Positions 1 through 64,000 of a DNA stretch of 64,000 nucleotides are shown here, piece by piece (the stretch's first letter is position 1; each line of letters starts with the position of its first letter). The translations under genes and the position numbers were made by a program. The stretch is from assembly GCA_023129715.1 (NCBI GenBank), contig JAGMBO010000023.1, forward strand, positions 1 through 64,000. Direction: 5' to 3'. The notes beneath the pieces are model-generated. The model made no database searches. It was not told the origin of the DNA and worked only from the letters and a program-made list of their open reading frames with translations. This stretch comes from Candidatus Eiseniibacteriota bacterium. GTDB taxonomy: Bacteria > Eisenbacteria > RBG-16-71-46 > CAIMUX01 > WJJG01.

Positions 1-387
1 GGCCGCCGCCCGGCGCGCCGCCGTCACGCCCCGCTCCGAGCCCCAGGCGGCCGCAAACCGCTCGACGATGCGATCGACGCCCCAGGCGAGGTTGACCGCT
101 GTCGGCCGCGCGGCGCGCAGCTGTTCGGCAGCCCGGGCCACCGCGGCGCGGATCTGCTCGTCCCCCGCCTCGCTGCCCACAGCCCGCTGGGCGGCGAGGG
201 CCACGCCATAGGCGCCGGCGATGCCGATCGCCGGCGCCCCACGGATGCGCAGGGAGGCAATCGCCTCACAGAGCGGGGGGATCTCGCGCAGCTCGAGATA
301 GACCTCTTCTTCCGGAAGACGGGTCTGATCGAGGATGCGGATCGCGGCCGTCTCGGCGTCGCCGACCCAGGCAATCGTCGGCGTCAT
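1..387 (-). CDS. mtnA: S-methyl-5-thioribose-1-phosphate isomerase, N-terminal part
   Basis: Methionine-salvage enzyme that converts methylthioribose-1-phosphate to methylthioribulose-1-phosphate in the cytoplasm. The visible 129 residues begin MTPTIAWVGDAETAAIRILD and carry the family hallmarks RIRGAPAIGIAGAYGVALAA (about residues 47-66) and RPTAVNLAWGVDRI (about 94-107). The frame is open to the window edge, so the catalytic C-terminal half lies outside. The ATG overlaps the stop of dtd-maf as ATGA, so the two are probably translationally coupled in one operon. The family call is firm. The catalytic Cys and Asp cannot be checked here. Confidence 0.9.
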   Translation of the reverse strand, partial: MTPTIAWVGDAETAAIRILDQTRLPEEEVYLELREIPPLCEAIASLRIRGAPAIGIAGAYGVALAAQRAVGSEAGDEQIRAAVARAAEQLRAARPTAVNLAWGVDRIVERFAAAWGSERGVTAARRAAA

Positions 388-1547
388 GCGCGGTCCCCTT
401 CCCGATCGGTAGAGGCGCGGCCCAGCTCGCGGAACAGCGCCCGCAGGCGCGCCAAGGGCAGTCCCATCACATTGAAGTAACAGCCCTCGATCGCGGTGAC
501 CAGCTGGCCCCCTAGTCCCTGGATCCCGTAGGCGCCGGCCTTATCGAGCGGCTCCCCGCTGGCCACATAGGCGGCGATCACCGCATCGTCGAGCGGACCG
601 AAACGCACCCGGCTGCGCTCGACGCCGCTCGCGCGGGGCGCGCCGCCGGCGCGCATCAGCGCGACGCCGGTGTAGACCTCGTGCTCGCGGTCGGCGAGAC
701 GTCGCAGGAAGGTGCGTGCCTGAGCGGCATCGCGCGGCTTCTCGAGCACCTCCCCGTCGAGGAAGACGATCGTATCGGCCCCGAGGACGATCCCGACCTC
801 GGCCTGACGCGCAATCGAGAGCGCCTTGGCCTCCGCCTGGCGCCGGACGTAGTCCTGCGGCGACTCGCCCGCCTCACGGGGCGGGCCGTCTCCCGCGGGG
901 GGTCGCGTCTCGAACTGCACGCCGAGCATGCGCAACAGCTGCGCGCGGCGCGGAGAGCGCGAGGCGAGCACCAGCGGCTCGGCGGAACCCATCAACAGGG
1001 TCGCCCCGACGGCGGTGCCCGAGTTCGATGCCCCCATGGCAGGGGCGCACAGTGCCGGGGAATCCTCCGCCGCGTCACCAGACTCCGGCTGAGGGCGCCC
1101 CTTCCACTGCTGGCTGTCGATCAGGAGAGTCACCGGGCCGTCATTGACCGATTCGACCTCCATCTTCGCCTGGAAGACGCCGGTGGCGATCGGATGGGGC
1201 GAGCGCCGCAGCACGCCGAGGAAGTGCTCGTAGAGGCGCTCGGCATCCACCGGATCGGCGGCACGGCTCCAGCTTGGCCGCCGGCCCTTGACGCAATCGC
1301 CGAGCAGAGTGAACTGGGAGACGACCAGCAAGCCCCCGCCGACATCTTCCAGAGCGAGGTTCATTTTACCTTCCGCATCCGAGAAGATGCGCAGGGTGAG
1401 ACACTTGCGTGCAAGCCACTCGGCATCGGCCTCGGTGTCTCCGTGGGCAACCCCCAGCAGGATCAGCAAGCCCTGGGCGATGGCTGCCGGCCGGCGGCCG
1501 GCGATGCGAACCTCCCCGCGGCTGACCCGTTGGACAACTGCGATCAT
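384..1547 (-). CDS. DTD-Maf fusion: D-aminoacyl-tRNA deacylase + Maf nucleotide pyrophosphatase
   Basis: A single 387-residue frame joins two house-cleaning enzymes. Residues 1-147 are D-aminoacyl-tRNA deacylase, with the SQFTL motif at 77-81 and NDGPVT at 135-140, whose Thr belongs to the catalytic pocket. About 43 linker residues follow, rich in Ala, Gly and Ser. Residues 191-380 are a Maf/HAM1-like pyrophosphatase acting on non-canonical or modified NTPs, with the SRSPRR start motif at 196-201, LGADTIV around 255-261 and EKPRD at 269-273. Each part has normal single-domain length, so this is a true fusion and not a truncation. It sits upstream of mtnA with a 4-bp overlap. Confidence 0.9.
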   Translation of the reverse strand: MIAVVQRVSRGEVRIAGRRPAAIAQGLLILLGVAHGDTEADAEWLARKCLTLRIFSDAEGKMNLALEDVGGGLLVVSQFTLLGDCVKGRRPSWSRAADPVDAERLYEHFLGVLRRSPHPIATGVFQAKMEVESVNDGPVTLLIDSQQWKGRPQPESGDAAEDSPALCAPAMGASNSGTAVGATLLMGSAEPLVLASRSPRRAQLLRMLGVQFETRPPAGDGPPREAGESPQDYVRRQAEAKALSIARQAEVGIVLGADTIVFLDGEVLEKPRDAAQARTFLRRLADREHEVYTGVALMRAGGAPRASGVERSRVRFGPLDDAVIAAYVASGEPLDKAGAYGIQGLGGQLVTAIEGCYFNVMGLPLARLRALFRELGRASTDREGDRA

Positions 1548-1657
1548 CGGTCTTCTACCTCGTCACGCCGATTCCGCGGCTGCATGGCGCCGCGCCCGGA
1601 CGATCGCCCTCCGGAGTGGTGTACTCCTCCAGAAGGCCCACCCACGGCCAGATACCA

Positions 1658-2311
1658 TTACAGCTTCAGAGAGAACCCCGCGTAGATCGATTTGCAATCA
1701 GGCACGCCATCCTCCTCAAAGGGGTTCATCACCCGCCCTTCGAGGAAGAACGACGCCGGCAGGGCGGTGAAGGCAAGCCGCAGGCCGGCGACCGCGTGCC
1801 AGCCGACGCGGGTCTTCTCTCCGGTAACCTCCTCGATCGCCTCCTCAAGATCCTCCGCAGCGCCGTCAAGCGGCTCGGCGTCGACGACCGAGATGTCGGC
1901 GTAGTGGACATTGAATCCACCTCCCAGATAGCCCTTGATCGGCAGGATGGGCACCTGGAGCAGATCGAGCCGTCCGGTGAGGTAGAGGGTCAGGTTCTCA
2001 TAGTCGGCCTTCCCGGCAGCCTCGATCCCCTGGAAGACTCCCTCGTCGAAGGAGAGGCGGTCGCTGACGTATTCCCCCGCAGCCTCGATCTCGAACAGCG
2101 GCAGCAGGCCGATCGCCAGATGGATGCCGACCAGATCCCCTCCGCCGAGATCCCCACTCTTCTCGAAGAGATCTCCCGAGGCGTCGTTGTAGCCATAGCG
2201 CACCCCGACGGAACTGACCCCCGCCGCCGCGGCCTGCGGCAGGGCGAGCAGCGCCCCCCAGGCGATCACCAGACCGAGGCCGACGACTACGACTGCGATT
2301 CTCGCTCTCAT
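1658..2311 (-). CDS. small outer-membrane beta-barrel protein
   Basis: A 217-residue exported protein. The signal peptide is clear: Arg residues, then a hydrophobic core ending ALPQAAAAG. The mature part alternates amphipathic strands and Gly turns (GVRYGYNDASG, LGGGDLVGIHLAIGLL, YLGGGFNVHYADISV, WHAVAGLRLAFT) and ends in the strand IYAGFSLKL. This is the pattern of an 8-strand OmpA/OmpW-like barrel. The substrate or role cannot be deduced. It follows rel by 36 bp on the same strand, so it may be read with it; a 110-bp gap separates it from dtd-maf. Confidence 0.65.
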   Translation of the reverse strand: MRARIAVVVVGLGLVIAWGALLALPQAAAAGVSSVGVRYGYNDASGDLFEKSGDLGGGDLVGIHLAIGLLPLFEIEAAGEYVSDRLSFDEGVFQGIEAAGKADYENLTLYLTGRLDLLQVPILPIKGYLGGGFNVHYADISVVDAEPLDGAAEDLEEAIEEVTGEKTRVGWHAVAGLRLAFTALPASFFLEGRVMNPFEEDGVPDCKSIYAGFSLKL

Positions 2312-2347
2312 CCCTTGTTCCTCCTTGGCCTCTGCACGCGGCCCCGA

Positions 2348-4570
2348 CTAGGACTCCTCGACCTCTTCGGAGAAGCCACTGCCCTGGCTGGCGCGCTCGA
2401 CGACGCGCACCCCGCGGATGCGGCGGATCGCGTCGATCACTCTTCCGAGGTGGTTCAGGTTGCGCACCTGCAGCACGAACTGCCCGCGCGCCTCCCCCTC
2501 GCCCTCGCTGGTCATCGCGACATGGCTCATGTTTGTCTCGGTCCGCGAAATCGCGGCGGCGATATCGGCCAGCAGGTTGGAACGGTCATCACCAACCACC
2601 CGCAGGCGCACCAGAAACCTCTGATCGCGCTCGACGTCCCACTCCATCTCGACGCACCGCTCGGGCGGTACGCGATCGTCGAAGGTATTCGGGCAATCGA
2701 CGCGATGCACAGAGATGCCGCGCCCCTTGGTGATCAGGCCGACGACCTTATCCCCAGGAATCGGCTGACAGCACTGAGCGATGCGGATCAACAGGCCATC
2801 GACATCCCCGATGCGCAGGCCGGTGACCGGACGCGAGGCGAGGCGCTTGATCTTCTCCAGCGTCGAGGTCTCGCGCGACGCCCCGCGCTTCTCCTCGGGG
2901 TGGAGACGGGCGATGACGCTGCCGACCGAGAGGTCCCCCTGGCCGATCTTGGCGTAGAGCAGGGGCGTGTCGGCGAGACCGAAGCTCTGCGAGACATCCT
3001 CGAGATCTTTCTCGGGACCCAACTTCAGCCGTCGTTTCTTCAGCTCGCGCACGAACATCTCGCGGCCCAGGCGCACCGAGACATCGAGTCGCTGTTGGGC
3101 GAGCCAGCGGCGGATCTTGCTCTTCGCCCGGCTGGTCGCCACAACCTTGACCCAGTCTCTGCTCGGCTGACCCTGGGGCGAGGAGACGATCTCGACGACT
3201 TCGCCGCTGCGCAGCCGGTAGCGCAGGGGAACAATGCGGCCATTGATCTTGGCCCCGACGCAGTGGTGTCCGACATCGGTGTGGATCGCGTAGGCGAAAT
3301 CGATCGGCGTCGCCCCGCGCGGCAGGCGCTTGAGCCCCCCCTTGGGCGTGAAGACGAAGACCTCGTCCTGATAGAGCGAGGTGCGCAGGAAATCCATGAA
3401 GTCCTGGGGATCACCCACGTCGTCCTGCCACTCGGTCGCCCCCTGAACGACGAAATCTCCGAGTTTCTCGCTCAACTCGGCATCGGTCCCCGAATGCGCC
3501 CCCTCCTTGTAAGTGTAGTGCGCCGCGATGCCGATCTCGGAGACGACGTGCATCTCACGGGTGCGAATCTGGATCTCGACCATGCTCTGCCGCTCGGGAA
3601 CCAGCACGGTGGTGTGCAGCGACTGGTACATGTTGCTCTTCGGTGTCGCGACATAGTCCTTGAAGCGGTCGGCGACGGGGGTGAAGAGATCGTGAACGAT
3701 GCCGAGCGCACGGTAGCAATCGTCGCGCGTCTCGGTGAGGATCCGCAGGCCGAGGAGGTCGTAGATCTCCTCGAAGGGAGCCTCCAGCCGCTGCATCTTC
3801 AGCCAGATGCTGCGCAGGTGTTTGGGCCTTCCGGTGACCTCGGCCTCGACGCCGCGGCCGATGAGCTGCTCGCGGATTGGCCGGATCAGGTCCTCGATCG
3901 CCCGTTCCCGCTCCTCGCGCTTCTCGGCAACCTTGGCAACGAGCATGCGATAGGGTTCGGGGTCGAGCTGCTTGAAGGCGAGATCCTCAAGCTCCCACCT
4001 CAGTCTCGCCATCCCGAGGCGGTGGCCGATGGGGGCATAGATTTCAAGTGTCTCCTCGGCGATCCGCAGGCGGCGACGCTCTTCGAGCGCATCGAGGGTG
4101 CGCATGTTGTGCAGCCGGTCGGCGAGCTTGATCAGGATGACCCGGATGTCCTTGGCCATCGAGAGCAGCATTTTCCGGTAGTTCTCGGTCTGGGTGACCT
4201 CGGGCGAGCGGAAGGGCAGATCGCCGATCTTGGTGACCCCGTCGACGAGACCGGCGACATCAGGACCGAAGTCGCGTTCGATGTCCTCGATGCTGACCTG
4301 GGCGCTGTCCTCGACCGTATCGTGGAGCAGCGCCGCGGAGAGAATCGTCAGGTCCGCCCGGCGGCGGAGCAGATCGAGCAGGATCCGCGCCGCCTCGATG
4401 GGATGGACAAGGAAGGGACCGCCGCTGCGACGCGATTGACCCTGATGGGTTCGGCGGGCCAGATCGTAGGCGCGCTCCAGGACGGCAACGTTCATATCTG
4501 GAACGCATTGCGCTACATCCTTGAGGAACTGCTCGAAGAGCTGCGCCGGCTGGCGCCGTTCCCGCTTCAC
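2348..4570 (-). CDS. rel: bifunctional (p)ppGpp synthetase/hydrolase (Rel/SpoT family)
   Basis: A 740-residue long RSH protein controlling the stringent alarmone. The N-terminal HD hydrolase keeps its metal ligands (His56 in LVHPIEA, His83-Asp84 in LLHDTVEDS, Asp151 in LADRLHNMRTL), so hydrolase activity is expected. The synthetase domain (about 230-370) has the KMQRLEAPFEEIYDLLGLRI region, FKDYVATPKSN followed by YQSLHTTV, and EIQIRT. The usual Gly before YQSLHT is Met here. TGS (about 400-465) and C-terminal ACT (about 660-735) domains are present. Translation starts at a GTG preceded by GAGGG. It lies 28 bp after the foldase gene and is probably cotranscribed with it. Confidence 0.95.
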   Translation of the reverse strand: MKRERRQPAQLFEQFLKDVAQCVPDMNVAVLERAYDLARRTHQGQSRRSGGPFLVHPIEAARILLDLLRRRADLTILSAALLHDTVEDSAQVSIEDIERDFGPDVAGLVDGVTKIGDLPFRSPEVTQTENYRKMLLSMAKDIRVILIKLADRLHNMRTLDALEERRRLRIAEETLEIYAPIGHRLGMARLRWELEDLAFKQLDPEPYRMLVAKVAEKREERERAIEDLIRPIREQLIGRGVEAEVTGRPKHLRSIWLKMQRLEAPFEEIYDLLGLRILTETRDDCYRALGIVHDLFTPVADRFKDYVATPKSNMYQSLHTTVLVPERQSMVEIQIRTREMHVVSEIGIAAHYTYKEGAHSGTDAELSEKLGDFVVQGATEWQDDVGDPQDFMDFLRTSLYQDEVFVFTPKGGLKRLPRGATPIDFAYAIHTDVGHHCVGAKINGRIVPLRYRLRSGEVVEIVSSPQGQPSRDWVKVVATSRAKSKIRRWLAQQRLDVSVRLGREMFVRELKKRRLKLGPEKDLEDVSQSFGLADTPLLYAKIGQGDLSVGSVIARLHPEEKRGASRETSTLEKIKRLASRPVTGLRIGDVDGLLIRIAQCCQPIPGDKVVGLITKGRGISVHRVDCPNTFDDRVPPERCVEMEWDVERDQRFLVRLRVVGDDRSNLLADIAAAISRTETNMSHVAMTSEGEGEARGQFVLQVRNLNHLGRVIDAIRRIRGVRVVERASQGSGFSEEVEES

Positions 4571-4598
4571 CGGAATGCCCTCATCGGTATCGCCTGGC

Positions 4599-5633
4599 TC
4601 ACAGGGGTAGCTTGACCTCGATCTCCAGTTGGGCGCGCAGGCTGTCCGCGTAGCAATCGACCGCCTCCTGGAGGCGCTGGCCGTAGAGATGGCGCTGGAT
4701 GCCCGGGGCCGCCTCGGTGAACGGCTGGGTTCCCTCGTTGCGTCGTTCCTCGACCTTGATCACGTGATAGCCGAACTGCGTCTCGACGACATCGCTGACC
4801 TCTCCGACCTGCAAGGCGAACGCCGCGTCGGCGAAGGGCTTGACCATCTGGCCGCGACGGAAATAGTCGAGGTCTCCCCCTTGGGATCGCGATGGGCAGT
4901 CGGAGTATTCCCGGGCGAGACGTTCGAAGTCCCCGCCCGCGGCGGCCTGCGCCCGCGCCGACTCGATGCGCTCGCGGGCCACGGCGAGGCTCTCCTCGGG
5001 CGCGCCCGGATCGATCGTGATCAGCACGTGGCGGGCGTGCACCTCGGTCGTCTCGAAGAACTCGGGATGCTCTTCGTAGTAGGCCCGCACCGCCTCGTCG
5101 GGAACCTCGAGGGTATCGCGGATCATCTGCGCAACCAGCCTCTGCACCAGAACGTCTTGCTGGAACTTGCGGCGCACCTGCTCGAAGGTGATGTCGCGGC
5201 TGGCCAGCTTCTCGTCGCGATCCTCCGGACTCTCGAATTGGGCGCTCCAGCGGGTGACCATGTTTTCGACGATCGAGTCGGAAGCCACGATCCCGCACTT
5301 CTCCGCATCTTGGGCGAGAACGAGCTGGTCGATCAGGTGGTCGAGGGCGACATGCTGCAACGCCTTGCGGTTCTCCGCCTCGCGCGCCTGCGCAGCCCCG
5401 GACTGGCTCCAGAACGCCGCCACCAGGTTGATCTCGGCTAACCGGATCGCCTCTCCGTCGACCAGGGCGACCACGGCATCGGAATCACCGAGGATCTCCT
5501 GCCCCGTATCGTAGAGACTGTCGGTTTGCTGCTCGCCCTGTCCATCTCCCTCACCGCCGCAGAAAAGTCCGCCGAGCGCGAAAGGTACCAGGATCCAGGC
5601 CACCGCGAAGATACTCCTGCGGCTTGGACTCAT
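4599..5633 (-). CDS. PpiC/SurA-type peptidyl-prolyl isomerase, lipoprotein-like
   Basis: Predicted periplasmic foldase. The start is set at the ATG of MSPSRRSIFAV because AGGAGG lies 8 bases upstream; an in-frame extension of 24 residues has no such site. A hydrophobic signal follows, then Cys in LGGLFCGGEGD. This resembles a lipoprotein signal, but the lipobox is imperfect (Phe before Cys). A SurA_N-like helical region precedes a complete parvulin domain: VHARHVLITI, LAREYSDCPSRSQGGDLDYF, MVKPFADAAFAL and VETQFGYHVIKVEERR. It is the first gene of the minus-strand run leading to rel and the barrel protein. Confidence 0.88.
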   Translation of the reverse strand: MSPSRRSIFAVAWILVPFALGGLFCGGEGDGQGEQQTDSLYDTGQEILGDSDAVVALVDGEAIRLAEINLVAAFWSQSGAAQAREAENRKALQHVALDHLIDQLVLAQDAEKCGIVASDSIVENMVTRWSAQFESPEDRDEKLASRDITFEQVRRKFQQDVLVQRLVAQMIRDTLEVPDEAVRAYYEEHPEFFETTEVHARHVLITIDPGAPEESLAVARERIESARAQAAAGGDFERLAREYSDCPSRSQGGDLDYFRRGQMVKPFADAAFALQVGEVSDVVETQFGYHVIKVEERRNEGTQPFTEAAPGIQRHLYGQRLQEAVDCYADSLRAQLEIEVKLPL

Positions 5634-5703
5634 CACTAACCTCCTTGGATCTTTGCTCCCGTGCCGCCCGCCGGGGCGACACGAACGATTTCGGTTCCTG
5701 CGC

Positions 5704-5732
5704 ATTATAGACCCCTCGCGCCGGGTGCTCTA
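5704..5732 (-). promoter_or_regulatory. candidate -10 box for the ppiC-rel run
   Basis: A perfect TATAAT lies on the minus strand at 5709-5704, about 70 bases before the foldase start. No convincing -35 is found 16-18 bases upstream (TAGAGC at 17). The stretch separates divergent genes. Confidence 0.4.
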
Positions 5733-5742
5733 CCATGCGTGC

Positions 5743-7191
5743 GTGTGCCTGGAACAAGGAAAAGCCAATTCGGATCGGCAGGGTCGCATCCCGGCGCCAC
5801 GGCCCGGCGAGGAAATCGAGGGACGCATCGAGGATCTCGCCTATGGCGGCTGGGCCGTCTTGCGGCACGCCGGCTGGGTCGTGCTCATCCGGGGCGCCTT
5901 CCCGGGTGAGCTGGTGCGGGTCGGGCTGCGCCGCAAGCGTAAGGGGCGCTTCGAAGGCGTGCTGCTCGAGGTCCTCGAGCCCTCGCCCGACCGCATTCCT
6001 CCGGCCTGCCCCCATCTGCCCGTCTGCGGGGGCTGCGCGCTGCAGGGTCTCGCGCATCAGGCCCAGGCCCGCTGGAAGGGGAACCAGGCGGTCGAGTTGC
6101 TGCGCCGGATCGGCGCGGTGACACCGCGCGCAGTGCTCCCCGTTTGGCAGTCCCCCTTCCCCTGGTTCTACCGCAACAAGATGGAGTTCACCTTCAGCCG
6201 GCGCCCCTGGGTCACCCGCGAGGTTCTTGATTCGGGCGCGCCCCTTCCCACCGGGCCTGCCCTCGGCCTGCATCCCCGCGGCCGCTTCGATGCCGTCTTC
6301 GATGTCACCGATTGCCGCCTGCAATCGCCCCTCTCGAATCGCATCGTCGCGGCGATGCGCACGATCGCCAAGCGGCGGAACCTGAGCGTCTACGACTCGC
6401 GCGAAGACGCCGGGCTGCTGCGGCATCTCGTCATCCGGCAGGCGGCGACGAGCGGGGATCTGCTGGTCATCCTCGTCGTTCGCAGCGAACATCCCGACCT
6501 TGCCGAAATCGCCGCCGAGCTGCAGCAGGCCGTCCCGGAAATCACCACGGTCGTCGCCAGCATCAACCTGCGCCGGGCGACCGTTGCCCAAGGCGACTAC
6601 GAGATTCCCCTGATCGGACCGCCCTTCTGGCGAGAGACACTCGCCGGCCTGCAGTTCCAGATCGGGGCATCCTCGTTCTTCCAGACGCAGGCCCTCGGCG
6701 CGGAGGCACTCATCGAGCAGGTTCTCGACTGGAGTGGGGCGGCACCGGGACAGCGCATTCTCGATCTCTACTGCGGAGCGGGCACCTTCAGTCTGCCCCT
6801 CGCCCAGCGCTGCACCGAACTGTGGGGCGTCGAGGCGGTCGCCGGGGCAGTTCGCGAGGCGCAGGAAAACGCGCGGCGCAATGGCATCGACAACGTGCGT
6901 TTCTTGTGTGCCCCGGTCGAGGAACGCGGGCCGCAACCCTGGGAGCGGGCCGGTTGGGATCTCTTGCTGATCGATCCCCCGCGCAGTGGGCTCCATCCCC
7001 GCGCCCGCCGGAGGATAATCGCCCTGGCGGTCCCGCGCCTGCTCTATGTCTCCTGCAATCCCGCAACACTCGCCCGCGATGCCGGAGAGCTCATCGCCGA
7101 GGGAGGCTACCGCGCCGAGCGGCTGCGCGTCTTCGACCTCTTCCCCCAGACGCCGCACCTGGAGAGCGTGCTGCTGCTCGAGCGCGAGTGA
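5743..7191 (+). CDS. rlmD: 23S rRNA (uracil-C5)-methyltransferase, RlmD/TrmA-type
   Basis: Makes 5-methyluridine in 23S rRNA using SAM. It has an N-terminal TRAM domain (GEEIEGRIEDLAYGGWAVLR), then a [4Fe-4S] Cys set in ACPHLPVCGGCALQGL with a fourth Cys in FDVTDCRLQ. The Rossmann SAM motif is ILDLYCGAGTFSLPLA, the IDPPRSGL loop follows, and the catalytic Cys lies in LLYVSCNPATLARD. The frame is open back to 5653, but that would leave only 20 bp before the divergent foldase gene. I place the start at a GTG nearer the TRAM domain; GTG at 5725 is equally possible and no clear ribosome site decides. The exact target uridine (RlmC/RlmD type) is unproven. Confidence 0.9.
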   Translation: MCLEQGKANSDRQGRIPAPRPGEEIEGRIEDLAYGGWAVLRHAGWVVLIRGAFPGELVRVGLRRKRKGRFEGVLLEVLEPSPDRIPPACPHLPVCGGCALQGLAHQAQARWKGNQAVELLRRIGAVTPRAVLPVWQSPFPWFYRNKMEFTFSRRPWVTREVLDSGAPLPTGPALGLHPRGRFDAVFDVTDCRLQSPLSNRIVAAMRTIAKRRNLSVYDSREDAGLLRHLVIRQAATSGDLLVILVVRSEHPDLAEIAAELQQAVPEITTVVASINLRRATVAQGDYEIPLIGPPFWRETLAGLQFQIGASSFFQTQALGAEALIEQVLDWSGAAPGQRILDLYCGAGTFSLPLAQRCTELWGVEAVAGAVREAQENARRNGIDNVRFLCAPVEERGPQPWERAGWDLLLIDPPRSGLHPRARRRIIALAVPRLLYVSCNPATLARDAGELIAEGGYRAERLRVFDLFPQTPHLESVLLLERE

Positions 7192-7328
7192 GCCCGCCGG
7201 CAGGTGCGTCAAGCCGCAGCCCGGCGCGCGCGTGACTCACCATGCTGACGCCGTCACCCGAGCGGCCATGCGCAACCCTCGCCTACGTCGCTCCCCTAAC
7301 AGAACGTGCCCCGGGCTCGGGACGCGGG
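7192..7328. other. convergent intergenic gap, no gene seen
   Basis: This stretch lies between two converging stop codons. It holds GC-rich sequence with short complementary runs such as GCTCCC and GGGAGC near its right end. No stem with a T-tract and no copy of the dispersed element found at the other convergent junctions is present. Confidence 0.5.
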
Positions 7329-8468
7329 TTACCGTGAGGGAGCCGTGAGCGCCGGCTCGTCCCAGCGCAGCAGCGCCGCCCGAGGCTCTACGCCGATCGT
7401 CTCCGCCACCAGCGTATCCTTGACCACCGCGACCCGCAGCACGGGGCAGCGGAAGGTCGTTCGCCAGTTCGTCTCGACCGCCCGACCCTGCCCCTCGAGC
7501 AGCAACCAGTCGGCGTCACGGGCAAGCTCATTGAGTTCGGCGGCAACGAACCGCAGGTCGATCCCCGGAGCGCCGGTCCCACTCGCCGCCAGCCGCAGCC
7601 GACCTGCCCTACGCGCCTCAGCCAGGGCACTGCCGGGCTGCTCGGCGAAGTGCGCGCAGAGCCCCTCCGCCTCCGCGAAGCAGATATCGCTCGACGCCGG
7701 CTGCGAATTGACCACCAGCACGACTTCCCAGCGACGGGCGAGGTGGAGCGCGGCGGGCAGCACGCCGAGCAGGAAGTCGGCGCCGGCGTTGTCGGCAAAG
7801 AAGAGCATCCGTCCCCGGGGGGGCGCAGCCAACGGCACCGGCGGGCCCAGCAGCCAGGGTTGCGCCGGGCGGCCGGCGCCGGCGAGCCAGGCCGCCGCCG
7901 CCCGCCGATACGTTCGCCGCGACGCCGCGATGTCGAGCGCTCCCCGGCGGAAGGCCTCCTGCGTGGTGCGCGAGCCGAGGTCGAAGAGATTGCCGGCCAG
8001 CAGATCGCCGAGGATGCCGGCGAGATCTGCCGTCCGCGGCGCCCGCGCCCCTCGCGCCCAGGCTTCCTCGAGAGCAGTCGCCGCTGCCGGTTGCAGGCGC
8101 CGTGCCTCCTGCGCCTTGACTTGCGCGTAGGGATCTTCCAGGCCGTGAGCGCGTAGCAGATGGTCGCGAACGAGGGTCACCTCATGGATCGTGCGCACGG
8201 CATCGGTGGCGCGGCCCGCCTCGAGGTCCGCCAGCAGTCCCCTCAGGGGCTCGAGTGCGCGTTCCCCTCGCGCCGCCGCCTCCTCGGTATCGAGAAGTTC
8301 GCGCACGTAGTCGGCGTTCGATCGCAGGATCGCGTTCCAATGAGGAATCACCGCCGGCTCGTGCTCGAGATCCCAGAGCCCCGGCTGCGCCGGAAACTCA
8401 TCCGTCAGCGCGAACGGCTCGCCCGCGGGTGTGGGAACCCAAGACCGCCAGTCGGCAGGTGAACGCAT
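7329..8468 (-). CDS. DUF89/ARMT1-like metal-dependent phosphatase
   Basis: The 379-residue protein belongs by sequence to the DUF89 damage-control phosphatase family, metal-dependent enzymes that hydrolyse phosphorylated sugars or damaged phospho-metabolites. Visible features are the helical N-terminal region with WNAILRSNADYVRELL, the metal-site motif FFADNAGADFLLG, VVNSQPASSDICF, a buried Asp/Glu stretch (ARDADWLLLEGQG) and the C-terminal strand VLRVAVVKDTLV. The start is the ATG of MRSPADWRSW, with AGGGAG upstream; a longer in-frame extension lacks a ribosome site. The family is likely and the substrate unknown. Confidence 0.75.
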   Translation of the reverse strand: MRSPADWRSWVPTPAGEPFALTDEFPAQPGLWDLEHEPAVIPHWNAILRSNADYVRELLDTEEAAARGERALEPLRGLLADLEAGRATDAVRTIHEVTLVRDHLLRAHGLEDPYAQVKAQEARRLQPAAATALEEAWARGARAPRTADLAGILGDLLAGNLFDLGSRTTQEAFRRGALDIAASRRTYRRAAAAWLAGAGRPAQPWLLGPPVPLAAPPRGRMLFFADNAGADFLLGVLPAALHLARRWEVVLVVNSQPASSDICFAEAEGLCAHFAEQPGSALAEARRAGRLRLAASGTGAPGIDLRFVAAELNELARDADWLLLEGQGRAVETNWRTTFRCPVLRVAVVKDTLVAETIGVEPRAALLRWDEPALTAPSR

Positions 8469-8507
8469 CGGCTTCTCCCTGATGACCGCCGCGCGCCCGG
8501 CGGGGCA

Positions 8508-8536
8508 TTGACAACGCCTGGCGGCCCGCCTAGCGT
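8508..8536 (+). promoter_or_regulatory. sigma-70-type promoter TTGACA-17-TAGCGT
   Basis: A perfect -35 (TTGACA, 8508-8513) is followed after 17 bases by TAGCGT (8531-8536), about 45 bases before the small gene at 8581. The same TAG-starting -10 recurs before other plus-strand genes in the window. Confidence 0.6.
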
Positions 8537-8580
8537 AGCGGCGAGAAGCACCAGGCAACCCCGCCGCGGAAGGGATGGTC

Positions 8581-8931
8581 ATGCCCCACGTCCAACTCAA
8601 CGGACCTGGCGAACTGCGCAGCTTGCGCGAGCCGCTTAGCACCCTGCTCCTCTCCGCCCCCCCCCGGATCCTGAAGATCCAGGGCGCCTACCTGGACGGT
8701 GCGGAACAACACCTGATCCTGGAAGCGGTGGTCGTCGAGGAGTACCTGCGTCAGAACTTCTTCCTGCTGATTCGCCGCGACACCGATGATCTGATCGTGC
8801 GCTGCCATCCCTTCTCGACGCCGCAGAAAACCGACGGGGTCAAGCAGCTGATCGCCCTGGTGGCACAACGCTGCCGGGAGATCTGCCCGGAATTGCAGAT
8901 CGGCAACACGAATCTCAGGAGCTACCTCTAG
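8581..8931 (+). CDS. conserved-looking small protein of unknown function
   Basis: A 116-residue cytosolic-looking protein ([20 protein letters not shown] onward) with no signal peptide or membrane segment. It alternates predicted strands ([41 protein letters not shown]) with a C-terminal helix ([18 protein letters not shown]), a compact alpha/beta pattern. I do not recognise a family. Start: GGAAGG lies 7 bases before the ATG at 8581; another ATG two codons earlier is less well placed. Its promoter is strong, which argues that it is a real gene. Its TAG stop shares the palindrome CTAG with the stop of the convergent slipin gene. Confidence 0.7.
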
Positions 8932-9725
8932 CTCTCCCCAGCACCCGGCTCCGCCGGGGGCCCGCTCGCCCGCGCCGTCTCGACCGCCTTGAGGAAGGGC
9001 TGGAAGAGATCGATCGGCACCGGGAAGATCGTCGTCGAGTTGTTCTCGGCGGCGACATCGCTGAGCGTCTGCAAGTAGCGCAGCTGGATCGCGACAGGGA
9101 AGCGTCCGATCACCTCGGCCGCCTGGGAGAGCCGCCCCGAGGCCTGGAACTCGCCCTCGGCCACGATCACCCTGGCGCGCCGCTCGCGCTCCGCCTCGGC
9201 CTGACGCGCCATCGCGCGCTTCATCTCCGTCGGCAGGTCGACATCCTTGACCTCGACGGAGGAGACCTTGATGCCCCAGGGGTCGGTCTGCTTGTCGATG
9301 ATGATCTGCAATTCCTGGTTGATCTTCTCGCGCTCGGCAAGCAACTCGTCGAGCTCCGCTTGGCCAAGGATACTGCGTAGGGTCGTCTGGGCGAGCTGGG
9401 AGGTGGCGTAGAGGAAGTTCTCGACCTCGATCACCGAATTGGCCGGCTCCATGACCCGGAAGTAGATCACCGCGTTGACCTTGACCGAGACGTTGTCCCG
9501 CGTGATCACATCCTGCGGCGGGACATCCATCACCACCACGCGCAGGCTCACCTTGACCATCCGGTCGAGGACCGGGATCAGCAGAATCAGGCCCGGCCCC
9601 TTGACCCCGATCATCCGCCCGAGCCGGAAGATCACCCCCCGCTCGTACTCACGCAGCACGCGGATGGCGTTCGAGAGGATCATGACGATCAGAATGATGA
9701 TGACAACGAGCGCCGTGAGACCCAT
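8928..9725 (-). CDS. slipin, stomatin/prohibitin-type SPFH membrane protein
   Basis: An N-terminal membrane segment ([16 protein letters not shown]) is followed by the SPFH/band-7 domain: [73 protein letters not shown] charged coiled-coil tail then ends in the slipin signature [23 protein letters not shown]. It lies directly behind the NfeD-type protease gene, the classic partner of bacterial slipins. The pair is thought to form membrane-organising complexes in which the protease cleaves the slipin C-terminus. Confidence 0.93.
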
Positions 9726-9750
9726 GGCCGATTACCTCCCTGTAGGTTCC

Positions 9751-11157
9751 CTAAGTCGCCGCGGACTCCCCCAACGGCTCGACTTCGATTTCCATGCCCC
9801 TGACCTCCCGGACCCGCACGCGCTGGCCCCGGCGCACGGGCGTGCGACTCGACGCATTCCAGATCTCGCCGTGCACGAAGACGCGGCCGCGCGCATCGAA
9901 GTCGCTCAAGGCCTCCCCGATCCTGCCGACCAAGCCCTCGCGCCCGGTCACCGACCGCCGGGTCTGCGCCCGGAATGCCATGGCCGCCGCGAAGATGAAG
10001 AGCCCACCGACGATGACGACACTCGGCAGGACGACGCCCCAGGAGAGGCCGACCCCGGTGCCATTGGTCTCGAAGAGCATCAACGAACCGAAGAGTAGGG
10101 CGGCGACGCCGCCGATCGAGAGGGCTCCGTAACTGGTCACTTTGATCTCCAGCAGGAAGAGGATCAGCGCTAGCACGATCAGCGCGATCCCGGCCGTCCG
10201 CACCGGCAGCATCTGCAACGCAAAGAAGGCGAGGAAGAGCGCGACCGCGCCGACGATGCCGGGAAAGAGCGTTCCCGGATGCGAGAGCTCGAAGAAAATC
10301 CCCAGTATGCCGAGCAGCAGGAGCAGGTAGGCGATATTGGGATTGGCGATCGCCCCGAGCACCTGATCGCGCAGGTTCATTTCCTTCTCGACAACCAACG
10401 CCCCCGCGGTCGCCAGGCGCCGGGTCCCCGCGACCGTCTCCACTTCCCATCCCGCCAGCTCGCGGAGCAGATCGGCCGGGCTCGGCGCAATCAGGTCGAT
10501 GACGTCGATCTCGAGGGCGCGTTCGGCGGTCACCGAGACGCTCTGGCGCACCGCCTCCTCGGCCCAATCGGCATTGCGCCCACGTTGGGCGGCAAGCGAA
10601 CGCACGTAGGCGACCGCGTCGTTGGTCACCTTGGCCATCATGGTCGTGTCGGGCTGGGCCTGCCCCCCCGGAAGCCCGCCCCCGATCGAGACCGGGTGGG
10701 CCGCCCCCAGGTTGGTCCCGGGGGCCATCGCCGCGACGTGCGCGGCCATCATCAGGAAGACGCCCGCCGAGGCGGCGCGCGAGCCAGGAGGCGAGACATA
10801 GATGATCACCGGCACCGGCGAGGCCAGGATGCCCTTGATCATCTGCCGCATGGAGGTGTCAAGTCCGCCGGGAGTGTCGAGTTCGATGACCAGCGCCTCG
10901 AACTGCTCCCGCTGCGCCCAGCGCAGAGAGCGGTCGAGAAAGCCGGCCGTCGCCGGTTGGATCGCATCGGCGATGCGAATCCAGCCCACGGGTCGTGTTG
11001 CGCGGAACTCCGCCTTGGAGGGAGCCTCGGACTGAGCCTCGGACGGAGCAACCGACTCCCGTTCACCCGCGGGGGGCGCCTGCGCCCATCCTTCCCCCAC
11101 CACCACCAGCAGGAGGAGAACGGCGATCGGCAACACTCGCAATGCTCGCTTGGCCAT
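9751..11157 (-). CDS. nfeD: NfeD-family membrane serine protease
   Basis: A 468-residue long-form NfeD. Signal peptide (PIAVLLLLVVVGEGWAQ), then a ClpP-fold protease domain (about 60-240) with LVIELDTPGGLDTSMRQMIK, the nucleophile Ser in SRAASAGVFLMMA and the general-base Lys in AKVTNDAVAYVRSLA. Four to five membrane helices follow (IAYLLLLLGILGIFFEL, VALFLAFFALQMLPV, IALIVLALILFLLEI and others), then a C-terminal NfeD OB-fold (GLVGRIGEALSDFDARGRVF and GEIWNASS). It is the middle gene of proline dehydrogenase-nfeD-slipin, with 10- and 25-bp gaps. Confidence 0.93.
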   Translation of the reverse strand: MAKRALRVLPIAVLLLLVVVGEGWAQAPPAGERESVAPSEAQSEAPSKAEFRATRPVGWIRIADAIQPATAGFLDRSLRWAQREQFEALVIELDTPGGLDTSMRQMIKGILASPVPVIIYVSPPGSRAASAGVFLMMAAHVAAMAPGTNLGAAHPVSIGGGLPGGQAQPDTTMMAKVTNDAVAYVRSLAAQRGRNADWAEEAVRQSVSVTAERALEIDVIDLIAPSPADLLRELAGWEVETVAGTRRLATAGALVVEKEMNLRDQVLGAIANPNIAYLLLLLGILGIFFELSHPGTLFPGIVGAVALFLAFFALQMLPVRTAGIALIVLALILFLLEIKVTSYGALSIGGVAALLFGSLMLFETNGTGVGLSWGVVLPSVVIVGGLFIFAAAMAFRAQTRRSVTGREGLVGRIGEALSDFDARGRVFVHGEIWNASSRTPVRRGQRVRVREVRGMEIEVEPLGESAAT

Positions 11158-11167
11158 CAGACCAATC

Positions 11168-12085
11168 CTAGCGCCTCCGGCGATCGGCGGAAAGCCCCAG
11201 AATGTCGCGGGCGATCGTGCCCGCCATGCTCGGATTCTCGCGCAGGCGGCGGGTGGAGTAGGCGTGCCACTCGCGCCCGAAGGGAACGTAGACGCGCATG
11301 CGGTGCCCGGAGTCGACGGTCACCGCCCGCAGCCGCTCGGCAACTCCTAGCAGCATTTGGAATTCATACTGCTCGGGCGCCAACCCGAGCCGATGCACGC
11401 AGTTCATCGACTCGCTCACCAGCAGTTCGTCGTGCGTCGCGATGCCGACGTAGCTGCCGCCGCGCAGGAGGATCTCGAGGATGTAGAGGAAATTGCGGCG
11501 AATAATCGCGCGGTCATGCCAGGCAATTGCATAGGGCTCGATGTAGATGCCCTTGCAGAGACGCACATTGGCCTGCATCCCCGCCAGACGGACCGCGTCG
11601 TCGATCGTGCGCCGCAGGCACGCCTGCAAGACGACGCCGCAGTTGGTGAACTCGGCCCGGATGCGCCGGTAGACCTCGAGCGTGCGATCGGTCGTCGTCG
11701 CATCTTCCATGTCGATGCGCACGAAGGTGCCCAGTTCATGCGCCCGCGCGACAACCGGGCGGATCTGCTCGCAGGCGAAATCGGCGTCGAAGTCGAGTCC
11801 GAACATCGTCGGTTTGAGTGAGACATTGCCATCGATACCCGACTTGGCGATCGCGGTGAGCAGCTCCAGGTAGGCGTCGCGCGCCGCGACCGCCTGTTCC
11901 CGCCGGCGGATATCCTCCCCGAGGACGTCGAGGGTCACCATGCAGTGACCCTCGGTGAGCCGGCGGGACTTCTCGAGCGCCGCGTCGACCGTCTCCCCGG
12001 CGATATAGCGTCGCGAGAAGAAGCCGACCACCGGCTTGGGAACCAGCGGCATGACTCCGATGATCATCCGATCGAGGATGCTCAC
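11168..12085 (-). CDS. monofunctional FAD-dependent proline dehydrogenase
   Basis: Oxidises L-proline to pyrroline-5-carboxylate. At 305 residues it matches the single-domain (Thermus-type) enzymes, not bifunctional PutA. The barrel motifs are all present: LKPTMFGLDFD, VRIDMEDATTTDRTLE (FAD/proline pocket), VRLCKGIYIEPYAIAW, VGIATHDELL, YEFQMLLGVAERLR, and the substrate-binding YSTRRLRENPSMAGT. No P5C dehydrogenase is nearby; instead the gene leads nfeD and slipin in what appears to be one transcript, an unusual pairing. An SD-like GGAGG lies just before the ATG. Confidence 0.93.
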   Translation of the reverse strand: MSILDRMIIGVMPLVPKPVVGFFSRRYIAGETVDAALEKSRRLTEGHCMVTLDVLGEDIRRREQAVAARDAYLELLTAIAKSGIDGNVSLKPTMFGLDFDADFACEQIRPVVARAHELGTFVRIDMEDATTTDRTLEVYRRIRAEFTNCGVVLQACLRRTIDDAVRLAGMQANVRLCKGIYIEPYAIAWHDRAIIRRNFLYILEILLRGGSYVGIATHDELLVSESMNCVHRLGLAPEQYEFQMLLGVAERLRAVTVDSGHRMRVYVPFGREWHAYSTRRLRENPSMAGTIARDILGLSADRRRR

Positions 12086-12174
12086 ACCTCACCTCCGACA
12101 GAAGCGCACTCCGTCCCCGCGCTCGCGCCCTGCCCCCAAGGGGCGGCAGCGGCCATCATATGGCGGATCCGCGG

Positions 12175-12204
12175 ATCTTACGCCGGGGTAGAAGCGAGTG
12201 TAAA
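12175..12204 (-). promoter_or_regulatory. promoter TTTACA-18-TAAGAT for the proline dehydrogenase operon
   Basis: On the minus strand TTTACA (12204-12199) and TAAGAT (12180-12175) are 18 bases apart, about 90 bases before the proline dehydrogenase start. It is divergent from a second promoter 33 bp away. Confidence 0.5.
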
Positions 12205-12236
12205 GAGGCGCGGGGCAAGAGCGGCGCGGGGCGGGA

Positions 12237-12265
12237 TTGCCGTTTGCCGCCGGGAACCCTAGACT
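12237..12265 (+). promoter_or_regulatory. promoter TTGCCG-17-TAGACT for the secreted metallopeptidase
   Basis: TTGCCG (12237-12242), 17 bases, TAGACT (12260-12265). It sits about 60 bases before the GTG start and has the TAG-type -10 seen elsewhere in the window. Confidence 0.5.
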
Positions 12266-12328
12266 TGCACCCGACCGGGCCCGCCTCCCGGGCGGCGGGG
12301 GGAGTGCGGGTCGTTGAGAGGAGTGCCT

Positions 12329-15300
12329 GTGCAGGATTCGCCTCGGCGAGAAACGCGCTTCGGCCTCTGCGGGCTGCTCCAGCGCCGCGCCCCCGGGCTC
12401 TTCCTGCGCCGCGCCCCCTGGCTGCTTGCCCTCCTGCTCGGGCTCGGCGGATCGATGCCGGCCTCCCCCGCGGCGCTGCGCGCGATTCCCGCCCGGAGCG
12501 CCGCCGCCGCGGCGCTCGCGGACTGGACGCTGACGTGGGATGACGAGCGGGGAGAACTCCGTGCGGCATGGCGCCGCCGCGCGCCCACGCTGGCGAAGGG
12601 CGCATCGATGCAGGCAGGCCTCGACGAGGCTCGCGCCACGCGCCGGGCCAGCGCCTTCCTCGACGCCCACGCCGATCTGCTTGGAATCGATCCGCAACAG
12701 CTCGGCCCAGCCCAAGTGCATCGCGCTGGACGCCTGACGCACGTGCGCCTGCCCCAAGAACGAGATGGCCTGCCGGTCGAGGGCGCGGGGCTGCTGCTCT
12801 CGCTGCGCGCAGACGGCGAGCCGCTTCTGCTGCGATCGTCCCTCGTCTCCGTGGCGCTCCCCGCGCTCACGCCCGGGTTGCGTGCGCCCGAGGCGGGCGC
12901 CGCCGCGCAACGGACACTCGGCGAGTCTCTCCTGGTACGCGACGCCCTCCTGGTGATCCTCCCGCGCAACCGCGCGGGCACCCCCGGGGACCATTTCGCC
13001 TGGCGCCTGCGCGTGCAGGGCGCCGAGCGGGAGGGAACCTCACTCGTCTGGATCGACGCTCACTCGGGCGCTCTGCTCGCGCGCCGCTCGCTGGTCCACC
13101 GCCTGCGACCCGATCAAACCCCCGCCGGCACGCGTGCCGCGGCCGCAGCTCCGCTACCGAACAGAGATCCCGTGCCGCCCGCCGGCCCGACCGGAAGCGG
13201 TCATGAAGATTCCGCGCGGCGCGCCGCCGCGCCGCGATCCGCGGATGGGGATCCGGCGCCGAGTCGGGCGGCCCAGCTCACCGGTGTCGTCGTTGGTGAG
13301 ATCAGCGATCCCGACCCCTGGGGCATCGCCCGCATGGTGCCCTTCCCGCACGCAACCGTCTCCGCCTACGCGGACAGCGTGCAGTTGGCCTCCGGCTTCA
13401 CTGATGCATCGGGAACCTTCGACCTCGGCGAGGAGACGGTCCCCGCGGTTCGGCTGACCACGCGCCTCGCGGGCCGCTTCGCGGTTCTCCATCGCCACGA
13501 TCGCGCCCGTCATCCCGCGCTTCTGGAATCGGAGATGGCCGACACCCTTGCCTGGGATTCCACGCCGGCCCGCGCCGCGGAACGAGAAGCCTACATCACC
13601 GCCAATCGCATCCACGACCGCTGGCACGCGCTCGATCCCAGTTCCGGCGCTCCCGCCGGACCACTCGCGCCCCTCGACGAGCCGATCCCGCTGGTGGTCG
13701 AGGACACCCTGATTGCCTGTAACGCCTTTGCCTACGGTGACCCGGAAGACCCCTGGCTGCGCTTCTCCGCCGCCGGGAACGGCTGCACGAGCCTCGGCCG
13801 GCTCACCAGCGTCGTCTACCACGAGTATGGACACCTGCTCACCACCTTCGCCTACTGGCCGGCGGAGGCCCCCGCGCCCCTGCGCGAGGGGTTTGCCGAC
13901 TTCTTCGCCGCCTCGGTTGCCGACACCCCCTACATCGGACTCGGATGGCGCGGCCCGGGGACCTATCTCCGTTGCCTGACGCACGACATCGCGGCCCCCC
14001 TCAGCCCCCAATGCGCTTGGGATCCCCATTGCGAGGGGCTGCTCATCGCCGGGGCCCTCTGGGACCTGCGCGAGGCGCTGATCGCCGCGGCGGGAGATCG
14101 TTCGGCGGGCATTGCGCAGGCCGAGCATCTCTTCCATGCGATGCGCCTCGGACAGCCGGCCGACTACGACGAGTGCCTCTGGCTGCTGCTCTACGAGGAC
14201 GACGATGACGGCGACCTGAGCAACGGAACGCCCCATCTCTCTGCGATTGCCGCCAGCTTCGCGCGCCACGGTATCGGCACGTTCGCGCCCCACCTCGACC
14301 ACACCCCACTGGTCGATCAGGCCCTGGCGGGGGCATCCCGCCCCGTTTGTCTCGAGGTCACCAGCCTCTACCCGGTCGCGGCCGAGGGCGCGCGGCTGCA
14401 CTACCGGAACGCGGCAAGCATCTTCACCAGCTTCCCGCTTGCCGCCGAGACGGCGGGCCGCGAGGCGGGCATGACAACCTTCTGCGGGTTGCTGCCGGGC
14501 CAGGAGGCGGAAACCACGGTGCACTACTACTTCACGCTGCGCGATGAAGGCGGCCGGGAGGCGACCCTCCCGCCCGGCGCTCCGGCAGCCTTCTTCGACT
14601 ATCGCGTCGGCACCGACGAAACCGCCCCCACGGTTCGCCACCGACCCCTCTCGGTGGTGACCTCCGATGCGACCGGCTTCTGGGTGCAGGCAGAGATCGA
14701 GGACAACGCCGGTGCGATTGCCGGTGCACTCATCGAAGCCTACCTCGCTGAGATGCCGGCACGCGGGCGGGGGACCTGGACGCTGATGCCCAAACTCCCG
14801 GGAACTTCGGTCTACGAGGCTTGGGTCCCGCTCGGTCTGGTCAGCCCGGGAGAAACGATCCACTACCGGATGCAGGCGAGCGATCTGCCGCCCCGCAGCA
14901 ACCAAGCCTGCTTCCCTCCCTCGGGCACGCTCTCGGTGGCGGTGCGTGAGGGCTGGAATTGGGACTGCGAGTCGGAAGAGACCGAACTCGATCTCTCGAC
15001 GGGTTGGCGGCGAGAGCGGATCAGCGCGGCGGACGATCCACGCTTCCCCGCCCCCTCGGGAAGCTACCTCCTGCGGGCGGTGCCCGAGAGCCTCTCGGCC
15101 CCGGCCGATACGGCGCATCTGACCTTGCCGCTGCTCGATCTGTCCGGATGGTCCGCGGCCCAGCTCGAGTTCGCCAGTTGGAGCGAGATCCCCGATCTGC
15201 TCCCCGGGGGGGTCTTCGCCCGCGCGAGCGGGTCGGAGACATGGCAGCCGCTTTGGAGTTGGTTTCCGGCGCGGGCCGCGCCGGCTCCGGAAACAGCCTC

Positions 15301-16957
15301 GGGGAGCTGGTCGTGGCCGGTGTTCTCCCTCGACGCCTACGTTGATCAGGCCGTCGAGCTGCGCTTCAGCCTCCCCGGAAACCCCGGCGCGGAGGGCACC
15401 GCCTGGGCGCTCGACGATCTGCGCGTCGTCGCCGCGCCCGCGCTTGCGCCACCGGAGAACTTGACCGCCGGTGAGGGAACCGATGAATGCGTCGCGCTTG
15501 GCTGGGAGGCACCCGACACCAACGGCGAGGGATCCGATCTGCTCGGTTATCACCTCTACCGCGGAGATGCGCCGAGCAACTACGACCGTGAACCTCTCGG
15601 AGGCGAGCTGATCGCCACCCCCTCCTGGGTCGACCGCGACGTGATCAATGGCCGGCGCTACTACTATGCGGCCAGCGCGGTCTACGCGCGCGGGGAAAGC
15701 CCTCTCTCCGCCGAGGTTGGTGGCTGCCCCTATGCCGGGGCGATCGCCGCTCCCGCGGAAATCGACACGGATCTAGGCGAGGCGACGACGGGCGCCGATA
15801 CGCTGTTGATCGAGAATGCCGGCAGTGGACCCTTGGCGATGAGCTTCTACGCCGGCCGGGAGGACGACGCCTGGCAAGACCTCTTCGCCACCCTGCCCCT
15901 CGATGGATCCGCCCTCTGGAGCTTCGTCACCGTCGCCACCGATCCTGCCGACGCCGCTGCCCCCGACCTGCGGGATCTCGCCTTCAAGGAGATCGCCGGG
16001 CGCCTCGCTCTGCGGATCCGCTTCCACGGGCCGCTACCCGATCCGACCCGCGACTTCACCCTGGTCGTCCTGCTCGATACCGACTTCTCACGCGAGACCG
16101 GTTTCCCCGGCGAGGCGGTCGGCGCCGAGCGCCTGCTGATCCTCGGCAGCCGGATCTACGAGGCGACCCAGGGGACGACGACCGGCTACATCCTCGATTC
16201 CGACCTCGAGTACCTGGCCGTCCCCGCGGGGCTGATCCTCCATGCCGGCCTCGATTCCCTCGAGGTCGCCATCCCCCTCAGCCTCCTCGGCAGTCCCGAC
16301 TCGATTGCCTGCGAGATTCAGGTCGAACTCGAAGGCGATGGCGCAACCAATTCACAAACAATGAGATCCAACTCGGACCCCCTGGATTTCCTCAGGCATC
16401 GCCTGGGTCGCGACAACCCGACGCTCTCAGGCAGTGAGGAGTCAGAAGGAACAGCCGGAGACCGTCTGCCCGACGCCCCGCGAGTGCCCTGGCTTGAGAT
16501 CTCCTCGCCGGCCGGACGGGCAGCCCCCGGTGCCCCCTATCCCCTGGTGCTCTCCTATGCCTTCGACCCCGCTGAGCGGGGATTGGCCGAGGCGAGGCTC
16601 TTCGTGCACTCGAACGACCAGGCGACGCCCCTGGTCACAATCCCCCTGCGCATAAGCCTGGCGGACCCCGATCCGCCACGACGGCTCACTCTGGGACGCC
16701 CGGCGCCCAATCCCTTTGCCGCAGAAACCCACTTGATCCTGGCGCTGCCGCCCGGCGCCGCATGGCGGGTCGAGATTTTCGATGTCACCGGGCGCCTCGT
16801 GCGCCGGCTCGGGGGTGGGGTCGCGGAGGGCGGCAGCGAACCCTTGATCTGGAACGGGCGGGACGATGCCGGCCGCCGCCTGGCATCGGGCTGCTACTAT
16901 GCCCGGGCGTCTGGTGGCGGCGTGTGCGTGACGCGCACGCTCGTCTTGATTCACTAG
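12329..16957 (+). CDS. large secreted gluzincin-like metallopeptidase with Fn3 and FlgD-type C-terminal domains
   Basis: About 1540 residues. The GTG start is chosen because AGGAG lies 5 bases upstream (TTG at 12314 is in frame). A hydrophobic leader (WLLALLLGLGGSMPASPA) precedes an FTP/PepSY-like propeptide region (LPVEGAGLLLSLRADGEPLL, VWIDAHSGALLARRSL). The catalytic region has the zinc motif HEYGH in SVVYHEYGHLLTTFAYW and a third-ligand candidate Glu in REGFADFF 21 residues later, the gluzincin (M4/M36-like) spacing. A fibronectin-III domain (NGEGSDLLGYHLYRG) follows. Next is an 'Ig-like, SNDP' repeat interrupted by a DOMON-like insert, then a C-terminal domain with APNPF, VEIFDVTGRLVRRL and WNGRDDAGRRLASGCYYARA. 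It is probably exported and anchored or released via the C-terminal domain. Confidence 0.85.
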   Translation: MQDSPRRETRFGLCGLLQRRAPGLFLRRAPWLLALLLGLGGSMPASPAALRAIPARSAAAAALADWTLTWDDERGELRAAWRRRAPTLAKGASMQAGLDEARATRRASAFLDAHADLLGIDPQQLGPAQVHRAGRLTHVRLPQERDGLPVEGAGLLLSLRADGEPLLLRSSLVSVALPALTPGLRAPEAGAAAQRTLGESLLVRDALLVILPRNRAGTPGDHFAWRLRVQGAEREGTSLVWIDAHSGALLARRSLVHRLRPDQTPAGTRAAAAAPLPNRDPVPPAGPTGSGHEDSARRAAAPRSADGDPAPSRAAQLTGVVVGEISDPDPWGIARMVPFPHATVSAYADSVQLASGFTDASGTFDLGEETVPAVRLTTRLAGRFAVLHRHDRARHPALLESEMADTLAWDSTPARAAEREAYITANRIHDRWHALDPSSGAPAGPLAPLDEPIPLVVEDTLIACNAFAYGDPEDPWLRFSAAGNGCTSLGRLTSVVYHEYGHLLTTFAYWPAEAPAPLREGFADFFAASVADTPYIGLGWRGPGTYLRCLTHDIAAPLSPQCAWDPHCEGLLIAGALWDLREALIAAAGDRSAGIAQAEHLFHAMRLGQPADYDECLWLLLYEDDDDGDLSNGTPHLSAIAASFARHGIGTFAPHLDHTPLVDQALAGASRPVCLEVTSLYPVAAEGARLHYRNAASIFTSFPLAAETAGREAGMTTFCGLLPGQEAETTVHYYFTLRDEGGREATLPPGAPAAFFDYRVGTDETAPTVRHRPLSVVTSDATGFWVQAEIEDNAGAIAGALIEAYLAEMPARGRGTWTLMPKLPGTSVYEAWVPLGLVSPGETIHYRMQASDLPPRSNQACFPPSGTLSVAVREGWNWDCESEETELDLSTGWRRERISAADDPRFPAPSGSYLLRAVPESLSAPADTAHLTLPLLDLSGWSAAQLEFASWSEIPDLLPGGVFARASGSETWQPLWSWFPARAAPAPETASGSWSWPVFSLDAYVDQAVELRFSLPGNPGAEGTAWALDDLRVVAAPALAPPENLTAGEGTDECVALGWEAPDTNGEGSDLLGYHLYRGDAPSNYDREPLGGELIATPSWVDRDVINGRRYYYAASAVYARGESPLSAEVGGCPYAGAIAAPAEIDTDLGEATTGADTLLIENAGSGPLAMSFYAGREDDAWQDLFATLPLDGSALWSFVTVATDPADAAAPDLRDLAFKEIAGRLALRIRFHGPLPDPTRDFTLVVLLDTDFSRETGFPGEAVGAERLLILGSRIYEATQGTTTGYILDSDLEYLAVPAGLILHAGLDSLEVAIPLSLLGSPDSIACEIQVELEGDGATNSQTMRSNSDPLDFLRHRLGRDNPTLSGSEESEGTAGDRLPDAPRVPWLEISSPAGRAAPGAPYPLVLSYAFDPAERGLAEARLFVHSNDQATPLVTIPLRISLADPDPPRRLTLGRPAPNPFAAETHLILALPPGAAWRVEIFDVTGRLVRRLGGGVAEGGSEPLIWNGRDDAGRRLASGCYYARASGGGVCVTRTLVLIH

Positions 16958-16987
16958 CTCAGCATCCGCCGACAAAGGAGGTAGACA

Positions 16988-17419
16988 GTGCGCAAGATAG
17001 GCTTCGCCATCGCGGGACTCCTCGCGCTGGCGCTTCTGTTCTTGGTCAGCGTCCCGCGCGGGGACCATGCAGCGCTCACCGGAAGCCTCTCGGTGAACCC
17101 GGCCCATGCCGATGCTGGTGCAGGCACGGCCGCCGAGGCGGGGGGGGCGATCGCGCGCTCGTTCGGTGTCGGCGGCGTCCTGACGCGCGACGGGCAGCTC
17201 TGGCAATACCGCCCGGATCAGGATCGGTGGCTCGGGATCGACGAGGCCTTCCGCGAGGAGGGGCGGGAGACGCATGTCGTGCCGCTGCCCGTGGGAGTCG
17301 CGGAGATCGCCGAGATGGAGAGTTTCGGGTTCCTGGTCACCCAGGCCGGGGAGGCCTGGCTCTACGAATTCACCACCGACGCGTGGCGCAAGCTCCCCGC
17401 ACCCCCCGAGAAACGCTGA
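16988..17419 (+). CDS. exported protein of unknown function
   Basis: A 143-residue protein starting at GTG with AAAGGAGG upstream and a clear signal peptide (FAIAGLLALALLFLVSV). The mature part has two similar stretches: GVGGVLTRDGQLWQYRPDQD with WLGIDEA, and SFGFLVTQAGEAWLYEFTTD with WRKLP. Each reads as a beta-propeller/Kelch-like blade 'display value, then compute', so it may be a minimal two-blade WD/Kelch-like protein. It lies 30 bp behind the metallopeptidase and is probably cotranscribed. I do not recognise the family. Confidence 0.65.
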   Translation: MRKIGFAIAGLLALALLFLVSVPRGDHAALTGSLSVNPAHADAGAGTAAEAGGAIARSFGVGGVLTRDGQLWQYRPDQDRWLGIDEAFREEGRETHVVPLPVGVAEIAEMESFGFLVTQAGEAWLYEFTTDAWRKLPAPPEKR

Positions 17420-17458
17420 AATGAAAACTACTTGAGGGAACTCACATGGCGCAGCCGA

Positions 17459-17470
17459 ATAGTATACTAT
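17459..17470. promoter_or_regulatory. 12-bp perfect AT-rich palindrome
   Basis: ATAGTATACTAT is a perfect palindrome in otherwise GC-rich DNA between two exported-protein genes. It contains TATACT (17463-17468), with CTCACA 16 bases upstream, so it may be a weak plus-strand -10 and/or a dimeric operator. The evidence is composition and symmetry only. Confidence 0.35.
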
Positions 17471-17480
17471 AGAGTAGTGG

Positions 17481-17510
17481 GGGGCGCGGATCGCCAAGGA
17501 GATCCGCCCC
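17481..17510 (+). other. GC-rich hairpin in the leader of the Tyr/Trp-rich protein gene
   Basis: GCGGATC (17486-17492) pairs with GATCCGC (17501-17507) around an 8-base loop, extended by flanking G and C runs. No T-tract follows, so a simple terminator is unlikely. A second small stem (GGGCA/TGCCC, 17512-17525) is adjacent. Confidence 0.4.
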
Positions 17511-17531
17511 GGGGCATGGGTGCCCGGGGGT

Positions 17532-17597
17532 GGCATGTGGGTTTCCCGAGAATGGCATGTGGATCTCTCGGGGACGGCATGCGGGTCTCTAAGGTCT
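17532..17597. repeat. three tandem 22-bp imperfect repeats (GGCATGYGG...)
   Basis: Copies start at 17532, 17554 and 17576 (GGCATGTGGGTTTCCCGAGA, GGCATGTGGATCTCTCGGGG, GGCATGCGGGTCTCTAAGG), exactly 22 bp or about two helical turns apart. A shorter GGCATG lies at 17513. They occupy the leader just before the 17629 gene and look like protein-binding sites or a repeated RNA motif. Confidence 0.5.
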
Positions 17598-17628
17598 AGT
17601 CCTTCAAGCGGAAAGGCGGGTGACGGTG

Positions 17629-18741
17629 ATGAGCACTCCGATCAAGCAGACGGCGATGTGGGCGCTGCTGGCGGCGGGGATTCTTGCTCTAGGACCGGCG
17701 GCCGCCCCGGCGGGGGCGATCGATCTCGATGAGATTCTGCGCCTGGAGCGCGCTGGGGTCAGTGAGGAGACGATCCTGAAGGTGGTCGAGGTCGACCAGG
17801 CCTTCTTCTACCTGAGTGTCGATGACATCATCGATCTGAAAGATGCCGGCGCCAGCGAGTGGTTCATCCGCGAGCTGATGGAGACGCCCGAGCGCTTCGG
17901 CGCGACTGCCGAGGCCGACTACTACTACGACGTCGACCCTGCCTGGAACGAGGCCTACGACGACAGCGATCTCTACGCCGACTACGTCTCGATCGGCATC
18001 GACGACTACGAGACTGTCTTCGTCCACCACTACTACGATCCCTTTGCCTACCACTGGTATCCCTGGCCGCGTCTCTATGTCTACTACTCCCCCTTCTGGT
18101 GGTCGCACTCCGGCTTCTACTATGCCGGCCACTGGAGCCGGGACTGGTGGGATCCGTGGAACCCCTGCTATCGGTATTGCGACTATCGCTACGGCTGGCG
18201 CCGCCATTTCGGTCCGTCGCACACCCGCGAACACAGCGGTCGGAGCTGGCACAGCATCGACCGGCGCGCGACCCGAGAGCGAGACGGACGGCAGCGGGCG
18301 GTTCTCCACCAGGCGGGCCTGACCCAACCCCGGGCCCGGGTGATCGATCGCAGCCGGCTGCTGAGTGACACCCACCGGCAAACCCGCGCCCGTCCGGTCG
18401 GCGCGCGCAATCTTGAGCGTCCCGCCTACCGGGGATCTTCCGAGAGGAGCAACCGCCTGGTGCGCGCTCCCGTGCGCACTGGGGAGCGTGCGGCCTCGCG
18501 CTCGCGGATCGTCCGTCGCGCCCCCGAAACCCGTGAGCAGCGGGCCCCGCGCAGCGAATACCGCGGCGCGGAACGCTCGCGTGCGGCCACACGGGCGAGA
18601 TCGCCGCGCGCGACAACGGTGACCCGTTCGCCGCGACAACCGTCGGCGCCGCGCGCGACCGCCCCGCCGGCCAGCAGTTCGCGGTCTTCCTCGAGCAACA
18701 GCGGGACGAAGCAGGATCCGCCGCCCTCACGCCGGCGCTAG
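17629..18741 (+). CDS. exported Tyr/Trp-rich protein with Arg/Ser-rich tail
   Basis: About 370 residues. A signal peptide (MWALLAAGILALGPAAAPAGA) is followed by two short helical 'LDEILRLERAGVSEETILK' / 'LSVDDIIDLKDAGASEWFI' repeats of the kind found in SHOCT-like exported proteins. The middle (about 95-190) is extremely rich in Tyr, Trp, Asp and His (EADYYYDVDPAWNEAYDDSD, FAYHWYPWPRLYVYYSPFWW). The last 170 residues are Arg/Ser/Ala-rich, basic and low in complexity. The start could also be GTG 9 bases earlier. The role is unknown; an aromatic adhesive or envelope-surface protein is one possibility. Confidence 0.7.
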   Translation: MSTPIKQTAMWALLAAGILALGPAAAPAGAIDLDEILRLERAGVSEETILKVVEVDQAFFYLSVDDIIDLKDAGASEWFIRELMETPERFGATAEADYYYDVDPAWNEAYDDSDLYADYVSIGIDDYETVFVHHYYDPFAYHWYPWPRLYVYYSPFWWSHSGFYYAGHWSRDWWDPWNPCYRYCDYRYGWRRHFGPSHTREHSGRSWHSIDRRATRERDGRQRAVLHQAGLTQPRARVIDRSRLLSDTHRQTRARPVGARNLERPAYRGSSERSNRLVRAPVRTGERAASRSRIVRRAPETREQRAPRSEYRGAERSRAATRARSPRATTVTRSPRQPSAPRATAPPASSSRSSSSNSGTKQDPPPSRRR

Positions 18742-18781
18742 GACAAGTCGGGCCACACTCGCCCAGCGGGGTTGCTGAGGC

Positions 18782-20269
18782 TTATTCGAGGGCGCGCCAC
18801 GAAACGACCGTGACTCCTCCGAGTGCCACCGAAACCGTCAGCTCTCGCCGCTCCAGCGAGCGCCCCTCTCGATCCCGGGCATCCATTGTGAGGCGGTAGT
18901 CACCCGCCGGAAGCTCGATGCGGGAAACCTGAATCTCGGCCGGCAGCAGCAGCCAGGAGCGCGTGTCGGCCTTCTCGGTCGCCACCCCGGTCAAATTGGC
19001 CAACACCCCCGCCCACGATCCGATTCCGCGCTCGGCCTGGCGCGTGGCCACGTATTTCAGCAACGCTCGGGCAAAGGTCCTCGCCAGCCGGCCCGGCCAT
19101 TGCGCCTCGAAGGCCTTGCGGGTTCGCTGCGCGAGATCATCGAGCACCATGGTGGTGCCTTCCGGCGGCGCCCCCCCCCGCGGGAGCAACCCGGGCTCCG
19201 TCGGGGCCAGGCGCCACGTACACGCGACCACCTCGGCAGCGGACTCCTCGACGAGGAGCGGGATGGCGGCATCGATGAAGTAGTCGATTTCCACCGGGGC
19301 GGGCGCCCAGCTCCCATGGCGACGGTGGAAGCGGTAGCGGTCCCCCAGCGTCCGGCCCAGCGCAAGGGCGCCTTCGTGATCCCGGCCTTGCGAATCGTTG
19401 CTGAAAATCGGCACGCGCACGTGCTCACTCACCTTGTGGGGCACCCAGCCCGACTCGAAGAGCAGCAGCAGACTCCCGCCGCGTTCCCCGTCAGCGGCCG
19501 CGCGAGGCGGTGTCGAGAGCCCCATCTCGTCGAAGACGAGTGCATCGAGCGTGATGCCGGCTCGGTCCGCCGCCCGCTGCAAGTCCCTAGACAGCCACGC
19601 GGGCGGCGGACCGCCGCCCGAACGCGCTGCATCCCCCCAAACCTCTCCGGCTCGCCGGTATGCAATCAGGGCAGCATTCCATTCCCCCGCCGACTCGAGG
19701 ATCACCCCGGTGACATAGTGCAGGAACGGATCGTCGCCCTGGTAGGGATCAGACTCCTCATCGCGCACGCGGGTCAGGCGCAACGCGAGCCGGCGGGCCT
19801 CGACGACCGCCGACGCCCGCTCGTCCATCGCGAAGAAGTTCAGCATGCGATAGAAGTGCAGGTAGTTCGCCTCGAAGATCTCCCCCCGGTAGGCCTCCTG
19901 CTCATCATCGACCAGGAAGGTCAGCACCCGCTCGCTGAGACTGATCGTGTAGAGATCCTCGATGCGGATCTCAGCTGCCCCCAGCTCCTCGTTGCTGGCG
20001 GGATAGTCCCGACCCAGACGCAGGAGCAAGCCCCGCTCGAGATGGTAGAGCACCTCCCCGGGATTCGTCTCGCCGGTCACCCGCGCGAGGGCCGCCTCCA
20101 GCTCACCGCGGGCGACCTTGGCCCGCAGATCGCCCAGACGGGTCGTGTAAGAGGCACAGCCGCACACCAGGCCGGCCACCAGGCCGGCCACCAGGACGAC
20201 CGCCAGCCAGGCGGCCCGCCGCGGCGCCCCCCGCGCTCCGACCGGAAGCTCTCGATTCGCAATCAGCAT
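18782..20269 (-). CDS. COG3014-like TPR lipoprotein, partner of LpoB
   Basis: A 495-residue envelope lipoprotein. A hydrophobic signal (LAVVLVAGLVAGLVCGCAS) ends at a Cys, followed by helical TPR-like segments (EAALARVTGETNPGEVLYHL, DPFLHYVTGVILESAGEWNA) and a C-terminal beta domain (VSRIELPAGDYRLTMDARD). This is the COG3014 type, typically found beside LpoB-like lipoproteins. It begins 7 bp after the LpoB-like stop, so the two are surely one operon. The pair probably acts at the outer membrane on penicillin-binding-protein activity. That is inference from the neighbour, not a proven function. Confidence 0.75.
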   Translation of the reverse strand: MLIANRELPVGARGAPRRAAWLAVVLVAGLVAGLVCGCASYTTRLGDLRAKVARGELEAALARVTGETNPGEVLYHLERGLLLRLGRDYPASNEELGAAEIRIEDLYTISLSERVLTFLVDDEQEAYRGEIFEANYLHFYRMLNFFAMDERASAVVEARRLALRLTRVRDEESDPYQGDDPFLHYVTGVILESAGEWNAALIAYRRAGEVWGDAARSGGGPPPAWLSRDLQRAADRAGITLDALVFDEMGLSTPPRAAADGERGGSLLLLFESGWVPHKVSEHVRVPIFSNDSQGRDHEGALALGRTLGDRYRFHRRHGSWAPAPVEIDYFIDAAIPLLVEESAAEVVACTWRLAPTEPGLLPRGGAPPEGTTMVLDDLAQRTRKAFEAQWPGRLARTFARALLKYVATRQAERGIGSWAGVLANLTGVATEKADTRSWLLLPAEIQVSRIELPAGDYRLTMDARDREGRSLERRELTVSVALGGVTVVSWRALE

Positions 20270-20276
20270 GCGCGCG

Positions 20277-20921
20277 TCACGGGGTGTACTGGCTGCGCCC
20301 GATATGCTTCTTGATCTTGTGCTGGCCCAACCAGACCTTCTGATTCGTTTCGATGTCCATCAGGGCCAGATCGATCTGGTAGAAAACGACCTTCTCCCCT
20401 CCGCTCTGGTCGGTGATCGTGTTGATCGTGCCGCTGAGCATGTAGTCGGCGCCCAGTTCCCGGCCGATCTCCTTGACGGTCGCCTCGCTCGCGTTGGCCC
20501 ACTGGTCGGCTCGCTCAAGCCGCAGGTCGCCCCGTTCGTCGGCCCGGGCGACGACCTTCGCCCGGCCCGAGTTGACCAGGGCGCGCTCGATGTCGGCGAC
20601 GAAGGTCCCCGTCGCGATGTGCTCGGTTCCCAGATTGCGGATCGCCCCAGCGATCACGATCGGCACGGTGCCCCCGTGCTGCTGGAGGTGCTCGGTCAGC
20701 CAGGGATGGTTGAGGCCGTCGACGATCATCGCCTCGGCGACTTCGCGTGAGTCGCGGTCGTTCCACCGCCCCGAGAGGTCGATGGTCGTATCCGGATCGA
20801 GTCGCGTGACCTTCGGACCGCGCGCGCCGCAACTCGACAGGAGCAACAGCACGAAGCTCAATCCGACGAGCGAACACCACCACTTCCGGCGTCTCTCTCC
20901 ACTAGTCCAACGCCCGTTCAT
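20277..20921 (-). CDS. lpoB: penicillin-binding protein activator LpoB-like lipoprotein
   Basis: A 214-residue lipoprotein with the lipobox LSSC after SFVLLLLSSCG. The mature domain matches LpoB: a conserved start (DLSGRWNDRDSREVAEAMI), ELGADYMLSGTINTITDQSG, VVFYQIDLALMDIETNQKVW and the ending KKHIGRSQYTP. The start is the ATG of MNGRWTSGERRRK, with GGGAGG upstream; the frame is open further but lacks a ribosome site. In enterobacteria LpoB activates PBP1b from the outer membrane. The cognate PBP is not in this window. Confidence 0.88.
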   Translation of the reverse strand: MNGRWTSGERRRKWWCSLVGLSFVLLLLSSCGARGPKVTRLDPDTTIDLSGRWNDRDSREVAEAMIVDGLNHPWLTEHLQQHGGTVPIVIAGAIRNLGTEHIATGTFVADIERALVNSGRAKVVARADERGDLRLERADQWANASEATVKEIGRELGADYMLSGTINTITDQSGGEKVVFYQIDLALMDIETNQKVWLGQHKIKKHIGRSQYTP

Positions 20922-21108
20922 CTCTTCGATCCTCCCATGTTGGAAACGCGGCCTCCCACCGCAGGCCATCGAATCGCACCGCGCGGCAACCGTGTGCACT
21001 GCGCCGCCACGCAGGAAATCACACACCTCATTTGCTCTTGGCATTCTGTTTGCCGAGCATGGCACTGTGTCAAGCAACAAAAGAGCCGCTCTTGGTGCGG
21101 GTTTTCGC

Positions 21109-21137
21109 TTGACGATTGGGAGCGAATTTCCTACTAT
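21109..21137 (+). promoter_or_regulatory. strong sigma-70-type promoter TTGACG-17-TACTAT
   Basis: TTGACG (21109-21114) and TACTAT (21132-21137) are separated by 17 bases in locally AT-richer DNA, the best canonical match in the window. Transcription from about 21144 would give a leader of about 165 bases before the GT2 gene. Confidence 0.7.
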
Positions 21138-21150
21138 GCGGTGCATTGGG

Positions 21151-21251
21151 GTCGCCTGCCGAGGCCTGCGGATGGAGGTGGAAACGCAGCCGACCGGCCC
21201 CTGGGCACAAGAACTGACACCGTGCGCAGCCAGATTCATGCCGGCAGGGAC
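21151..21251 (+). ncRNA. candidate structured 5' leader of the GT2 gene
   Basis: Downstream of the promoter, 21151-21161 (GTCGCCTGCCG) pairs with 21242-21251 (CGGCAGGGAC) with one bulged G. It encloses two hairpins: 21163-21170 with 21185-21191 (7 bp, 14-base loop), and 21201-21208 with 21222-21233 (8 bp, internal GCAG bulge). The closing stem plus two-arm layout resembles a cis-regulatory RNA, but it matches no riboswitch I recognise. The ribosome site lies 45 bases later. The fold was found by eye. Confidence 0.35.
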
Positions 21252-21307
21252 GAGAAGAAAGCCAACTCGATGAACGTGATATAACCCTTCAAGGAGGGAG
21301 GGGGCGC

Positions 21308-22288
21308 ATGGTTCGTGTGAGTGTTGTTATTCCTGTTCACAACCGACGGGACATGGTCGTCGAAGCCCTTGAATCCGTCTTGGCCCAATCCTATCGCCAC
21401 TTCGAGATCGTCGTCTCCGATGACGGCTCCACCGATCGAACCCCGGCGCAAGTCTTCGCTACTCTCGGCGCCGAGCCGCGCGCGATCGAGATTCTCGAAC
21501 AGATGAACCCGGGATCGATCCGTCCCTTCGGTCACGTCTTCAGCCATGGCGAGAACACCATTCAGTATCACTACAGTCACAATCGCGGCCTCAGTGCCGC
21601 CCGCAACCGAGGCGTGCGTCATGCCCGCGGCTACTATGTCGCCTTTCTCGAGGCCGAGGATCTCTGGGATCCGACCCACCTCGAGACCCACATGGCGTTC
21701 CTCGACAGTCATCCCGATGCCTACATCTCGCACGTCGCCGAACGTCCCGCGAAGGGAGGACGCCGCGGGCGCCGGGCGCACAAGACGCCCCCCTCCTCCG
21801 GCTGGATCTTCGAGCAGGCGCTCACTGCGGCGCCGGTAACGATTTCCTCCGCCGTCGTGCACCGCTCCTGTTTCAACGAGTGCGGTTTCTTCGACGAGAA
21901 CCTGCCCGCCTGTGAAGACTACGACCTCTGGCTCCGCTTGGCGGCCCGCCATCCGATCCACTTCCTCGATGGCGGTGTTGCCGTCACCCGCCGGTCGACG
22001 CGCCTCGACAGCCCATCCCGCGGCTGGAGCTGGGAGCGCTTCCGGGTCTATGCGCTCGAGAAGGCCTTCCAGGGCGGGCAGCTCGATGCCGAGCAGCGCC
22101 TGCTGGTCGCCCAGGAGATCGTGCGCAAGTGCGAGCGGTTGGTCGAGGGATTCCGCCGCCAGAAGAGCGACGAGCGTTCCAATTTCTACGAGCGCAAACG
22201 GCGCCGCTTCGCCCAGGAAGTGCGCAAGCTGCGCGCCTCGCAGATCGCACAACGGCCCCGGCCCGATCCAGCCGGCGTGCTCACCTAG
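21308..22288 (+). CDS. GT2 family glycosyltransferase
   Basis: Transfers a sugar from a nucleotide donor in the cytoplasm. The GT-A fold is clear: VSVVIPVHNRRDMVVEALES, FEIVVSDDGSTDRTP, HNRGLSAARNRGVRHARG. The usual DxD metal motif appears as EAED in YYVAFLEAEDLWDP, a shifted or variant site. The ED/W acceptor region FDENLPACEDYDLWLRLAAR is intact. The last 80 residues form a basic helix tail. The start is an ATG behind GGAGGGAGG. The gene is isolated, so its product (envelope or surface glycan) is not set by context. Confidence 0.9.
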   Translation: MVRVSVVIPVHNRRDMVVEALESVLAQSYRHFEIVVSDDGSTDRTPAQVFATLGAEPRAIEILEQMNPGSIRPFGHVFSHGENTIQYHYSHNRGLSAARNRGVRHARGYYVAFLEAEDLWDPTHLETHMAFLDSHPDAYISHVAERPAKGGRRGRRAHKTPPSSGWIFEQALTAAPVTISSAVVHRSCFNECGFFDENLPACEDYDLWLRLAARHPIHFLDGGVAVTRRSTRLDSPSRGWSWERFRVYALEKAFQGGQLDAEQRLLVAQEIVRKCERLVEGFRRQKSDERSNFYERKRRRFAQEVRKLRASQIAQRPRPDPAGVLT

Positions 22289-22318
22289 CCGCCCAGCGAA
22301 GCATCGGGGTTATCGACC

Positions 22319-22485
22319 GGGCCACGGCGCCGCCTGGAGGCTGCGGGACCGGCGCGCGCCGGGGCGAACCACTCTCAGGAGCGTGCGCTTTGGGTCGGCT
22401 TCGCGCGCGGCACTTCCGTGCGCACCGCAGGGGCAAGGGCCGCGCGGCGGACACATCCCTCCGCCCCCAGACGGCTCCGTGGCCC
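22319..22485 (-). repeat. structured intergenic element, copy A
   Basis: A 167-bp unit between converging stops. Its ends are a perfect 9-bp inverted repeat (GGGCCACGG / CCGTGGCCC) that continues inward as 4+4 more pairs with two mismatches. Inside, read on the minus strand, are three blocks shared with the copy at 54558-54728: GGGATGTGTCCGCCGCGCGG, then a 32-base block starting CGCGCGAAGCCGACCCAA (29 of 32 identical), then GGCGCGCGCCGGTCCCGCAG. The spacers (32 and 14 bases) have the same length but different sequence. It could be a mobile palindromic unit or a structured RNA. Confidence 0.75.
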
Positions 22486-22528
22486 GTGCGCCGAATCGTG
22501 GCTCCGGCGCAGACGCTGAGATTGTCCT

Positions 22529-23677
22529 CTATTTCACCGCCGAGATGATCCCCTTGGAGATGATCAGCCGCTGGATTTGGCTCGTTCCCTCGTAGATCTG
22601 GAAGATCTTGGCATCGCGCATCAGCTTCTCGACCGGGTATTCCTTGTTGAACCCGTAGCCACCGAAGATCTGAACGGCATCCGTGCAGACGCGCATTGCC
22701 GTGTCCGCGGCGAAGCACTTCGCACAGGCCGCCTCGTAGGAGTTCTTCTTGCCCCGATCATAGAGGTCGGCGGCGCGCCAGACGAGCAGCCGGGCGGCAT
22801 CGAGATCCTTGGCCATGTCCGCGATCATGAAGGCGATCGCCTGGTGGCGCTGGATGGCAACGCCGAAGGCATGGCGTTCCTTGGCATAGCGAATCGCATG
22901 CTCCATCGCCGCCCGCCCGACCCCGACCGCACCGGCCGCCACCGGCGGACGCGTGTGATCGAAGGCGGCCATCGCCAACAGCCAACCCCTGCCCTCCGGG
23001 CCGATACGATTTTCCTCGGGCACGACGACATCCTCGAAGGTGATCGATCGGGTGTCGGAGGCCCGCTGGCCCATGTTGTTTTCCTTCTTCCCGACCGTCA
23101 CCCCGGGGAGATCGGAAGGCACGATGAAGGCGCTCATCCCGCGAATCCCGGCATCCTTGTTCGTGTAGGCGAGCACGAAGAACCAGTCGGCCACTCCCGC
23201 GCCGCTGATCCACATCTTCTGCCCATTGATCACGTACTCGCCCTTCTTCTTGACCGCGGTTGTCTTGATGCCCTGTACATCACTGCCCGCATCGGGCTCG
23301 GTGACCCCATAGGCGGCGAAGCGGAGTTCCTTGGTCATCGGGGTGATCCACTTCTTCTTCTGCTCTTCGGTGGCACCGGTGAGCAGCGGGGCGGTCGCCA
23401 GGGTATTGACCGTCAGCGCCGTGCTGATCCCGCTGCAAGCGGCCGCCAGCTCCTCGCCGATCAAGCACTCCATCAGCCCCGACATCCCGGGACCGCCATA
23501 GGCCTCCGGAATCCCCGGATCGAGCAGGCCGACCTCGAAGGCCTTCTCGCAGATCCCGCGCGGAAACTCGCCGGTTTCATCGTGGTATGCGGCCAGGGGC
23601 GCGATCTCGTTCCGCGCGAAGTCCCGTGCCAGTTCCTGGACCATGCGTTGCTCTTCGTTGAGTTCGAAACTAACCAT
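22529..23677 (-). CDS. acyl-CoA dehydrogenase (short/medium-chain type)
   Basis: FAD enzyme that introduces the alpha-beta double bond in fatty-acid or amino-acid-derived acyl-CoA. A full 382-residue ACAD: EEQRMVQELARDFARNEIAP, YGVTEPDAGSDVQGIKTTA, the middle beta domain (YVINGQKMWISGAGVADWFF), FGGYGFNKEYPVEKLMRDAK and the catalytic Glu in YEGTSQIQR near residue 366. The position of this Glu fits the butyryl/short-medium-chain group, not the isovaleryl type. Electrons would pass to ETF; no etfAB is in the window, but a membrane Fe-S oxidoreductase that could take ETF electrons lies 8 kb away. Confidence 0.93.
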   Translation of the reverse strand: MVSFELNEEQRMVQELARDFARNEIAPLAAYHDETGEFPRGICEKAFEVGLLDPGIPEAYGGPGMSGLMECLIGEELAAACSGISTALTVNTLATAPLLTGATEEQKKKWITPMTKELRFAAYGVTEPDAGSDVQGIKTTAVKKKGEYVINGQKMWISGAGVADWFFVLAYTNKDAGIRGMSAFIVPSDLPGVTVGKKENNMGQRASDTRSITFEDVVVPEENRIGPEGRGWLLAMAAFDHTRPPVAAGAVGVGRAAMEHAIRYAKERHAFGVAIQRHQAIAFMIADMAKDLDAARLLVWRAADLYDRGKKNSYEAACAKCFAADTAMRVCTDAVQIFGGYGFNKEYPVEKLMRDAKIFQIYEGTSQIQRLIISKGIISAVK

Positions 23678-23754
23678 CCTTGCGCTCCTTCCCCCTTGCC
23701 TCGGCCGCCATGCCTGCGCCGCGAGCTTCGTGTCACTCCGTACGGAATGGGAGC

Positions 23755-23783
23755 ATTATAGGGAGCAGGCCCGCCTCCCTCAA
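23755..23783 (-). promoter_or_regulatory. promoter TTGAGG-17-TATAAT for the acyl-CoA dehydrogenase
   Basis: On the minus strand TTGAGG (23783-23778) is followed after 17 bases by a perfect TATAAT (23760-23755), about 80 bases before the start codon. Four tandem repeats begin one base upstream of the -35. Confidence 0.65.
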
Positions 23784-23784
23784 G

Positions 23785-23841
23785 ATCAGGAACCTACCAT
23801 CAGGAACTTGCCATCAGGAACCTGCACATAAGGAACCTGCC
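23785..23841. repeat. four tandem 14-15-bp repeats ATCAGGAACCTGCC
   Basis: Copies start at 23785, 23799, 23813 and 23828 (ATCAGGAACCTACC, ATCAGGAACTTGCC, ATCAGGAACCTGCAC, ATAAGGAACCTGCC). They fill the space between the acyl-CoA dehydrogenase -35 and a plus-strand TAGGAT (23866-23871) that could be the -10 for the SDR gene. This suggests binding sites for one regulator serving both directions. The copies touch without spacers, so it is not a CRISPR array. Confidence 0.6.
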
Positions 23842-23917
23842 CTGGCGCCCCCCCCGGTCTCCGGGTAGGATGCGGAACCGAGCACCACGATCGCCGCCGC
23901 AGGGCGAGGAGCAGCGG

Positions 23918-24703
23918 ATGTCACCGCAAACCGACAGGGCTGATGCGGACAAGACCGATGCCGCGGGCGTCAACTGGAGCAGCCAGACGGTCTTGATCAC
24001 CGGCGCCGCCCGGCGGCTCGGGCGCGCCCTGGCCGCGGCCTTGGCCGCCCGTGGCGCGCGGCTCTTGCTCCACTATCACCGCTCGGGAGGGGAAACGCAC
24101 AGCCTCGCCCGCTCGCTCGAGTCGAACGGTGCATCGGTCACGCTCCTGCAAGCCGATCTGCGCCATCCCGAAGAGCAGGAGCGCCTCGCTGCCCAGGCGA
24201 TCGCCGCCGACCCCCCGCCGACCGGCCTGGTCAATAACGCCTCGCTCTACGAGCGATCTCCGCTCGACGACTGGAGCCGTCAGGTCTGGGAAGATCACCT
24301 GGCAATCAACCTGACCGCGCCCGTGTGGCTCGCCGTGCGCCTCGGCCGGGACATGCAGGCCCGGGGCGGCGGCAACATCGTCCAGATCGGCGACTGGTCG
24401 AGCAGGCGGCCCTATCCTCACTATCTCGCCTACACCGTCAGCAAGGGGGGCCTCGAGACCGCCACCCGGGCCCTGGCCCGTGAGCTCGCCCCGCAGGTGC
24501 GGGTCAACCTGCTCGCGCTCGGCCCGATGCTCCTGCCCGAGGAGAGTGGACCAGAGCGCGAGCGGCTCGTGCGCCGTGCCGTCCCCCTGGGGCGCTTGGG
24601 CGGAACGGAGGCCTATGTGGCCGCCGTGCTGTCTCTTCTCGATCCCCGCACCTACGCCACGGGCAGCGTCGTGACCCTCGACGGCGGCCGCAGCCTCACC
24701 TAG
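23918..24703 (+). CDS. SDR oxidoreductase, pteridine reductase/FolM-like
   Basis: A Rossmann short-chain dehydrogenase of 261 residues: cofactor motif VLITGAARRLGRALAAAL, LLQADLRHPEEQ, LVNNASLYERSPLDDW, IVQIGDWSSRRPYPHYLAYT with catalytic Tyr and Lys in AYTVSKGGLET, and the end ATGSVVTLDGGRSL. The GAARRLG turn and IVQIGDW segment resemble the pteridine reductase/FolM group (dihydromonapterin reduction) more than beta-ketoacyl reductases, but the substrate is uncertain. The ATG start is chosen from GAGGAG 7 bases upstream. Confidence 0.82.
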   Translation: MSPQTDRADADKTDAAGVNWSSQTVLITGAARRLGRALAAALAARGARLLLHYHRSGGETHSLARSLESNGASVTLLQADLRHPEEQERLAAQAIAADPPPTGLVNNASLYERSPLDDWSRQVWEDHLAINLTAPVWLAVRLGRDMQARGGGNIVQIGDWSSRRPYPHYLAYTVSKGGLETATRALARELAPQVRVNLLALGPMLLPEESGPERERLVRRAVPLGRLGGTEAYVAAVLSLLDPRTYATGSVVTLDGGRSLT

Positions 24704-24828
24704 ACGTACCCCGAGCCTAAACACCATCTTCGTAGCTCGTTAGAGCGAAAATCGCTGGAGATCCCCTCTGCCGGGACGATCCAGTTCAATAGGCGCGGGG
24801 CCGCGACGGCCACCGGGCCGGCGAAGGG

Positions 24829-24870
24829 CTCATGCATGAGGTAAGACCGCTGACCGCTTGCGGTAAGACC
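24829..24870. promoter_or_regulatory. palindrome and direct repeats upstream of the papain-like gene
   Basis: CTCATGCATGAG (24829-24840) is a perfect 12-bp palindrome. GGTAAGACC occurs twice, at 24840-24848 and 24862-24870, 22 bases apart. The rest of the 208-bp gap holds a small hairpin (GCTC/GAGC near 24736) and no gene. It is a candidate regulator site; no standard promoter was recognised. Confidence 0.35.
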
Positions 24871-24911
24871 CTGTGGATCAGGACTCCTCGCGCCACAACC
24901 TGGGAGCCACG

Positions 24912-27140
24912 ATGAGAGGCAGTGCGCCGCATAGACCGGTCCCCCCACCCCCGCCATACCGCGGACATTGGTCGCGCCGCAGAAGCCCACGGCACCACTC
25001 CCCCCGGCACTCCTTTCTTCTGCTCTGCCTGCTCGGTGTTCTCCTGGTCCTCGTCATCGCCTTGCCTGAAGAGGATTGGTGGCGTGAACCACCACCGGGG
25101 CCGCCCGGCGAGGACGCCGGCAGGCTGCACGCGATGTGGCTGCACGTCGAGGCCCTGCAGAAGCGGATCGATGAGCAAGGCTACAAATGGCAGGCGGGAA
25201 TCACCAGCGTCTCGCATTTGACCGCGCCGCAGTTCCAGGCGCTGCTCGGGGCACGGCCGCCCGCCGACGAGCCGCAGCCCCCGACCCGCCTGGCGGTCGG
25301 ATCCCCCTCTGAGGGCGACGATCTCCCTGCAGGCTGGGACTGGAAAGAGCAGGGGGCGGTCACCCCCGCACGCGCCCAGGGAGAGTGTGGCAGTTGCTGG
25401 GCCTTCGCCGCCGCCGGGGCGCTGGAGGCGCGCCTGTCAATCTATGACCACCGGATCACCGATCTGTCCGAACAGCATGCGATCGACTGCAATCCCGACA
25501 GCTATGGGTGCGATGGAGGCTGGATGACCTCCGCCTACCGGCTCTGGCGCGACGTGGGTGCCGTCGCTGAAGGGGACGCCCCCTACGCGGCCGAGGATGC
25601 CCGCCCCTGTCCGGGCGACGAGTTCCCCATCCTGGCCACGGTGCGCGACTGGGTGTCGATTCCCGCCAGCCGCGAGGCGCTCAAGCGCGCCATCCTAGGC
25701 GGTCCGGTCGCCGTGGCCATGCACGTCTATGCCGACTTCCAGTACTACCGCAGCGGGGTCTACGAACACGCCGGCAGTGACCCGATCAATCACGCCGTCC
25801 TCCTGATCGGCTGGGACGACGCGCGCGCGGCCTGGATCATCAAGAACAGCTGGGGAACCGGCTGGGGCAAGGCGGGCTGCGCCTACGTGCACTACGATTG
25901 CTGCCGTCTGGGCACCTACGCCCACCGGATCGCGATTCCGGCAGGCGATCCCTTGGTCTTCCGCCACGTTCCGCTGACCGACACGTTGCTGACCACCCCC
26001 GCAACACTGGCAGCGGTCTTGATATCCGGCGACGCCCCGATCGATCCCGACGAAGTCGCCTTCTGGATCGACACCGGCGAGGGCTTTGGCCGCCAGATCC
26101 CGCAACGACTCGGCGGCGACGACTTCCAGGGCTGCTACGCCCACGAGCTCCCCGCCCTGGAGGCGGGCGCCAGGATTCGCTACTGGCTCGAAGCCGCCGA
26201 CGTCTCGGGTAACCGGGCCACCTTCCCCTCCGGCGGGTCGGAGGAGCCGGTCACCTTCCGCATCTTGCGGCGGGTCTTCGACGACAGCCTCGAGATCCGC
26301 GGCGTCTGGGCGGTCGACGTGGACGAGGAGGGGCCGGCGGCGGGCGCGTGGGCCTGGGGCGTGCCGGAGGCGGTCTTCGGCTCAGCGGCGCGCATCATCC
26401 AACCCGGCGCCGACCACAGTCCGAATGGAAGTCACTGCTTCGCCACCGGCCTAGCCGCCGGCGAAGATCAGCACAGCGGCGACGTCGATGGCGGCGCGAC
26501 CGTCCTGCAGAGCCCGCCCCTCGACCTCGGGGGGCTCGACGACGCGACCCTGCGTTTCTGGCTCTGGTTCGCCAACCATACCGGCAGCCACCCGGGCGAG
26601 GACGCCTTCGTCGTCCGCGGAAGCGACGATGGCGGCCAGACCTGGGTGGAGCTCTACCGCACTGTCGAGGGCATGAACGCCTGGCGTCGAGTAGACGTGG
26701 CCCTCGAAGCCGGGCTGACACTGACCTCGGAACTCCTGCTGCGCTTCATCGCTGCCGACTCGTTGGGAGACTCGGTCGTCGAGGCCCTGATCGACGATCT
26801 CGAGATCCTCACCGCGACGAAGGCCTCCACCTCCGTCGACGGCCCCCCCCCGGCGCCGCTGCCCGCGCACCTGCACTTGCGCGTCGGTCCCAACCCGGCC
26901 CAGGCCGAGGCGCGGGTGGCCCTCGCGGTGCCCGCAGGCGGCCGCGTGCACGCCGCGATCTACGATGTCGGCGGCCGCCGGATCCAGCTCCTCTTCGACG
27001 GGACCCTCGCGGCCGGGGATCACGAATGGCTCTGGCGGGGCCGGGACAGCGCCGGTCGCCTGGCGCCCACCGGGGTCTACTGGGTGCGTGTCGCGGCAGG
27101 CAACCAGACCATCAGCAAGCGCCTCACCCTGATCCGATGA
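24912..27140 (+). CDS. secreted papain-family (C1A) cysteine protease with FlgD-type C-terminal domain
   Basis: 742 residues. The start is the ATG after GGGAG, not the GTG at 24873. An Arg/His/Pro-rich cytosolic stretch precedes a membrane/signal segment (FLLLCLLGVLLVLVIAL). A short propeptide-like region is followed by the C1A domain with the oxyanion Gln in ARAQGECGSCWAF, catalytic Cys162, His294 in DPINHAVLLIGWDD and Asn312 in IIKNSWGTGWGKAG. Downstream are Ig-like or jelly-roll regions (LDLGGLDDATLRFWLWFANH) and a C-terminal domain (VGPNPAQAEARVALAVP, IYDVGGRRIQLL, WRGRDSAGRLAPTGVYWVRV). That domain is homologous to the end of the metallopeptidase at 12329, so both are probably sorted alike. 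Confidence 0.9.
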   Translation: MRGSAPHRPVPPPPPYRGHWSRRRSPRHHSPRHSFLLLCLLGVLLVLVIALPEEDWWREPPPGPPGEDAGRLHAMWLHVEALQKRIDEQGYKWQAGITSVSHLTAPQFQALLGARPPADEPQPPTRLAVGSPSEGDDLPAGWDWKEQGAVTPARAQGECGSCWAFAAAGALEARLSIYDHRITDLSEQHAIDCNPDSYGCDGGWMTSAYRLWRDVGAVAEGDAPYAAEDARPCPGDEFPILATVRDWVSIPASREALKRAILGGPVAVAMHVYADFQYYRSGVYEHAGSDPINHAVLLIGWDDARAAWIIKNSWGTGWGKAGCAYVHYDCCRLGTYAHRIAIPAGDPLVFRHVPLTDTLLTTPATLAAVLISGDAPIDPDEVAFWIDTGEGFGRQIPQRLGGDDFQGCYAHELPALEAGARIRYWLEAADVSGNRATFPSGGSEEPVTFRILRRVFDDSLEIRGVWAVDVDEEGPAAGAWAWGVPEAVFGSAARIIQPGADHSPNGSHCFATGLAAGEDQHSGDVDGGATVLQSPPLDLGGLDDATLRFWLWFANHTGSHPGEDAFVVRGSDDGGQTWVELYRTVEGMNAWRRVDVALEAGLTLTSELLLRFIAADSLGDSVVEALIDDLEILTATKASTSVDGPPPAPLPAHLHLRVGPNPAQAEARVALAVPAGGRVHAAIYDVGGRRIQLLFDGTLAAGDHEWLWRGRDSAGRLAPTGVYWVRVAAGNQTISKRLTLIR

Positions 27141-27208
27141 GACCCTCCCCGCACAGACCTCAGGCCGTCCATGCATGGCCGCGACCTCGCCGCCGCCGCG
27201 GGCTCCCA

Positions 27209-27237
27209 TCGACAAGCCCGAGCGACTGCGCTAGAGT
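27209..27237 (+). promoter_or_regulatory. promoter TCGACA-17-TAGAGT for pckA
   Basis: TCGACA (27209-27214), 17 bases, TAGAGT (27232-27237), about 65 bases before the start. A small hairpin (CGCTCC/GGAGCG, about 27242-27259) would lie at the 5' end of the transcript. Confidence 0.5.
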
Positions 27238-27301
27238 GTTCCGCTCCCCAAGCGGAGCGTGGGATGGGTGCGGAACCCGAAGGAAGGGGAAAGGAGCTGT
27301 C

Positions 27302-29089
27302 ATGACGCATCCCGCAGGCACATTCCGTCACCAGGCCGAGATACCCTACGACGTCAAGCTGCTGGTCGATCCAACGCAGGCGGAGCTGCGGGAGCTCTCC
27401 CTGCAGCAGGTTCCCAATGTTTTTCGTTCCAGCTATGGCAACATCGATCGGATCACCCGCTGCAAGTCGCGCTTCGCGCACAGCACCTACATCATTGCCC
27501 CGATCACCGAGCAGGGCTTCTACTCGGCCAAGGTCGTGCCGCCGCAGCTCGCCGAACGCCTGATCGAACGCCAACGGCGCTACATCGAAAGCGTCGGGGC
27601 GCTGATCTGCATCAACGGCTATCAAGGACTCGGCCGGCATGCGCCACCGGTCCAGTGGCTCTATACGCCCGAGGGGGCGAATGTCGCTGGCATGCAGCAG
27701 GTTCTCGCCTTTCCCCGCAGCGCGGTGGAAGACGCCGAGCAGCTAGACGCGCCCTTCCGCCCCCACTTCCGTCTCGTGATGACGCCCGCGTGTCTTTCCC
27801 CCGAGACCCCCGGAGAAGTCGCGATCATTGTCGATCTGGAACACTGGACGACCTATGTGCTCGGCTCCGACTACTTCGGCGAGAGCAAGAAAGGCATGCT
27901 GCGCATGCTCTGCGAGTATGTCTATCAGCTGGGCGGGCTGGTGATGCATGCCGGGGCCAAGGCGGTGACCCTGGAGCAACGACGCGTCACCATGGCGGTC
28001 ATGGGCTTGAGCGGAACGGGTAAGACGACGACGACCTTCAGCCACCAGGGCGATGTGACCGAGCCGATCCAGGACGACATGATCGCCCTCTGGCCGGACG
28101 GCAGCTGCTCGCCCACCGAGAATGGGTGCTTCGCCAAGACCTACGGACTGCAGGAAGACCAGGAGCCGGTGATCTATCGCGGCACGATCCACCCGGACGC
28201 CTGGGTCGAGAATGTCTATCTCACTGAGGAGGGCAGCTACGACTTCGCCAAGCAGCGCCTCTCCCCGGCCGAGGTGGAGCATTGGAGCCGCACGCTGGTC
28301 GACACCGGCGCACCGCCCGAGAACGTCGCCGCCTATGCGGCTGGGACCGTGCGTCCCGAGGATCTCCTCGATGAACAGGGCGTGCCCCTCGACGGGTGGG
28401 ACTTCGTCGCCTGGACGCAGAATGGGCGCTCGATCATCCCGATGTCGGCGATCGAGAATTCCGCCGGACTGCAACCGATCCCGGCGCTCGATTCGCTCGG
28501 CATCCTCAATCGTGACGAGGGCACCGATGCGGCCATGCCGGGCGTCGTGCGCTTCCGTTCCGCCTCCCAGGCAGCCGCCTACTTCATGCTCGGGGAGACC
28601 TCGATGACCTCGGCGGCCGGCAAGGAACGCGGCAAGACACGCTCCCCCTTCACCCAGCCCTTTTTTCCGCGCGCCCCTCACCTCCAGGCGCAGCGCTTCG
28701 CCGAACTGGCGGCCCGGCTGCCCCAATTGCAGCTCTGGCTGATGAACACCGGCTACGTCGGGGGCGAACAGCGCGACGTCGCCGCCGGGCGCGCGCTGAA
28801 GGTCAAGATTGCCCACTCCTCGGCGATGATCGCGGCGCTGCTCGCCGATCGCATCGCTTGGAAACAGGATCCCGACTTCGGCTACGAGATCGTCGACGCC
28901 GCGGCGCCGGAAAACCGCGCGCTGCTCGAGGCGGTCCCCATCGAGATTCTCGAGCCGCGCGTGCACTATGAGCGCCAGGGGCGCGCCGCGGAGTACTCTG
29001 CCTGGGTCGCCAAAATCAAACGCGACCGCCGGGCGTTCCTGACGCGCATGGGGGTCGGCGAGGAGATTCTGCGGGAGATCGAGCGCTAG
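27302..29089 (+). CDS. pckA: divergent ATP-type phosphoenolpyruvate carboxykinase
   Basis: 595 residues, longer than the usual 530. The PEPCK nucleotide core is clear: GSDYFGESKKGMLRML (the metal-ligand Lys region), VMHAGAK, P-loop GLSGTGKTTTT, kinase-2-like IQDDMIALW and TENGCFAKTYGLQEDQEPVI. Late motifs also align (MLGETSMTSAAGKERGKTRS and LMNTGYVGG). Early substrate-binding motifs differ from standard ATP-PEPCK (no RSPKDKF string). The gluconeogenic oxaloacetate-to-PEP reaction is therefore expected from the family but not certain. The ATG is preceded by AAGGAG. An open frame continues upstream through the papain-like gene without meaning. Confidence 0.82.
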   Translation: MTHPAGTFRHQAEIPYDVKLLVDPTQAELRELSLQQVPNVFRSSYGNIDRITRCKSRFAHSTYIIAPITEQGFYSAKVVPPQLAERLIERQRRYIESVGALICINGYQGLGRHAPPVQWLYTPEGANVAGMQQVLAFPRSAVEDAEQLDAPFRPHFRLVMTPACLSPETPGEVAIIVDLEHWTTYVLGSDYFGESKKGMLRMLCEYVYQLGGLVMHAGAKAVTLEQRRVTMAVMGLSGTGKTTTTFSHQGDVTEPIQDDMIALWPDGSCSPTENGCFAKTYGLQEDQEPVIYRGTIHPDAWVENVYLTEEGSYDFAKQRLSPAEVEHWSRTLVDTGAPPENVAAYAAGTVRPEDLLDEQGVPLDGWDFVAWTQNGRSIIPMSAIENSAGLQPIPALDSLGILNRDEGTDAAMPGVVRFRSASQAAAYFMLGETSMTSAAGKERGKTRSPFTQPFFPRAPHLQAQRFAELAARLPQLQLWLMNTGYVGGEQRDVAAGRALKVKIAHSSAMIAALLADRIAWKQDPDFGYEIVDAAAPENRALLEAVPIEILEPRVHYERQGRAAEYSAWVAKIKRDRRAFLTRMGVGEEILREIER

Positions 29090-29255
29090 CCGGCTTCTCT
29101 CGCCAGGTCTTCTGGGGGGAGGTCCAGAACCTGCGCGCCAGACACATCCCGCCGCTGCCCACCCGACTCCCTCCTCCTCCTCGGCAAACCCGCGCACGGA
29201 GGGCTGCCGTGGGAACTCCGCAGATGGCTTCCGCGCCGAATCGATCTGCTGGGGT
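29090..29255. other. convergent intergenic gap between pckA and dapB, no gene
   Basis: It contains GACACATCCCGC (about 29150-29161), identical to 12 bases of the structured element at 54558-54728. The other two blocks and the closing inverted repeat are absent. It may be a decayed third copy or chance. Confidence 0.3.
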
Positions 29256-30026
29256 TCAGGATGCGGTGAGACCGAGTACGTCGGACATCGTGTAGCGTCC
29301 CGCCGGCTGCTCGACGACGAAACGCACCGCCGCCAAGACACCGGCGACGAATGCCTCGCGCGATTCGGCATGGTGGGTCAGAACGAGCCGTTCACCGGGA
29401 CCGGCGAAGATCACCCGGTGCTCCCCGACCACATCCCCCCCGCGCAGCGCGTGCAGGCCGAGCTCGCCGGCATCCCGCTGACCAGTCACGCCACTGCGCC
29501 CATGGATGCGGCGCAGGCCACGACGCACCTGCTCGATCGCGGCGGCGAGTTGCAGGGCCGTCCCGCTGGGCGCATCCCGCTTGCGGCGGTGGTGCATCTC
29601 GACGATCTCGATGTCGTAGCCGGGCAGCCCACCCGCCGCCTCGGCCGCCAGGCGGGTCAGCAGCCCGATGCCGCGGGACATGTTGGCAGCGTGCAGCACG
29701 GCGATCGTCGCCGCCGCGCGCGCCAGGGCTGCGAGCTGATCTTCGCCAAGCCCCGTGACTCCGGAAACGTAGGCGCAGTCGGCGGACGCGGCGCGGGCAA
29801 CCACATCGACCGCCGCCGCAGGCACGGAGAAGTCGATCACGACCCCACACTCCTCCAGGGAGGCATCACCGCCCGGCACGATCGCGATCTCCCCCACCCG
29901 GTTGCCGATCGCCGGATGGTCCTCGTGTTCGGCAGCCACTGCCAGGACGAGATCGGGCGCCGCGGCGATCGCCGCGGCGATCCGGCCGCCCATCCGCCCA
30001 GCGGCGCCCCACAGAGCGATCTTCAA
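29256..30026 (-). CDS. dapB: 4-hydroxy-tetrahydrodipicolinate reductase
   Basis: Lysine/diaminopimelate pathway enzyme that reduces HTPA with NAD(P)H. LKIALWGAAGRMGGRIAAAI is the dinucleotide motif. VVIDFSVPAAAVD, YVSGVTGLGEDQ, the catalytic EIVEMHHRRKRDAPSGTAL (His and Lys) and GPGERLVLTHHAESREAF are all present. The start is taken as TTG 13 bases after the dapA stop, behind GGGGAC, because it places the Rossmann strand at residue 2; an in-frame GTG inside dapA is possible. Length (256) is normal. Confidence 0.92.
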   Translation of the reverse strand: MKIALWGAAGRMGGRIAAAIAAAPDLVLAVAAEHEDHPAIGNRVGEIAIVPGGDASLEECGVVIDFSVPAAAVDVVARAASADCAYVSGVTGLGEDQLAALARAAATIAVLHAANMSRGIGLLTRLAAEAAGGLPGYDIEIVEMHHRRKRDAPSGTALQLAAAIEQVRRGLRRIHGRSGVTGQRDAGELGLHALRGGDVVGEHRVIFAGPGERLVLTHHAESREAFVAGVLAAVRFVVEQPAGRYTMSDVLGLTAS

Positions 30027-30039
30027 TGCCGTCCCCGGA

Positions 30040-30951
30040 TCAATTGCGTTCGCGGACACCGGAAACCTCCACCGGCTCGAGGCCATAGGCGCGAAGCGCC
30101 TCACGCAGTCGGGCCGCAGTCTGTGACCCCATGGCAACCAACGGCAGGCGCGGCGGGCCGACGTCCCAGCCGAGTTGATTGAGCGCTTCCTTGACCGGCA
30201 TGGGATTGGTCTCGAGGAAGAGCGCCTGGACCAGCGGCAGCAGGCGCAGATGTAGGCTGCGGGCGGTCGCCTGGTCCCCCGCCTGCTGCGCGCGGATCAT
30301 CGCGCCCATGTCGGCGGGCACGACATTGGCCACGACCGAAATCACCCCGCGTCCACCGATGCAGAGCATCGGATAGGTCAGCGCATCATCCCCACTGATC
30401 AAGGTGAGCGTCTCACCGCACCGCCGTACGATCCATGAGGCCTGCTCCAGGTCCCCACTCGCCTCCTTGATCGCCACGATCCGATCCTCGGCAGCCAACT
30501 CGGCAACCGTCTCGGGCAGCATGTTGACCCCCGTGCGGCCCGGCACGTTGTACATCACGATCGGCACGGAACTCTCCGCCGCCACCGCCCGGAAGTGGGC
30601 CAGCAGCCCCGCTTGCGTCGGCTTGTTGTAGTAGGGAGTGATCACAAGGGCGCCGTCGACACCGAGCTGCTCGAGACGCTGAACGTTGCGGATCGTCTCG
30701 GAGGTCGAATTGGTGCCCGCCCCGGCAACAACTTTCAGCTTGCCGGCCGCCTCCTCGGCAACGATTCGAATCACCCGCTCGCGTTCTTCCCGACCCACAA
30801 GCACCGCATTCTCACCGGTGGTCCCGCAGGGGACGAGACCGTCGGTTCCGGCGGAGATGTGGAAGCGGACCAGCTCACGAAGCTTCGCCTCGTTGAGCTC
30901 CCCTTTCGCGGTGAAGGGAGTCACCAGGGCAACGTAGAGACCGGAGAACAT
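30040..30951 (-). CDS. dapA: 4-hydroxy-tetrahydrodipicolinate synthase
   Basis: Condenses pyruvate and aspartate semialdehyde at the entry to lysine and peptidoglycan precursors. A (beta/alpha)8 DapA of 303 residues: VALVTPFTAKGELNEAKLRE, VPCGTTGENAVLVGREERER, VITPYYNKPTQAGLLAHF, the active Tyr in MYNVPGRTGVNML and the Schiff-base Lys in IVAIKEASGDLEQA. LISGDDALTYPMLCIGGRGV is also typical. It is followed immediately by dapB, so dapA-dapB is a two-gene operon. Confidence 0.96.
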   Translation of the reverse strand: MFSGLYVALVTPFTAKGELNEAKLRELVRFHISAGTDGLVPCGTTGENAVLVGREERERVIRIVAEEAAGKLKVVAGAGTNSTSETIRNVQRLEQLGVDGALVITPYYNKPTQAGLLAHFRAVAAESSVPIVMYNVPGRTGVNMLPETVAELAAEDRIVAIKEASGDLEQASWIVRRCGETLTLISGDDALTYPMLCIGGRGVISVVANVVPADMGAMIRAQQAGDQATARSLHLRLLPLVQALFLETNPMPVKEALNQLGWDVGPPRLPLVAMGSQTAARLREALRAYGLEPVEVSGVRERN

Positions 30952-31017
30952 AGGTCACCTCGCTGACACCGCATCTCAGTCTCGGCGGGCGGAAGCCGCC
31001 CCCGCGCCGGCCGGCGC

Positions 31018-33186
31018 TCAGATTCCCAGGCTCTGGCGAACGAGGCAGGCGATGTCGGTCACTTGGATGCGCTCGTCGAGATCGCGCGCCTTCAAGCCGT
31101 CGGTCAGCATCTGTTCGCAGAAGGGACATGCCACTGCGATCCGCTGCGCCCCCGTGCCCGCCGCCTCGTCGACCCGCACGTTGTTGACCCGCGCGTCCCC
31201 TTCCTCGAGATCCATCCAGTAGTGTCCACCGCCGGCTCCGCAACAGAAGCTCTCCTCCCGCCGGCGGGGCATCTCGCGCAGGGTCAGCCCGGGAATCGCG
31301 CGCAGCGTCTCGCGCGGCGGATCGTAGATGCCCTGATAGCGGCCAAGGAAGCAGGGGTCGTGATAGACCACCTGCTCGGTGAGTGGGTGCACCGGCTTCA
31401 AGCGGCCCGCACGCAACCACTCGGCGAGCAGCTGGCTATGGTGCCGGACGCGGAAATTCCCACCGAACTGCGGATACTCGTTCTTGAAGACGTTGTAGCC
31501 GTGCGGACAGCTGACGAGCAGCGTGGTGAAGCGGCGCTCCTTGAGCGCCGCGACGGTCTGCTTGGCCGTCGCCTGGAAGAGGTTCTCTTCGCCCAGCACT
31601 CGCGCCGGGTCGCCGCAGCAGACCTCCTCCCTGCCGAGATGTCCGCAGGGAATCTGGAGATGCTTGAGAATCGCCACCAGATCCTCGGCGATGCGCTGCT
31701 TCTGCGGATCGAACGTCGCCGCGCAACCGATCCAGTAGAGGATCTCGGTCTCCTCGCCCGGTCCGATCACCCGCAGGCCGAGCTTCTCGATGAACTCGAT
31801 CCGTTCGGCCTGCGCGCCGAAGGGATTGCCCTGGGTCTCCATCGTCTTCAGGGCCTGGGCCGCCTTGCTCGGCAGCCGTCCTTCCATCAGGACCTCCGCG
31901 CGGCGCAGCTCGGTGAGGAGATCGACATGCTCGATCGCCGCCGGACAGATGCTCTGACAGGCATGGCAGACGCGGCAGTACCAGATGAAGTTGGGATCCT
32001 CGAACACGGTTCCCTGCGCACCGATGATCGGCAGCTCGGCCCCGGCTGCAGTCCCGCCACCATCTTCCGCGGAGCCCTTCGTTTCACTCGCGGAACCCTC
32101 GCCTTCACTCGCGGAGCCACTGCCGCCGCCCGCCGGCGACGTGCTTCGCCCCCTGCGGCGGCGCTGCTCCTCTAACATCACCTTCAGATCTTCGATCAGC
32201 CGGCGGGGACTGAGTGTCTGTCCGGCGGCGCGCGCGGGACAGACCTCGTCGCAGCGGCCGCACTCGATACAGGCGGTCAGATCGAGCCGCTGTTTCCAGG
32301 TCAGGTGATGGGCATCGGCAACGCCGATGACGAGGTCGTCGGCGACATCCTCGGACGCGAAGATCTCCTCGATATCAACCCGCTGCAGCGAACCCTTCGG
32401 CGCCAGCTTCGAGAGGAACTGATTCGTCGGAATGCTCAGCATGTGCAGGAACTTGGTGTGTGGAATCAGCGCGATCATCGTGAAGGTCCCAAGCGCGTGA
32501 ACCCACCAGGTGGCGAAATGGATCCCCCGGCCGGTCGCCGGCGCGAGGCCGGCGAGCATCCCGGCGAACAGATTGCCGATCGGCGAATAGGCCCGCCAGG
32601 GATCACCGGCGGGATGGAAACGGATCCGGGCACCCTCGGCGAGAAAACCGGTCAGCACGATACCCGCGAGAATCGTCAGGATGACCGCATCGGCCGACTT
32701 TGCGGCGGGCAGGAAGTCGGGCTTCGCCAGGTAGCGGCGGACCGCGGCGATCACCAGACCGACGAACAGAAAAAAACCCGCCAAGTCGGCCACCAGGGTC
32801 ACGCCGAGGTAGAAGGGACCATGATAGACCCGCAGGCCGAAATCCATGTCGGCCATCACGATCAGCGTGGTGATGAGGAGGAGCAGGAAACCGTAGAAGA
32901 TGAATGAATGAAAAAGCCCGGGCAGGAAGCGCCGGCGCGTCTGACGCTGCCAGAACGTCTCGCGCAAGAGGATCCCGAGGCGCTTGCCCCAATCACCGAA
33001 GCGCTCTCCCTCCGGTTTGCCCGCCTTCCATTCCTGGATCCGCCGGCGCAGGCCCCACGCCAGGACCGCGAAGGAGACCAGCATCAGGGCGTACATGAGC
33101 ACATGGCTCACGGTGCCGAGATTCCACATCAGCTCGCGGCTTGCCGCGGCCGCCGCCCCGTGCGCTCCGCCTTGAATCGGATCCAT
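31018..33186 (-). CDS. membrane Fe-S oxidoreductase, heterodisulfide reductase-like (possible ETF:quinone type)
   Basis: About 722 residues. The N-terminal third has five to six membrane helices (VLMYALMLVSFAVLAWGL, FHSFIFYGFLLLLITTLIV and others) with His residues suited to b-type haem, as in nitrate reductase gamma. Two 4Fe-4S motifs follow: CIECGRCDEVCP and CRVCHACQSICP. They are split by an unusual linker of about 60 residues, rich in Gly, Ser and Glu. Two CCG domains end the protein (YWIGCAATFD with EEVCCGDPARVLG; YHDPCFLGRYQG with SFCCGAGGGHYW). This layout matches proteins proposed to pass electrons from ETF/acyl-CoA dehydrogenases to menaquinone. The start is an ATG with GAGGGG 6 bases upstream. 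Confidence 0.85.
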   Translation of the reverse strand: MDPIQGGAHGAAAAASRELMWNLGTVSHVLMYALMLVSFAVLAWGLRRRIQEWKAGKPEGERFGDWGKRLGILLRETFWQRQTRRRFLPGLFHSFIFYGFLLLLITTLIVMADMDFGLRVYHGPFYLGVTLVADLAGFFLFVGLVIAAVRRYLAKPDFLPAAKSADAVILTILAGIVLTGFLAEGARIRFHPAGDPWRAYSPIGNLFAGMLAGLAPATGRGIHFATWWVHALGTFTMIALIPHTKFLHMLSIPTNQFLSKLAPKGSLQRVDIEEIFASEDVADDLVIGVADAHHLTWKQRLDLTACIECGRCDEVCPARAAGQTLSPRRLIEDLKVMLEEQRRRRGRSTSPAGGGSGSASEGEGSASETKGSAEDGGGTAAGAELPIIGAQGTVFEDPNFIWYCRVCHACQSICPAAIEHVDLLTELRRAEVLMEGRLPSKAAQALKTMETQGNPFGAQAERIEFIEKLGLRVIGPGEETEILYWIGCAATFDPQKQRIAEDLVAILKHLQIPCGHLGREEVCCGDPARVLGEENLFQATAKQTVAALKERRFTTLLVSCPHGYNVFKNEYPQFGGNFRVRHHSQLLAEWLRAGRLKPVHPLTEQVVYHDPCFLGRYQGIYDPPRETLRAIPGLTLREMPRRREESFCCGAGGGHYWMDLEEGDARVNNVRVDEAAGTGAQRIAVACPFCEQMLTDGLKARDLDERIQVTDIACLVRQSLGI

Positions 33187-33306
33187 CTGCCTCCCCTCGA
33201 CCGGAGCGATTACCGGCGCGGCCACATACAGCGCGGCGCACCGGCCTGACGCGTAGCCCCCCCTCGCTCTACTCCTAGTGCAACAACTCTAAAGTTCCGA
33301 TACAGG

Positions 33307-33615
33307 CTACCGGGCCGCGATCAGGTGCTGCATGAACTCCCTGATCGTCTCGACCATCTCGCTCATGGTTCCAGAGAAAGGGGTTTGCTCCCATCGTCCG
33401 GTATGGCGCTTCACGCTGAGACCGTACGTTTGGGCCGAGATCCGGGTGAGTCGCACGCGATCATCGGGGTCCGCGGCGTCGTGCTCGGCTTCGCGCCCCA
33501 TGATCAGATGATCGCCGTGCACCCGGACACACATTCCCACTGTCAGCTCGTGACCCTCCAGCAACCCCACCAGGCGGGTCTGTGCCCCGATCATTTCTTT
33601 CTTCATAAGACTCAT
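33307..33615 (-). CDS. IS630 passenger protein, unknown function
   Basis: A 102-residue protein (MSLMKKEMIGAQTRLVGLLE onward) lying inside the element between the transposase stop and the left inverted repeat. Its ATG overlaps the transposase stop as ATGA, so it is probably translationally coupled. It has a short beta-rich segment (LTVGMCVRVHGDHLIMGREA, RVRLTRISAQTYGLSV) and a C-terminal helix (MSEMVETIREFMQHLI). No HTH or catalytic motif was recognised. A role as transposition accessory or regulator is speculation. Confidence 0.65.
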   Translation of the reverse strand: MSLMKKEMIGAQTRLVGLLEGHELTVGMCVRVHGDHLIMGREAEHDAADPDDRVRLTRISAQTYGLSVKRHTGRWEQTPFSGTMSEMVETIREFMQHLIAAR

Positions 33616-34682
33616 CTTACCAACGGAAGCCCCCGGTAGGTCCAACGAAATGGATGGGCCTCGAACTCGTTCCATTCGTCGATGAACTGCTCGATGGCCG
33701 TCACGAGGTCGTCCGGCGTTGCGAAGTTCCCATGGCGGAGCACTCGGCGACTCACGATCGCAAACCAGAGCTCGATCTGATTGAGCCACGATCCATGCGT
33801 CGGCGTGTAGTGGAACACGAATCGACGACCATGACGTCGATTCCAGTCTGTGACGAACAGACCTCGTCTCGTATCTTTGTGTGTGTTCAGATTGTCAAGC
33901 ACGACGTGAACTCGACGCTGTCGGTATTGAGCAGCCACCTCGTCCATGAAGGCGAAGAAGTCCTCACGCTTGCGAGTCTTCGTGCAGCGGCCCAGAACCT
34001 TGCCCGTACCAATGTTGAAACAGGCAAACAGGCACCGGGTCCCATTCCGGCGGTACTCGAACTCCTCCCGGCCAGGCCGACCCGGTCGTGCCGGCTGAAG
34101 GGCTCGACTCCGAGACAACGCCTGCATCCCCGTCTTCTCATCCACGCACAGCACCGGTTCTCCCGGCGGCCGTCGCGTGTAAAGCCGGACAATGCGTCGC
34201 ATCTTCGGATGGAACTCTGGATCGGTGCTGTGACACCACCCCTTCACCCGATGCGGCTTCAGATCGGCAGTCTCCAAGATCCTGCCCACTTCACTGGTGC
34301 TGATCGCTCGAACCAAACCCTCCGCCACGACGGCGTCACGGAGACTTTCATGGGTCCAGGTCTGACGTTCCACGCCGAAGTCCCGCGACCGCCTGCAAGC
34401 GGTTGCGATCACTGCGTGCCGTTCCAGAGAGCTGATCACCCTCGGCCGCCCCGATCGAGGATGGTCCCCAAGCCCGTTCAATCGATCCTCTCGAAAGCGG
34501 CGTAGCCACTGATTGACTCGAAGTCGGCAAGTACCCAAGTGGCGGCCGATGGCCGAGATCGATTCCCCGTCGGCCGCAAGCAAAACCATCCGGGCCCGTC
34601 GATAGAGACGCGCCTCCACGCACTGATGGCGGATGATGTCCTGAAGGTAACCTCGCTCTCGACGCGAAAGACGGATCGCCAT
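33612..34682 (-). CDS. IS630-family DDE transposase
   Basis: A 356-residue transposase. The N-terminal HTH (SISAIGRHLGTCRLRVNQWL) and winged-helix region (GLGDHPRSGRPRVISSLE) are followed by the DDE domain: first Asp in VLCVDEKTGMQALSR, second in VHVVLDNLNTHKDTR, Glu in HGSWLNQIELWFAIVSRRVL. The frame is intact with no stops, so the element may be active. The start is an ATG behind AAGGGGGG, 20 bases inside the right inverted-repeat region. It reads in the same direction as the Rho-N-like gene it follows. Confidence 0.95.
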   Translation of the reverse strand: MAIRLSRRERGYLQDIIRHQCVEARLYRRARMVLLAADGESISAIGRHLGTCRLRVNQWLRRFREDRLNGLGDHPRSGRPRVISSLERHAVIATACRRSRDFGVERQTWTHESLRDAVVAEGLVRAISTSEVGRILETADLKPHRVKGWCHSTDPEFHPKMRRIVRLYTRRPPGEPVLCVDEKTGMQALSRSRALQPARPGRPGREEFEYRRNGTRCLFACFNIGTGKVLGRCTKTRKREDFFAFMDEVAAQYRQRRVHVVLDNLNTHKDTRRGLFVTDWNRRHGRRFVFHYTPTHGSWLNQIELWFAIVSRRVLRHGNFATPDDLVTAIEQFIDEWNEFEAHPFRWTYRGLPLVR

Positions 34683-34743
34683 ACTACCCCCCTTGGTAGG
34701 CAAGTGGCGATCCGTACTGTATCAGAACTTTAGAGTTGTTGCA

Positions 34744-35058
34744 CTAGTGGGTCTTGGCCGCCGTGCGCAGTTGATGGCGCAGCCGGTGCAGCTTGCGCCG
34801 GACCCGCTTCAGTTGCGGGGCGTCCTTGGCTTCGAGCACGCGATCGCGCTCGGCCTTCAGCTCGCGGATCTTCGTCTTGATCGCTCGCTTGTCGATCCCG
34901 CCGGCGACCAGGTGGGGTTTCTCGATGCCCAGCTTCTCGGCGAGCAGATCGACCAGCTCCTCCTTGCCCTTGCCCGAAACCCCGGAGATGTCGGGATACT
35001 TCTCGGCCATCTCGCGCAACTCCGTGACCTTCGTCCTCTCTAGCTCGTGATAGTCCAT
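34744..35058 (-). CDS. Rho-N/SAP-like small protein with basic coiled-coil tail
   Basis: 104 residues. The N-terminal half matches the Rho termination factor N-domain/SAP helix-extended-helix (VTELREMAEKYPDISGVSGK, ELVDLLAEKLGI). The rest is a charged helix (KRAIKTKIRELKAERDRVLE, QLKRVRRKLHRLRHQLRT), fitting a small nucleic-acid-binding protein. The ATG has GGGGAGG upstream. Its stop TAG is built from the target TA plus the first base of the IS630 element; rejoining the flanks restores the same TAG, so the insertion left the product unchanged. Confidence 0.8.
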   Translation of the reverse strand: MDYHELERTKVTELREMAEKYPDISGVSGKGKEELVDLLAEKLGIEKPHLVAGGIDKRAIKTKIRELKAERDRVLEAKDAPQLKRVRRKLHRLRHQLRTAAKTH

Positions 35059-35376
35059 GAACTTCCTCCCCTTGAGGGACTTCCTACCCCGGTCCATCCG
35101 GGATCCCTGCGGTTCCTCCCGGCCCCGGCGGGGTCCCCGCGGGGCCCCTGCAAGGCCAAAGGGGGAAGTGTAGCCGAGCAGCCGCGCGAAGTCATCTGCT
35201 AGTGGCACGAGGTTCTCTGATGATGAGCCCTATCCATCACCCATGCATTGGGTTGGCCGCATCGCCCCCCCACTCCCACCCGGGCCCGGCATCCTGGCCC
35301 CCCGCCGGGCTCGGACCGCGCGATCCTCCCGATCTTCGCTCCACAACCTGGGGATTCCCCCAGTGCGGTGTGGGGC
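35059..35376. other. divergent intergenic region with a strong hairpin, no gene
   Basis: CCGGGCCCGGC (35280-35290) and GCCGGGCTCGG (35304-35314) form an 11-bp stem with one G-T pair around a 13-base loop. No T-tract follows. Nothing else is recognised before the ECF promoter. Confidence 0.4.
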
Positions 35377-35404
35377 TGTAACCTTGGGCAGCCTCTGCTG
35401 TCTC
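35377..35404 (+). promoter_or_regulatory. ECF-type promoter TGTAAC-17-GTCTC
   Basis: TGTAAC (35377-35382) and GTCTC (35400-35404) are 17 bases apart. This is the AAC/GTC pattern used by many ECF sigma factors, and it stands about 28 bases before the transcript reaches the ECF gene. It fits autoregulation of the sigma/anti-sigma operon. Confidence 0.55.
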
Positions 35405-35438
35405 TATTCAGTAGAGACCGGTTCCCGATAGGGCGCTG

Positions 35439-36047
35439 ATGCGGGCAGAGGCAACCATGGAATGCGCCAGCGAGAGAGCGATGTGGTCGAGCGCCTATGA
35501 ACACCACCGGCCGGCGATCTTGGGCTTCCTCAGACGCCGGTTGCCTCGCCCTGAGGAGGCCGAGGATCTCTGCCAGGAGACCTTTGCGCGCGCGCTGCGT
35601 GCCGGGGATCGTCTGCGGGATCGTACGCGGGTGCGGGCCTATCTCTTTCGGATCGCGCACAACCTGCTGGTCAATCACCTGCGCCGACACGGACGCGAGC
35701 GCATCGAGAGCGACCTCGGCGAGCAAGCCGATCTGGCCACGCTCGTCGACTCAGGTGCGCCGAGTCCCGCGGCGGAGACCGAGCTGCGGCGCATGACCGC
35801 CAGGCTCCAGGAATTGACGGAGGACCTGCCTGCCGAACAGCGCCTGGCCTTTGAACTCGGGGTGCTGCAGCGGCAACCATACGCTCGGGTGGCGGCCGCC
35901 ACCGGCTGGAGCATCGCCAAGGTCAAGGTGTGTGTCTTCCGGGCCCGTAAGCAATTGATCGCCGGACTCGGCGACTACCGGCCGGCCGCGGCTGGTCGGC
36001 GGCGGCGCAACGATGATCACCAGCGTGGCGCGCCGCGGGAGGAATGA
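35439..36047 (+). CDS. ECF-family RNA polymerase sigma factor
   Basis: 202 residues with sigma-2 (AYEHHRPAILGFLRRRLPRP, EAEDLCQETFARALRAGDRL, YLFRIAHNLLVNHLRR) and sigma-4 (ELTEDLPAEQRLAFELGVLQ, YARVAAATGWSIAKVKVCVF). It is of normal ECF length apart from a basic, disordered C-terminus. The start at 35439 has AGGG upstream; an ATG at 35457 is an alternative. The adjacent downstream gene encodes a zinc-finger anti-sigma factor (3-bp gap), and an ECF-like promoter precedes it, so it is probably an envelope-responsive, self-activated regulator. Confidence 0.92.
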   Translation: MRAEATMECASERAMWSSAYEHHRPAILGFLRRRLPRPEEAEDLCQETFARALRAGDRLRDRTRVRAYLFRIAHNLLVNHLRRHGRERIESDLGEQADLATLVDSGAPSPAAETELRRMTARLQELTEDLPAEQRLAFELGVLQRQPYARVAAATGWSIAKVKVCVFRARKQLIAGLGDYRPAAAGRRRRNDDHQRGAPREE

Positions 36048-36050
36048 GCG

Positions 36051-36725
36051 ATGAGTGATTGCGAACTCCACGAACTCAACATCTCGGCGTTGCTCGACGG
36101 GGAGCTCGAGGGCAAGGCTCTGCTGCCTCTGCTCGACCACTTGACGCACTGTCCCCACTGCCGCGCCTTCTACGACGACGCGCGCGAGCTCGAGACGCTC
36201 GTGGCGCGACTGTCCGCCCCGGCGCCGCTGGTCGCACCAGTCGATGATCGGGAGCGGCAGGTAGCGGGACCCGCAGTGCAGCAGGCAGCAGGACCCGCAG
36301 CGTGGGAGGCAGCGGGGCCCGCGGTGTGGCACCGGATCTTCCAGCCCCCCACCTGGGCCTGGGCGGCCGCTGCCTTCCTGCTCGTGGCGATCGGGTTCAC
36401 CGGCGGGCACCTGGCGAACAGGCTGCCGCAGGTGAGCGCCCCCTTGCCCGGCACTCCCGTCGAGATCACGCTGGGAGAGAACCGTGGCGCCATGGACCAG
36501 GAGCGCTTTGTCGCCCTGACCCTCGAGCTGCTGCGCGCCGATCCTGGCTATCATCGCGAGATGCTGCACGTGCTGCAACAGGTGCAGCCAACGGAGCAGA
36601 ACGAAGAACTGGTCCCCCTCTTCGCCTCCAGCCTGTCCCGCGAAGACCATCTCCGCGACGATTCAGCGGAAGGTCTCGGCGAGACGCGCCGGCCTTCCGA
36701 GGAGTCGGGGCAGGCCATCGAATAG
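36051..36725 (+). CDS. zinc-finger-type transmembrane anti-sigma factor
   Basis: 224 residues. The N-terminal ZAS-like domain (ELNISALLDGELEGKALLPL, then HLTHCPHCRAFYDDARELE) carries the H-x3-C-x2-C pattern. A proline/alanine segment with a short repeat (AGPAVQQAAGPAAWEAAGPAV) leads to one membrane helix (WAWAAAAFLLVAIGFTGG) and a periplasmic helical domain of about 90 residues (MDQERFVALTLELLRADPGY). It presumably holds the ECF factor at the membrane until an envelope signal acts on the outer domain. Confidence 0.88.
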   Translation: MSDCELHELNISALLDGELEGKALLPLLDHLTHCPHCRAFYDDARELETLVARLSAPAPLVAPVDDRERQVAGPAVQQAAGPAAWEAAGPAVWHRIFQPPTWAWAAAAFLLVAIGFTGGHLANRLPQVSAPLPGTPVEITLGENRGAMDQERFVALTLELLRADPGYHREMLHVLQQVQPTEQNEELVPLFASSLSREDHLRDDSAEGLGETRRPSEESGQAIE

Positions 36726-36799
36726 TACGACCACCGCGGCCACGCCGCCCGGGGCTGCATCGGCCGGGCGGGCACGCGGCGCTGGGGAAAGGAGAAAAG

Positions 36800-38071
36800 A
36801 TGAAACGCTCCAAGGAATGCCTGCTCGCCGCTCTGGCGCTGCTCCTCGTTCCCTGCGTAGGCCTTGGATTCGCCCGGGCGGCGGACGAGAGCCAGGGCTT
36901 CCTCTATGGTCGCATCATCACCGACGGGGGCACCGAGTATGTCGGCTTCCTGCGTTGGGGCGATGAGGAAGCCTGCTGGGACGACCTCTTCCACTCCCTG
37001 AAGGAGGATCTCCCCTATCAGGAGTCGGTCGATTGGAAAGAGCGGAAAGACCGTCCCCGCCGCCGCGGCCTGGTCAAGGTGCTCTCCTGGATGATCGAGT
37101 GGGAGTCGGACAAGGAGTTCTGGGAGGAGAGCGCCTCGCGGATCTTCATTGCCCGCTTTGGGGACATCCGCGAGATCCGGGTCACCGGAGGCGAAGACGC
37201 CGAGGTGTTCATGAAGAGCGGTGAGTCCTACGACGTCAGCGGCTATGCCAACGACGTCGGCGGCACCGTGCATGTCGAAGATGGGAGCCTCGGGGAGATC
37301 GATCTGCGCTGGAACCGCATCGATACGATCGAGTTCCTGCCCGTACCGGCGGGGGCGCAGCGGGGCGCCTACCGGTTGCATGGCCGCGTGGAGACCGACG
37401 CGGGGGAGTTCAGCGGGTTCATCCAGTGGGACAAGCAGGAGTGTCTCAGCACCGATCTGCTCGATGGCGAGACGCGCGATGGTGATGTCTCGATCGAAAT
37501 GGGCCGCATCCGCTCGATCGAGCGGCGCGGTCGCAGCAGCTCACTGGTTGTACTCAAGGATGGCCGCGAGCTGCGTCTGCGGGGCACGAACGATGTCAAC
37601 AGCGAGAACCGCGGCATCATGGTCGAGGACCCGCGCTACGGCCGGCTGACGATCCCCTGGGGTGAGTTCGAGATGATCACCTTCTCCGATCCGGGCGGCA
37701 GCGGCCGCGGCTATGAGCGCTACGGCCCCCTCGGCTGGTTGCACGGCAAGGTGATCGACCGGGACGATCGGGAGCACCGCGGCCGCCTGGTCATCGACCT
37801 CGACGAAGCCGAGGCCTGGGAGATGCTCAACGGCTCCTACCGCGAGATCAAGTTCGACATTCCGCTGGCCAACGTCCGGGTCATCGAGCCCCGCGGCTAC
37901 GACGAGAGCCGCATCACGCTCCACGGCGGTGCGGAGATCGACCTCGAGGATGGCCAGGACGTCAGCGACAAGAACGACGGCGTGCTGATCTTCCAGAACG
38001 ACGACGACGACGATCGCGATGCGCTCTACATCCCCTGGGACGAGATCGAGCGCATCGAATTCGATCACTAG
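36800..38071 (+). CDS. exported protein with three related beta-rich repeats
   Basis: 423 residues; ATG behind AAAGGAG; signal peptide (CLLAALALLLVPCVGLGFARA). Three segments open alike: YGRIITDGGTEYVGFLRWGD, HGRVETDAGEFSGFIQWDKQ and HGKVIDRDDREHRGRLVIDL. Each continues with an Ile/Glu-ending strand motif (DLRWNRIDTIEFLP; IPWGEFEMITFSD; IPWDEIERIEFDH), giving three copies of about 130 residues. The pattern suggests a tandem small beta-barrel fold. As the third gene of the ECF operon it is the likeliest sigma-dependent envelope effector or sensor. I do not recognise a named family. Confidence 0.75.
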   Translation: MKRSKECLLAALALLLVPCVGLGFARAADESQGFLYGRIITDGGTEYVGFLRWGDEEACWDDLFHSLKEDLPYQESVDWKERKDRPRRRGLVKVLSWMIEWESDKEFWEESASRIFIARFGDIREIRVTGGEDAEVFMKSGESYDVSGYANDVGGTVHVEDGSLGEIDLRWNRIDTIEFLPVPAGAQRGAYRLHGRVETDAGEFSGFIQWDKQECLSTDLLDGETRDGDVSIEMGRIRSIERRGRSSSLVVLKDGRELRLRGTNDVNSENRGIMVEDPRYGRLTIPWGEFEMITFSDPGGSGRGYERYGPLGWLHGKVIDRDDREHRGRLVIDLDEAEAWEMLNGSYREIKFDIPLANVRVIEPRGYDESRITLHGGAEIDLEDGQDVSDKNDGVLIFQNDDDDDRDALYIPWDEIERIEFDH

Positions 38072-38164
38072 GAGTATGAGTCCACCGCGGCGCTGGCGGC
38101 AGCGTCGTGAGAACCACCCCGGCGGTGAACGAGGGGGCCGGTTGGGCGATGAGCCCGCCGGCCC

Positions 38165-39256
38165 TCACGCCTCGGCCCGAGGGCGACCCTCTCGTTGGCG
38201 CGCCCGCTGCGCGCGGCGTACCGACAAGACGGCCTGCTCCCGAAGCAGCTTGCGGTAGCTGCGCACATGCCCCGCATCGATGCGCCCGGCCTGCACGCCG
38301 GCCTGTACGGCACACCCGGGTTCACCCATGTGCCGGCAATTGCGGAAGCGGCAGTTCGCCGCCAGGGCCTCGAGCTCGGCAAAGACCTGCTCGGACGTGT
38401 CTGCTTCTCCCCAGACCGTGAGTTGGCGAAGGCCCGGGGTGTCGATCAGCAAGGCGCCCCCGGGCAGGGAGAACATTTCGCGCGCAGTCGTCGTGTGCCG
38501 GCCCCGGTCGTCGAAAGCCCGCACCTCGCGCACGTTCTGACGCGCCTCGCCGAGCAGCGCGTTGATCAGCGTCGACTTGCCCACACCCGAGGATCCGAGC
38601 AGGGCGACGGTGGCCCCGCGCGTCAGGTAGGGTTGCAGGCCATCCAGGCCGCGGCCTTGCACGGCGCTGACGATGTGCCGAGGCGCACCCTCGGCACCCG
38701 GGCCCAACTGCGCCAGGCAGGCATCGGGATCGGGGCAGAGGTCCGCCTTGTTGAGGACCAGCACCGGCCGCGCGCCGCTCTCCCAGGCGACGGCGAGATA
38801 CCGTTCGATGCGCCGCGGGTTGAAGTCACGATCGAGACCACTGACCAGGAAGGCGGTGTCGATGTTCGCCGCCAACACCTGCTCTTCTGTCCGTCCGGGC
38901 CGGTACTTCGGCCCCCCGGCCAGGACTGCCTTGCGCGAGAAGCTGCTCTTGCGCGGCAGGCGCGCCACAATGCGTCCTTCCCCCCCCTCAACGGCCGGAG
39001 GGCGGCCGCCGCTTCGCGGATCGCCCCCCTCGAGAACGACCCAGTCCCCCACGGTCGGATAGTTGCTCCACGCCTCGGCCGCGTGACGGAAACGGCCGGC
39101 GATCCGCGCGCTGCATTCCCCCTCCGCGCTCAGCAGGCGGTAGCGTTGGCGATCCTGACGAATCACCCGCGCGGGAGCTACCCCTGGCGCGGCATGGGAC
39201 TCGAAGGCCCGGGCGAAAACCTGATCCCATCCGAAGTCGCGCAGGTCGATCTGCAT
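38165..39256 (-). CDS. rsgA: ribosome small-subunit maturation GTPase RsgA
   Basis: Circularly permuted GTPase that checks 30S subunit assembly. An OB-fold (ARIAGRFRHAAEAWSNYPTV then GDWVVLEGG) is followed by permuted G motifs: LVLNKADLCPD (G4), SAVQGRGLDGL (G5), LLGSSGVGKSTLINALLGEA (G1) and LIDTPGLRQL (G3). The C-terminal zinc motif is CRFRNCRHMGEPGCAVQAGV, with the C-x5-C-x-H-x5-C pattern. The start is the ATG of MQIDLRDFGWDQ, with GGAAGGA upstream; earlier in-frame codons lack a ribosome site. Confidence 0.95.
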   Translation of the reverse strand: MQIDLRDFGWDQVFARAFESHAAPGVAPARVIRQDRQRYRLLSAEGECSARIAGRFRHAAEAWSNYPTVGDWVVLEGGDPRSGGRPPAVEGGEGRIVARLPRKSSFSRKAVLAGGPKYRPGRTEEQVLAANIDTAFLVSGLDRDFNPRRIERYLAVAWESGARPVLVLNKADLCPDPDACLAQLGPGAEGAPRHIVSAVQGRGLDGLQPYLTRGATVALLGSSGVGKSTLINALLGEARQNVREVRAFDDRGRHTTTAREMFSLPGGALLIDTPGLRQLTVWGEADTSEQVFAELEALAANCRFRNCRHMGEPGCAVQAGVQAGRIDAGHVRSYRKLLREQAVLSVRRAQRARQREGRPRAEA

Positions 39257-39631
39257 GCGATGTCCTTCCCCCGTCTTCCCGGGACCCCGGCAGCCGTGCG
39301 GGCTCGTCTGTCTTGCACACCTCAACCCCACTGGCTTGCATTCTGAGGAAGGCGGCTTTCAGGATACCGGGCCGTGCCCGCCACGCAGCCGCCGCGAGGG
39401 GTGCCGCCGCTCGCGGCTTGCCGGACGCGGCTTGCCGGTCGCCCACGGCGTCCGGCCGCTTCCGGCAGGGCGGCTCGAACCACACGCCCATGCGTTGGCG
39501 CGACTGATCGGCTTGCTCTCTCAGGTGGGATCCAGGTCTTGGGGCGGTAGGGAAGGAGGGCGATCCTCGGTCGACACCAGACCGCGGCACTCTCGCGGCC
39601 GGCCGGGGCCGCAGCGGCGCATCCGGAAGAT
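39257..39631. other. gap between rsgA and tRNA-Glu, no gene
   Basis: 375 bp without a credible coding frame. A tandem 14-base repeat (CGCGGCTTGCCGG) sits at 39412-39424 and 39426-39438. No clear terminator for the tRNA was found. Confidence 0.4.
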
Positions 39632-39709
39632 TGGCGTCCCCAACGGGATTCGAACCCGTGTTGCCGCCGTGAAAGGGCGGTGTCCTAGGCCGGCCTAGAC
39701 GATGGGGAC
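39632..39709 (-). tRNA. tRNA-Glu (anticodon UUC), CCA encoded
   Basis: The minus strand folds as a full cloverleaf. The acceptor stem GTCCCCA pairs with TGGGGAC, the discriminator is G and CCA is encoded. The anticodon stem CCGCC/GGCGG closes the loop CTTTCAC with anticodon TTC. The T arm is ACGGGTTCGAATCCCGT. The identity Glu follows from the anticodon. Confidence 0.97.
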
Positions 39710-39729
39710 GCGAAAACGTGTGGCATGGG

Positions 39730-39758
39730 ACTTTGGGGGATGATTGCCCGGGGGTCAA
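39730..39758 (-). promoter_or_regulatory. possible tRNA-Glu promoter TTGACC-17-CAAAGT
   Basis: The -35 at 39758-39753 is good and the -10 at 39735-39730 weak. Spacing is 17, giving a leader of about 14 bases before the tRNA. Confidence 0.4.
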
Positions 39759-39764
39759 GGCACT

Positions 39765-41117
39765 TCACGCCCGCCCCGCCTCCGGGTCCGGCGCCCGCTG
39801 CGCCTCCCGCGCCACGCGGATCCGCTCGATGTGCTGCGCCCAGAGGCGCGCTTCACGCCCCTGATCGGAGGGCCGGTAGTAGCGGCGCCGGGACAATCCC
39901 TCGGGCAGGTAGTCTTCGTCCACCCAGCGCCCCGGATAATCGTGCGGATAGCGATACTCGCGCCCATAGCCGAGTCCCTTCATCAGCCCGGTGGGCGCAT
40001 TGCGCAGGTGAAGCGGAACCGGGAGGCTGCCGCCCTCCTGGACCGCCTCGCGCGCCCGGCGGTAGGCGCCCTCGAGCGCATTGCTCTTCGGCGCCAGCGC
40101 AAGATAGACGACCGCCTCGGCCAGCGCGAGCGTTCCCTCGGGAAGCCCGATGAAGTGAACGGCATCCTTGGCGGAGATCGCCAGCATCAACGCAGCGGGA
40201 TCGGCCAGCCCGATGTCCTCGCTCGCCATGCGCACGATCCGGCGCGCGACATAGAGGGGATCCTCCCCCCCCTCCAGCAGCCGGGCAAGCCAGTAGAGGG
40301 AGCCATCCGGGTCACTGCCCCGGACGCTCTTGTGCAAGGCCGAGATCAGGTTGAAGTGCGCCTCGCCGGCGCGGTCGGCAGCGAGGAAGATCCGTCCCTT
40401 CAACCGTCCGAGATCCTCCAGACTCACCCGGCGCTGTCCCACCTCGTCGGGCGGCACCAAGACCGCGAGCGTTTCCAACGCATTCAGAAGCTGCCGGGCA
40501 TCCCCATCCGCAAGACCGACCAACCGATCGAGCGCATCGGCGGCAATGCTCAAGGCCGCTTCCCCCAGGCCCCGCTCCCCGTCAGCGAGCGCCCGCTCGG
40601 CGAGCGTGCGCAGATCTTCCTCGGCGAGGCGGTGGAGCACAAAGACATGACAACGCGAGAGCAGCGCGCTGTTGACCTCGAAGGAGGGGTTCTCGGTCGT
40701 CGCGCCGACCAAGACGACGGTTCCCGCCTCGACGTGGGGCAGCAGCGCATCCTGCTGCGCCTTGTTGAAGCGGTGCACTTCGTCGATGAAGAGCAGGGTG
40801 CGCAATCCGTGGGATCGCTGCGCATCGGCCGCCGCCAGAGCCACCCGGCGGATATCCTTGACGCCCGCCATCACCGCACTGAAAGACTCGCCGCGATAAC
40901 CCGGCACGCGCTCGAGCAGGCGCGCCAGGGTCGTCTTGCCGGAACCGGGCGGCCCCCAGAGGATCATCGAGGGCAGCTCTCCCGACTCCGTTGCTCGCCG
41001 CAAGATCCCCTGAGGCCCCAGCAGATGTTCCTGCCCCAGGACCTCGTCGATGTGCCCCGGGCGCATTCGCTCGGCCAGTGGCGGCCGCGCCTCGCGGTTG
41101 CCGAACAGGTCACCCAT
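39765..41117 (-). CDS. rarA: replication-associated recombination ATPase RarA/MgsA
   Basis: AAA+ clamp-loader-like ATPase acting at stalled forks. 450 residues starting [20 protein letters not shown]; the frame extends 45 codons upstream without support. Walker A is [17 protein letters not shown] and Walker [21 protein letters not shown]. Sensor I is [20 protein letters not shown] with arginine finger SRC, and sensor II is [11 protein letters not shown]. The C-terminal tetramerisation region includes [31 protein letters not shown] and [19 protein letters not shown], all typical of RarA. Confidence 0.96.
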
Positions 41118-41164
41118 GTTTTGATCTTCCCACCACCGCGCTGCTCGGCCGGCGGGCTCTGCGG

Positions 41165-42145
41165 TCAGTCGCCATAGCCGCCCGGGAAGCGCTCCATCCA
41201 GCGCCAGGCATCCCCGACGATCGTCTCGAGCTCGGCCCGCTGCGGCCGCCAACCGAGCAACTTGCGGGCGCGCTCCGCCGAGGCGACCAGCCGGGCGGGG
41301 TCGCCCGGCCGCCGGGGCGCGTCCCTCAACGGCACGCGCCGCCCGGTGACCCGCCCGACGACATCGATCACCTCCCGAACCGAGTAGCCCTCTCCGTTGC
41401 CCAGATTGAACGTCGTCTCCTCCAGTTCACCCAGGTGCTCCAGGGCCAGGATGTGCGCGTCGGCAAGATCACAGACATGGATGTAGTCCCGGATGCAGGT
41501 CCCATCCGGCGTCGGGTAGTCCTGCCCAAACACGGAGAGCGTTTCGAGCCGCCCCGCGGCGGCATTCAGGGCCAGCGGGATCAGGTGGGTCTCGGGAGCA
41601 TGGTCCTCGCCGCGGTTGCTCGATGCCCCCGCGGCGTTGAAGTAGCGCAGTGCGGCATACTGCAGTCCATGGATACGGCGATGCCAGTCGAGAATCCGCT
41701 CGGAGATCGTCTTGCTCTCGCCATAGGGATTCGTGGGAGCGATCGGATCGCTCTCGGTGATCGGCACGTGGCCGGGCTCGCCGTAGACGGCGGCGGTCGA
41801 GGAGAAGATGATCCGCCCGACGCCGACCCTCCCCATGGCGCGCAACAGGCGAATCATGCCGGTGACGTTGTTGTCGAAGTACTCGCCGGGATGCTCCATC
41901 GACTCCCCGACGAGGCTCGCCGCCGAGAAGTGCATCACGCACTCGATGCCGGCGGCCGCCATCAGTCGCGCGAGCGGCTCTTGATCACGGATATCCAGCA
42001 CTTCCAGCCGGGCCCCCTCGGGCACGGCGCGCCGGTGGCCACGGCTCAGATTGTCCGCGACCAGAACCTCGTGTCCGGCCTCCAGCAGTCGCTCGGCTGT
42101 AACGCTGCCGATATACCCCGCCCCACCGGTGACGAGAACCTTCAC
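41165..42145 (-). CDS. galE: UDP-glucose 4-epimerase
   Basis: Interconverts UDP-glucose and UDP-galactose (or the GlcNAc forms) using bound NAD. An extended SDR of 326 residues: [33 protein letters not shown], catalytic Ser/Tyr region [20 protein letters not shown] with Tyr-Lys in [14 protein letters not shown], and [20 protein letters not shown]. It supplies sugars for the surface-glycan genes at the right of the window. It follows rarA's start by 47 bp on the same strand. Confidence 0.95.
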
Positions 42146-42280
42146 CTCGACCTCCCCAGCGCATCCCTGGCGCTCGGCTGTGCAACTGGCGTCTCGGGAA
42201 TGAGATCGCGCGGAGTCATTCTAGGCGAGCGGGGTGCCTGGGAAAAGGGGCGGTTCACACGGGACCTAGCACAAAGGAAA

Positions 42281-42311
42281 CCCTCCCCGCACCGTTCCCG
42301 GGCGAGGAGGG
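42281..42311 (-). terminator. rho-independent-type terminator on the minus strand
   Basis: On the minus strand CCCTCCTCGC (42311-42302) pairs with GCGGGGAGGG (42290-42281) through one G-T pair, followed by TTTCCTTTGT. It would end transcripts entering from the histone-like gene and insulate galE. Confidence 0.6.
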
Positions 42312-42635
42312 CTTGACAGGTTCTCAGGATCAGAGATAGGATTTATGTGAAGCAAGCGAAGCGATGTTCCCTGCCATTGACGGGAACGCCCGAATTCGCG
42401 ACCCAATCTCAGTTTGGCGGGTACACCCAATCGACGGGGTCGGCTGGTCCGGGTGCGTTTTTGGCGGGGAACTTCTCTGTTCCCGCGAAACTCGATCCCC
42501 CCGGGGGCAGCCCGACCGGGGGCCGTGCCCCCCCGGAGAGATCTCGCCGACTGAAGTCCCTGCAGCCAAGGCCAGCAGGACGGACGCGTTCAATCACCCG
42601 TCCACATCCAGCGGCGTGCGCGAAGCGACCTACCA
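42312..42635. other. gap between the terminator and the histone-like gene, no gene
   Basis: About 320 bp. There are two strong inverted repeats without T-tracts: GCGGGGAAC with GTTCCCGC near 42466-42487, and runs of G and C around 42497-42540. They may be transcript 3' structure for the histone-like gene. No known RNA family was recognised. Confidence 0.35.
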
Positions 42636-42986
42636 CTACTTCTTCTTGCGGGTCTTGCGCTTGGCCGTCTTCTTCGTGGCCTTCTTGCGAGTCTTGCGCT
42701 TGGCCGTCTTCTTCGTGGCCTTCTTGCGAGTCTTGCGCTTGGCCGTCTTCTTCGTGGCCTTCTTGCGGGTCTTGCGCTTGGCCGTCTTCTTCGTGGCCTT
42801 CTTGCGAGCCTTGCGCTTGGTGACCTTGCGCTTCTTCGTGACCTTCCTCTTGGTCACCTTCCGCTTGGTGACCTTCCTCTTCTTGGCGACCTTCCGCTTG
42901 GTCACCTTCCTCTTCGTCGTCTTCTTGCGGGCAACCCTCTTCTTGGCCGTCTTCTTACGGGTCGCCTTTTTCCTGGCCATTGCCAT
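42636..42986 (-). CDS. histone H1-like Lys/Arg repeat protein
   Basis: 116 residues composed almost only of Lys, Arg, Thr, Ala and Val, with no acidic residues. The N-terminal half has KRKVTKRKVTKKRKV runs, and the C-terminal half repeats the 13-mer KATKKTAKRKTRK. This is the AlgP/Hc1-like histone-tail type that binds and condenses DNA without a folded domain. GGAGGGGGG precedes the ATG. The tandem DNA repeat makes length variation likely. It is next to, but separate from, the response-regulator gene. Confidence 0.85.
   Translation of the reverse strand: MAMARKKATRKKTAKKRVARKKTTKRKVTKRKVAKKRKVTKRKVTKRKVTKKRKVTKRKARKKATKKTAKRKTRKKATKKTAKRKTRKKATKKTAKRKTRKKATKKTAKRKTRKKK
42643..42798. repeat. 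four tandem 39-bp repeats coding for KATKKTAKRKTRK
   Basis: Near-identical copies start at 42643, 42682, 42721 and 42760, with a partial fifth at 42799. They lie in frame inside the histone-like gene, so copy-number change keeps the frame. Confidence 0.9.
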
Positions 42987-43037
42987 CGCGGTTCACCCCC
43001 CTCCGTTGGGTCCCACCCGACATCTACGGGCCGCGAC

Positions 43038-43412
43038 CTAGGTCTCAGCCCCCTTCTCCAACAACTTCGAAGCCTGGCTCAGCAGCATGCCGAGATCGAA
43101 CGGCTTCCGCAGATAGAGATCGACACCCAAGTCGATGCTCTTCTGCTCAATATCGTCGCTAGCGTATGCTGTCATGAGCACAACGCGCTTTGCCGGACGC
43201 GATGCTCGGCCGGCGAGCAACTCGACTCCCGACTTGCCCGGCAACCGATTGTCGAGCAGGAGCAAGTCGAAACGCTCTTTCGCATCCAGAATCCGCTCGG
43301 CATCTTCAGCCGTTCCCGCCGCCGTCACCTCGTAGCCCGCATCGCGAAAAGCCTGTGAGAGAGTCTTCACCAGAAGCGCCTCGTCATCGACAATCATGAC
43401 TCTCTGCTTCAC
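43038..43412 (-). CDS. single-domain response regulator (CheY-like receiver)
   Basis: 124 residues, a receiver with no output domain: RVMIVDDEALLVKTL (acidic pair), phospho-acceptor Asp in FDLLLLDNRLPGKSG, switch Thr in VVLMTAYASDD and Lys in LYLRKPFDLGMLL. The start is a GTG with GGAGG 7 bases upstream; a longer reading frame is unsupported. A near-consensus sigma-54 promoter lies just ahead, so it is a probable target of the NtrC-type activator encoded upstream. It may relay or quench phosphate for the neighbouring kinase. Confidence 0.88.
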   Translation of the reverse strand: MKQRVMIVDDEALLVKTLSQAFRDAGYEVTAAGTAEDAERILDAKERFDLLLLDNRLPGKSGVELLAGRASRPAKRVVLMTAYASDDIEQKSIDLGVDLYLRKPFDLGMLLSQASKLLEKGAET

Positions 43413-43761
43413 CGGCACACCTCCACAGGTGCCGGGACATCGCACGATGCGTGCCAACTCCCACGATATTTCTGCACTGCCGTATCGCGCGCCAAGACAG
43501 TGAATTACGGCGGAAACCATATTCCGCATCGAGGCGGCGACTTCCAGCGCCACTCCCCAGAATTTGGAGAGCTACGTCAGATGCAGCCTCTAACTACCAG
43601 TCAAATAGTGAGTTCCACGGGAACATCCAGAAACTTGACGTGTCCAGCAATTGGGCACTCATCACCCAGCCACCACACCCCACATCAACAGCACCTTCGC
43701 AAGTCGGCCCTCTCGAACTTTCTCAACGGCATCCGACCCCGAGACCAAGCGCCACAAGATC
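43413..43761 (-). other. regulatory gap upstream of the receiver gene
   Basis: About 350 bp, notably less GC-rich than its surroundings, with no credible gene. It holds the sigma-54 promoter near its left end and would contain any activator sites; I see no clear dyad for the NtrC-type protein. Confidence 0.45.
43442..43457 (-). promoter_or_regulatory. sigma-54 (-24/-12) promoter TTGGCAC-N5-GTGC
   Basis: The minus strand reads TTGGCACGCATCGTGC, one base from the consensus TTGGCAC-N5-TTGC and with the required GG-N10-GC spacing. Transcription would start about 18 bases before the GTG start, just ahead of its GGAGG. Confidence 0.7.
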
Positions 43762-45219
43762 CTAGCAGCGCGGGACCGAAGGGCTGCTCGGCGCGCCCTG
43801 ACCAATCCTCTTGAGGCGATCGAGGAGACCCTGGCGAGAGAGGCGCAGCGTCCGGGCGGCGCGACTGCGATTCCCGCCGCAGGCGTCCAGAACCGCATTG
43901 ACGTAGACATCTCCGACCTCACGCAGCGACGGCAGCGGTTCGAGGCCCTGCTGCGCCAAGCGCCGGGTCAGCGCCTCGAGAACCTCTTCTCCCAATCCAG
44001 GCTCTCCCTCCATCCGGCCCACCGGCCCCCGGCGAGCCGCCGCCTGCTGCAGCTCGGCCGGGAGATGGCAGAGCTCCAGTTCGGGCCCCTCTTCAAGCAA
44101 GACGACGCGTTCGGTCAGATTCTCGAGCTCGCGGACATTGCCCGGCCAGGGATAGCGGCGCAGGACCTGCTGGGCGGGGGCCGCGATGCGGCTGAACCCC
44201 TTGTGGAATTCCTGGCTGTAGCGCTCGAGGAATGCGTGCGCCAACAGCAGGATGTCCTCTCCCCGTTCGCGCAGCGGGGGCAGCCGCAGGGAGACGACCT
44301 TGAGCCGGAAGTAGAGGTCCTGGCGGAAGCTCTGACTGCGAATACGCTCTTCGAGGTCCGCATTCGTCGCCGCCACCATGCGGATATCGACCGTCAGATC
44401 GACATTGCCACCGACCCGTTTGAAGGAGGTGTTGTCGATGAAGCGCAATAGCTTCGCCTGCACGCGGGGCAACATCTCCGAGACCTCGTCGAGGAAAAGC
44501 GTCCCGCCGTCACACAGCTCGACAAGCCCGCGTTTCAGATAACTGGCGCCGGTGAAGGCGCCCTTCTCGTGTCCGAAGAGCTCGTTCTCCAACAAGGCAT
44601 CCTGGAAGGTCGAGCAGTTGATCTCCATCAGCGGCGAGTCGCGCCGCGAGGACTCGAAATGAATCGAGCGGGCGACGAGTTCCTTGCCCGTGCCGCTCTC
44701 TCCGGTCAAGAGCACGGTGGTCGTGTCTGAGCGGACCACCTTGCGGATCGTCTCGCGCACCGCCTGCATCGCGGGGCAGTGACCGATCATCCGGCAACGC
44801 GCGAAGCGGGTCTGATCGCGCTTGCGATAGCCTTTGAGTTGCCGCTCGCGGGTCAGGCTCTGGGCGGCACTGCGGACGGCGTGCAGCAACTCCTCCAAGT
44901 CGTAGGGCTTCTTCAGAAAGTCGGTCGCCCCGAGCTTCATCGCCCGCACCGCGTTGGCGGTCTCGCCGAAGGCGGTGACGACGACGATCTTGACTCCCGG
45001 ATCCACTTTGCGCAGTCGGGAGAGCATGTCGAGTCCCGAGCCATCGGGCAGCTTGACATCGAGGACGATGACCGGGGGACGGTGAGCATCAAAGGCCGCG
45101 AAACCCTCCGCGACGCTGGCGGCGGTGATGACGTCGAATCCCTGATCGGCCAAGACGCGGCGCATGCTGCGCCGCACGAGCGGCTCATCATCGATGACGA
45201 GTACCCGGGGACGGGTCAC
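43762..45219 (-). CDS. NtrC-family sigma-54-dependent response regulator
   Basis: 485 residues in three domains. Receiver: VLVIDDEPLVRRSMR, phospho-Asp in VIVLDVKLPDGSG, Lys in FLKKPYDLEEL. AAA+ domain: Walker A LTGESGTGKELVARSIH, the sigma-54 contact loop GAFTGA in GHEKGAFTGASYLKRG, Walker B GGTLFLDEVSEM, and arginine-finger region FRQDLYFRLKVVSLRLPPLR. Fis-type HTH: YVNAVLDACGGNRSRAARTL, LSRQGLLDRLKRIG. Coupled to the kinase gene by an ATGA overlap. The conserved GAFTGA means it should activate sigma-54 promoters such as the one before the receiver gene. Confidence 0.96.
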   Translation of the reverse strand: MTRPRVLVIDDEPLVRRSMRRVLADQGFDVITAASVAEGFAAFDAHRPPVIVLDVKLPDGSGLDMLSRLRKVDPGVKIVVVTAFGETANAVRAMKLGATDFLKKPYDLEELLHAVRSAAQSLTRERQLKGYRKRDQTRFARCRMIGHCPAMQAVRETIRKVVRSDTTTVLLTGESGTGKELVARSIHFESSRRDSPLMEINCSTFQDALLENELFGHEKGAFTGASYLKRGLVELCDGGTLFLDEVSEMLPRVQAKLLRFIDNTSFKRVGGNVDLTVDIRMVAATNADLEERIRSQSFRQDLYFRLKVVSLRLPPLRERGEDILLLAHAFLERYSQEFHKGFSRIAAPAQQVLRRYPWPGNVRELENLTERVVLLEEGPELELCHLPAELQQAAARRGPVGRMEGEPGLGEEVLEALTRRLAQQGLEPLPSLREVGDVYVNAVLDACGGNRSRAARTLRLSRQGLLDRLKRIGQGAPSSPSVPRC

Positions 45220-46313
45220 GAACCTGCTCCGTCATTCTCTTCCGGCAGGCGGAAGGAGAGCCGGAAGATCGCGCCCCCCTGGGGGCGATTGCGGACGTGG
45301 ATGCGCCCCCCATGCTCCTTGACGATCTGGAGAGCGATCGAGAGGCCTAAGCCGGTGCCGCCCGATCCGCGCGTCGTGAAGAAGGGATCATAGATTTTCT
45401 CGATGACCTCCTCCGAGATCCCGGTGCCCGTATCGGCCACCGCGACTTCGACCGCCCGCCGGCTCCGGTAGCGGCGCGACGAGGAACTCACGCGCAGCAA
45501 GCCCCCATCGGGCATCACGTCCAGGGCATTGATCACGATGTTGAGCAGCGCCTGCTGCACGGCGGCTTGATCGAGAGGGATCAGCGGCAGGTCATCCCCC
45601 AGCTCTCCCTTGATCTGGACGCCCTGCTCCTCGGCCCGCTTGGCGACATGGGTGAGCACCTTCTCGGCGATGTCGTTGATGTTCGCCTCCTGCAACCCGG
45701 AGATCTTGGGCCGGGCGAACTGCAGCAGATCAGTCGTGAACTGCTCGATGCGATCGAGTTCCTTGATCGCATCTTCGAGATCCTGCTTCAACGGTGAGGC
45801 TTTGGGCAGCTTTGTCTGAACGAACTGGATCGTCGTGCGAATCCCGGTCAGGGGATTGCGGATCTCGTGGGCCATCACGGCGGAGAGATTGCCGACCGAG
45901 CTGAAACGGTCGATGTTGCGCTGGAACTGCTGCTCATCGGCCGACTCCGAGGCATCCTCGAACATCAGCAGCCCCCCATCGGGGCGGCTGGGCCTCCCCA
46001 AGGGCACCATCCGGCATTCGAGCGTCAGCTCCTTCTCGCCGCGCTGCGAGAGAATCTGCGTCGGGGGCAGGACGCACTTCTTCCACACCGAGCCCCCGAT
46101 GCCCAACGGTCCATCGGGCATCAGGCCGAGCAGCTCCGCCGCCGGGTGGCCGATGGTCTCTTCGGCACGCACCTCGAGAAGCTCCTCGGCGCGGTGGTTG
46201 AGGAAACGCACATCCCCTTCGAGACTGACCACGGCAAAGCCGAAGTCGAGGTCCCAGAGGCACCGCTGGGCCTCGCTCGCCTCGAGCGATTGCGTCGCTG
46301 CGGTCTTCGACAT
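45216..46313 (-). CDS. PAS-domain histidine kinase (NtrB-like)
   Basis: About 365 residues with no membrane segment. PAS domain (LDFGFAVVSLEGDVRFLNHR, EELLEVRAEETIGHPAAELL), then DHp with the phospho-His in LSAVMAHEIRNPLTGIRTTI, then the HATPase: N-box LLNIVINALDVMPDGGLL, VAVADTGTGISEEVIEKIYD, F-box PFFTTRGSGGTGLGLSIALQ. The start is the third of three ATGs, GGAGG lying 6 bases upstream. A cytosolic NtrB-like sensor paired with the downstream NtrC-like regulator. It lies 55 bp after the TonB gene, which suggests coregulation. Confidence 0.94.
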   Translation of the reverse strand: MSKTAATQSLEASEAQRCLWDLDFGFAVVSLEGDVRFLNHRAEELLEVRAEETIGHPAAELLGLMPDGPLGIGGSVWKKCVLPPTQILSQRGEKELTLECRMVPLGRPSRPDGGLLMFEDASESADEQQFQRNIDRFSSVGNLSAVMAHEIRNPLTGIRTTIQFVQTKLPKASPLKQDLEDAIKELDRIEQFTTDLLQFARPKISGLQEANINDIAEKVLTHVAKRAEEQGVQIKGELGDDLPLIPLDQAAVQQALLNIVINALDVMPDGGLLRVSSSSRRYRSRRAVEVAVADTGTGISEEVIEKIYDPFFTTRGSGGTGLGLSIALQIVKEHGGRIHVRNRPQGGAIFRLSFRLPEENDGAGS

Positions 46314-46367
46314 CATCATCCTCCACACACCGCCGCGGATGCCCGCGGCCGTGATCCGCGTGATCCG

Positions 46368-47246
46368 CTAGGAACCGCCCTCCGCGGGGGTCGGGACCAG
46401 CGGGAATCCCCACCGGATGCGCACCTCGCCCCACTCGGTCCGCTCATCTCCGGGGGGCAGCGGCTCGAAGCGCCACCGGGAAACCGCCCCGCGCGCCAGC
46501 GACTCGAACTCCGGGTACCCGCTCTTCCGCAAGGCCTCGATTCGCACGACCCCCCCGGCAGCCGAAACCCAGAAGCGCAGCCGCACCTGCGCCTCGATGC
46601 CCTCCTCCCGCCCGCGCGACGGGTAGGGTGGGTTCTCGAGATAGAGCACACCGCGTTGGCCCAGCGGGCCCTCGATCCCCGCCGTCGCGCCGATCGTGCG
46701 CCCGCGTGCCGGTTCCGGCGCCGGCCGGCGCACCGGGGGCGCCAGTGAGAGCGGCAGCGGCACGATCGTGTCGAGCTGCGCCAGCAAGCGTTCGGTCGCC
46801 TCCCCCACGACATCGCGGCGTAGGCGCCGCGGCTGCTCCCCCGACCCTCCCACGCTGTCCCCGGGGGCGGGTTCGATCACCTCCGGCGGCACCGGCGGCG
46901 GTGGGGTCTCCTCCAACACCGGAGCCTCCGGATCGCCGGTCCCCCCCGGTTCGGGCGACTCGCCGGCACTCGTCAGCGCCGGGCTCTCCGGCTGCCGCTC
47001 CGGTGTCATCCGGGCCGGTTCTTCGCGCGCGTTCTCGATCTCCGGACCGGGAACGACCAAGCTCACCACGAAGGGCACCTCGATCTCCAGGGGCTCACGC
47101 ATGAACCAGTCTCCGGCCAACAGCAGCACCCCGACGTGCAGCGCCAGGGAGAGGGTCAGCGCCCAGAGTCGCGGACCACCGTCCCGTCGTCTTCCCCATC
47201 CCTCGGCGCCGCGGAGAAGCAGGCTGTGCGGCTGCTCATCCGCCAT
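46368..47246 (-). CDS. tonB: TonB-family energy transducer
   Basis: 292 residues: one N-terminal membrane anchor (LWALTLSLALHVGVLLLAGD), a Pro/Glu-rich periplasm-spanning middle (ETPPPPVPPEVIEPAP), and a C-terminal TonB domain (GIEAQVRLRFWVSAAGGVVR, IEALRKSGYPEFESLARGAV, WRFEPLPPGDERTEWGEVRI). It carries proton-motive-force energy from ExbB-ExbD to outer-membrane receptors. It begins 2 bp after exbD's stop. Confidence 0.88.
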   Translation of the reverse strand: MADEQPHSLLLRGAEGWGRRRDGGPRLWALTLSLALHVGVLLLAGDWFMREPLEIEVPFVVSLVVPGPEIENAREEPARMTPERQPESPALTSAGESPEPGGTGDPEAPVLEETPPPPVPPEVIEPAPGDSVGGSGEQPRRLRRDVVGEATERLLAQLDTIVPLPLSLAPPVRRPAPEPARGRTIGATAGIEGPLGQRGVLYLENPPYPSRGREEGIEAQVRLRFWVSAAGGVVRIEALRKSGYPEFESLARGAVSRWRFEPLPPGDERTEWGEVRIRWGFPLVPTPAEGGS

Positions 47247-47248
47247 GC

Positions 47249-47659
47249 CTACTGCTCCTCCGATGCTCCTGGGCGCGCGGCCAACGCCAGCTGCACCGCT
47301 CCCAATTGCCGGGCTAGGTCCATCACCGCCACAGTGCGACCAAGCCGCACCGCAGCATCGCCCTTGATCACAACGGTCTTGCTACTGCTCTCGGAGAGAC
47401 GGGCGGCGAGCTTCTCGCGCAGCTGAGGCCAGGCGATATCGTAGCCATCGAGTTGGATCTCCCCCTGGGCATCGAGCGTGATGACGATGTCCTGCGGCTG
47501 TCTCTCAGGGCGGGCCACCTGGGGCAGATCGACCTTGATCCCGGTCTGCAGAATGAACGAAGAGGAGAGCAGGAAAAATATCAGCAAGAGAAAAACGATG
47601 TCGGCCATGGCGGTCGACTCGAGCGCACTGATCAGGCGGCGTTTCTTGGTGAACCCCAT
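47249..47659 (-). CDS. exbD: ExbD/TolR-family proton-channel subunit
   Basis: 136 residues with a short cytosolic start (GFTKKRRLISALESTAMADI), a single membrane helix containing the functional Asp (MADIVFLLLIFFLLSSSFIL) and a periplasmic domain (GIKVDLPQVARPERQPQDIV, ITLDAQGEIQLDGYDIAW, VVIKGDAAVRLGRTVAVMDL). It works with ExbB to energise TonB. It lies between exbB and tonB in the usual order. Confidence 0.93.
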   Translation of the reverse strand: MGFTKKRRLISALESTAMADIVFLLLIFFLLSSSFILQTGIKVDLPQVARPERQPQDIVITLDAQGEIQLDGYDIAWPQLREKLAARLSESSSKTVVIKGDAAVRLGRTVAVMDLARQLGAVQLALAARPGASEEQ

Positions 47660-47690
47660 CGCCTCTTCCTCAACCCAATAGAAACCTGCT

Positions 47691-48323
47691 TCACGGAGCA
47701 GCCGCGCGGATTCGATCTTCGCCCGTCGTCAGCAGGATCATCAGTTCCCGGGAATGGTCTTCCATCACCTGGATCTCCGAGTGCACCCGGCTGACGATGT
47801 AGTTGTGAGCGAAGAACGTCGGCACCGCGACGGTCAGCCCGGCGGCGGTCGTCAGCAGAGCCTGCCAGATGCCTCCCGCGAGCACACTCGCGTCGACATT
47901 CCCGCCCAGAGCCTCGATGCGCTGAAATGCCGCGATCATCCCGATCACGGTTCCCAAGAAGCCCAACAGCGGGGCACCGCCCACAATCGTCGCCAGGGCG
48001 CCGATGTTGCGTTCCAGGCGGGTCGCCTCCCGTTCGCCCGCCTCGGTGATCGCGCGCTGCGTGCGCTGTTCACCGAGTTCGATGTGAATCAGCGCCTCGA
48101 GAAAGATCTGTGCCAGCGGCGCCTGCGGATACTCCTTGCAGATCTCCACCGCCTCCCGAAGATTCCCCTTGCGGATCCGCCCGCGAATGCCCTTGAGGAA
48201 GGTCTCGTTCTCGCGGCGCACGCGGGCGATCTGGACCAAGCGCTCGACAATAATCGCCAGCGAGATGACCGAGCAGATCCCGATCGGGATCATCAGAATC
48301 CCGCCTTTGATCAGCAGTGACAT
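47691..48323 (-). CDS. exbB: ExbB/TolQ/MotA-family proton-channel subunit
   Basis: 210 residues with three membrane helices: ILMIPIGICSVISLAIIVER, GGAPLLGFLGTVIGMIAAF and GIWQALLTTAAGLTVAVPTFF. The signature region LLGFLGTVIGMIAAFQRIEA and the conserved Thr/Ala helix (TTAAGLTVAVP) are intact. It forms the pentameric inner-membrane channel with ExbD. Confidence 0.95.
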   Translation of the reverse strand: MSLLIKGGILMIPIGICSVISLAIIVERLVQIARVRRENETFLKGIRGRIRKGNLREAVEICKEYPQAPLAQIFLEALIHIELGEQRTQRAITEAGEREATRLERNIGALATIVGGAPLLGFLGTVIGMIAAFQRIEALGGNVDASVLAGGIWQALLTTAAGLTVAVPTFFAHNYIVSRVHSEIQVMEDHSRELMILLTTGEDRIRAAAP

Positions 48324-48408
48324 CGTTACTCCTCTGCTCCTCTGCTACCAGACCGCGTCTCGCGCGGACACCTTCCCCAACCTCTTTTGCGCCATCCTCG
48401 GCGTCCTG

Positions 48409-50202
48409 TCAAGGAACGGCATCACTGAATGCAAGCTGCCACTCGAAACCCAACCAGGCATCATCGACCGTTTCCCCCGGCCACCATGTAATCGTCTCGC
48501 CGAAAAGGTTGGATGCGACCAGGTGGAGCGTGTGCATGCCGAAGCACCAGCCAATGCGTGCATCGAGTTGTGTGAATCCTGCGCGGTGCTCACCGACATG
48601 GTCGCGATCCACCCGACTGCGCGTCGACAGCGCCGCGCCCATGCGCAAGGCACCCCAACGACCGTCGAGGGCCGCGCGCAATTCGTGCGCGGGAAGCCAG
48701 CAGAGCCCCGCGCCTTCGCGCGGCTCTGCATCGTGGACCCAACGATGACGCCCGCGCAGGCGCAGCCCTCCCATCCACCGCGTCTCTCCGGAGATCGCCA
48801 CCGTCGCCAGCCAGCGATCGTCGCCGCGCGCGCTGGCCAACAGGGCGGGACCGACCGCCAGCGAATCGCTCGTCCAATCGAACGGATCGCGCACCGCTGC
48901 CGCAGTCGCACTGACGTGCAACCATCCGGCGGATCGTCGCACGAACCACTCCCCGGTGATGCACGGCCATGCGCGCTGGGCCGGAAGCAGCGGATCGGTG
49001 AGCAGCGGCACCGCCGGTGGCGGAGCGGGCCGGGGCCGCACCCCCTGAGCCGCGGGGGTCGTCAGGCGCGCGGTCGGGCGCCCTTCCTCTTCGGCGAAGC
49101 GGATCTCGGGTGCAATCTCGAGCGCCACGTACGTTCCACTGCCTGCGGCAGCGTGGTGATAGGTGACGTAGGGCCCGATCACGCCCCCGGCGGCATCTCC
49201 CTCGCCCCCCCCGGCGATGCCGGCGGTCAGTAGACCGCCGTGGGCCGGGAAGGTCCAACCGATCCGCCCCATCCCGCGCGCTCGCTCGACCGGCGCGTCG
49301 ACTCCATTGTCGCGACGCACGTAGCCACCCTGCAGATCGATCTCCAAACGCCGCGCGGCGGGGCGCGTCTCACCATTCCCGACCAAGAGGCGCAGATCCC
49401 GTGGCGTGCCTCGTCGACGGAGACCGATCTCCATCGTCTGCCAACCGGCCGTACGCCGCACCTGCGCCTGCCGGCAGGCGGGGTCGCGACAGATCTCCGT
49501 GCGCGACCTGCCGGCCGCGGCGCGCAGGGCAACCACCACGCTACCGGAACCGCGACCGAGGGCCTGTTCGAAGAACGCCTCGCCCCGCGGCGCCGCGGTG
49601 GTCCCCGACTCCTGCCAGGCGCCTTCGCGCGCGCCTCGATCCCAGTCCTCCCGCCCCGCCGCCAGCGTCAACCCGGCACGCCACATCGGTTGCGCCACCG
49701 GGCGCGCGACGACCGCCCCCGCTTCCAGCTGCTCATGGCGGCGCGCGGAGACGCGTCCGTCCCAGGCCTGGTCGTCGAACCAGAACAGCACTGCCGGGGA
49801 AGGCATCCAGACCGCGGAGAGTGCCCGCCCCCGGTCGCTGGTCAGCCCGGCACGCAGGAAGGCCTGCTGCCGTTGCAGCGGCCGGAGAGGGGGAAGGGCG
49901 ATATCGAAGGGCACCGTCGCCCGTCGGCGATAGTGGGTCGGTGCCGGGGGCATCATATCGGGCTGCTCCGCCGGCTCGATCGTGGGCGTCTCGAGCGCCA
50001 TCAAGCGCGCTCCACCCGCCAGGCGGCTCAGATCCTCTCCTTCGACAACGATGTCGGGCAGCAAGAAGGCGGGGCGCTCGTCCGCGGCGGCAACCGCAGC
50101 CACCGAATCGGGCGGCGGCGCCTGCGCAAACGCGTTCCCGCCCGCCGCGCCGGCGAGCAGCAGGAGCACCGTACCGGAAAATCGGAGCACGATCCGCCTC
50201 AC
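48409..50202 (-). CDS. TonB-system-associated outer-membrane beta-barrel protein
   Basis: About 597 residues. The start is taken at the GTG of VRRIVLRFSGTVLLLLAGAA because this gives a clean signal peptide ending in NAFAQ; the frame is open further upstream. The mature N-terminus LLPDIVVEGEDLSRLAGG resembles the short plug or TonB-box region of receptor-like proteins. The rest is repeated amphipathic strands (GRLEIDLQGGYVRR-like; RLRGRHRWVHDAEP; LDARIGWCFGMHTLHLVASN), ending in GFEWQLAFSDAVP. It is smaller than most TonB-dependent receptors and has no obvious full plug. Its position directly before exbB suggests that it is the client of this TonB set. Confidence 0.7.
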   Translation of the reverse strand: MRRIVLRFSGTVLLLLAGAAGGNAFAQAPPPDSVAAVAAADERPAFLLPDIVVEGEDLSRLAGGARLMALETPTIEPAEQPDMMPPAPTHYRRRATVPFDIALPPLRPLQRQQAFLRAGLTSDRGRALSAVWMPSPAVLFWFDDQAWDGRVSARRHEQLEAGAVVARPVAQPMWRAGLTLAAGREDWDRGAREGAWQESGTTAAPRGEAFFEQALGRGSGSVVVALRAAAGRSRTEICRDPACRQAQVRRTAGWQTMEIGLRRRGTPRDLRLLVGNGETRPAARRLEIDLQGGYVRRDNGVDAPVERARGMGRIGWTFPAHGGLLTAGIAGGGEGDAAGGVIGPYVTYHHAAAGSGTYVALEIAPEIRFAEEEGRPTARLTTPAAQGVRPRPAPPPAVPLLTDPLLPAQRAWPCITGEWFVRRSAGWLHVSATAAAVRDPFDWTSDSLAVGPALLASARGDDRWLATVAISGETRWMGGLRLRGRHRWVHDAEPREGAGLCWLPAHELRAALDGRWGALRMGAALSTRSRVDRDHVGEHRAGFTQLDARIGWCFGMHTLHLVASNLFGETITWWPGETVDDAWLGFEWQLAFSDAVP

Positions 50203-50296
50203 GTGGGTCCGTTCTCCAAATGGCTTTGCACGGAACTCGAGCGTGCAGGGGGCAAGCGCACCCCGCACCGGGCTGTGCCGAATCGTGCGAAGCAAC

Positions 50297-53200
50297 TCAG
50301 GGAATGGATTCATTCTGACCGTGCTCCTCGACCTCGTCCGACTCCCCCGCCTTCGGCTTTGCCGTATGCGGCTCCCGGGCACTCGGCTCTGCCTGCTCGG
50401 ACCCTGCCGCACCCGCCGGCCCCGCTGGCTCGGGCTCTGCGGCTCGCTCCTCCTCGCGGGCCTCGCCCCCGCCGGCGGCCGCTTCTGATTCCATCGCCGC
50501 CAGACGTTCGCGCGCTTCCACCAGAATGCTCTCCATCTCCAGAGGCATCGCGATGACCCGTTCGTACTGCTCTCGCGCCGCCGACCATTGCTGCCCCGCC
50601 TCGTAGCATTCCGCCAACCGCATCCGGGCCGTTGCCTCCCACAGAGGCGCGCGTTCACCGCGACGCAGGAACGCCTCGAGAAAACCTCGCGCGCGTTCTA
50701 CTTCCCCCAGACGAAACGCCGCCTCCCCCGCCCAGTAGAGCGCTCGGTGGATGCGGTGGGGTAGCCCGAGGCTATCGGCCGCGGCATAGGCGGTCATGGC
50801 CGCCTCCCACTGCCGCGCCTCGAAGGCGCTGCGGGCCAGATGGACGCTCCCGATCGCGCGCAGCGACTCGGCCACGGCACTTCCGGCGCGCGCGACCTTC
50901 TCCCACTCGTTGCGGGCGGCCAACGCCTCACCCAGCTCGTCATAGGCCTGAGCCAGGTAGGCCCTGGTGAGCGCCGCCTCACCGGGGGTCAGATCGAGCG
51001 CCAAGCGTCGCTCGAGCGCCTGCAGTGCCAGGCGCGGCTCACCGGTCCGCAGGAAGAGCACCCCGGCGCGCAAGAGCGCCGGAGAGCGGTAGCGGAATCC
51101 CTGCCGTTCCCCAAGGGTGGCGAAGGCGAGCGCCGCCTGCCGCGTCTGGCCGAGTTCCTCCCGGCAGCGGGCCATGCGGTAGCGGGCTTCCTCCATCCGC
51201 GGGTCGTCGGGACGGGCATACTCGAGGAAATCGCCATAGGTCGTCAGTGCATCGGCGTAGCGTCGCTGATCGAAGAACCCATCGCCGAGCTGGAGATGGC
51301 GATCGCCGCCGGCGATCGCCTCGGGGAACTGCACCACCAGATCCTGCAGGATCAGTTGCGCCGCCTCCCACTCCCCGCGCAGCTGGCGGCACTCGAAGAG
51401 CGACTCGTGCGCCGAGCGGCGCACGACGCGATCGGCACCTGGCGCCTCGAGCAGGCGGCGATACCATTCGATCGCCTCATCGACGCGGTCCGCATTGAAC
51501 GCGGCATCCCCGCCGGCGAGCAGCGCCCGCGCCCGCAGGGTGTCCCCGGCCGCCGGGTGATCGAGCAGCCGCGCGAACCGCTCCAGCGCCGCGGTGAAGT
51601 CTTGCTCCCGAAACAGTGCCTGCCCTTCCCAGTAGAGCGCCCGAGCGGCGAGCGAATCGTCGGGATTGCGTTCATGGATGCCAGCGAAGTGCCGCCTTGC
51701 ACCGCGATAGTCCTCGAGACGCATCAGCGACCAAGCCCAGCGAAAGGCCGCCTCGCGCTCCAGGGCATCGACCGTATCGGCGGCCGCCAGGCGTTCCGCG
51801 GCGGCAAACGCCTCCGCGGCTTCTTCAATACGTCCCAAGTTGAAGAGACAATTGCCACGGCGCAGGGCGATGTCTCCCCCCAGGCGACACCGGCCGCAGC
51901 GCGGCGCGGCACGATCGAAGTGCGTCAGGGCCACGGCGTAGTTCCCAGCGCGGTACTCACACCAACCCAGAGCATAGGCACAGTGAACCGGGTCGGCCCC
52001 CAGACGCGCCGCGCGGCCGTAGTGCTCCCGGGCCTCGGGGAGACGGCCGAGACGATAGAAGGCCTCTCCGCGCCAGAAGGCATACTCGGGCGCCCGCGGC
52101 GTCCCGGGAAACTTCAGCAAGAGATCGCCGAGCAGGCGCGCGGCGGCTCCCCAGCGGGCGGCACCTAGGGCTGCCAGGGCTTGGCGCCGCTGGAGGCTCT
52201 CCGGGATCTCGGGTAGCATCGCCGCGGCCCGCGTGTAAGCGGCGGAGGCTTCCTCCATCCGCGCGGTGCGAAAATAGCTGTCCCCCCGCAGCGACCAGGC
52301 GGCCCGACCGAGTGAGTCGGCCAGCGCGCGCCCCCGGAAGGCCTCGAGCCCGACGAGGGCATCGTCGTAGCGGGCCAGATGGAAGCGGGCAAAGGCGAGC
52401 GCATAGGCCCAGAGATGATGGAGGGGGTCGTCGGGCGCCACCGGCGGCGCCGGGGCGAGGATCTCTTCGGCGGCCGCACAGTCCCCATCTCGAATGTAGG
52501 CGAGCGCCGCGCCATAGCGCGCCGGGGGAATATCCTCGAGACGTTCACCGCTGACCTGGGCGTAGAAGGTGAGCGCCCGCTGGGCCTCGCCCGACTGCAG
52601 CGCGATCCACCCCCGGACGATGCGGGCTTCGTCCTGCCAGCCCGGCGGTACGTCCACCCCATCGGTCACGCGCGCCAAGAGGCTGTCGGCACGCGCAAAC
52701 CGCCCCAGCTCGTAACAGGCGCGACCTTCGAGCAAGTCCCACCGCGGCGACGCGTCCCGCCGGCCGCCCGGTCGCTCGAGCTGCACCGCGACGCTCTCCC
52801 AGGCCACCTCGGCGAAATGCGTCTCGGCGATGCTCAAGGCCAGGCTGTCGGCCAGGCGCGAATCCGCAGCCGCCATCCCGAGGGCCCGGCGCCAGTGATG
52901 GCGCGCCGCGGGCAGGTTCATCTCCAAGGCTTCGAGCCAGCCGGCCCAGCGCAGGGCGAAGAGCCGCGCCGCCGCCGCGCGCTCGCCGCCGGGCCCGCCA
53001 AGTTCGGCGCGCAACTGGGGCGCATCCGCGGCGAGGGCCAACAGGGTGGCCGCCCGCTCCCGCTCCCCCTCCTCAGCGAGCGCGGCCGCTTCCCAGAACC
53101 GCAAAGTCCATTGCTCGGAGTGCTGCGGGAACGTCTCCAAGGCCCGGCGAAACGCTCGGGCCGCGGCCGCCGCAGCCCCCCGCCGCAAGCGCGCCTCTCC

Positions 53201-53749
53201 CACCTCCGCCGCAGCCGCGGCCCGCTCGCTCGATCGCAAGGCACTGGCCGCGACCGCCCACAAGCGCTCTTCTCCCAACCGCTCCGCGCCGCCGCGCAGC
53301 AGCTCGCGTCCGCGCCGCAGGGCGGCGGGCTCCTGCCCCGGCCCGATCAGCTCGCTCTCCGCCAGCGGGCCGGTCACCTCGGGACGCAACCACTCGCGTT
53401 GCATCCAGGCCACCCAGGAATCTCCAGGAAGCGGGAAGGGCACGACCTCGGGCACAAGTGAATCATCGGGAAGCGCGGGAAGCACGACGGGTGTGTTCGC
53501 CGCCACCCGGCCGAAGCCACCACCCACTGCAGCCAGAATCACGGCGAGCAGGGAGAGAACCCGGAACCAGGGGAGGACCAAGCGCCGGCAGAGCAACCCT
53601 CCAGACGACCGACATGCGGTCGGGCGGGTCTCCGATTGCAGGATCGATCTCATCCGTGAGTCACTTGCACGCGCTCCATCCGCGACGCCATCGGGGGCAT
53701 GCACGCGAGCCGCGTTGTCTTCAACCGCACCGCCGCCGTTCGCTTGCAT
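50297..53749 (-). CDS. giant periplasmic TPR protein
   Basis: Up to 1150 residues (an ATG at 53653 would give 1118; no good ribosome site decides). A membrane/signal segment (VLSLLAVILAAVGGGFGRVA) is followed by about 20 TPR-like units, for example AYALGWCEYRAGNYAVALTH, ALYWEGQALFREQDFTAALE, ARYRMARCREELGQTRQAAL and ALYWAGEAAFRLGEVERARG. A Glu/Ala/Pro-rich disordered tail closes it. As the first gene of the run leading to the barrel, exbB, exbD and tonB, it probably scaffolds the envelope complex. Confidence 0.82.
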   Translation of the reverse strand: MQANGGGAVEDNAARVHAPDGVADGARASDSRMRSILQSETRPTACRSSGGLLCRRLVLPWFRVLSLLAVILAAVGGGFGRVAANTPVVLPALPDDSLVPEVVPFPLPGDSWVAWMQREWLRPEVTGPLAESELIGPGQEPAALRRGRELLRGGAERLGEERLWAVAASALRSSERAAAAAEVGEARLRRGAAAAAARAFRRALETFPQHSEQWTLRFWEAAALAEEGERERAATLLALAADAPQLRAELGGPGGERAAAARLFALRWAGWLEALEMNLPAARHHWRRALGMAAADSRLADSLALSIAETHFAEVAWESVAVQLERPGGRRDASPRWDLLEGRACYELGRFARADSLLARVTDGVDVPPGWQDEARIVRGWIALQSGEAQRALTFYAQVSGERLEDIPPARYGAALAYIRDGDCAAAEEILAPAPPVAPDDPLHHLWAYALAFARFHLARYDDALVGLEAFRGRALADSLGRAAWSLRGDSYFRTARMEEASAAYTRAAAMLPEIPESLQRRQALAALGAARWGAAARLLGDLLLKFPGTPRAPEYAFWRGEAFYRLGRLPEAREHYGRAARLGADPVHCAYALGWCEYRAGNYAVALTHFDRAAPRCGRCRLGGDIALRRGNCLFNLGRIEEAAEAFAAAERLAAADTVDALEREAAFRWAWSLMRLEDYRGARRHFAGIHERNPDDSLAARALYWEGQALFREQDFTAALERFARLLDHPAAGDTLRARALLAGGDAAFNADRVDEAIEWYRRLLEAPGADRVVRRSAHESLFECRQLRGEWEAAQLILQDLVVQFPEAIAGGDRHLQLGDGFFDQRRYADALTTYGDFLEYARPDDPRMEEARYRMARCREELGQTRQAALAFATLGERQGFRYRSPALLRAGVLFLRTGEPRLALQALERRLALDLTPGEAALTRAYLAQAYDELGEALAARNEWEKVARAGSAVAESLRAIGSVHLARSAFEARQWEAAMTAYAAADSLGLPHRIHRALYWAGEAAFRLGEVERARGFLEAFLRRGERAPLWEATARMRLAECYEAGQQWSAAREQYERVIAMPLEMESILVEARERLAAMESEAAAGGGEAREEERAAEPEPAGPAGAAGSEQAEPSAREPHTAKPKAGESDEVEEHGQNESIP

Positions 53750-53883
53750 CTACCGCGGCGTATCGCCGAAGGTTCCCGTGGCCGAGACGATGGCCGGGCC
53801 GCGCGCCTCTCCATGACTGCAGAGTGGCACAGGTGGTGACGCCGCGAAAGACGCGATTGCGCTCTCCGAACGGGGGAGTCCCC

Positions 53884-53912
53884 TTGTAGCTCGTGTTGGC
53901 TTCGTCTAGCCT
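53884..53912 (+). promoter_or_regulatory. promoter TTGTAG-17-TAGCCT for the HIT gene
   Basis: TTGTAG (53884-53889), 17 bases, TAGCCT (53907-53912), about 70 bases before the HIT start. It is another example of the TAG-type -10. Confidence 0.5.
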
Positions 53913-53989
53913 GCACAATGGTGCTTGAGGGGCCGGCGCAGGAGCGTCGCCCGCGGCGGAGCCAACGATCTGGAGAGGCATGGTCATCG

Positions 53990-54490
53990 ATGGACATCCT
54001 GACGACCCCTTGGCGCATGGCTTACATCCTCGCGGCGCGGTCACAGTCGGGATGCATTTTCTGCGATCTGCTCGCGCGGGAGGGCAGCGATGCGGAGCGT
54101 TTCATTCTCGAACGCCGGGAGCATGCCTTCCTGGTCCTGAACATCTATCCCTACACACCGGGGCATCTCCTCGCGGTTCCCTATCGCCACACCGCCTTGG
54201 TCAATGAGCTGACGTCCGAAGAACTCGCCGAGCTCTTCGCTCTCTGTCAGACGGCTGAGCGTCTCTTGCGGCGGGCGTACGGCTGCCGGTCGGTGCATAC
54301 GGGCGCCAATCTGGGACGGGCGGCCGGAGCGGGGGTCCCCGATCACCTGCACTTCCACATCGTTGCCTGGCCGGAGGGCGAACTGCGCGAGCGGTGGGAC
54401 GGGGCCGAGTCGTTGCCGGAGTCGCTCGAGCAGACCTATCAGCGCCTGATGGCCGCTCGCGCCCTCCCGCGCGCCGCCGGCGGCGCCTGA
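53990..54490 (+). CDS. HIT-family nucleotide hydrolase/phosphorylase
   Basis: 166 residues. TPWRMAYILAA at the start and CIFCDLLAREG are typical of the diadenosine-tetraphosphate-phosphorylase-like HIT branch. Downstream are NIYPYTPGHLLAVPYRH, the Asn in TGANLGRAAGAGVPDHL and the His triad HLHFHIVAWPEG. It cleaves the alpha-phosphate of dinucleotides or AMP conjugates. The start is the ATG of MDILTTPWRMAY because the conserved region begins there; GAGAGG lies 11 bases upstream. Confidence 0.9.
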   Translation: MDILTTPWRMAYILAARSQSGCIFCDLLAREGSDAERFILERREHAFLVLNIYPYTPGHLLAVPYRHTALVNELTSEELAELFALCQTAERLLRRAYGCRSVHTGANLGRAAGAGVPDHLHFHIVAWPEGELRERWDGAESLPESLEQTYQRLMAARALPRAAGGA

Positions 54491-54557
54491 GGGATCTTCC
54501 CCGCACAGCGCCACCAACCCCTCACCGGCTCTGCCCCGAATCCGCCGAGCTTGTCGC

Positions 54558-54728
54558 GGGGCCACCGGGCTGGGTGAGCGTGTGCGGGATGTGTCCGCCG
54601 CGCGGAGATGGTTTCTAGGGCGCGCGTGGGGTGGCGTCGCGCGAAGCGGACCCAAGGCGCGCGCTCCTGCATCGGGTATGCCGCGGCGCGCGCCGGTCCC
54701 GCAGACCCTCACCCAGCCCGGTGGCCCC
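54558..54728 (+). repeat. structured intergenic element, copy B
   Basis: 171 bp between converging stops, in opposite orientation to copy A. Its ends are a perfect 20-bp inverted repeat (GGGGCCACCGGGCTGGGTGA / its complement at 54709-54728), extendable by one pair. The three conserved blocks lie at 54586-54605, 54638-54669 and 54684-54704, with spacers of 32 and 14 bases as in copy A. Apart from the GGGCCAC core, the two copies' stem sequences differ while both still pair. Confidence 0.78.
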
Positions 54729-54774
54729 TGGGATCGCCGCGGATCACCGGACGCGCGGCGGGATCGCCGGCCGC

Positions 54775-56169
54775 TCAGAGCACGAAGCTCTGGCCGAGTT
54801 CGGGCACGATCACCTCGGGTAGGCCTTGTTCCTCGAGCGAGGCGGCAAAGGCGAGCGACTGCTCCTCTTCGCCATGGACGACGAAGACCTTGCGCGGACG
54901 CTTCGAGAGTCCGTCGACCCAAGTCAGAAGCTCCTGCTGATCGGCATGGGCGCTGAAGGCATCGATCGTTGTTACCTCGGCGCGCAGATTGAATCGCTCA
55001 CCGAAGATCGGAACCTCGTCCCACCCCTCCACCAGCTTGCGCCCCAGCGTGTGCTCCGCCTGGAAGCCAATGATCAGAACCTGATTGCGGGGGTCCTCGA
55101 TGTTGTTGCGCAGGTGATGCAGGATGCGGCCCGCCTCGCACATGCCCGAGGCCGAGATGATGATCATCGGCCCTTCTTGGGCATTGAGGCCCTTCGACTC
55201 CTCCACGTCCCGAACGTAGTGGATGCGGCGGAAGCCGAAGGGATCGGTTTGCTCGTCGTGGAGCAACGCCAGCGTCTCCTCATCGAAACACTCCTCGTGC
55301 TCGCGAAAGACCTCGGTCACATTGACCGCCAGCGGACTGTCGACATAGACCGGCATGGCCGGCACGCGCCCGCTCTCGAAGAGCTCCTTGAGCACGGTGA
55401 CGATCTCCTGCGTCCGGCCCACGGCGAAGGCAGGGATGATCACCTTGCCTCGGCGTTCGTGCGCGCGGTTGAGGAGGCGCTCGACCGTCCCGGTGACCTC
55501 CGCGACCACGGCGTGGCGGCGATTCCCGTAGGTGCTCTCGATCATCAGCACGTCGACATCCGCGACCGTCTCCGGGTCGCGGATGATCGGCAGGTGGTCT
55601 CGTCCGAGATCGCCGGTGAAGGCCAGTCGCAGCCGACGGCCGCCTTCCTCGAGATCGAGCACCGTGATCGCCGATCCGAGAATGTGCCCGGCATCGCGAA
55701 AACAGGCGGTCACCCCCGCGGAGACGGCGAAGGGCGTTCCGTAGCGCTGGGACATCAACAACGGCAAGGTGCGCTCGACGTCGGCTTGGGTGTAGAGCGG
55801 CTGCTTCTGCGGCTGCTTCTTGCGCGCCCGCCGCTTGTTGACGAACTCGACGTCCCGCTCCTGGATGTGCGCGCTGTCGTGGAGCATTGGATCGAGCAAC
55901 CCGGCGGTCGCCCGGGTCGCGTGGATCGGGCCCTCGAAGCCGCTCTTGACCAGCGAGGGGAGGTTTCCGCTGTGATCGATGTGGGCGTGCGAGAGAACCA
56001 CCGCGGCCACGTCGGTTGCCTCGAACGGCAGGTGCCGGTTGCGCGCCTCCGCCTCCTCGCGCCGCCCCTGGACCAGCCCGCAGTCGAGAAGGATCTCCCG
56101 GCCCTGGACTTCCAGCAGATGCCGCGACCCGGTCACGGTGCGCGCCGCACCCCAGAACGTGATCCGCAT
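54775..56169 (-). CDS. MBL-fold/beta-CASP RNA-processing nuclease
   Basis: 464 residues in the CPSF73-like family of RNA (or DNA) nucleases. MBL motifs: LLDCGLVQG, VVLSHAHIDHSGNLPSLV (the HxHxDH zinc site), DAGHILGSA, AFTGDLGRDHLPI. The beta-CASP insertion follows (VIIPAFAVGRTQEIVTVLKE, VYVDSPLAVNVTEVFREHEE, IIISASGMCEAGRILHHLRN). The C-terminal RNA-specificity part has IDAFSAHADQQELLTWVDGL and VFVVHGEEEQSLAFAASL. The start is the ATG of MRITFWGAARTVTGS behind GGGAGGGA. Confidence 0.93.
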   Translation of the reverse strand: MRITFWGAARTVTGSRHLLEVQGREILLDCGLVQGRREEAEARNRHLPFEATDVAAVVLSHAHIDHSGNLPSLVKSGFEGPIHATRATAGLLDPMLHDSAHIQERDVEFVNKRRARKKQPQKQPLYTQADVERTLPLLMSQRYGTPFAVSAGVTACFRDAGHILGSAITVLDLEEGGRRLRLAFTGDLGRDHLPIIRDPETVADVDVLMIESTYGNRRHAVVAEVTGTVERLLNRAHERRGKVIIPAFAVGRTQEIVTVLKELFESGRVPAMPVYVDSPLAVNVTEVFREHEECFDEETLALLHDEQTDPFGFRRIHYVRDVEESKGLNAQEGPMIIISASGMCEAGRILHHLRNNIEDPRNQVLIIGFQAEHTLGRKLVEGWDEVPIFGERFNLRAEVTTIDAFSAHADQQELLTWVDGLSKRPRKVFVVHGEEEQSLAFAASLEEQGLPEVIVPELGQSFVL

Positions 56170-56244
56170 GCTGTTTCCCTCCCCCACGCAAATTCCCGCC
56201 GCTGACCCCCTGCGAGACGGCGGCGGCCGCCTCGGGATGGAGGC

Positions 56245-56274
56245 TTGACCACCGCAAGGGCTTCACGGTAGCGT
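56245..56274 (+). promoter_or_regulatory. possible promoter TTGACC-18-TAGCGT for wecB
   Basis: TTGACC (56245-56250) and TAGCGT (56269-56274), 18 apart, about 80 bases before the start. The -10 is identical to the one before the 8581 gene. Confidence 0.45.
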
Positions 56275-56355
56275 GCCTAGTCTCGGAACCGAAGTCAAAT
56301 CGGACTCTCGCCGCGCGACGCAAGTCCGAGCGCAGGCACGGGAGAAAGGTGGGAC

Positions 56356-57465
56356 GTGACCCATCGCATCCACTGCATTGTCGGCGCCCGGCCCAATTTC
56401 GTGAAGATCGCCCCGATCATGCGCGCGCTGGCCACGCAACCGGGCATGAGCGCCCGACTGATCCACACCGGCCAGCACTACGATGCCGAGATGAGCCGCC
56501 ATTTCTTCGAAGACCTGGCGATTCCCGACCCCGACCGCTACCTGGGTGTCGGCGCCGGATCTCACGCGGTCCAGACGGCGCGGATTATGGAGCTCTACGA
56601 GGAGGTCCTCGACGACGAGCGTCCCGAGCTGGTGCTTGTGGTCGGCGACGTCAACTCGACGCTGGCCTGTTCCCTGGTCGCGGTCAAGGCGGGCACACAG
56701 GTCGCCCATGTCGAGGCGGGTTTGCGCAGCTTCGATCGGACGATGCCCGAGGAAATCAACCGGTTGCTGACCGATCAGATCGCCGACCTGCTCTTGACCT
56801 CCTGCCGCAACGCCGATGAGAACCTCCTCCGCGAGGGAATCGCCGCGGAGAAGATCCACTTCGTCGGCAACGTCATGATCGACACGTTGCGTCAATCGCT
56901 GGCGCTGGCCGCCGGCCGGGCTCCCTTGCAGCAATGGGGCCTGGAACCCGCCGGCTACGCCGTGGCGACGATTCACCGTCCCGCGAACGTGGATGCCGCC
57001 CCCGGCCTCGAACGCGTGTTGGCGATCCTCTCCGGCCTCGGCGAGCGCCTGCCGGTCGTCATGCCGGTCCATCCCCGGACCGAGAAACGGATCGAGGCTC
57101 TCGGCCAGCGCGAGCAATTCGCCGCGGTTCGCCGCCTGCGCCCGACGCCCCCTCTGCGCTACCTCGAGTTTCTCGACCTGATGCGCCAGGCGCGTCTGGT
57201 GCTGACCGACTCGGGCGGGATCCAGGAGGAAACGAGCGTTCTCGGCGTCCCGTGCCTGACCCTGCGTCCCAATACCGAGCGGCCGATCACAATCACCGCG
57301 GGCACCAACCGGCTGGTCGGCACCGACCCGGCAGCGGTGCTGGCCGCCGCGGATGAGGTCTTGGCGACCCCGCTGCCGACAGAGGCGCCCCAGATCGAGG
57401 GCTGGGATGGGGCCGCCGCCGGACGCATCGCCGCTCTGCTGAGCACCGCACTAGGCGGCTCCTGA
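56356..57465 (+). CDS. wecB: UDP-N-acetylglucosamine 2-epimerase (non-hydrolysing)
   Basis: Makes UDP-ManNAc from UDP-GlcNAc for surface polysaccharides. 369 residues of the GT-B-like WecB fold: IHCIVGARPNFVKIAPIMRA, LIHTGQHYDAEMSRHFFEDL, VLVVGDVNSTLACSLVAVKA, HVEAGLRSFDRTMPEEINRL, TSCRNADENLLREGI, MPVHPRTEKRIEAL, TDSGGIQEETSVLGVPCLTL. It starts at a GTG with AAAGGTGG upstream and is followed 8 bp later by a GT4 gene. Confidence 0.95.
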   Translation: MTHRIHCIVGARPNFVKIAPIMRALATQPGMSARLIHTGQHYDAEMSRHFFEDLAIPDPDRYLGVGAGSHAVQTARIMELYEEVLDDERPELVLVVGDVNSTLACSLVAVKAGTQVAHVEAGLRSFDRTMPEEINRLLTDQIADLLLTSCRNADENLLREGIAAEKIHFVGNVMIDTLRQSLALAAGRAPLQQWGLEPAGYAVATIHRPANVDAAPGLERVLAILSGLGERLPVVMPVHPRTEKRIEALGQREQFAAVRRLRPTPPLRYLEFLDLMRQARLVLTDSGGIQEETSVLGVPCLTLRPNTERPITITAGTNRLVGTDPAAVLAAADEVLATPLPTEAPQIEGWDGAAAGRIAALLSTALGGS

Positions 57466-57473
57466 GGTTCCCC

Positions 57474-58658
57474 ATGCGGATCGGCATGCTGCTCGATCAT
57501 CCCTTCCCCTACGACACACGGGTCGCCAACGAGGCGCGCAGCCTCGTCGACGCCGGCCACGAGGTCTTGCTCTTCTGCTTGAACGTCGGGGGGGCTGCTC
57601 CCACCCGCGAGACATTCGATGGCGTCGAGATCGTCCGCCACGCGATCTCGCAGGCCTTCTGGAAGAAGGCCAGCGCGCTCGTCTTGACGCTGCCAAGCTA
57701 CAATCTCTGGTTCCGCCCCCGCCTGCGTCGTTTCCTGCGGCACTACCGCATCGAGGCGCTGCACGTGCACGACCTCCCCCTGGTCGGCGAGGGACTGCGG
57801 GCCGCACGGCGGGCCGGGATCCCCCTGATCGCCGATCTGCACGAGAACTACCCGGCGGCGATCCGCCTCTATGACTGGAGGCGACGCTTCCCGGCGCGCT
57901 TGCTGGTGCGCCCGCGCCAATGGGACACCTACGAGGCGCGGATCCTGCCCCAGGTTGACCGGATCATCGTCGTCATCGACGAGGCGCGGGATCGCCTGCT
58001 GCGCCTCGGTCTGCCGGCCGCGCGGATCGCGGTAGTGGAAAACACGGTCGCCGTCGAGGAGTTCGTCGGCTTCCCCCGGGACGAGGCGCTCATCGAGCGC
58101 CTCGCCGCACGCTTCACGGTCAGCTATGTCGGACACTTCGACCGCCACCGCGGGCTGGAGACCGCCATCGAGGCGGTGGGATTGATCAAGGGTCAGATGC
58201 CCGATCTGCTGCTCGTGCTCGCGGGGACCGGAACAATCCAGGGCGCCTTGGCGCGCAAGGCGCTTCGTCTAGGCATCGGCAAGCAAGTCTCCTTCGAGGG
58301 CTGGCAACCCTTCCCGCGCTTCCCCAGCTATATGCGCGGCAGCCGGGTCTGTCTGATCCCCCACGTCAAGTCGCCGCACACCGACACGACGATTCCGCAC
58401 AAGCTCTTCCATGCGATGATCCTCGAGCGGCCGGTCGTGGCGAGCAACTGCGCCCCGATCGAGCGGATTCTGCGCGAGACGAATGCCGGGCTCGTCTACC
58501 CATCCGGGGATGCCCAGCAACTCGCCGGCGCGCTCCTGGCGCTGCGCGACCGTGACCTGCGTGGGAGACTCGGGCAGGCGGGCAAGCGGGCGGTGCTCGA
58601 GCGCTACCGCTGGCAGGTCAGCGCGCGACGGCTGATCGACCTCTACGCGGGGTTCTGA
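57474..58658 (+). CDS. GT4 family glycosyltransferase
   Basis: 394 residues with a GT-B fold: N-terminal RIGMLLDHPFPYDTRVANEA, the acceptor-side HVHDLPLVGEGLRAARRAG and DLHENYPAAIRLY, and the C-terminal donor domain (VSYVGHFDRHRGLETAIEAV, LLVLAGTGTIQGALARK). The acidic donor motif occurs in IPHKLFHAMILERPVVASNC, with GLVYPSGDAQQLAGALL after it. It is in an operon with wecB, so it is probably a surface-polysaccharide assembly enzyme. The sugar is unknown. Confidence 0.92.
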   Translation: MRIGMLLDHPFPYDTRVANEARSLVDAGHEVLLFCLNVGGAAPTRETFDGVEIVRHAISQAFWKKASALVLTLPSYNLWFRPRLRRFLRHYRIEALHVHDLPLVGEGLRAARRAGIPLIADLHENYPAAIRLYDWRRRFPARLLVRPRQWDTYEARILPQVDRIIVVIDEARDRLLRLGLPAARIAVVENTVAVEEFVGFPRDEALIERLAARFTVSYVGHFDRHRGLETAIEAVGLIKGQMPDLLLVLAGTGTIQGALARKALRLGIGKQVSFEGWQPFPRFPSYMRGSRVCLIPHVKSPHTDTTIPHKLFHAMILERPVVASNCAPIERILRETNAGLVYPSGDAQQLAGALLALRDRDLRGRLGQAGKRAVLERYRWQVSARRLIDLYAGF

Positions 58659-58674
58659 GAACCCTGCGGCTCGC

Positions 58675-61290
58675 TCACCGATCCGCCCCCGGCGCCGCCA
58701 CCGCCCCGGCGCGCCCTTCCCGCCGACGCCATCGAGCATTGACCAACCCGGTGATCAGCAACAGGCCCACGAGCACCGCGCAAAGGCGGCTGGCGCGCAC
58801 CCCGCGCTCGAGCGCCGGCGAGACCGCCCGCAGCCGGATTTGGTGATCACCGGGCGGCACCCAGAGGGCGCGCAGCACATGGTTGGCGCGCACGATGGCC
58901 ACCGGCTCGTCGTCGATCGTCGCCTCCCAACCGGGTGGATAGAAGATTTCGCTCAGGACGAGCAAGGCCGGATGCGGCCCCGCCACGCGCACCGTGAACG
59001 CCGTCTCGTGCAACTCGACGGTGAACTCGCGCAGCCAGGGACCGGGACCTTCAATCAGCACCTCACCCACCGAGAGCGTGTCGGGCACCAGCCCGACCTC
59101 GTCTTCGTAGAGCCAGGCAGTGCGGCGGGGATCGAAGCTCGGATCTTGAATGCGCGCCAGCAGCGCCGCCGCATCTCCGGCGGTGCGCACCTCCGCGGCG
59201 AACCAGGCCCGCGGCAGCATGCCGGGATTACGATGGATGCAGACCGTCTCGCCACGCTGATTGCGCGCGGTTTTCAGCAAGGGGAATCCCCGGTCGGCGA
59301 GGGAGGCGTCGGCAAGGATGTACTGCACATTGAGCATCGCGAGCACGCCCGGGGAGAAGAGCGCGCCCGACTCGATGAGATCGTTGTAGATCCGCAGTTT
59401 GGCCGGCTGGTAGCCCCCGATGCTCTCGAGGCCGAAGGCGGCGTAGCGATTCGACCCGAACCCGGCGCGCGTCAACGGGGCAATGCGCAACGGGGGTTGC
59501 GCCGTCTGCAGAAAACGGATCACCTCGTCGGGCTGCAGGACCGCCGCGCTCTCGTGCCCCGGGCGGGGATCGTAGAACTTGCGATCGATGATCCAGAGAT
59601 CGGCGATCACCAGTCCGGTCAGCATGAGTCCCGCCAGCGCCGCCGGGATCCGTCCCCGCCGCCGGATCTCGATGATCGCCGCCCCGAGGGCGAGCAAGAG
59701 CAGCCCCAACGTAACCGACTGGCTCCAGAGATCGATGCGCACGCGGGCGAGCTGCGCCAGCGTCCCCGGTGCGGCGCGCCCGATTTCCCCCGCCTTCAGA
59801 AAGGCCCCGGAGCCGAGGAGCGCATCCCCGATTGCCGGGGCGACCAGCGCCCACAGAATCACGAGCGGGATCGTGATCAGCGTCCAGGTCCAACCCTGGA
59901 TCGTGAACCGGGTCTGGCGCGTTTCGCCACGGACACCCGCGGAGGCGCGCTTGGTCACCCCTCTGGCAGGCTCGTGCCGGCCGAGGTGTCCGCTCCGGCG
60001 GCCGGCGCCGCTGCGGGCAGCGGACGGGGGCCCCTGTATCGGAGCCCCCCCGCGCAATCGCGGCAGCGCCAGCCGGCTGCCCGCCGGATGCAGGATGATC
60101 TGCAGACCTTGCGCGGCGAGCATGCCGAGCAGCAACGGCAACAGCGCGTAGATCATCGATGGCACGCGGAAACTGCTGAAGTGCGGCAACAGCTTGAACG
60201 CCGGCCAGAAGAGCAGTGGGAGATGACGGCCAAAGCCCAGCAACAACACAACACCAGCTAGGATGAGCAAGAGCCAGCGGCGCCGGTCACGGCCGAAAAG
60301 GAGCGCAATCATCACGAGCAGCAGGATGGTGATGCCGAAGTAGTGCGTCGATTGGGTGAAGGGCAAGGCACCCCAATAGGTCTGCCCCTCGAGTCCAAAC
60401 CAGGCCGGGAAGAGGAATGTGACCAACTCGGCCGGGGGAAACGACCAGGCCGTGGCGTAACCCCATCCCGCGCCCGCGCCTGCACCCGCGGCCTGCAGGG
60501 CGCCGGGATCGCCACGGATCGAATGGGGCGTGTACTCCAAGACGACCGCGTAGGGCTCCAGGACCAGACCGGCGCCGAGCAGCAGTCCCAACAGAGCGAG
60601 CGCGACTCCCCCCAGCAGCCAGCGGCCTCGCCAGCGCTCGGGCCGGTCGAAGAACAGGGTGAGCAGGAGGTAGAGTCCCCCGATCATCAGCGTGTAGTAG
60701 CTGATCTGCGGATGGTTATTCCAGAATTGCAACGCGACCGCAGCTCCCAGGAACCCGGCCGCAGACAAGGAGCGCTTCTGCAGGAGAAGATCGAGCGCCA
60801 GGAAGACGAGCGGCGCGAGACAGAGCGCCTGCAGTTTGGTGCTGTGACCGGCGGCGATCAATCCGAGGAAGTAGGGTGTCATCACGAAGGCAAGCGTCCC
60901 CACCAAGGCGCTCAGCGGCGCCAACCGCCGGCGCACGAGCAGCAGGTAGAGGCTCAGGGCCCCCAGAAGCAGGGAGAGATAGTAGCGCATGCCGCGCTGG
61001 TCGCTGAAGGGATACCGCACCCAGCGGGTCAGATCGAGCGGACTCGATGGCGTGTAGATAAAGCTGCCGTAGGAAGGCATGCCGGAGAAGATCCCGGGGC
61101 ACCAGAGCGGAACCTCGCCGATCTGTTCCTGCGCCTCGATGGCCCAATGTCCCAGTGGACGCGCCGCCTGGGTGTCGGGAGCCAGCGGCTCCTGGTTCTC
61201 GACGATCATTTCCCAGAAAAAGACCAGCGGCACGATGAGCAGGATCCCGACCGCCAGGGCGTGGCCCCAACGCCCTTCCAGTGCGCGCAT
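58675..61290 (-). CDS. YfhO-family polytopic membrane protein
   Basis: About 871 residues from the ATG of MRALEGRWGHALAVG (GGGAGG 6 bases upstream). At least twelve hydrophobic helices (LAVGILLIVPLVFFWEMIV, YYLSLLLGALSLYLLLV, FGITILLLVMIALLFGRD and others) are followed by a large C-terminal extracytoplasmic domain ending in a last helix (LCAVLVGLLLITGLV). Motifs LAPDTQAARPLGHWAIEAQE, CPGIFSGMPSYG and FYPPGWEATIDDEPVAIVRA fit YfhO, proposed to be a GT-C-like transferase that glycosylates envelope polymers. It lies convergent to wecB-GT4 in the glycan region. Confidence 0.88.
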   Translation of the reverse strand: MRALEGRWGHALAVGILLIVPLVFFWEMIVENQEPLAPDTQAARPLGHWAIEAQEQIGEVPLWCPGIFSGMPSYGSFIYTPSSPLDLTRWVRYPFSDQRGMRYYLSLLLGALSLYLLLVRRRLAPLSALVGTLAFVMTPYFLGLIAAGHSTKLQALCLAPLVFLALDLLLQKRSLSAAGFLGAAVALQFWNNHPQISYYTLMIGGLYLLLTLFFDRPERWRGRWLLGGVALALLGLLLGAGLVLEPYAVVLEYTPHSIRGDPGALQAAGAGAGAGWGYATAWSFPPAELVTFLFPAWFGLEGQTYWGALPFTQSTHYFGITILLLVMIALLFGRDRRRWLLLILAGVVLLLGFGRHLPLLFWPAFKLLPHFSSFRVPSMIYALLPLLLGMLAAQGLQIILHPAGSRLALPRLRGGAPIQGPPSAARSGAGRRSGHLGRHEPARGVTKRASAGVRGETRQTRFTIQGWTWTLITIPLVILWALVAPAIGDALLGSGAFLKAGEIGRAAPGTLAQLARVRIDLWSQSVTLGLLLLALGAAIIEIRRRGRIPAALAGLMLTGLVIADLWIIDRKFYDPRPGHESAAVLQPDEVIRFLQTAQPPLRIAPLTRAGFGSNRYAAFGLESIGGYQPAKLRIYNDLIESGALFSPGVLAMLNVQYILADASLADRGFPLLKTARNQRGETVCIHRNPGMLPRAWFAAEVRTAGDAAALLARIQDPSFDPRRTAWLYEDEVGLVPDTLSVGEVLIEGPGPWLREFTVELHETAFTVRVAGPHPALLVLSEIFYPPGWEATIDDEPVAIVRANHVLRALWVPPGDHQIRLRAVSPALERGVRASRLCAVLVGLLLITGLVNARWRRREGRAGAVAAPGADR

Positions 61291-61355
61291 CGCCTGCCTC
61301 CCTGCTCCTTCAAGTCCCCCGGGTCCCCGCCGTGAACCCGCTGCGGGCGCTGCGA

Positions 61356-61385
61356 TTGATGCCGCAGACACAATCGGGATAGAAT
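61356..61385 (+). promoter_or_regulatory. promoter TTGATG-18-TAGAAT
   Basis: TTGATG (61356-61361) and TAGAAT (61380-61385), 18 apart. It drives the GT4 gene at 61521 and is back to back with yfhO. Confidence 0.5.
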
Positions 61386-61520
61386 CCGGCTCCGAGGGGT
61401 CGGCTTGCCAGTCCGTCCAATGAGGCCTGTGGGTCCGGTGAGTTGACCAGCGACACGCAAGCAAGTCAAGCCGCTCGCCGGGCAGCGACCCGCCGGGATC
61501 GGAAGCTCTTGGGAGGCGGA

Positions 61521-62867
61521 ATGCGCAGGGTGCTCTTCATCCTCTACTACTTTCCCCCAGCGGGCGGGGCCGGTGTGCAGCGCGGGCTGAAGTTCGTGCG
61601 CTACCTGCCGGAGTTCGGCTGGCAACCAAGTGTCCTGACGGTGCAGGAAGAGGCGGACTTCCCGGTGCGCGACGAGACGCTCTGTGCCGAGATCCCCCCC
61701 GAGATGACCGTCCGCCGTTCCCGGTGTCCCGAACTCTACGGTCTCTATCGCCGCCTCAGCGGGCAGAAGGATGTGCGCGATCTCGAGGTTGCCAGTCAAT
61801 CGGGCGCTGAGCGCCGCCCGCTGCGCCGTTTGCTGCGCGGCGTGCGGGCCGCCTTCTTCCTGCCCGACGGGCGCATGGGTTGGATCCCCTTCGCCGTCCG
61901 CGAGGGCAAGCGCATGCTGCGCGAGATCCGGTATGACCTGATCTGTTCCTCGGGACCCCCCTTCACCTGCCACCGCATCGGCCGCGCCCTGCACCGCTGG
62001 AGCGGAATCCCCTGGGTCGCCGACTACCGCGATCCCTGGACCCAGGCGACCTTCTATCCGTCGCGCCCCGCCCTCTCCCGCGCGCTCGATCTGCGGTTCG
62101 AGGCCGAGTGTGTCCGCGAGGCGACCCGCAACGTGATCGTCGGCCAGGGAATGGCCGATGAGTTCCATCAACGCTATCCCGATCTGCCCACCGAGCACTT
62201 CATGGTGATCTCCAACGGGTTCGATCCCGCCGATTTTGCGGACGTGCCCTACGAACATCCGGCGGCCTTCCGGATCACGCACGCCGGATCGCTTTTTCAC
62301 AGCAGGATTCCCTATGCCTTCTTCGACGTCGTGCGCGAGCTGCTTCCCGAACTGCCCGGCTTGGGCGACCGGTTGCGTCTCTGCTTCTCCGGGCGGCTCG
62401 ACCAAGCGGGACGCGCCGAACTCCAGCTCCCGCCCCTGGCCGATCTGGCCGAATTGCCCGGCTACCTATCCCACCCGGAGAGCGTCGCCCTCCTGCGGCG
62501 CTCCCGTCTCCTCCTGCTGCTGACCAATCAGGATGCCCAGGCCCGTAGCCTGCTGACCGGCAAGGTCTTCGAATACCTCGCCGCCGGCGTCCCCATCCTC
62601 GCGCTCGCCCCGCTGGATGGAGATGCCGCCCGGCTGATCCGCGAGACCGGCGCCGGCTGGGTCTATGATCACGAAGATCGCGCTGGGATCCGCCAACGTC
62701 TCATCCAGCTCTGGCAAGAGGAGCAGCAGGCCCAGCAAGCGGACGCTCCGCCCCCCACGGACCCCCCCCAATTCGGGCTGCAGCGCCGGCCCGAGGAGAT
62801 CGCCCGCTACTCGCGCCGAGAGCTGACCCGCCAGATGGCGCGCCTCTTCGATGCCGCCGCACGCTAG
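61521..62867 (+). CDS. GT4-like glycosyltransferase
   Basis: 448 residues from an ATG behind GGGAGG; 26 upstream in-frame codons lack support. It begins MRRVLFILYYFPPAGGAGVQ (a typical GT-B Gly-rich loop), then LICSSGPPFTCHRIGRALHR, WVADYRDPWTQATFYPSRPA, VISNGFDPADFADVPYEHPA, FRITHAGSLFHSRIPYAFFD and TGKVFEYLAAGVPILALAPL (donor-side). It resembles capsule/LPS glycosyltransferases. The next gene encodes a WbpB-like sugar dehydrogenase, which supports a polysaccharide role. Confidence 0.9.
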   Translation: MRRVLFILYYFPPAGGAGVQRGLKFVRYLPEFGWQPSVLTVQEEADFPVRDETLCAEIPPEMTVRRSRCPELYGLYRRLSGQKDVRDLEVASQSGAERRPLRRLLRGVRAAFFLPDGRMGWIPFAVREGKRMLREIRYDLICSSGPPFTCHRIGRALHRWSGIPWVADYRDPWTQATFYPSRPALSRALDLRFEAECVREATRNVIVGQGMADEFHQRYPDLPTEHFMVISNGFDPADFADVPYEHPAAFRITHAGSLFHSRIPYAFFDVVRELLPELPGLGDRLRLCFSGRLDQAGRAELQLPPLADLAELPGYLSHPESVALLRRSRLLLLLTNQDAQARSLLTGKVFEYLAAGVPILALAPLDGDAARLIRETGAGWVYDHEDRAGIRQRLIQLWQEEQQAQQADAPPPTDPPQFGLQRRPEEIARYSRRELTRQMARLFDAAAR

Positions 62868-62951
62868 GGGGCCGCAGCGAGCGGAGGGGACCGCCGCCCA
62901 CCGGAGAGTCCGAGCCCGTTCAAGGCGCCGCCGTCCCGCGGCGGTGAATCC

Positions 62952-62980
62952 TTGTTCTCATGCCCGGGGATGCCTATACT
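62952..62980 (+). promoter_or_regulatory. promoter TTGTTC-17-TATACT
   Basis: TTGTTC (62952-62957), 17 bases, TATACT (62975-62980), about 75 bases before the oxidoreductase start. This one has a canonical TAT-type -10. Confidence 0.6.
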
Positions 62981-63055
62981 CGTCCGTTCCCGCGAGGCGG
63001 GAGGATGAAGCACAGTCTCCATCCCCTTTCAGCCCCTGAGTGGAGTGCGTGACTC

Positions 63056-64000
63056 ATGTCTCGGGAACTCGGAATCGCCCTGATCGGCTGCGGCAAGATC
63101 AGCAACAAGCACATCCATGTCCTCCAGCAGATCGAGGGGGGCCGCCTGGTCACGCTCTTCGACGAGCAAGCCGAGCGGGCCGCGGCGCAGGCGGCCAAGG
63201 CCCCCGGCGCGCAGGTCGCGCGCTCGTTGGAAGAGGCGCTCGCCACACCCAGCGTCGACCTGGTCACGGTTTGCACACCCAGTGGCTCGCATGCCCAGGT
63301 GGCCATCGCCGCCGCCAAGGCGGGCAAGCACGTGATCGTCGAGAAGCCGCTGGCCCTCTCACTCGATCAGGCCGACCAGATGATCGACGCCTGCGACGCC
63401 GCGGGGGTCAAGCTCTTCGTGACCAAGCAGAATCGCTACAATCGTCCCGTGCGCGCAGCCAGGCGCGCTCTCGAGGAGGGCCGCCTGGGCGAGATCTTCA
63501 TGGGCGGGGTGCGCGTGCTCTGGCACCGTGATCAGCAGTACTACGACGCCGCCGATTGGCGCGGCACCTGGGCGCAGGATGGCGGTGTTTGCACGAATCA
63601 GGCCAGTCACCACATCGACCTGCTGCTCTGGTTCATGGGCGATGTCGTCAGCGTCTATGCGAGCGGCAGCACGGTCATGCACGATATCGAGACCGAGGAC
63701 ACCGCCACGGTGCTGATGAGGTTCCGCCACGGGGCGGCCGCCACGGTCCAGGCGACGACCTGCGCGCAACCCCGCGACTTGGAGGGCTCGATCGCCCTCT
63801 TCGGCACCCGCGGCACGATCGAGATCGGTGGATTTGCCGCCAATCAGCTCCGCACCTGGATGTTCGCCGAGCCGCAACCGGCCGATGAGACGGTCTGGGA
63901 CGAATGGGGCACCAATCCCGACGAGTTTGCTTACAATCACAAGGAGTTCTATCGCGACGTGCTGGGCACGATCGCGAGCAACCGCCGGGCCTTGATCGAC
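63056..64000 (+). CDS. Gfo/Idh/MocA oxidoreductase, WbpB/WlbA-like, C-terminus cut
   Basis: 315 residues visible, open at the window edge. ELGIALIGCGKISNKHIHVL is the NAD motif, CTPSGSHAQVAIAAAKAGK and VEKPLALSLDQAD (EKP Lys) follow, then FVTKQNRYNRPVRAARRALE, WRGTWAQDGGVCTNQASHHI with the catalytic-type His, and DLLLWFMGDVV. The KQNRYN and WRGTWAQDGG segments resemble UDP-GlcNAc(A) 3-dehydrogenases (WlbA/WbpB), which make 3-keto sugars for LPS. The substrate is inferred. Its neighbours are glycosyltransferases. Confidence 0.88.
   Translation, partial: MSRELGIALIGCGKISNKHIHVLQQIEGGRLVTLFDEQAERAAAQAAKAPGAQVARSLEEALATPSVDLVTVCTPSGSHAQVAIAAAKAGKHVIVEKPLALSLDQADQMIDACDAAGVKLFVTKQNRYNRPVRAARRALEEGRLGEIFMGGVRVLWHRDQQYYDAADWRGTWAQDGGVCTNQASHHIDLLLWFMGDVVSVYASGSTVMHDIETEDTATVLMRFRHGAAATVQATTCAQPRDLEGSIALFGTRGTIEIGGFAANQLRTWMFAEPQPADETVWDEWGTNPDEFAYNHKEFYRDVLGTIASNRRALID

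Follow-up and report, generated by a model that had tools for sequence, protein, structure and literature searches.

A dispersed family of candidate 3'-end RNA elements built on a three-way junction in a Candidatus Eiseniibacteriota genome

Introduction

Repeats dispersed through bacterial genomes tend to be regarded as debris of mobile DNA that keeps a fixed consensus. Among the larger enterobacterial repeats, those of the ERIC type are imperfect palindromes of 100–200 bp that lie between genes, are transcribed, occur in a few to tens of copies and keep one consensus sequence. REPs are palindromic, dispersed and found near 3' ends between convergent or co-directional genes, and the G-U pairs in their stems hint at a role as transcribed RNA; both the 3'-end location and the G-U pairs are also found in REPs whose origin is purely mobile, and for certain families (CGTC) no dedicated transposase is known (PMC3733652). 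Bidirectional terminators between convergent genes of Bacillus cereus have a stem that evolves by compensatory change (PMC5381666), and the L17 downstream element is a covarying 3'-UTR RNA structure whose strand was judged from its G-U pairs (PMC2864571).

The element described here was noticed as two copies, A and B, in a 64,000-nucleotide stretch of DNA (the window) from a Candidatus Eiseniibacteriota bacterium. Like the GTAG- or CGTC-tagged, RAYT-mobilised REP/BIME repeats it is dispersed, palindromic and located at 3' ends, with 8 of 11 full copies between convergent genes. REP units, however, measure 20–40 bp with stems of 5–13 bp, whereas the element is about 170 nt long and forms a three-way junction under a covarying outer stem of 20–28 bp; no GTAG or CGTC tag is conserved among the copies read, and whereas REPs are mobilised by RAYT, this genome has no Y1/RAYT gene. 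ERIC-type repeats, compared by description only, hold to one consensus, while the outer stem of the element is different in each copy and yet paired. With intrinsic bidirectional terminators the element shares its position and the compensatory evolution of its stem, but it lacks a U-tract, encloses a large conserved multi-stem loop and has stems far longer than the other hairpins of the genome. It resembles the L17 downstream element as a covarying RNA structure downstream of genes, but it is repeated genome-wide, is not bound to one gene family and has no Rfam match. At somewhat better than even confidence, we take it to be a lineage-specific family of dispersed structured 3'-end RNA elements, REP-like in location but, given the missing RAYT, the wrong size and the lack of a tag, not REPs.

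Copies A and B

The first-pass annotation of the window had reported that two blocks are identical in the two copies, that a second block agrees at 29 of 32 positions and that the spacers have equal lengths (32 and 14 bases), all of which is borne out by sequence comparison: block 1, GGGATGTGTCCGCCGCGCGG, and block 3, GGCGCGCGCCGGTCCCGCAG, are letter-for-letter the same. Copy A lies on the minus strand and copy B on the plus strand, which the coordinates alone do not show (Table 1). Within the window, strong scores with the covariance model R1 were given by these two copies only, and copy B is the longest hairpin of the 64 kb. Its closing stem, described earlier as 20 bp and perfect, is indeed perfect and in fact 21 bp long, and runs on into GGGA/UCCC; that of copy A is imperfect, with one mismatch and two G-U pairs. 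As RNA, copy B forms a single closed structure (−134 kcal/mol, 191 nt, z −6.6); for copy A the values are −115, 186 nt and z −3.8. In neither test did any of 200 shuffles fold as well as the real sequence.

Table 1. Positions of the two window copies, their parts and neighbouring genes, and of the second structured family.
Feature	Position	Strand	Remarks
Copy B, whole element	54558..54728	+	R1 match 144.7 bits, E 5e-24
Copy B, P1 5' arm, 21 bp perfect	54558..54578	+	Pairing kept across copies
Copy B, junction and P2 5' strand, UGC-GGGA	54583..54589	+	Block 1 starts at 54586; GGGA same in 12/12 alignment rows; coupled G-A / Watson-Crick switch adjoins
Copy B, P3 5' strand UGuguCCGCcgCGCG	54590..54604	+	Compensatory U-A/C-G (columns 29-93, 33-89), C-G/G-C (34-88)
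Copy B, P3 3' strand and conserved linker CGCGaaGCGGAcCCA	54640..54654	+	
Copy B, P4 5' strand GGCGCGCGC	54656..54664	+	
Copy B, small hairpin P5 within P4 loop, CCU...GGG	54666..54676	+	CC/GG in every type I row
Copy B, P4 3' strand GCGCGCGCC	54686..54694	+	One compensatory pair in C132a
Copy B, P2 3' strand and junction, UCCC-GCA	54697..54703	+	
Copy B, P1 3' arm	54708..54728	+	
Copy A, whole element	22318..22486	-	R1 match 133.8 bits, E 4e-22
Copy A, stem arms	22318-22341 and 22463-22486	-	
HIT-domain gene (Pfam HIT)	53918..54490	+	Ends 67 bp before copy B
Beta-CASP/RMMBL metallo-hydrolase gene, convergent	54775..56187	-	Ends 46 bp after copy B
Glycosyltransferase gene	21308..22288	+	Ends 30 bp from copy A
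Acyl-CoA dehydrogenase gene, convergent	22529..23677	-	Ends 43 bp from copy A, on the upstream side when the element is read in its own direction
Second family, 5 copies	C126:39409-39532, C99:70867-70973, C105:896-1013, C68:30141-30258, C165:35158-35273		

Copy Number and Anatomy of the Family

The genome assembly is fragmented (4.83 Mb in 186 contigs, 95.9% complete). The family was first gathered from it by searching with block 1 and copy B, and ten copies were used to build R1, whose E-values are rough. The R1 search gave 11 full-length copies, each of about 165–170 nt, including one (C132:51445) that scored 114 bits although it lay outside the training set. When reverse-strand and short forms are counted, the total comes to 18–22 matches, one copy being cut by a contig end. 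With 11 full copies genome-wide, the repeat is far from chance. Seven of them, A and B included, make up type I, and the other four (C112, C127a, C127b and C132b) are of type II, in which P3 differs (TGTAAGCGCCGCGC...GCGCGGCGCGCCC).

All copies share a three-way junction, in which P1 is the long outer stem, GGGA pairs with UCCC in a further stem, and there are two hairpins whose linkers are conserved. P1, 20–28 bp long, closes the element and encloses, in order, a small motif, P2 (GGGA/UCCC), P3, the linker ACCCAAGG and P4 (GCGCGCGC). The loop of P4 holds a small hairpin, CCY...RGG, the third pair of which is U-A, C-G, G-U or U-G in 6/7 type I rows. The motif beside P1 takes the form either of G-A, G-C, A-G or of three canonical pairs, and its positions change in concert: columns 22-144 are paired in 4/4 copies with C at column 24 and in 0/7 copies with A there. 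The letters GGGAUGU, ACCCAAGG and CCGGUCCCGC of the junction are invariant. The P3 and P4 loops vary freely in sequence but hardly in length. Free variation in spacer length had been named beforehand as a sign against a structured RNA; in 7/7 full type I copies block 3 lies 99 or 100 nt from block 1.

Outside this genome, one homologue was found in another family of the same order (G007:C503:11398-11559; 71 bits, E 3e-9), situated between a tRNA gene and a gene that we take, from a reading of its translation, to be leuB. It keeps P1, P2, P3 and P4 with a wholly different P1 sequence. The search of the genome and its relatives that the first-pass annotation had suggested yielded 11 full copies at home and this one homologue elsewhere in the order. 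Four other genera of the same family gave no match, and within the sensitivity of the covariance-model search neither did 45 more genomes of the phylum; a covariance-model search of 358 kb of G006 and plasmid and phage records gave none either. A loose pattern run on 47 genomes of the phylum had matches outside the element's own genome as rare as in the control, and the exact-pattern matches in 85,000 genomes and viral contigs were isolated, lacked blocks 2 and 3 and were taken as chance. Rfam 15 at gathering score returned tRNAs only, in the window and at 15 element loci, and permissive thresholds added noise and tRNA only; the element, earlier described as undescribed-looking, matches no Rfam family and had not been catalogued before.

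Covariation and Drift of the Outer Stem

In the alignment of ten copies, canonical pairs fill 94.3% of the pair cells, and 23 of 46 pairs have changed on both sides. The covariation score, a check proposed with the first description, is 0.374, above both the shuffles (0.112, sd 0.015) and the alignment with the partner strand slid (0.05–0.08). Twelve sequences that include the outside homologue have 26/46 pairs changed on both sides and score 0.362 against 0.110 in shuffles. The shuffle counts are not true probabilities, as all copies but one come from one genome and have a common ancestry. The distant G007 copy shows compensation too, as does P3 in spite of its short helix.

The sequence of the outer stem is different in every copy, with stepwise compensatory changes in recent sub-groups, among them single-pair changes within type II (GGGGGTC/GACCCCC, GGGCGTC/GACGCCC, GGGTGTC/GACACCC). 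The 5' arms of type I P1 have a mean identity of about 53%, where composition predicts 42%; since the P3 loop stands at 47% (and block 1 at 99%), the drift of P1 is close to that of a free loop, and yet it pairs. The closing stems of A and B had been said to differ while both pair, in the manner of compensatory change; they do both pair, but the stems are diverged, not unrelated (about 53% versus 42%). Stem pairing, whose loose variation was another sign to look for, is kept as the sequence changes, and this, together with the fixed spacing, supports the original view of a structured RNA rather than a simple transposon remnant.

The non-Watson-Crick cells of P1 also bear on the strand. Read on the element's plus strand they comprise 17 G-U against 4 A-C. 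This imbalance (two-sided p 0.007) speaks for a folded RNA of that strand; the evidence is moderate and not decisive, because the pairs stand for few events. Strand-biased mutation during transcription could be another source of the bias, in which case the plus strand would still be the transcribed sense.

Template switching or gene conversion between the arms of a palindrome would keep P1 perfect at the DNA level with no selected function. Template switching has been proposed for hairpin stems and yields compensatory changes (PMC8794818), and P1 is long enough for it. We think it rather improbable that such an artefact explains the family, as it predicts no preference for G-U over A-C where 17:4 was observed, and leaves unexplained the compensation in the short interrupted P3 helices, the coupled switch between G-A and Watson-Crick pairs, and the invariance of unpaired junction letters beside diverging loops.

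Genomic Setting

Convergent-gene gaps, which hold 8/11 full copies, make up 64 of 329 background gaps of at least 150 bp (p 2e-4), the background being taken from 1.19 Mb of the same genome with mechanical gene calls. The genes that flank the copies are of unrelated kinds. No U-run follows P1 on either strand in the copies read, a scan giving one internal site only, and a canonical intrinsic terminator was rejected for want of a U-tract after P1. Insertion of the element into a pre-existing terminator hairpin was rejected as well. A survey of long hairpins in 1.19 Mb found 11 with a score of at least 17, all from structured families: nine belong to the element family (full or short) and two to a second one. 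Ordinary genes therefore have no such stems, and P1 belongs to the element itself.

The discrete size and the closed structure would suit a free-standing trans-acting small RNA, driven by a promoter of its own and present in many paralogues. No sigma-70-like promoter was found near copy B, however, and C112 and C132b start a few bases from a stop codon, so near that no promoter fits outside the gene; we hold this origin to be highly improbable.

The second structured family has the core CACGUCGGGnCGGACUCCGUGCGG...CCGCACUCCGnCCGnCCCUCCUAA, unrelated to that of the element, and is closed by long variable paired stems (Table 1). It covaries in turn, with 19/44 pairs changed on both sides and a score of 0.427 against 0.147 in shuffles, and none was seen in other genomes of the phylum. 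On the complementary strand its symmetric internal loops become GGA/GGA, and folding of the alignment is better there (−95 versus −85).

Three other long hairpins (C126:43297, C121:65534 and C99:77297) were folded and set aside; two of them lie inside coding frames. The intergenic one, C126:43297-43459, is closed by a 19-bp stem, has several hairpins in its GC-rich loop together with CCGCCGCGCGG-like letters, and is possibly a degenerate relative.

Relation to Mobile DNA

The first-pass annotation had offered a palindromic mobile unit as the alternative, to be recognised by a match to a known REP/MITE family with a transposase. No Y1/RAYT transposase (PF01797) has a match in the genome, 95.9% complete, while controls such as E. 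coli were positive; with no Rfam match either, no known REP family applies. What speaks for the alternative is a MITE-like family of short palindromes in the same genome, with about 60 BLAST matches, 57–152 bp long when both ends are seen, and imperfect terminal repeats (CTGAATCACTTCGCGCGATTCGG.../...CGAGATTCGTGCAAAGCCATTCAG, the other end also given as CTGAATGGCTTTGCACGAATCTC). It carries a P1 (GGGGCGAGCGGACCGGATGGGATCGGC) related to that of the element, and some of its copies hold halves of the same core, which points to a mobile ancestry.

One MITE-like copy lies at 50216-50296 of the window, and the family often begins at a stop codon. A perfect 30-bp hairpin at C126:50030-50094, with the loop CACAT (ATGTG on the other strand), is a minimal form that joins a MITE-type P1 to GGCGGG-ATGTG-CCCGCC.

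From these relations it could be argued that the element is itself a non-autonomous mobile palindromic repeat, its structure serving transposition, perhaps as single-stranded DNA, and its 3' location reflecting insertion tolerance. We consider this possible but doubtful. Most MITE-like copies lack the core and move without it, and the 11 full elements lack MITE ends, so the conservation of core and P1 is not needed for movement. The genome has no Y1/RAYT transposase, the G-U over A-C bias also counts against this reading, and P1 differs from copy to copy instead of matching a recent master; the P1 arms of full type I copies, averaging 53% identity, are not the constant terminal inverted repeats of a MITE. 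The element probably spread as a mobile repeat or gave rise to one: the full elements may be old members kept for their structure, or a MITE may have captured one, and the sequence is compatible with either.

Discussion

A structured RNA and a repeat of mobile origin are likely both true descriptions of the element. Its function, on the reading as a 3'-end RNA element, is inferred from place and shape only. It would be transcribed, in its plus direction, as the tail of the upstream gene's mRNA, and the long P1 duplex with the compact junction would mark and protect the end of the transcript, blocking both read-through and 3'-5' exonucleases. A protein may recognise the invariant letters of the junction (GGGAUGU, ACCCAAGG and CCGGUCCCGC). 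Dispersal probably happened long ago, the copies moving either as a palindromic mobile repeat or together with one, and the usefully placed ones would have been kept.

A broader proposal, which we put forward tentatively as a serious possibility, is that the element represents a new class of regulatory RNA at 3' ends, in which a three-way junction that binds a protein sits on a freely drifting but always-paired stem. One lineage would use it at the ends of many unrelated genes, together with at least one other family that has the same design and an unrelated core. Where a fixed consensus is the expectation for dispersed repeats, this family shows features commonly held to mark a working RNA, with junction letters conserved and sequence drifting while pairing is kept. 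It offers about a dozen natural replicas in which to ask whether dispersed repeats turn into 3'-end RNA parts, and a natural case for telling selection from template-switch repair of palindromes. If the proposal is true, the lineage would have in these two families a means of its own for ending or protecting transcripts at converging genes.
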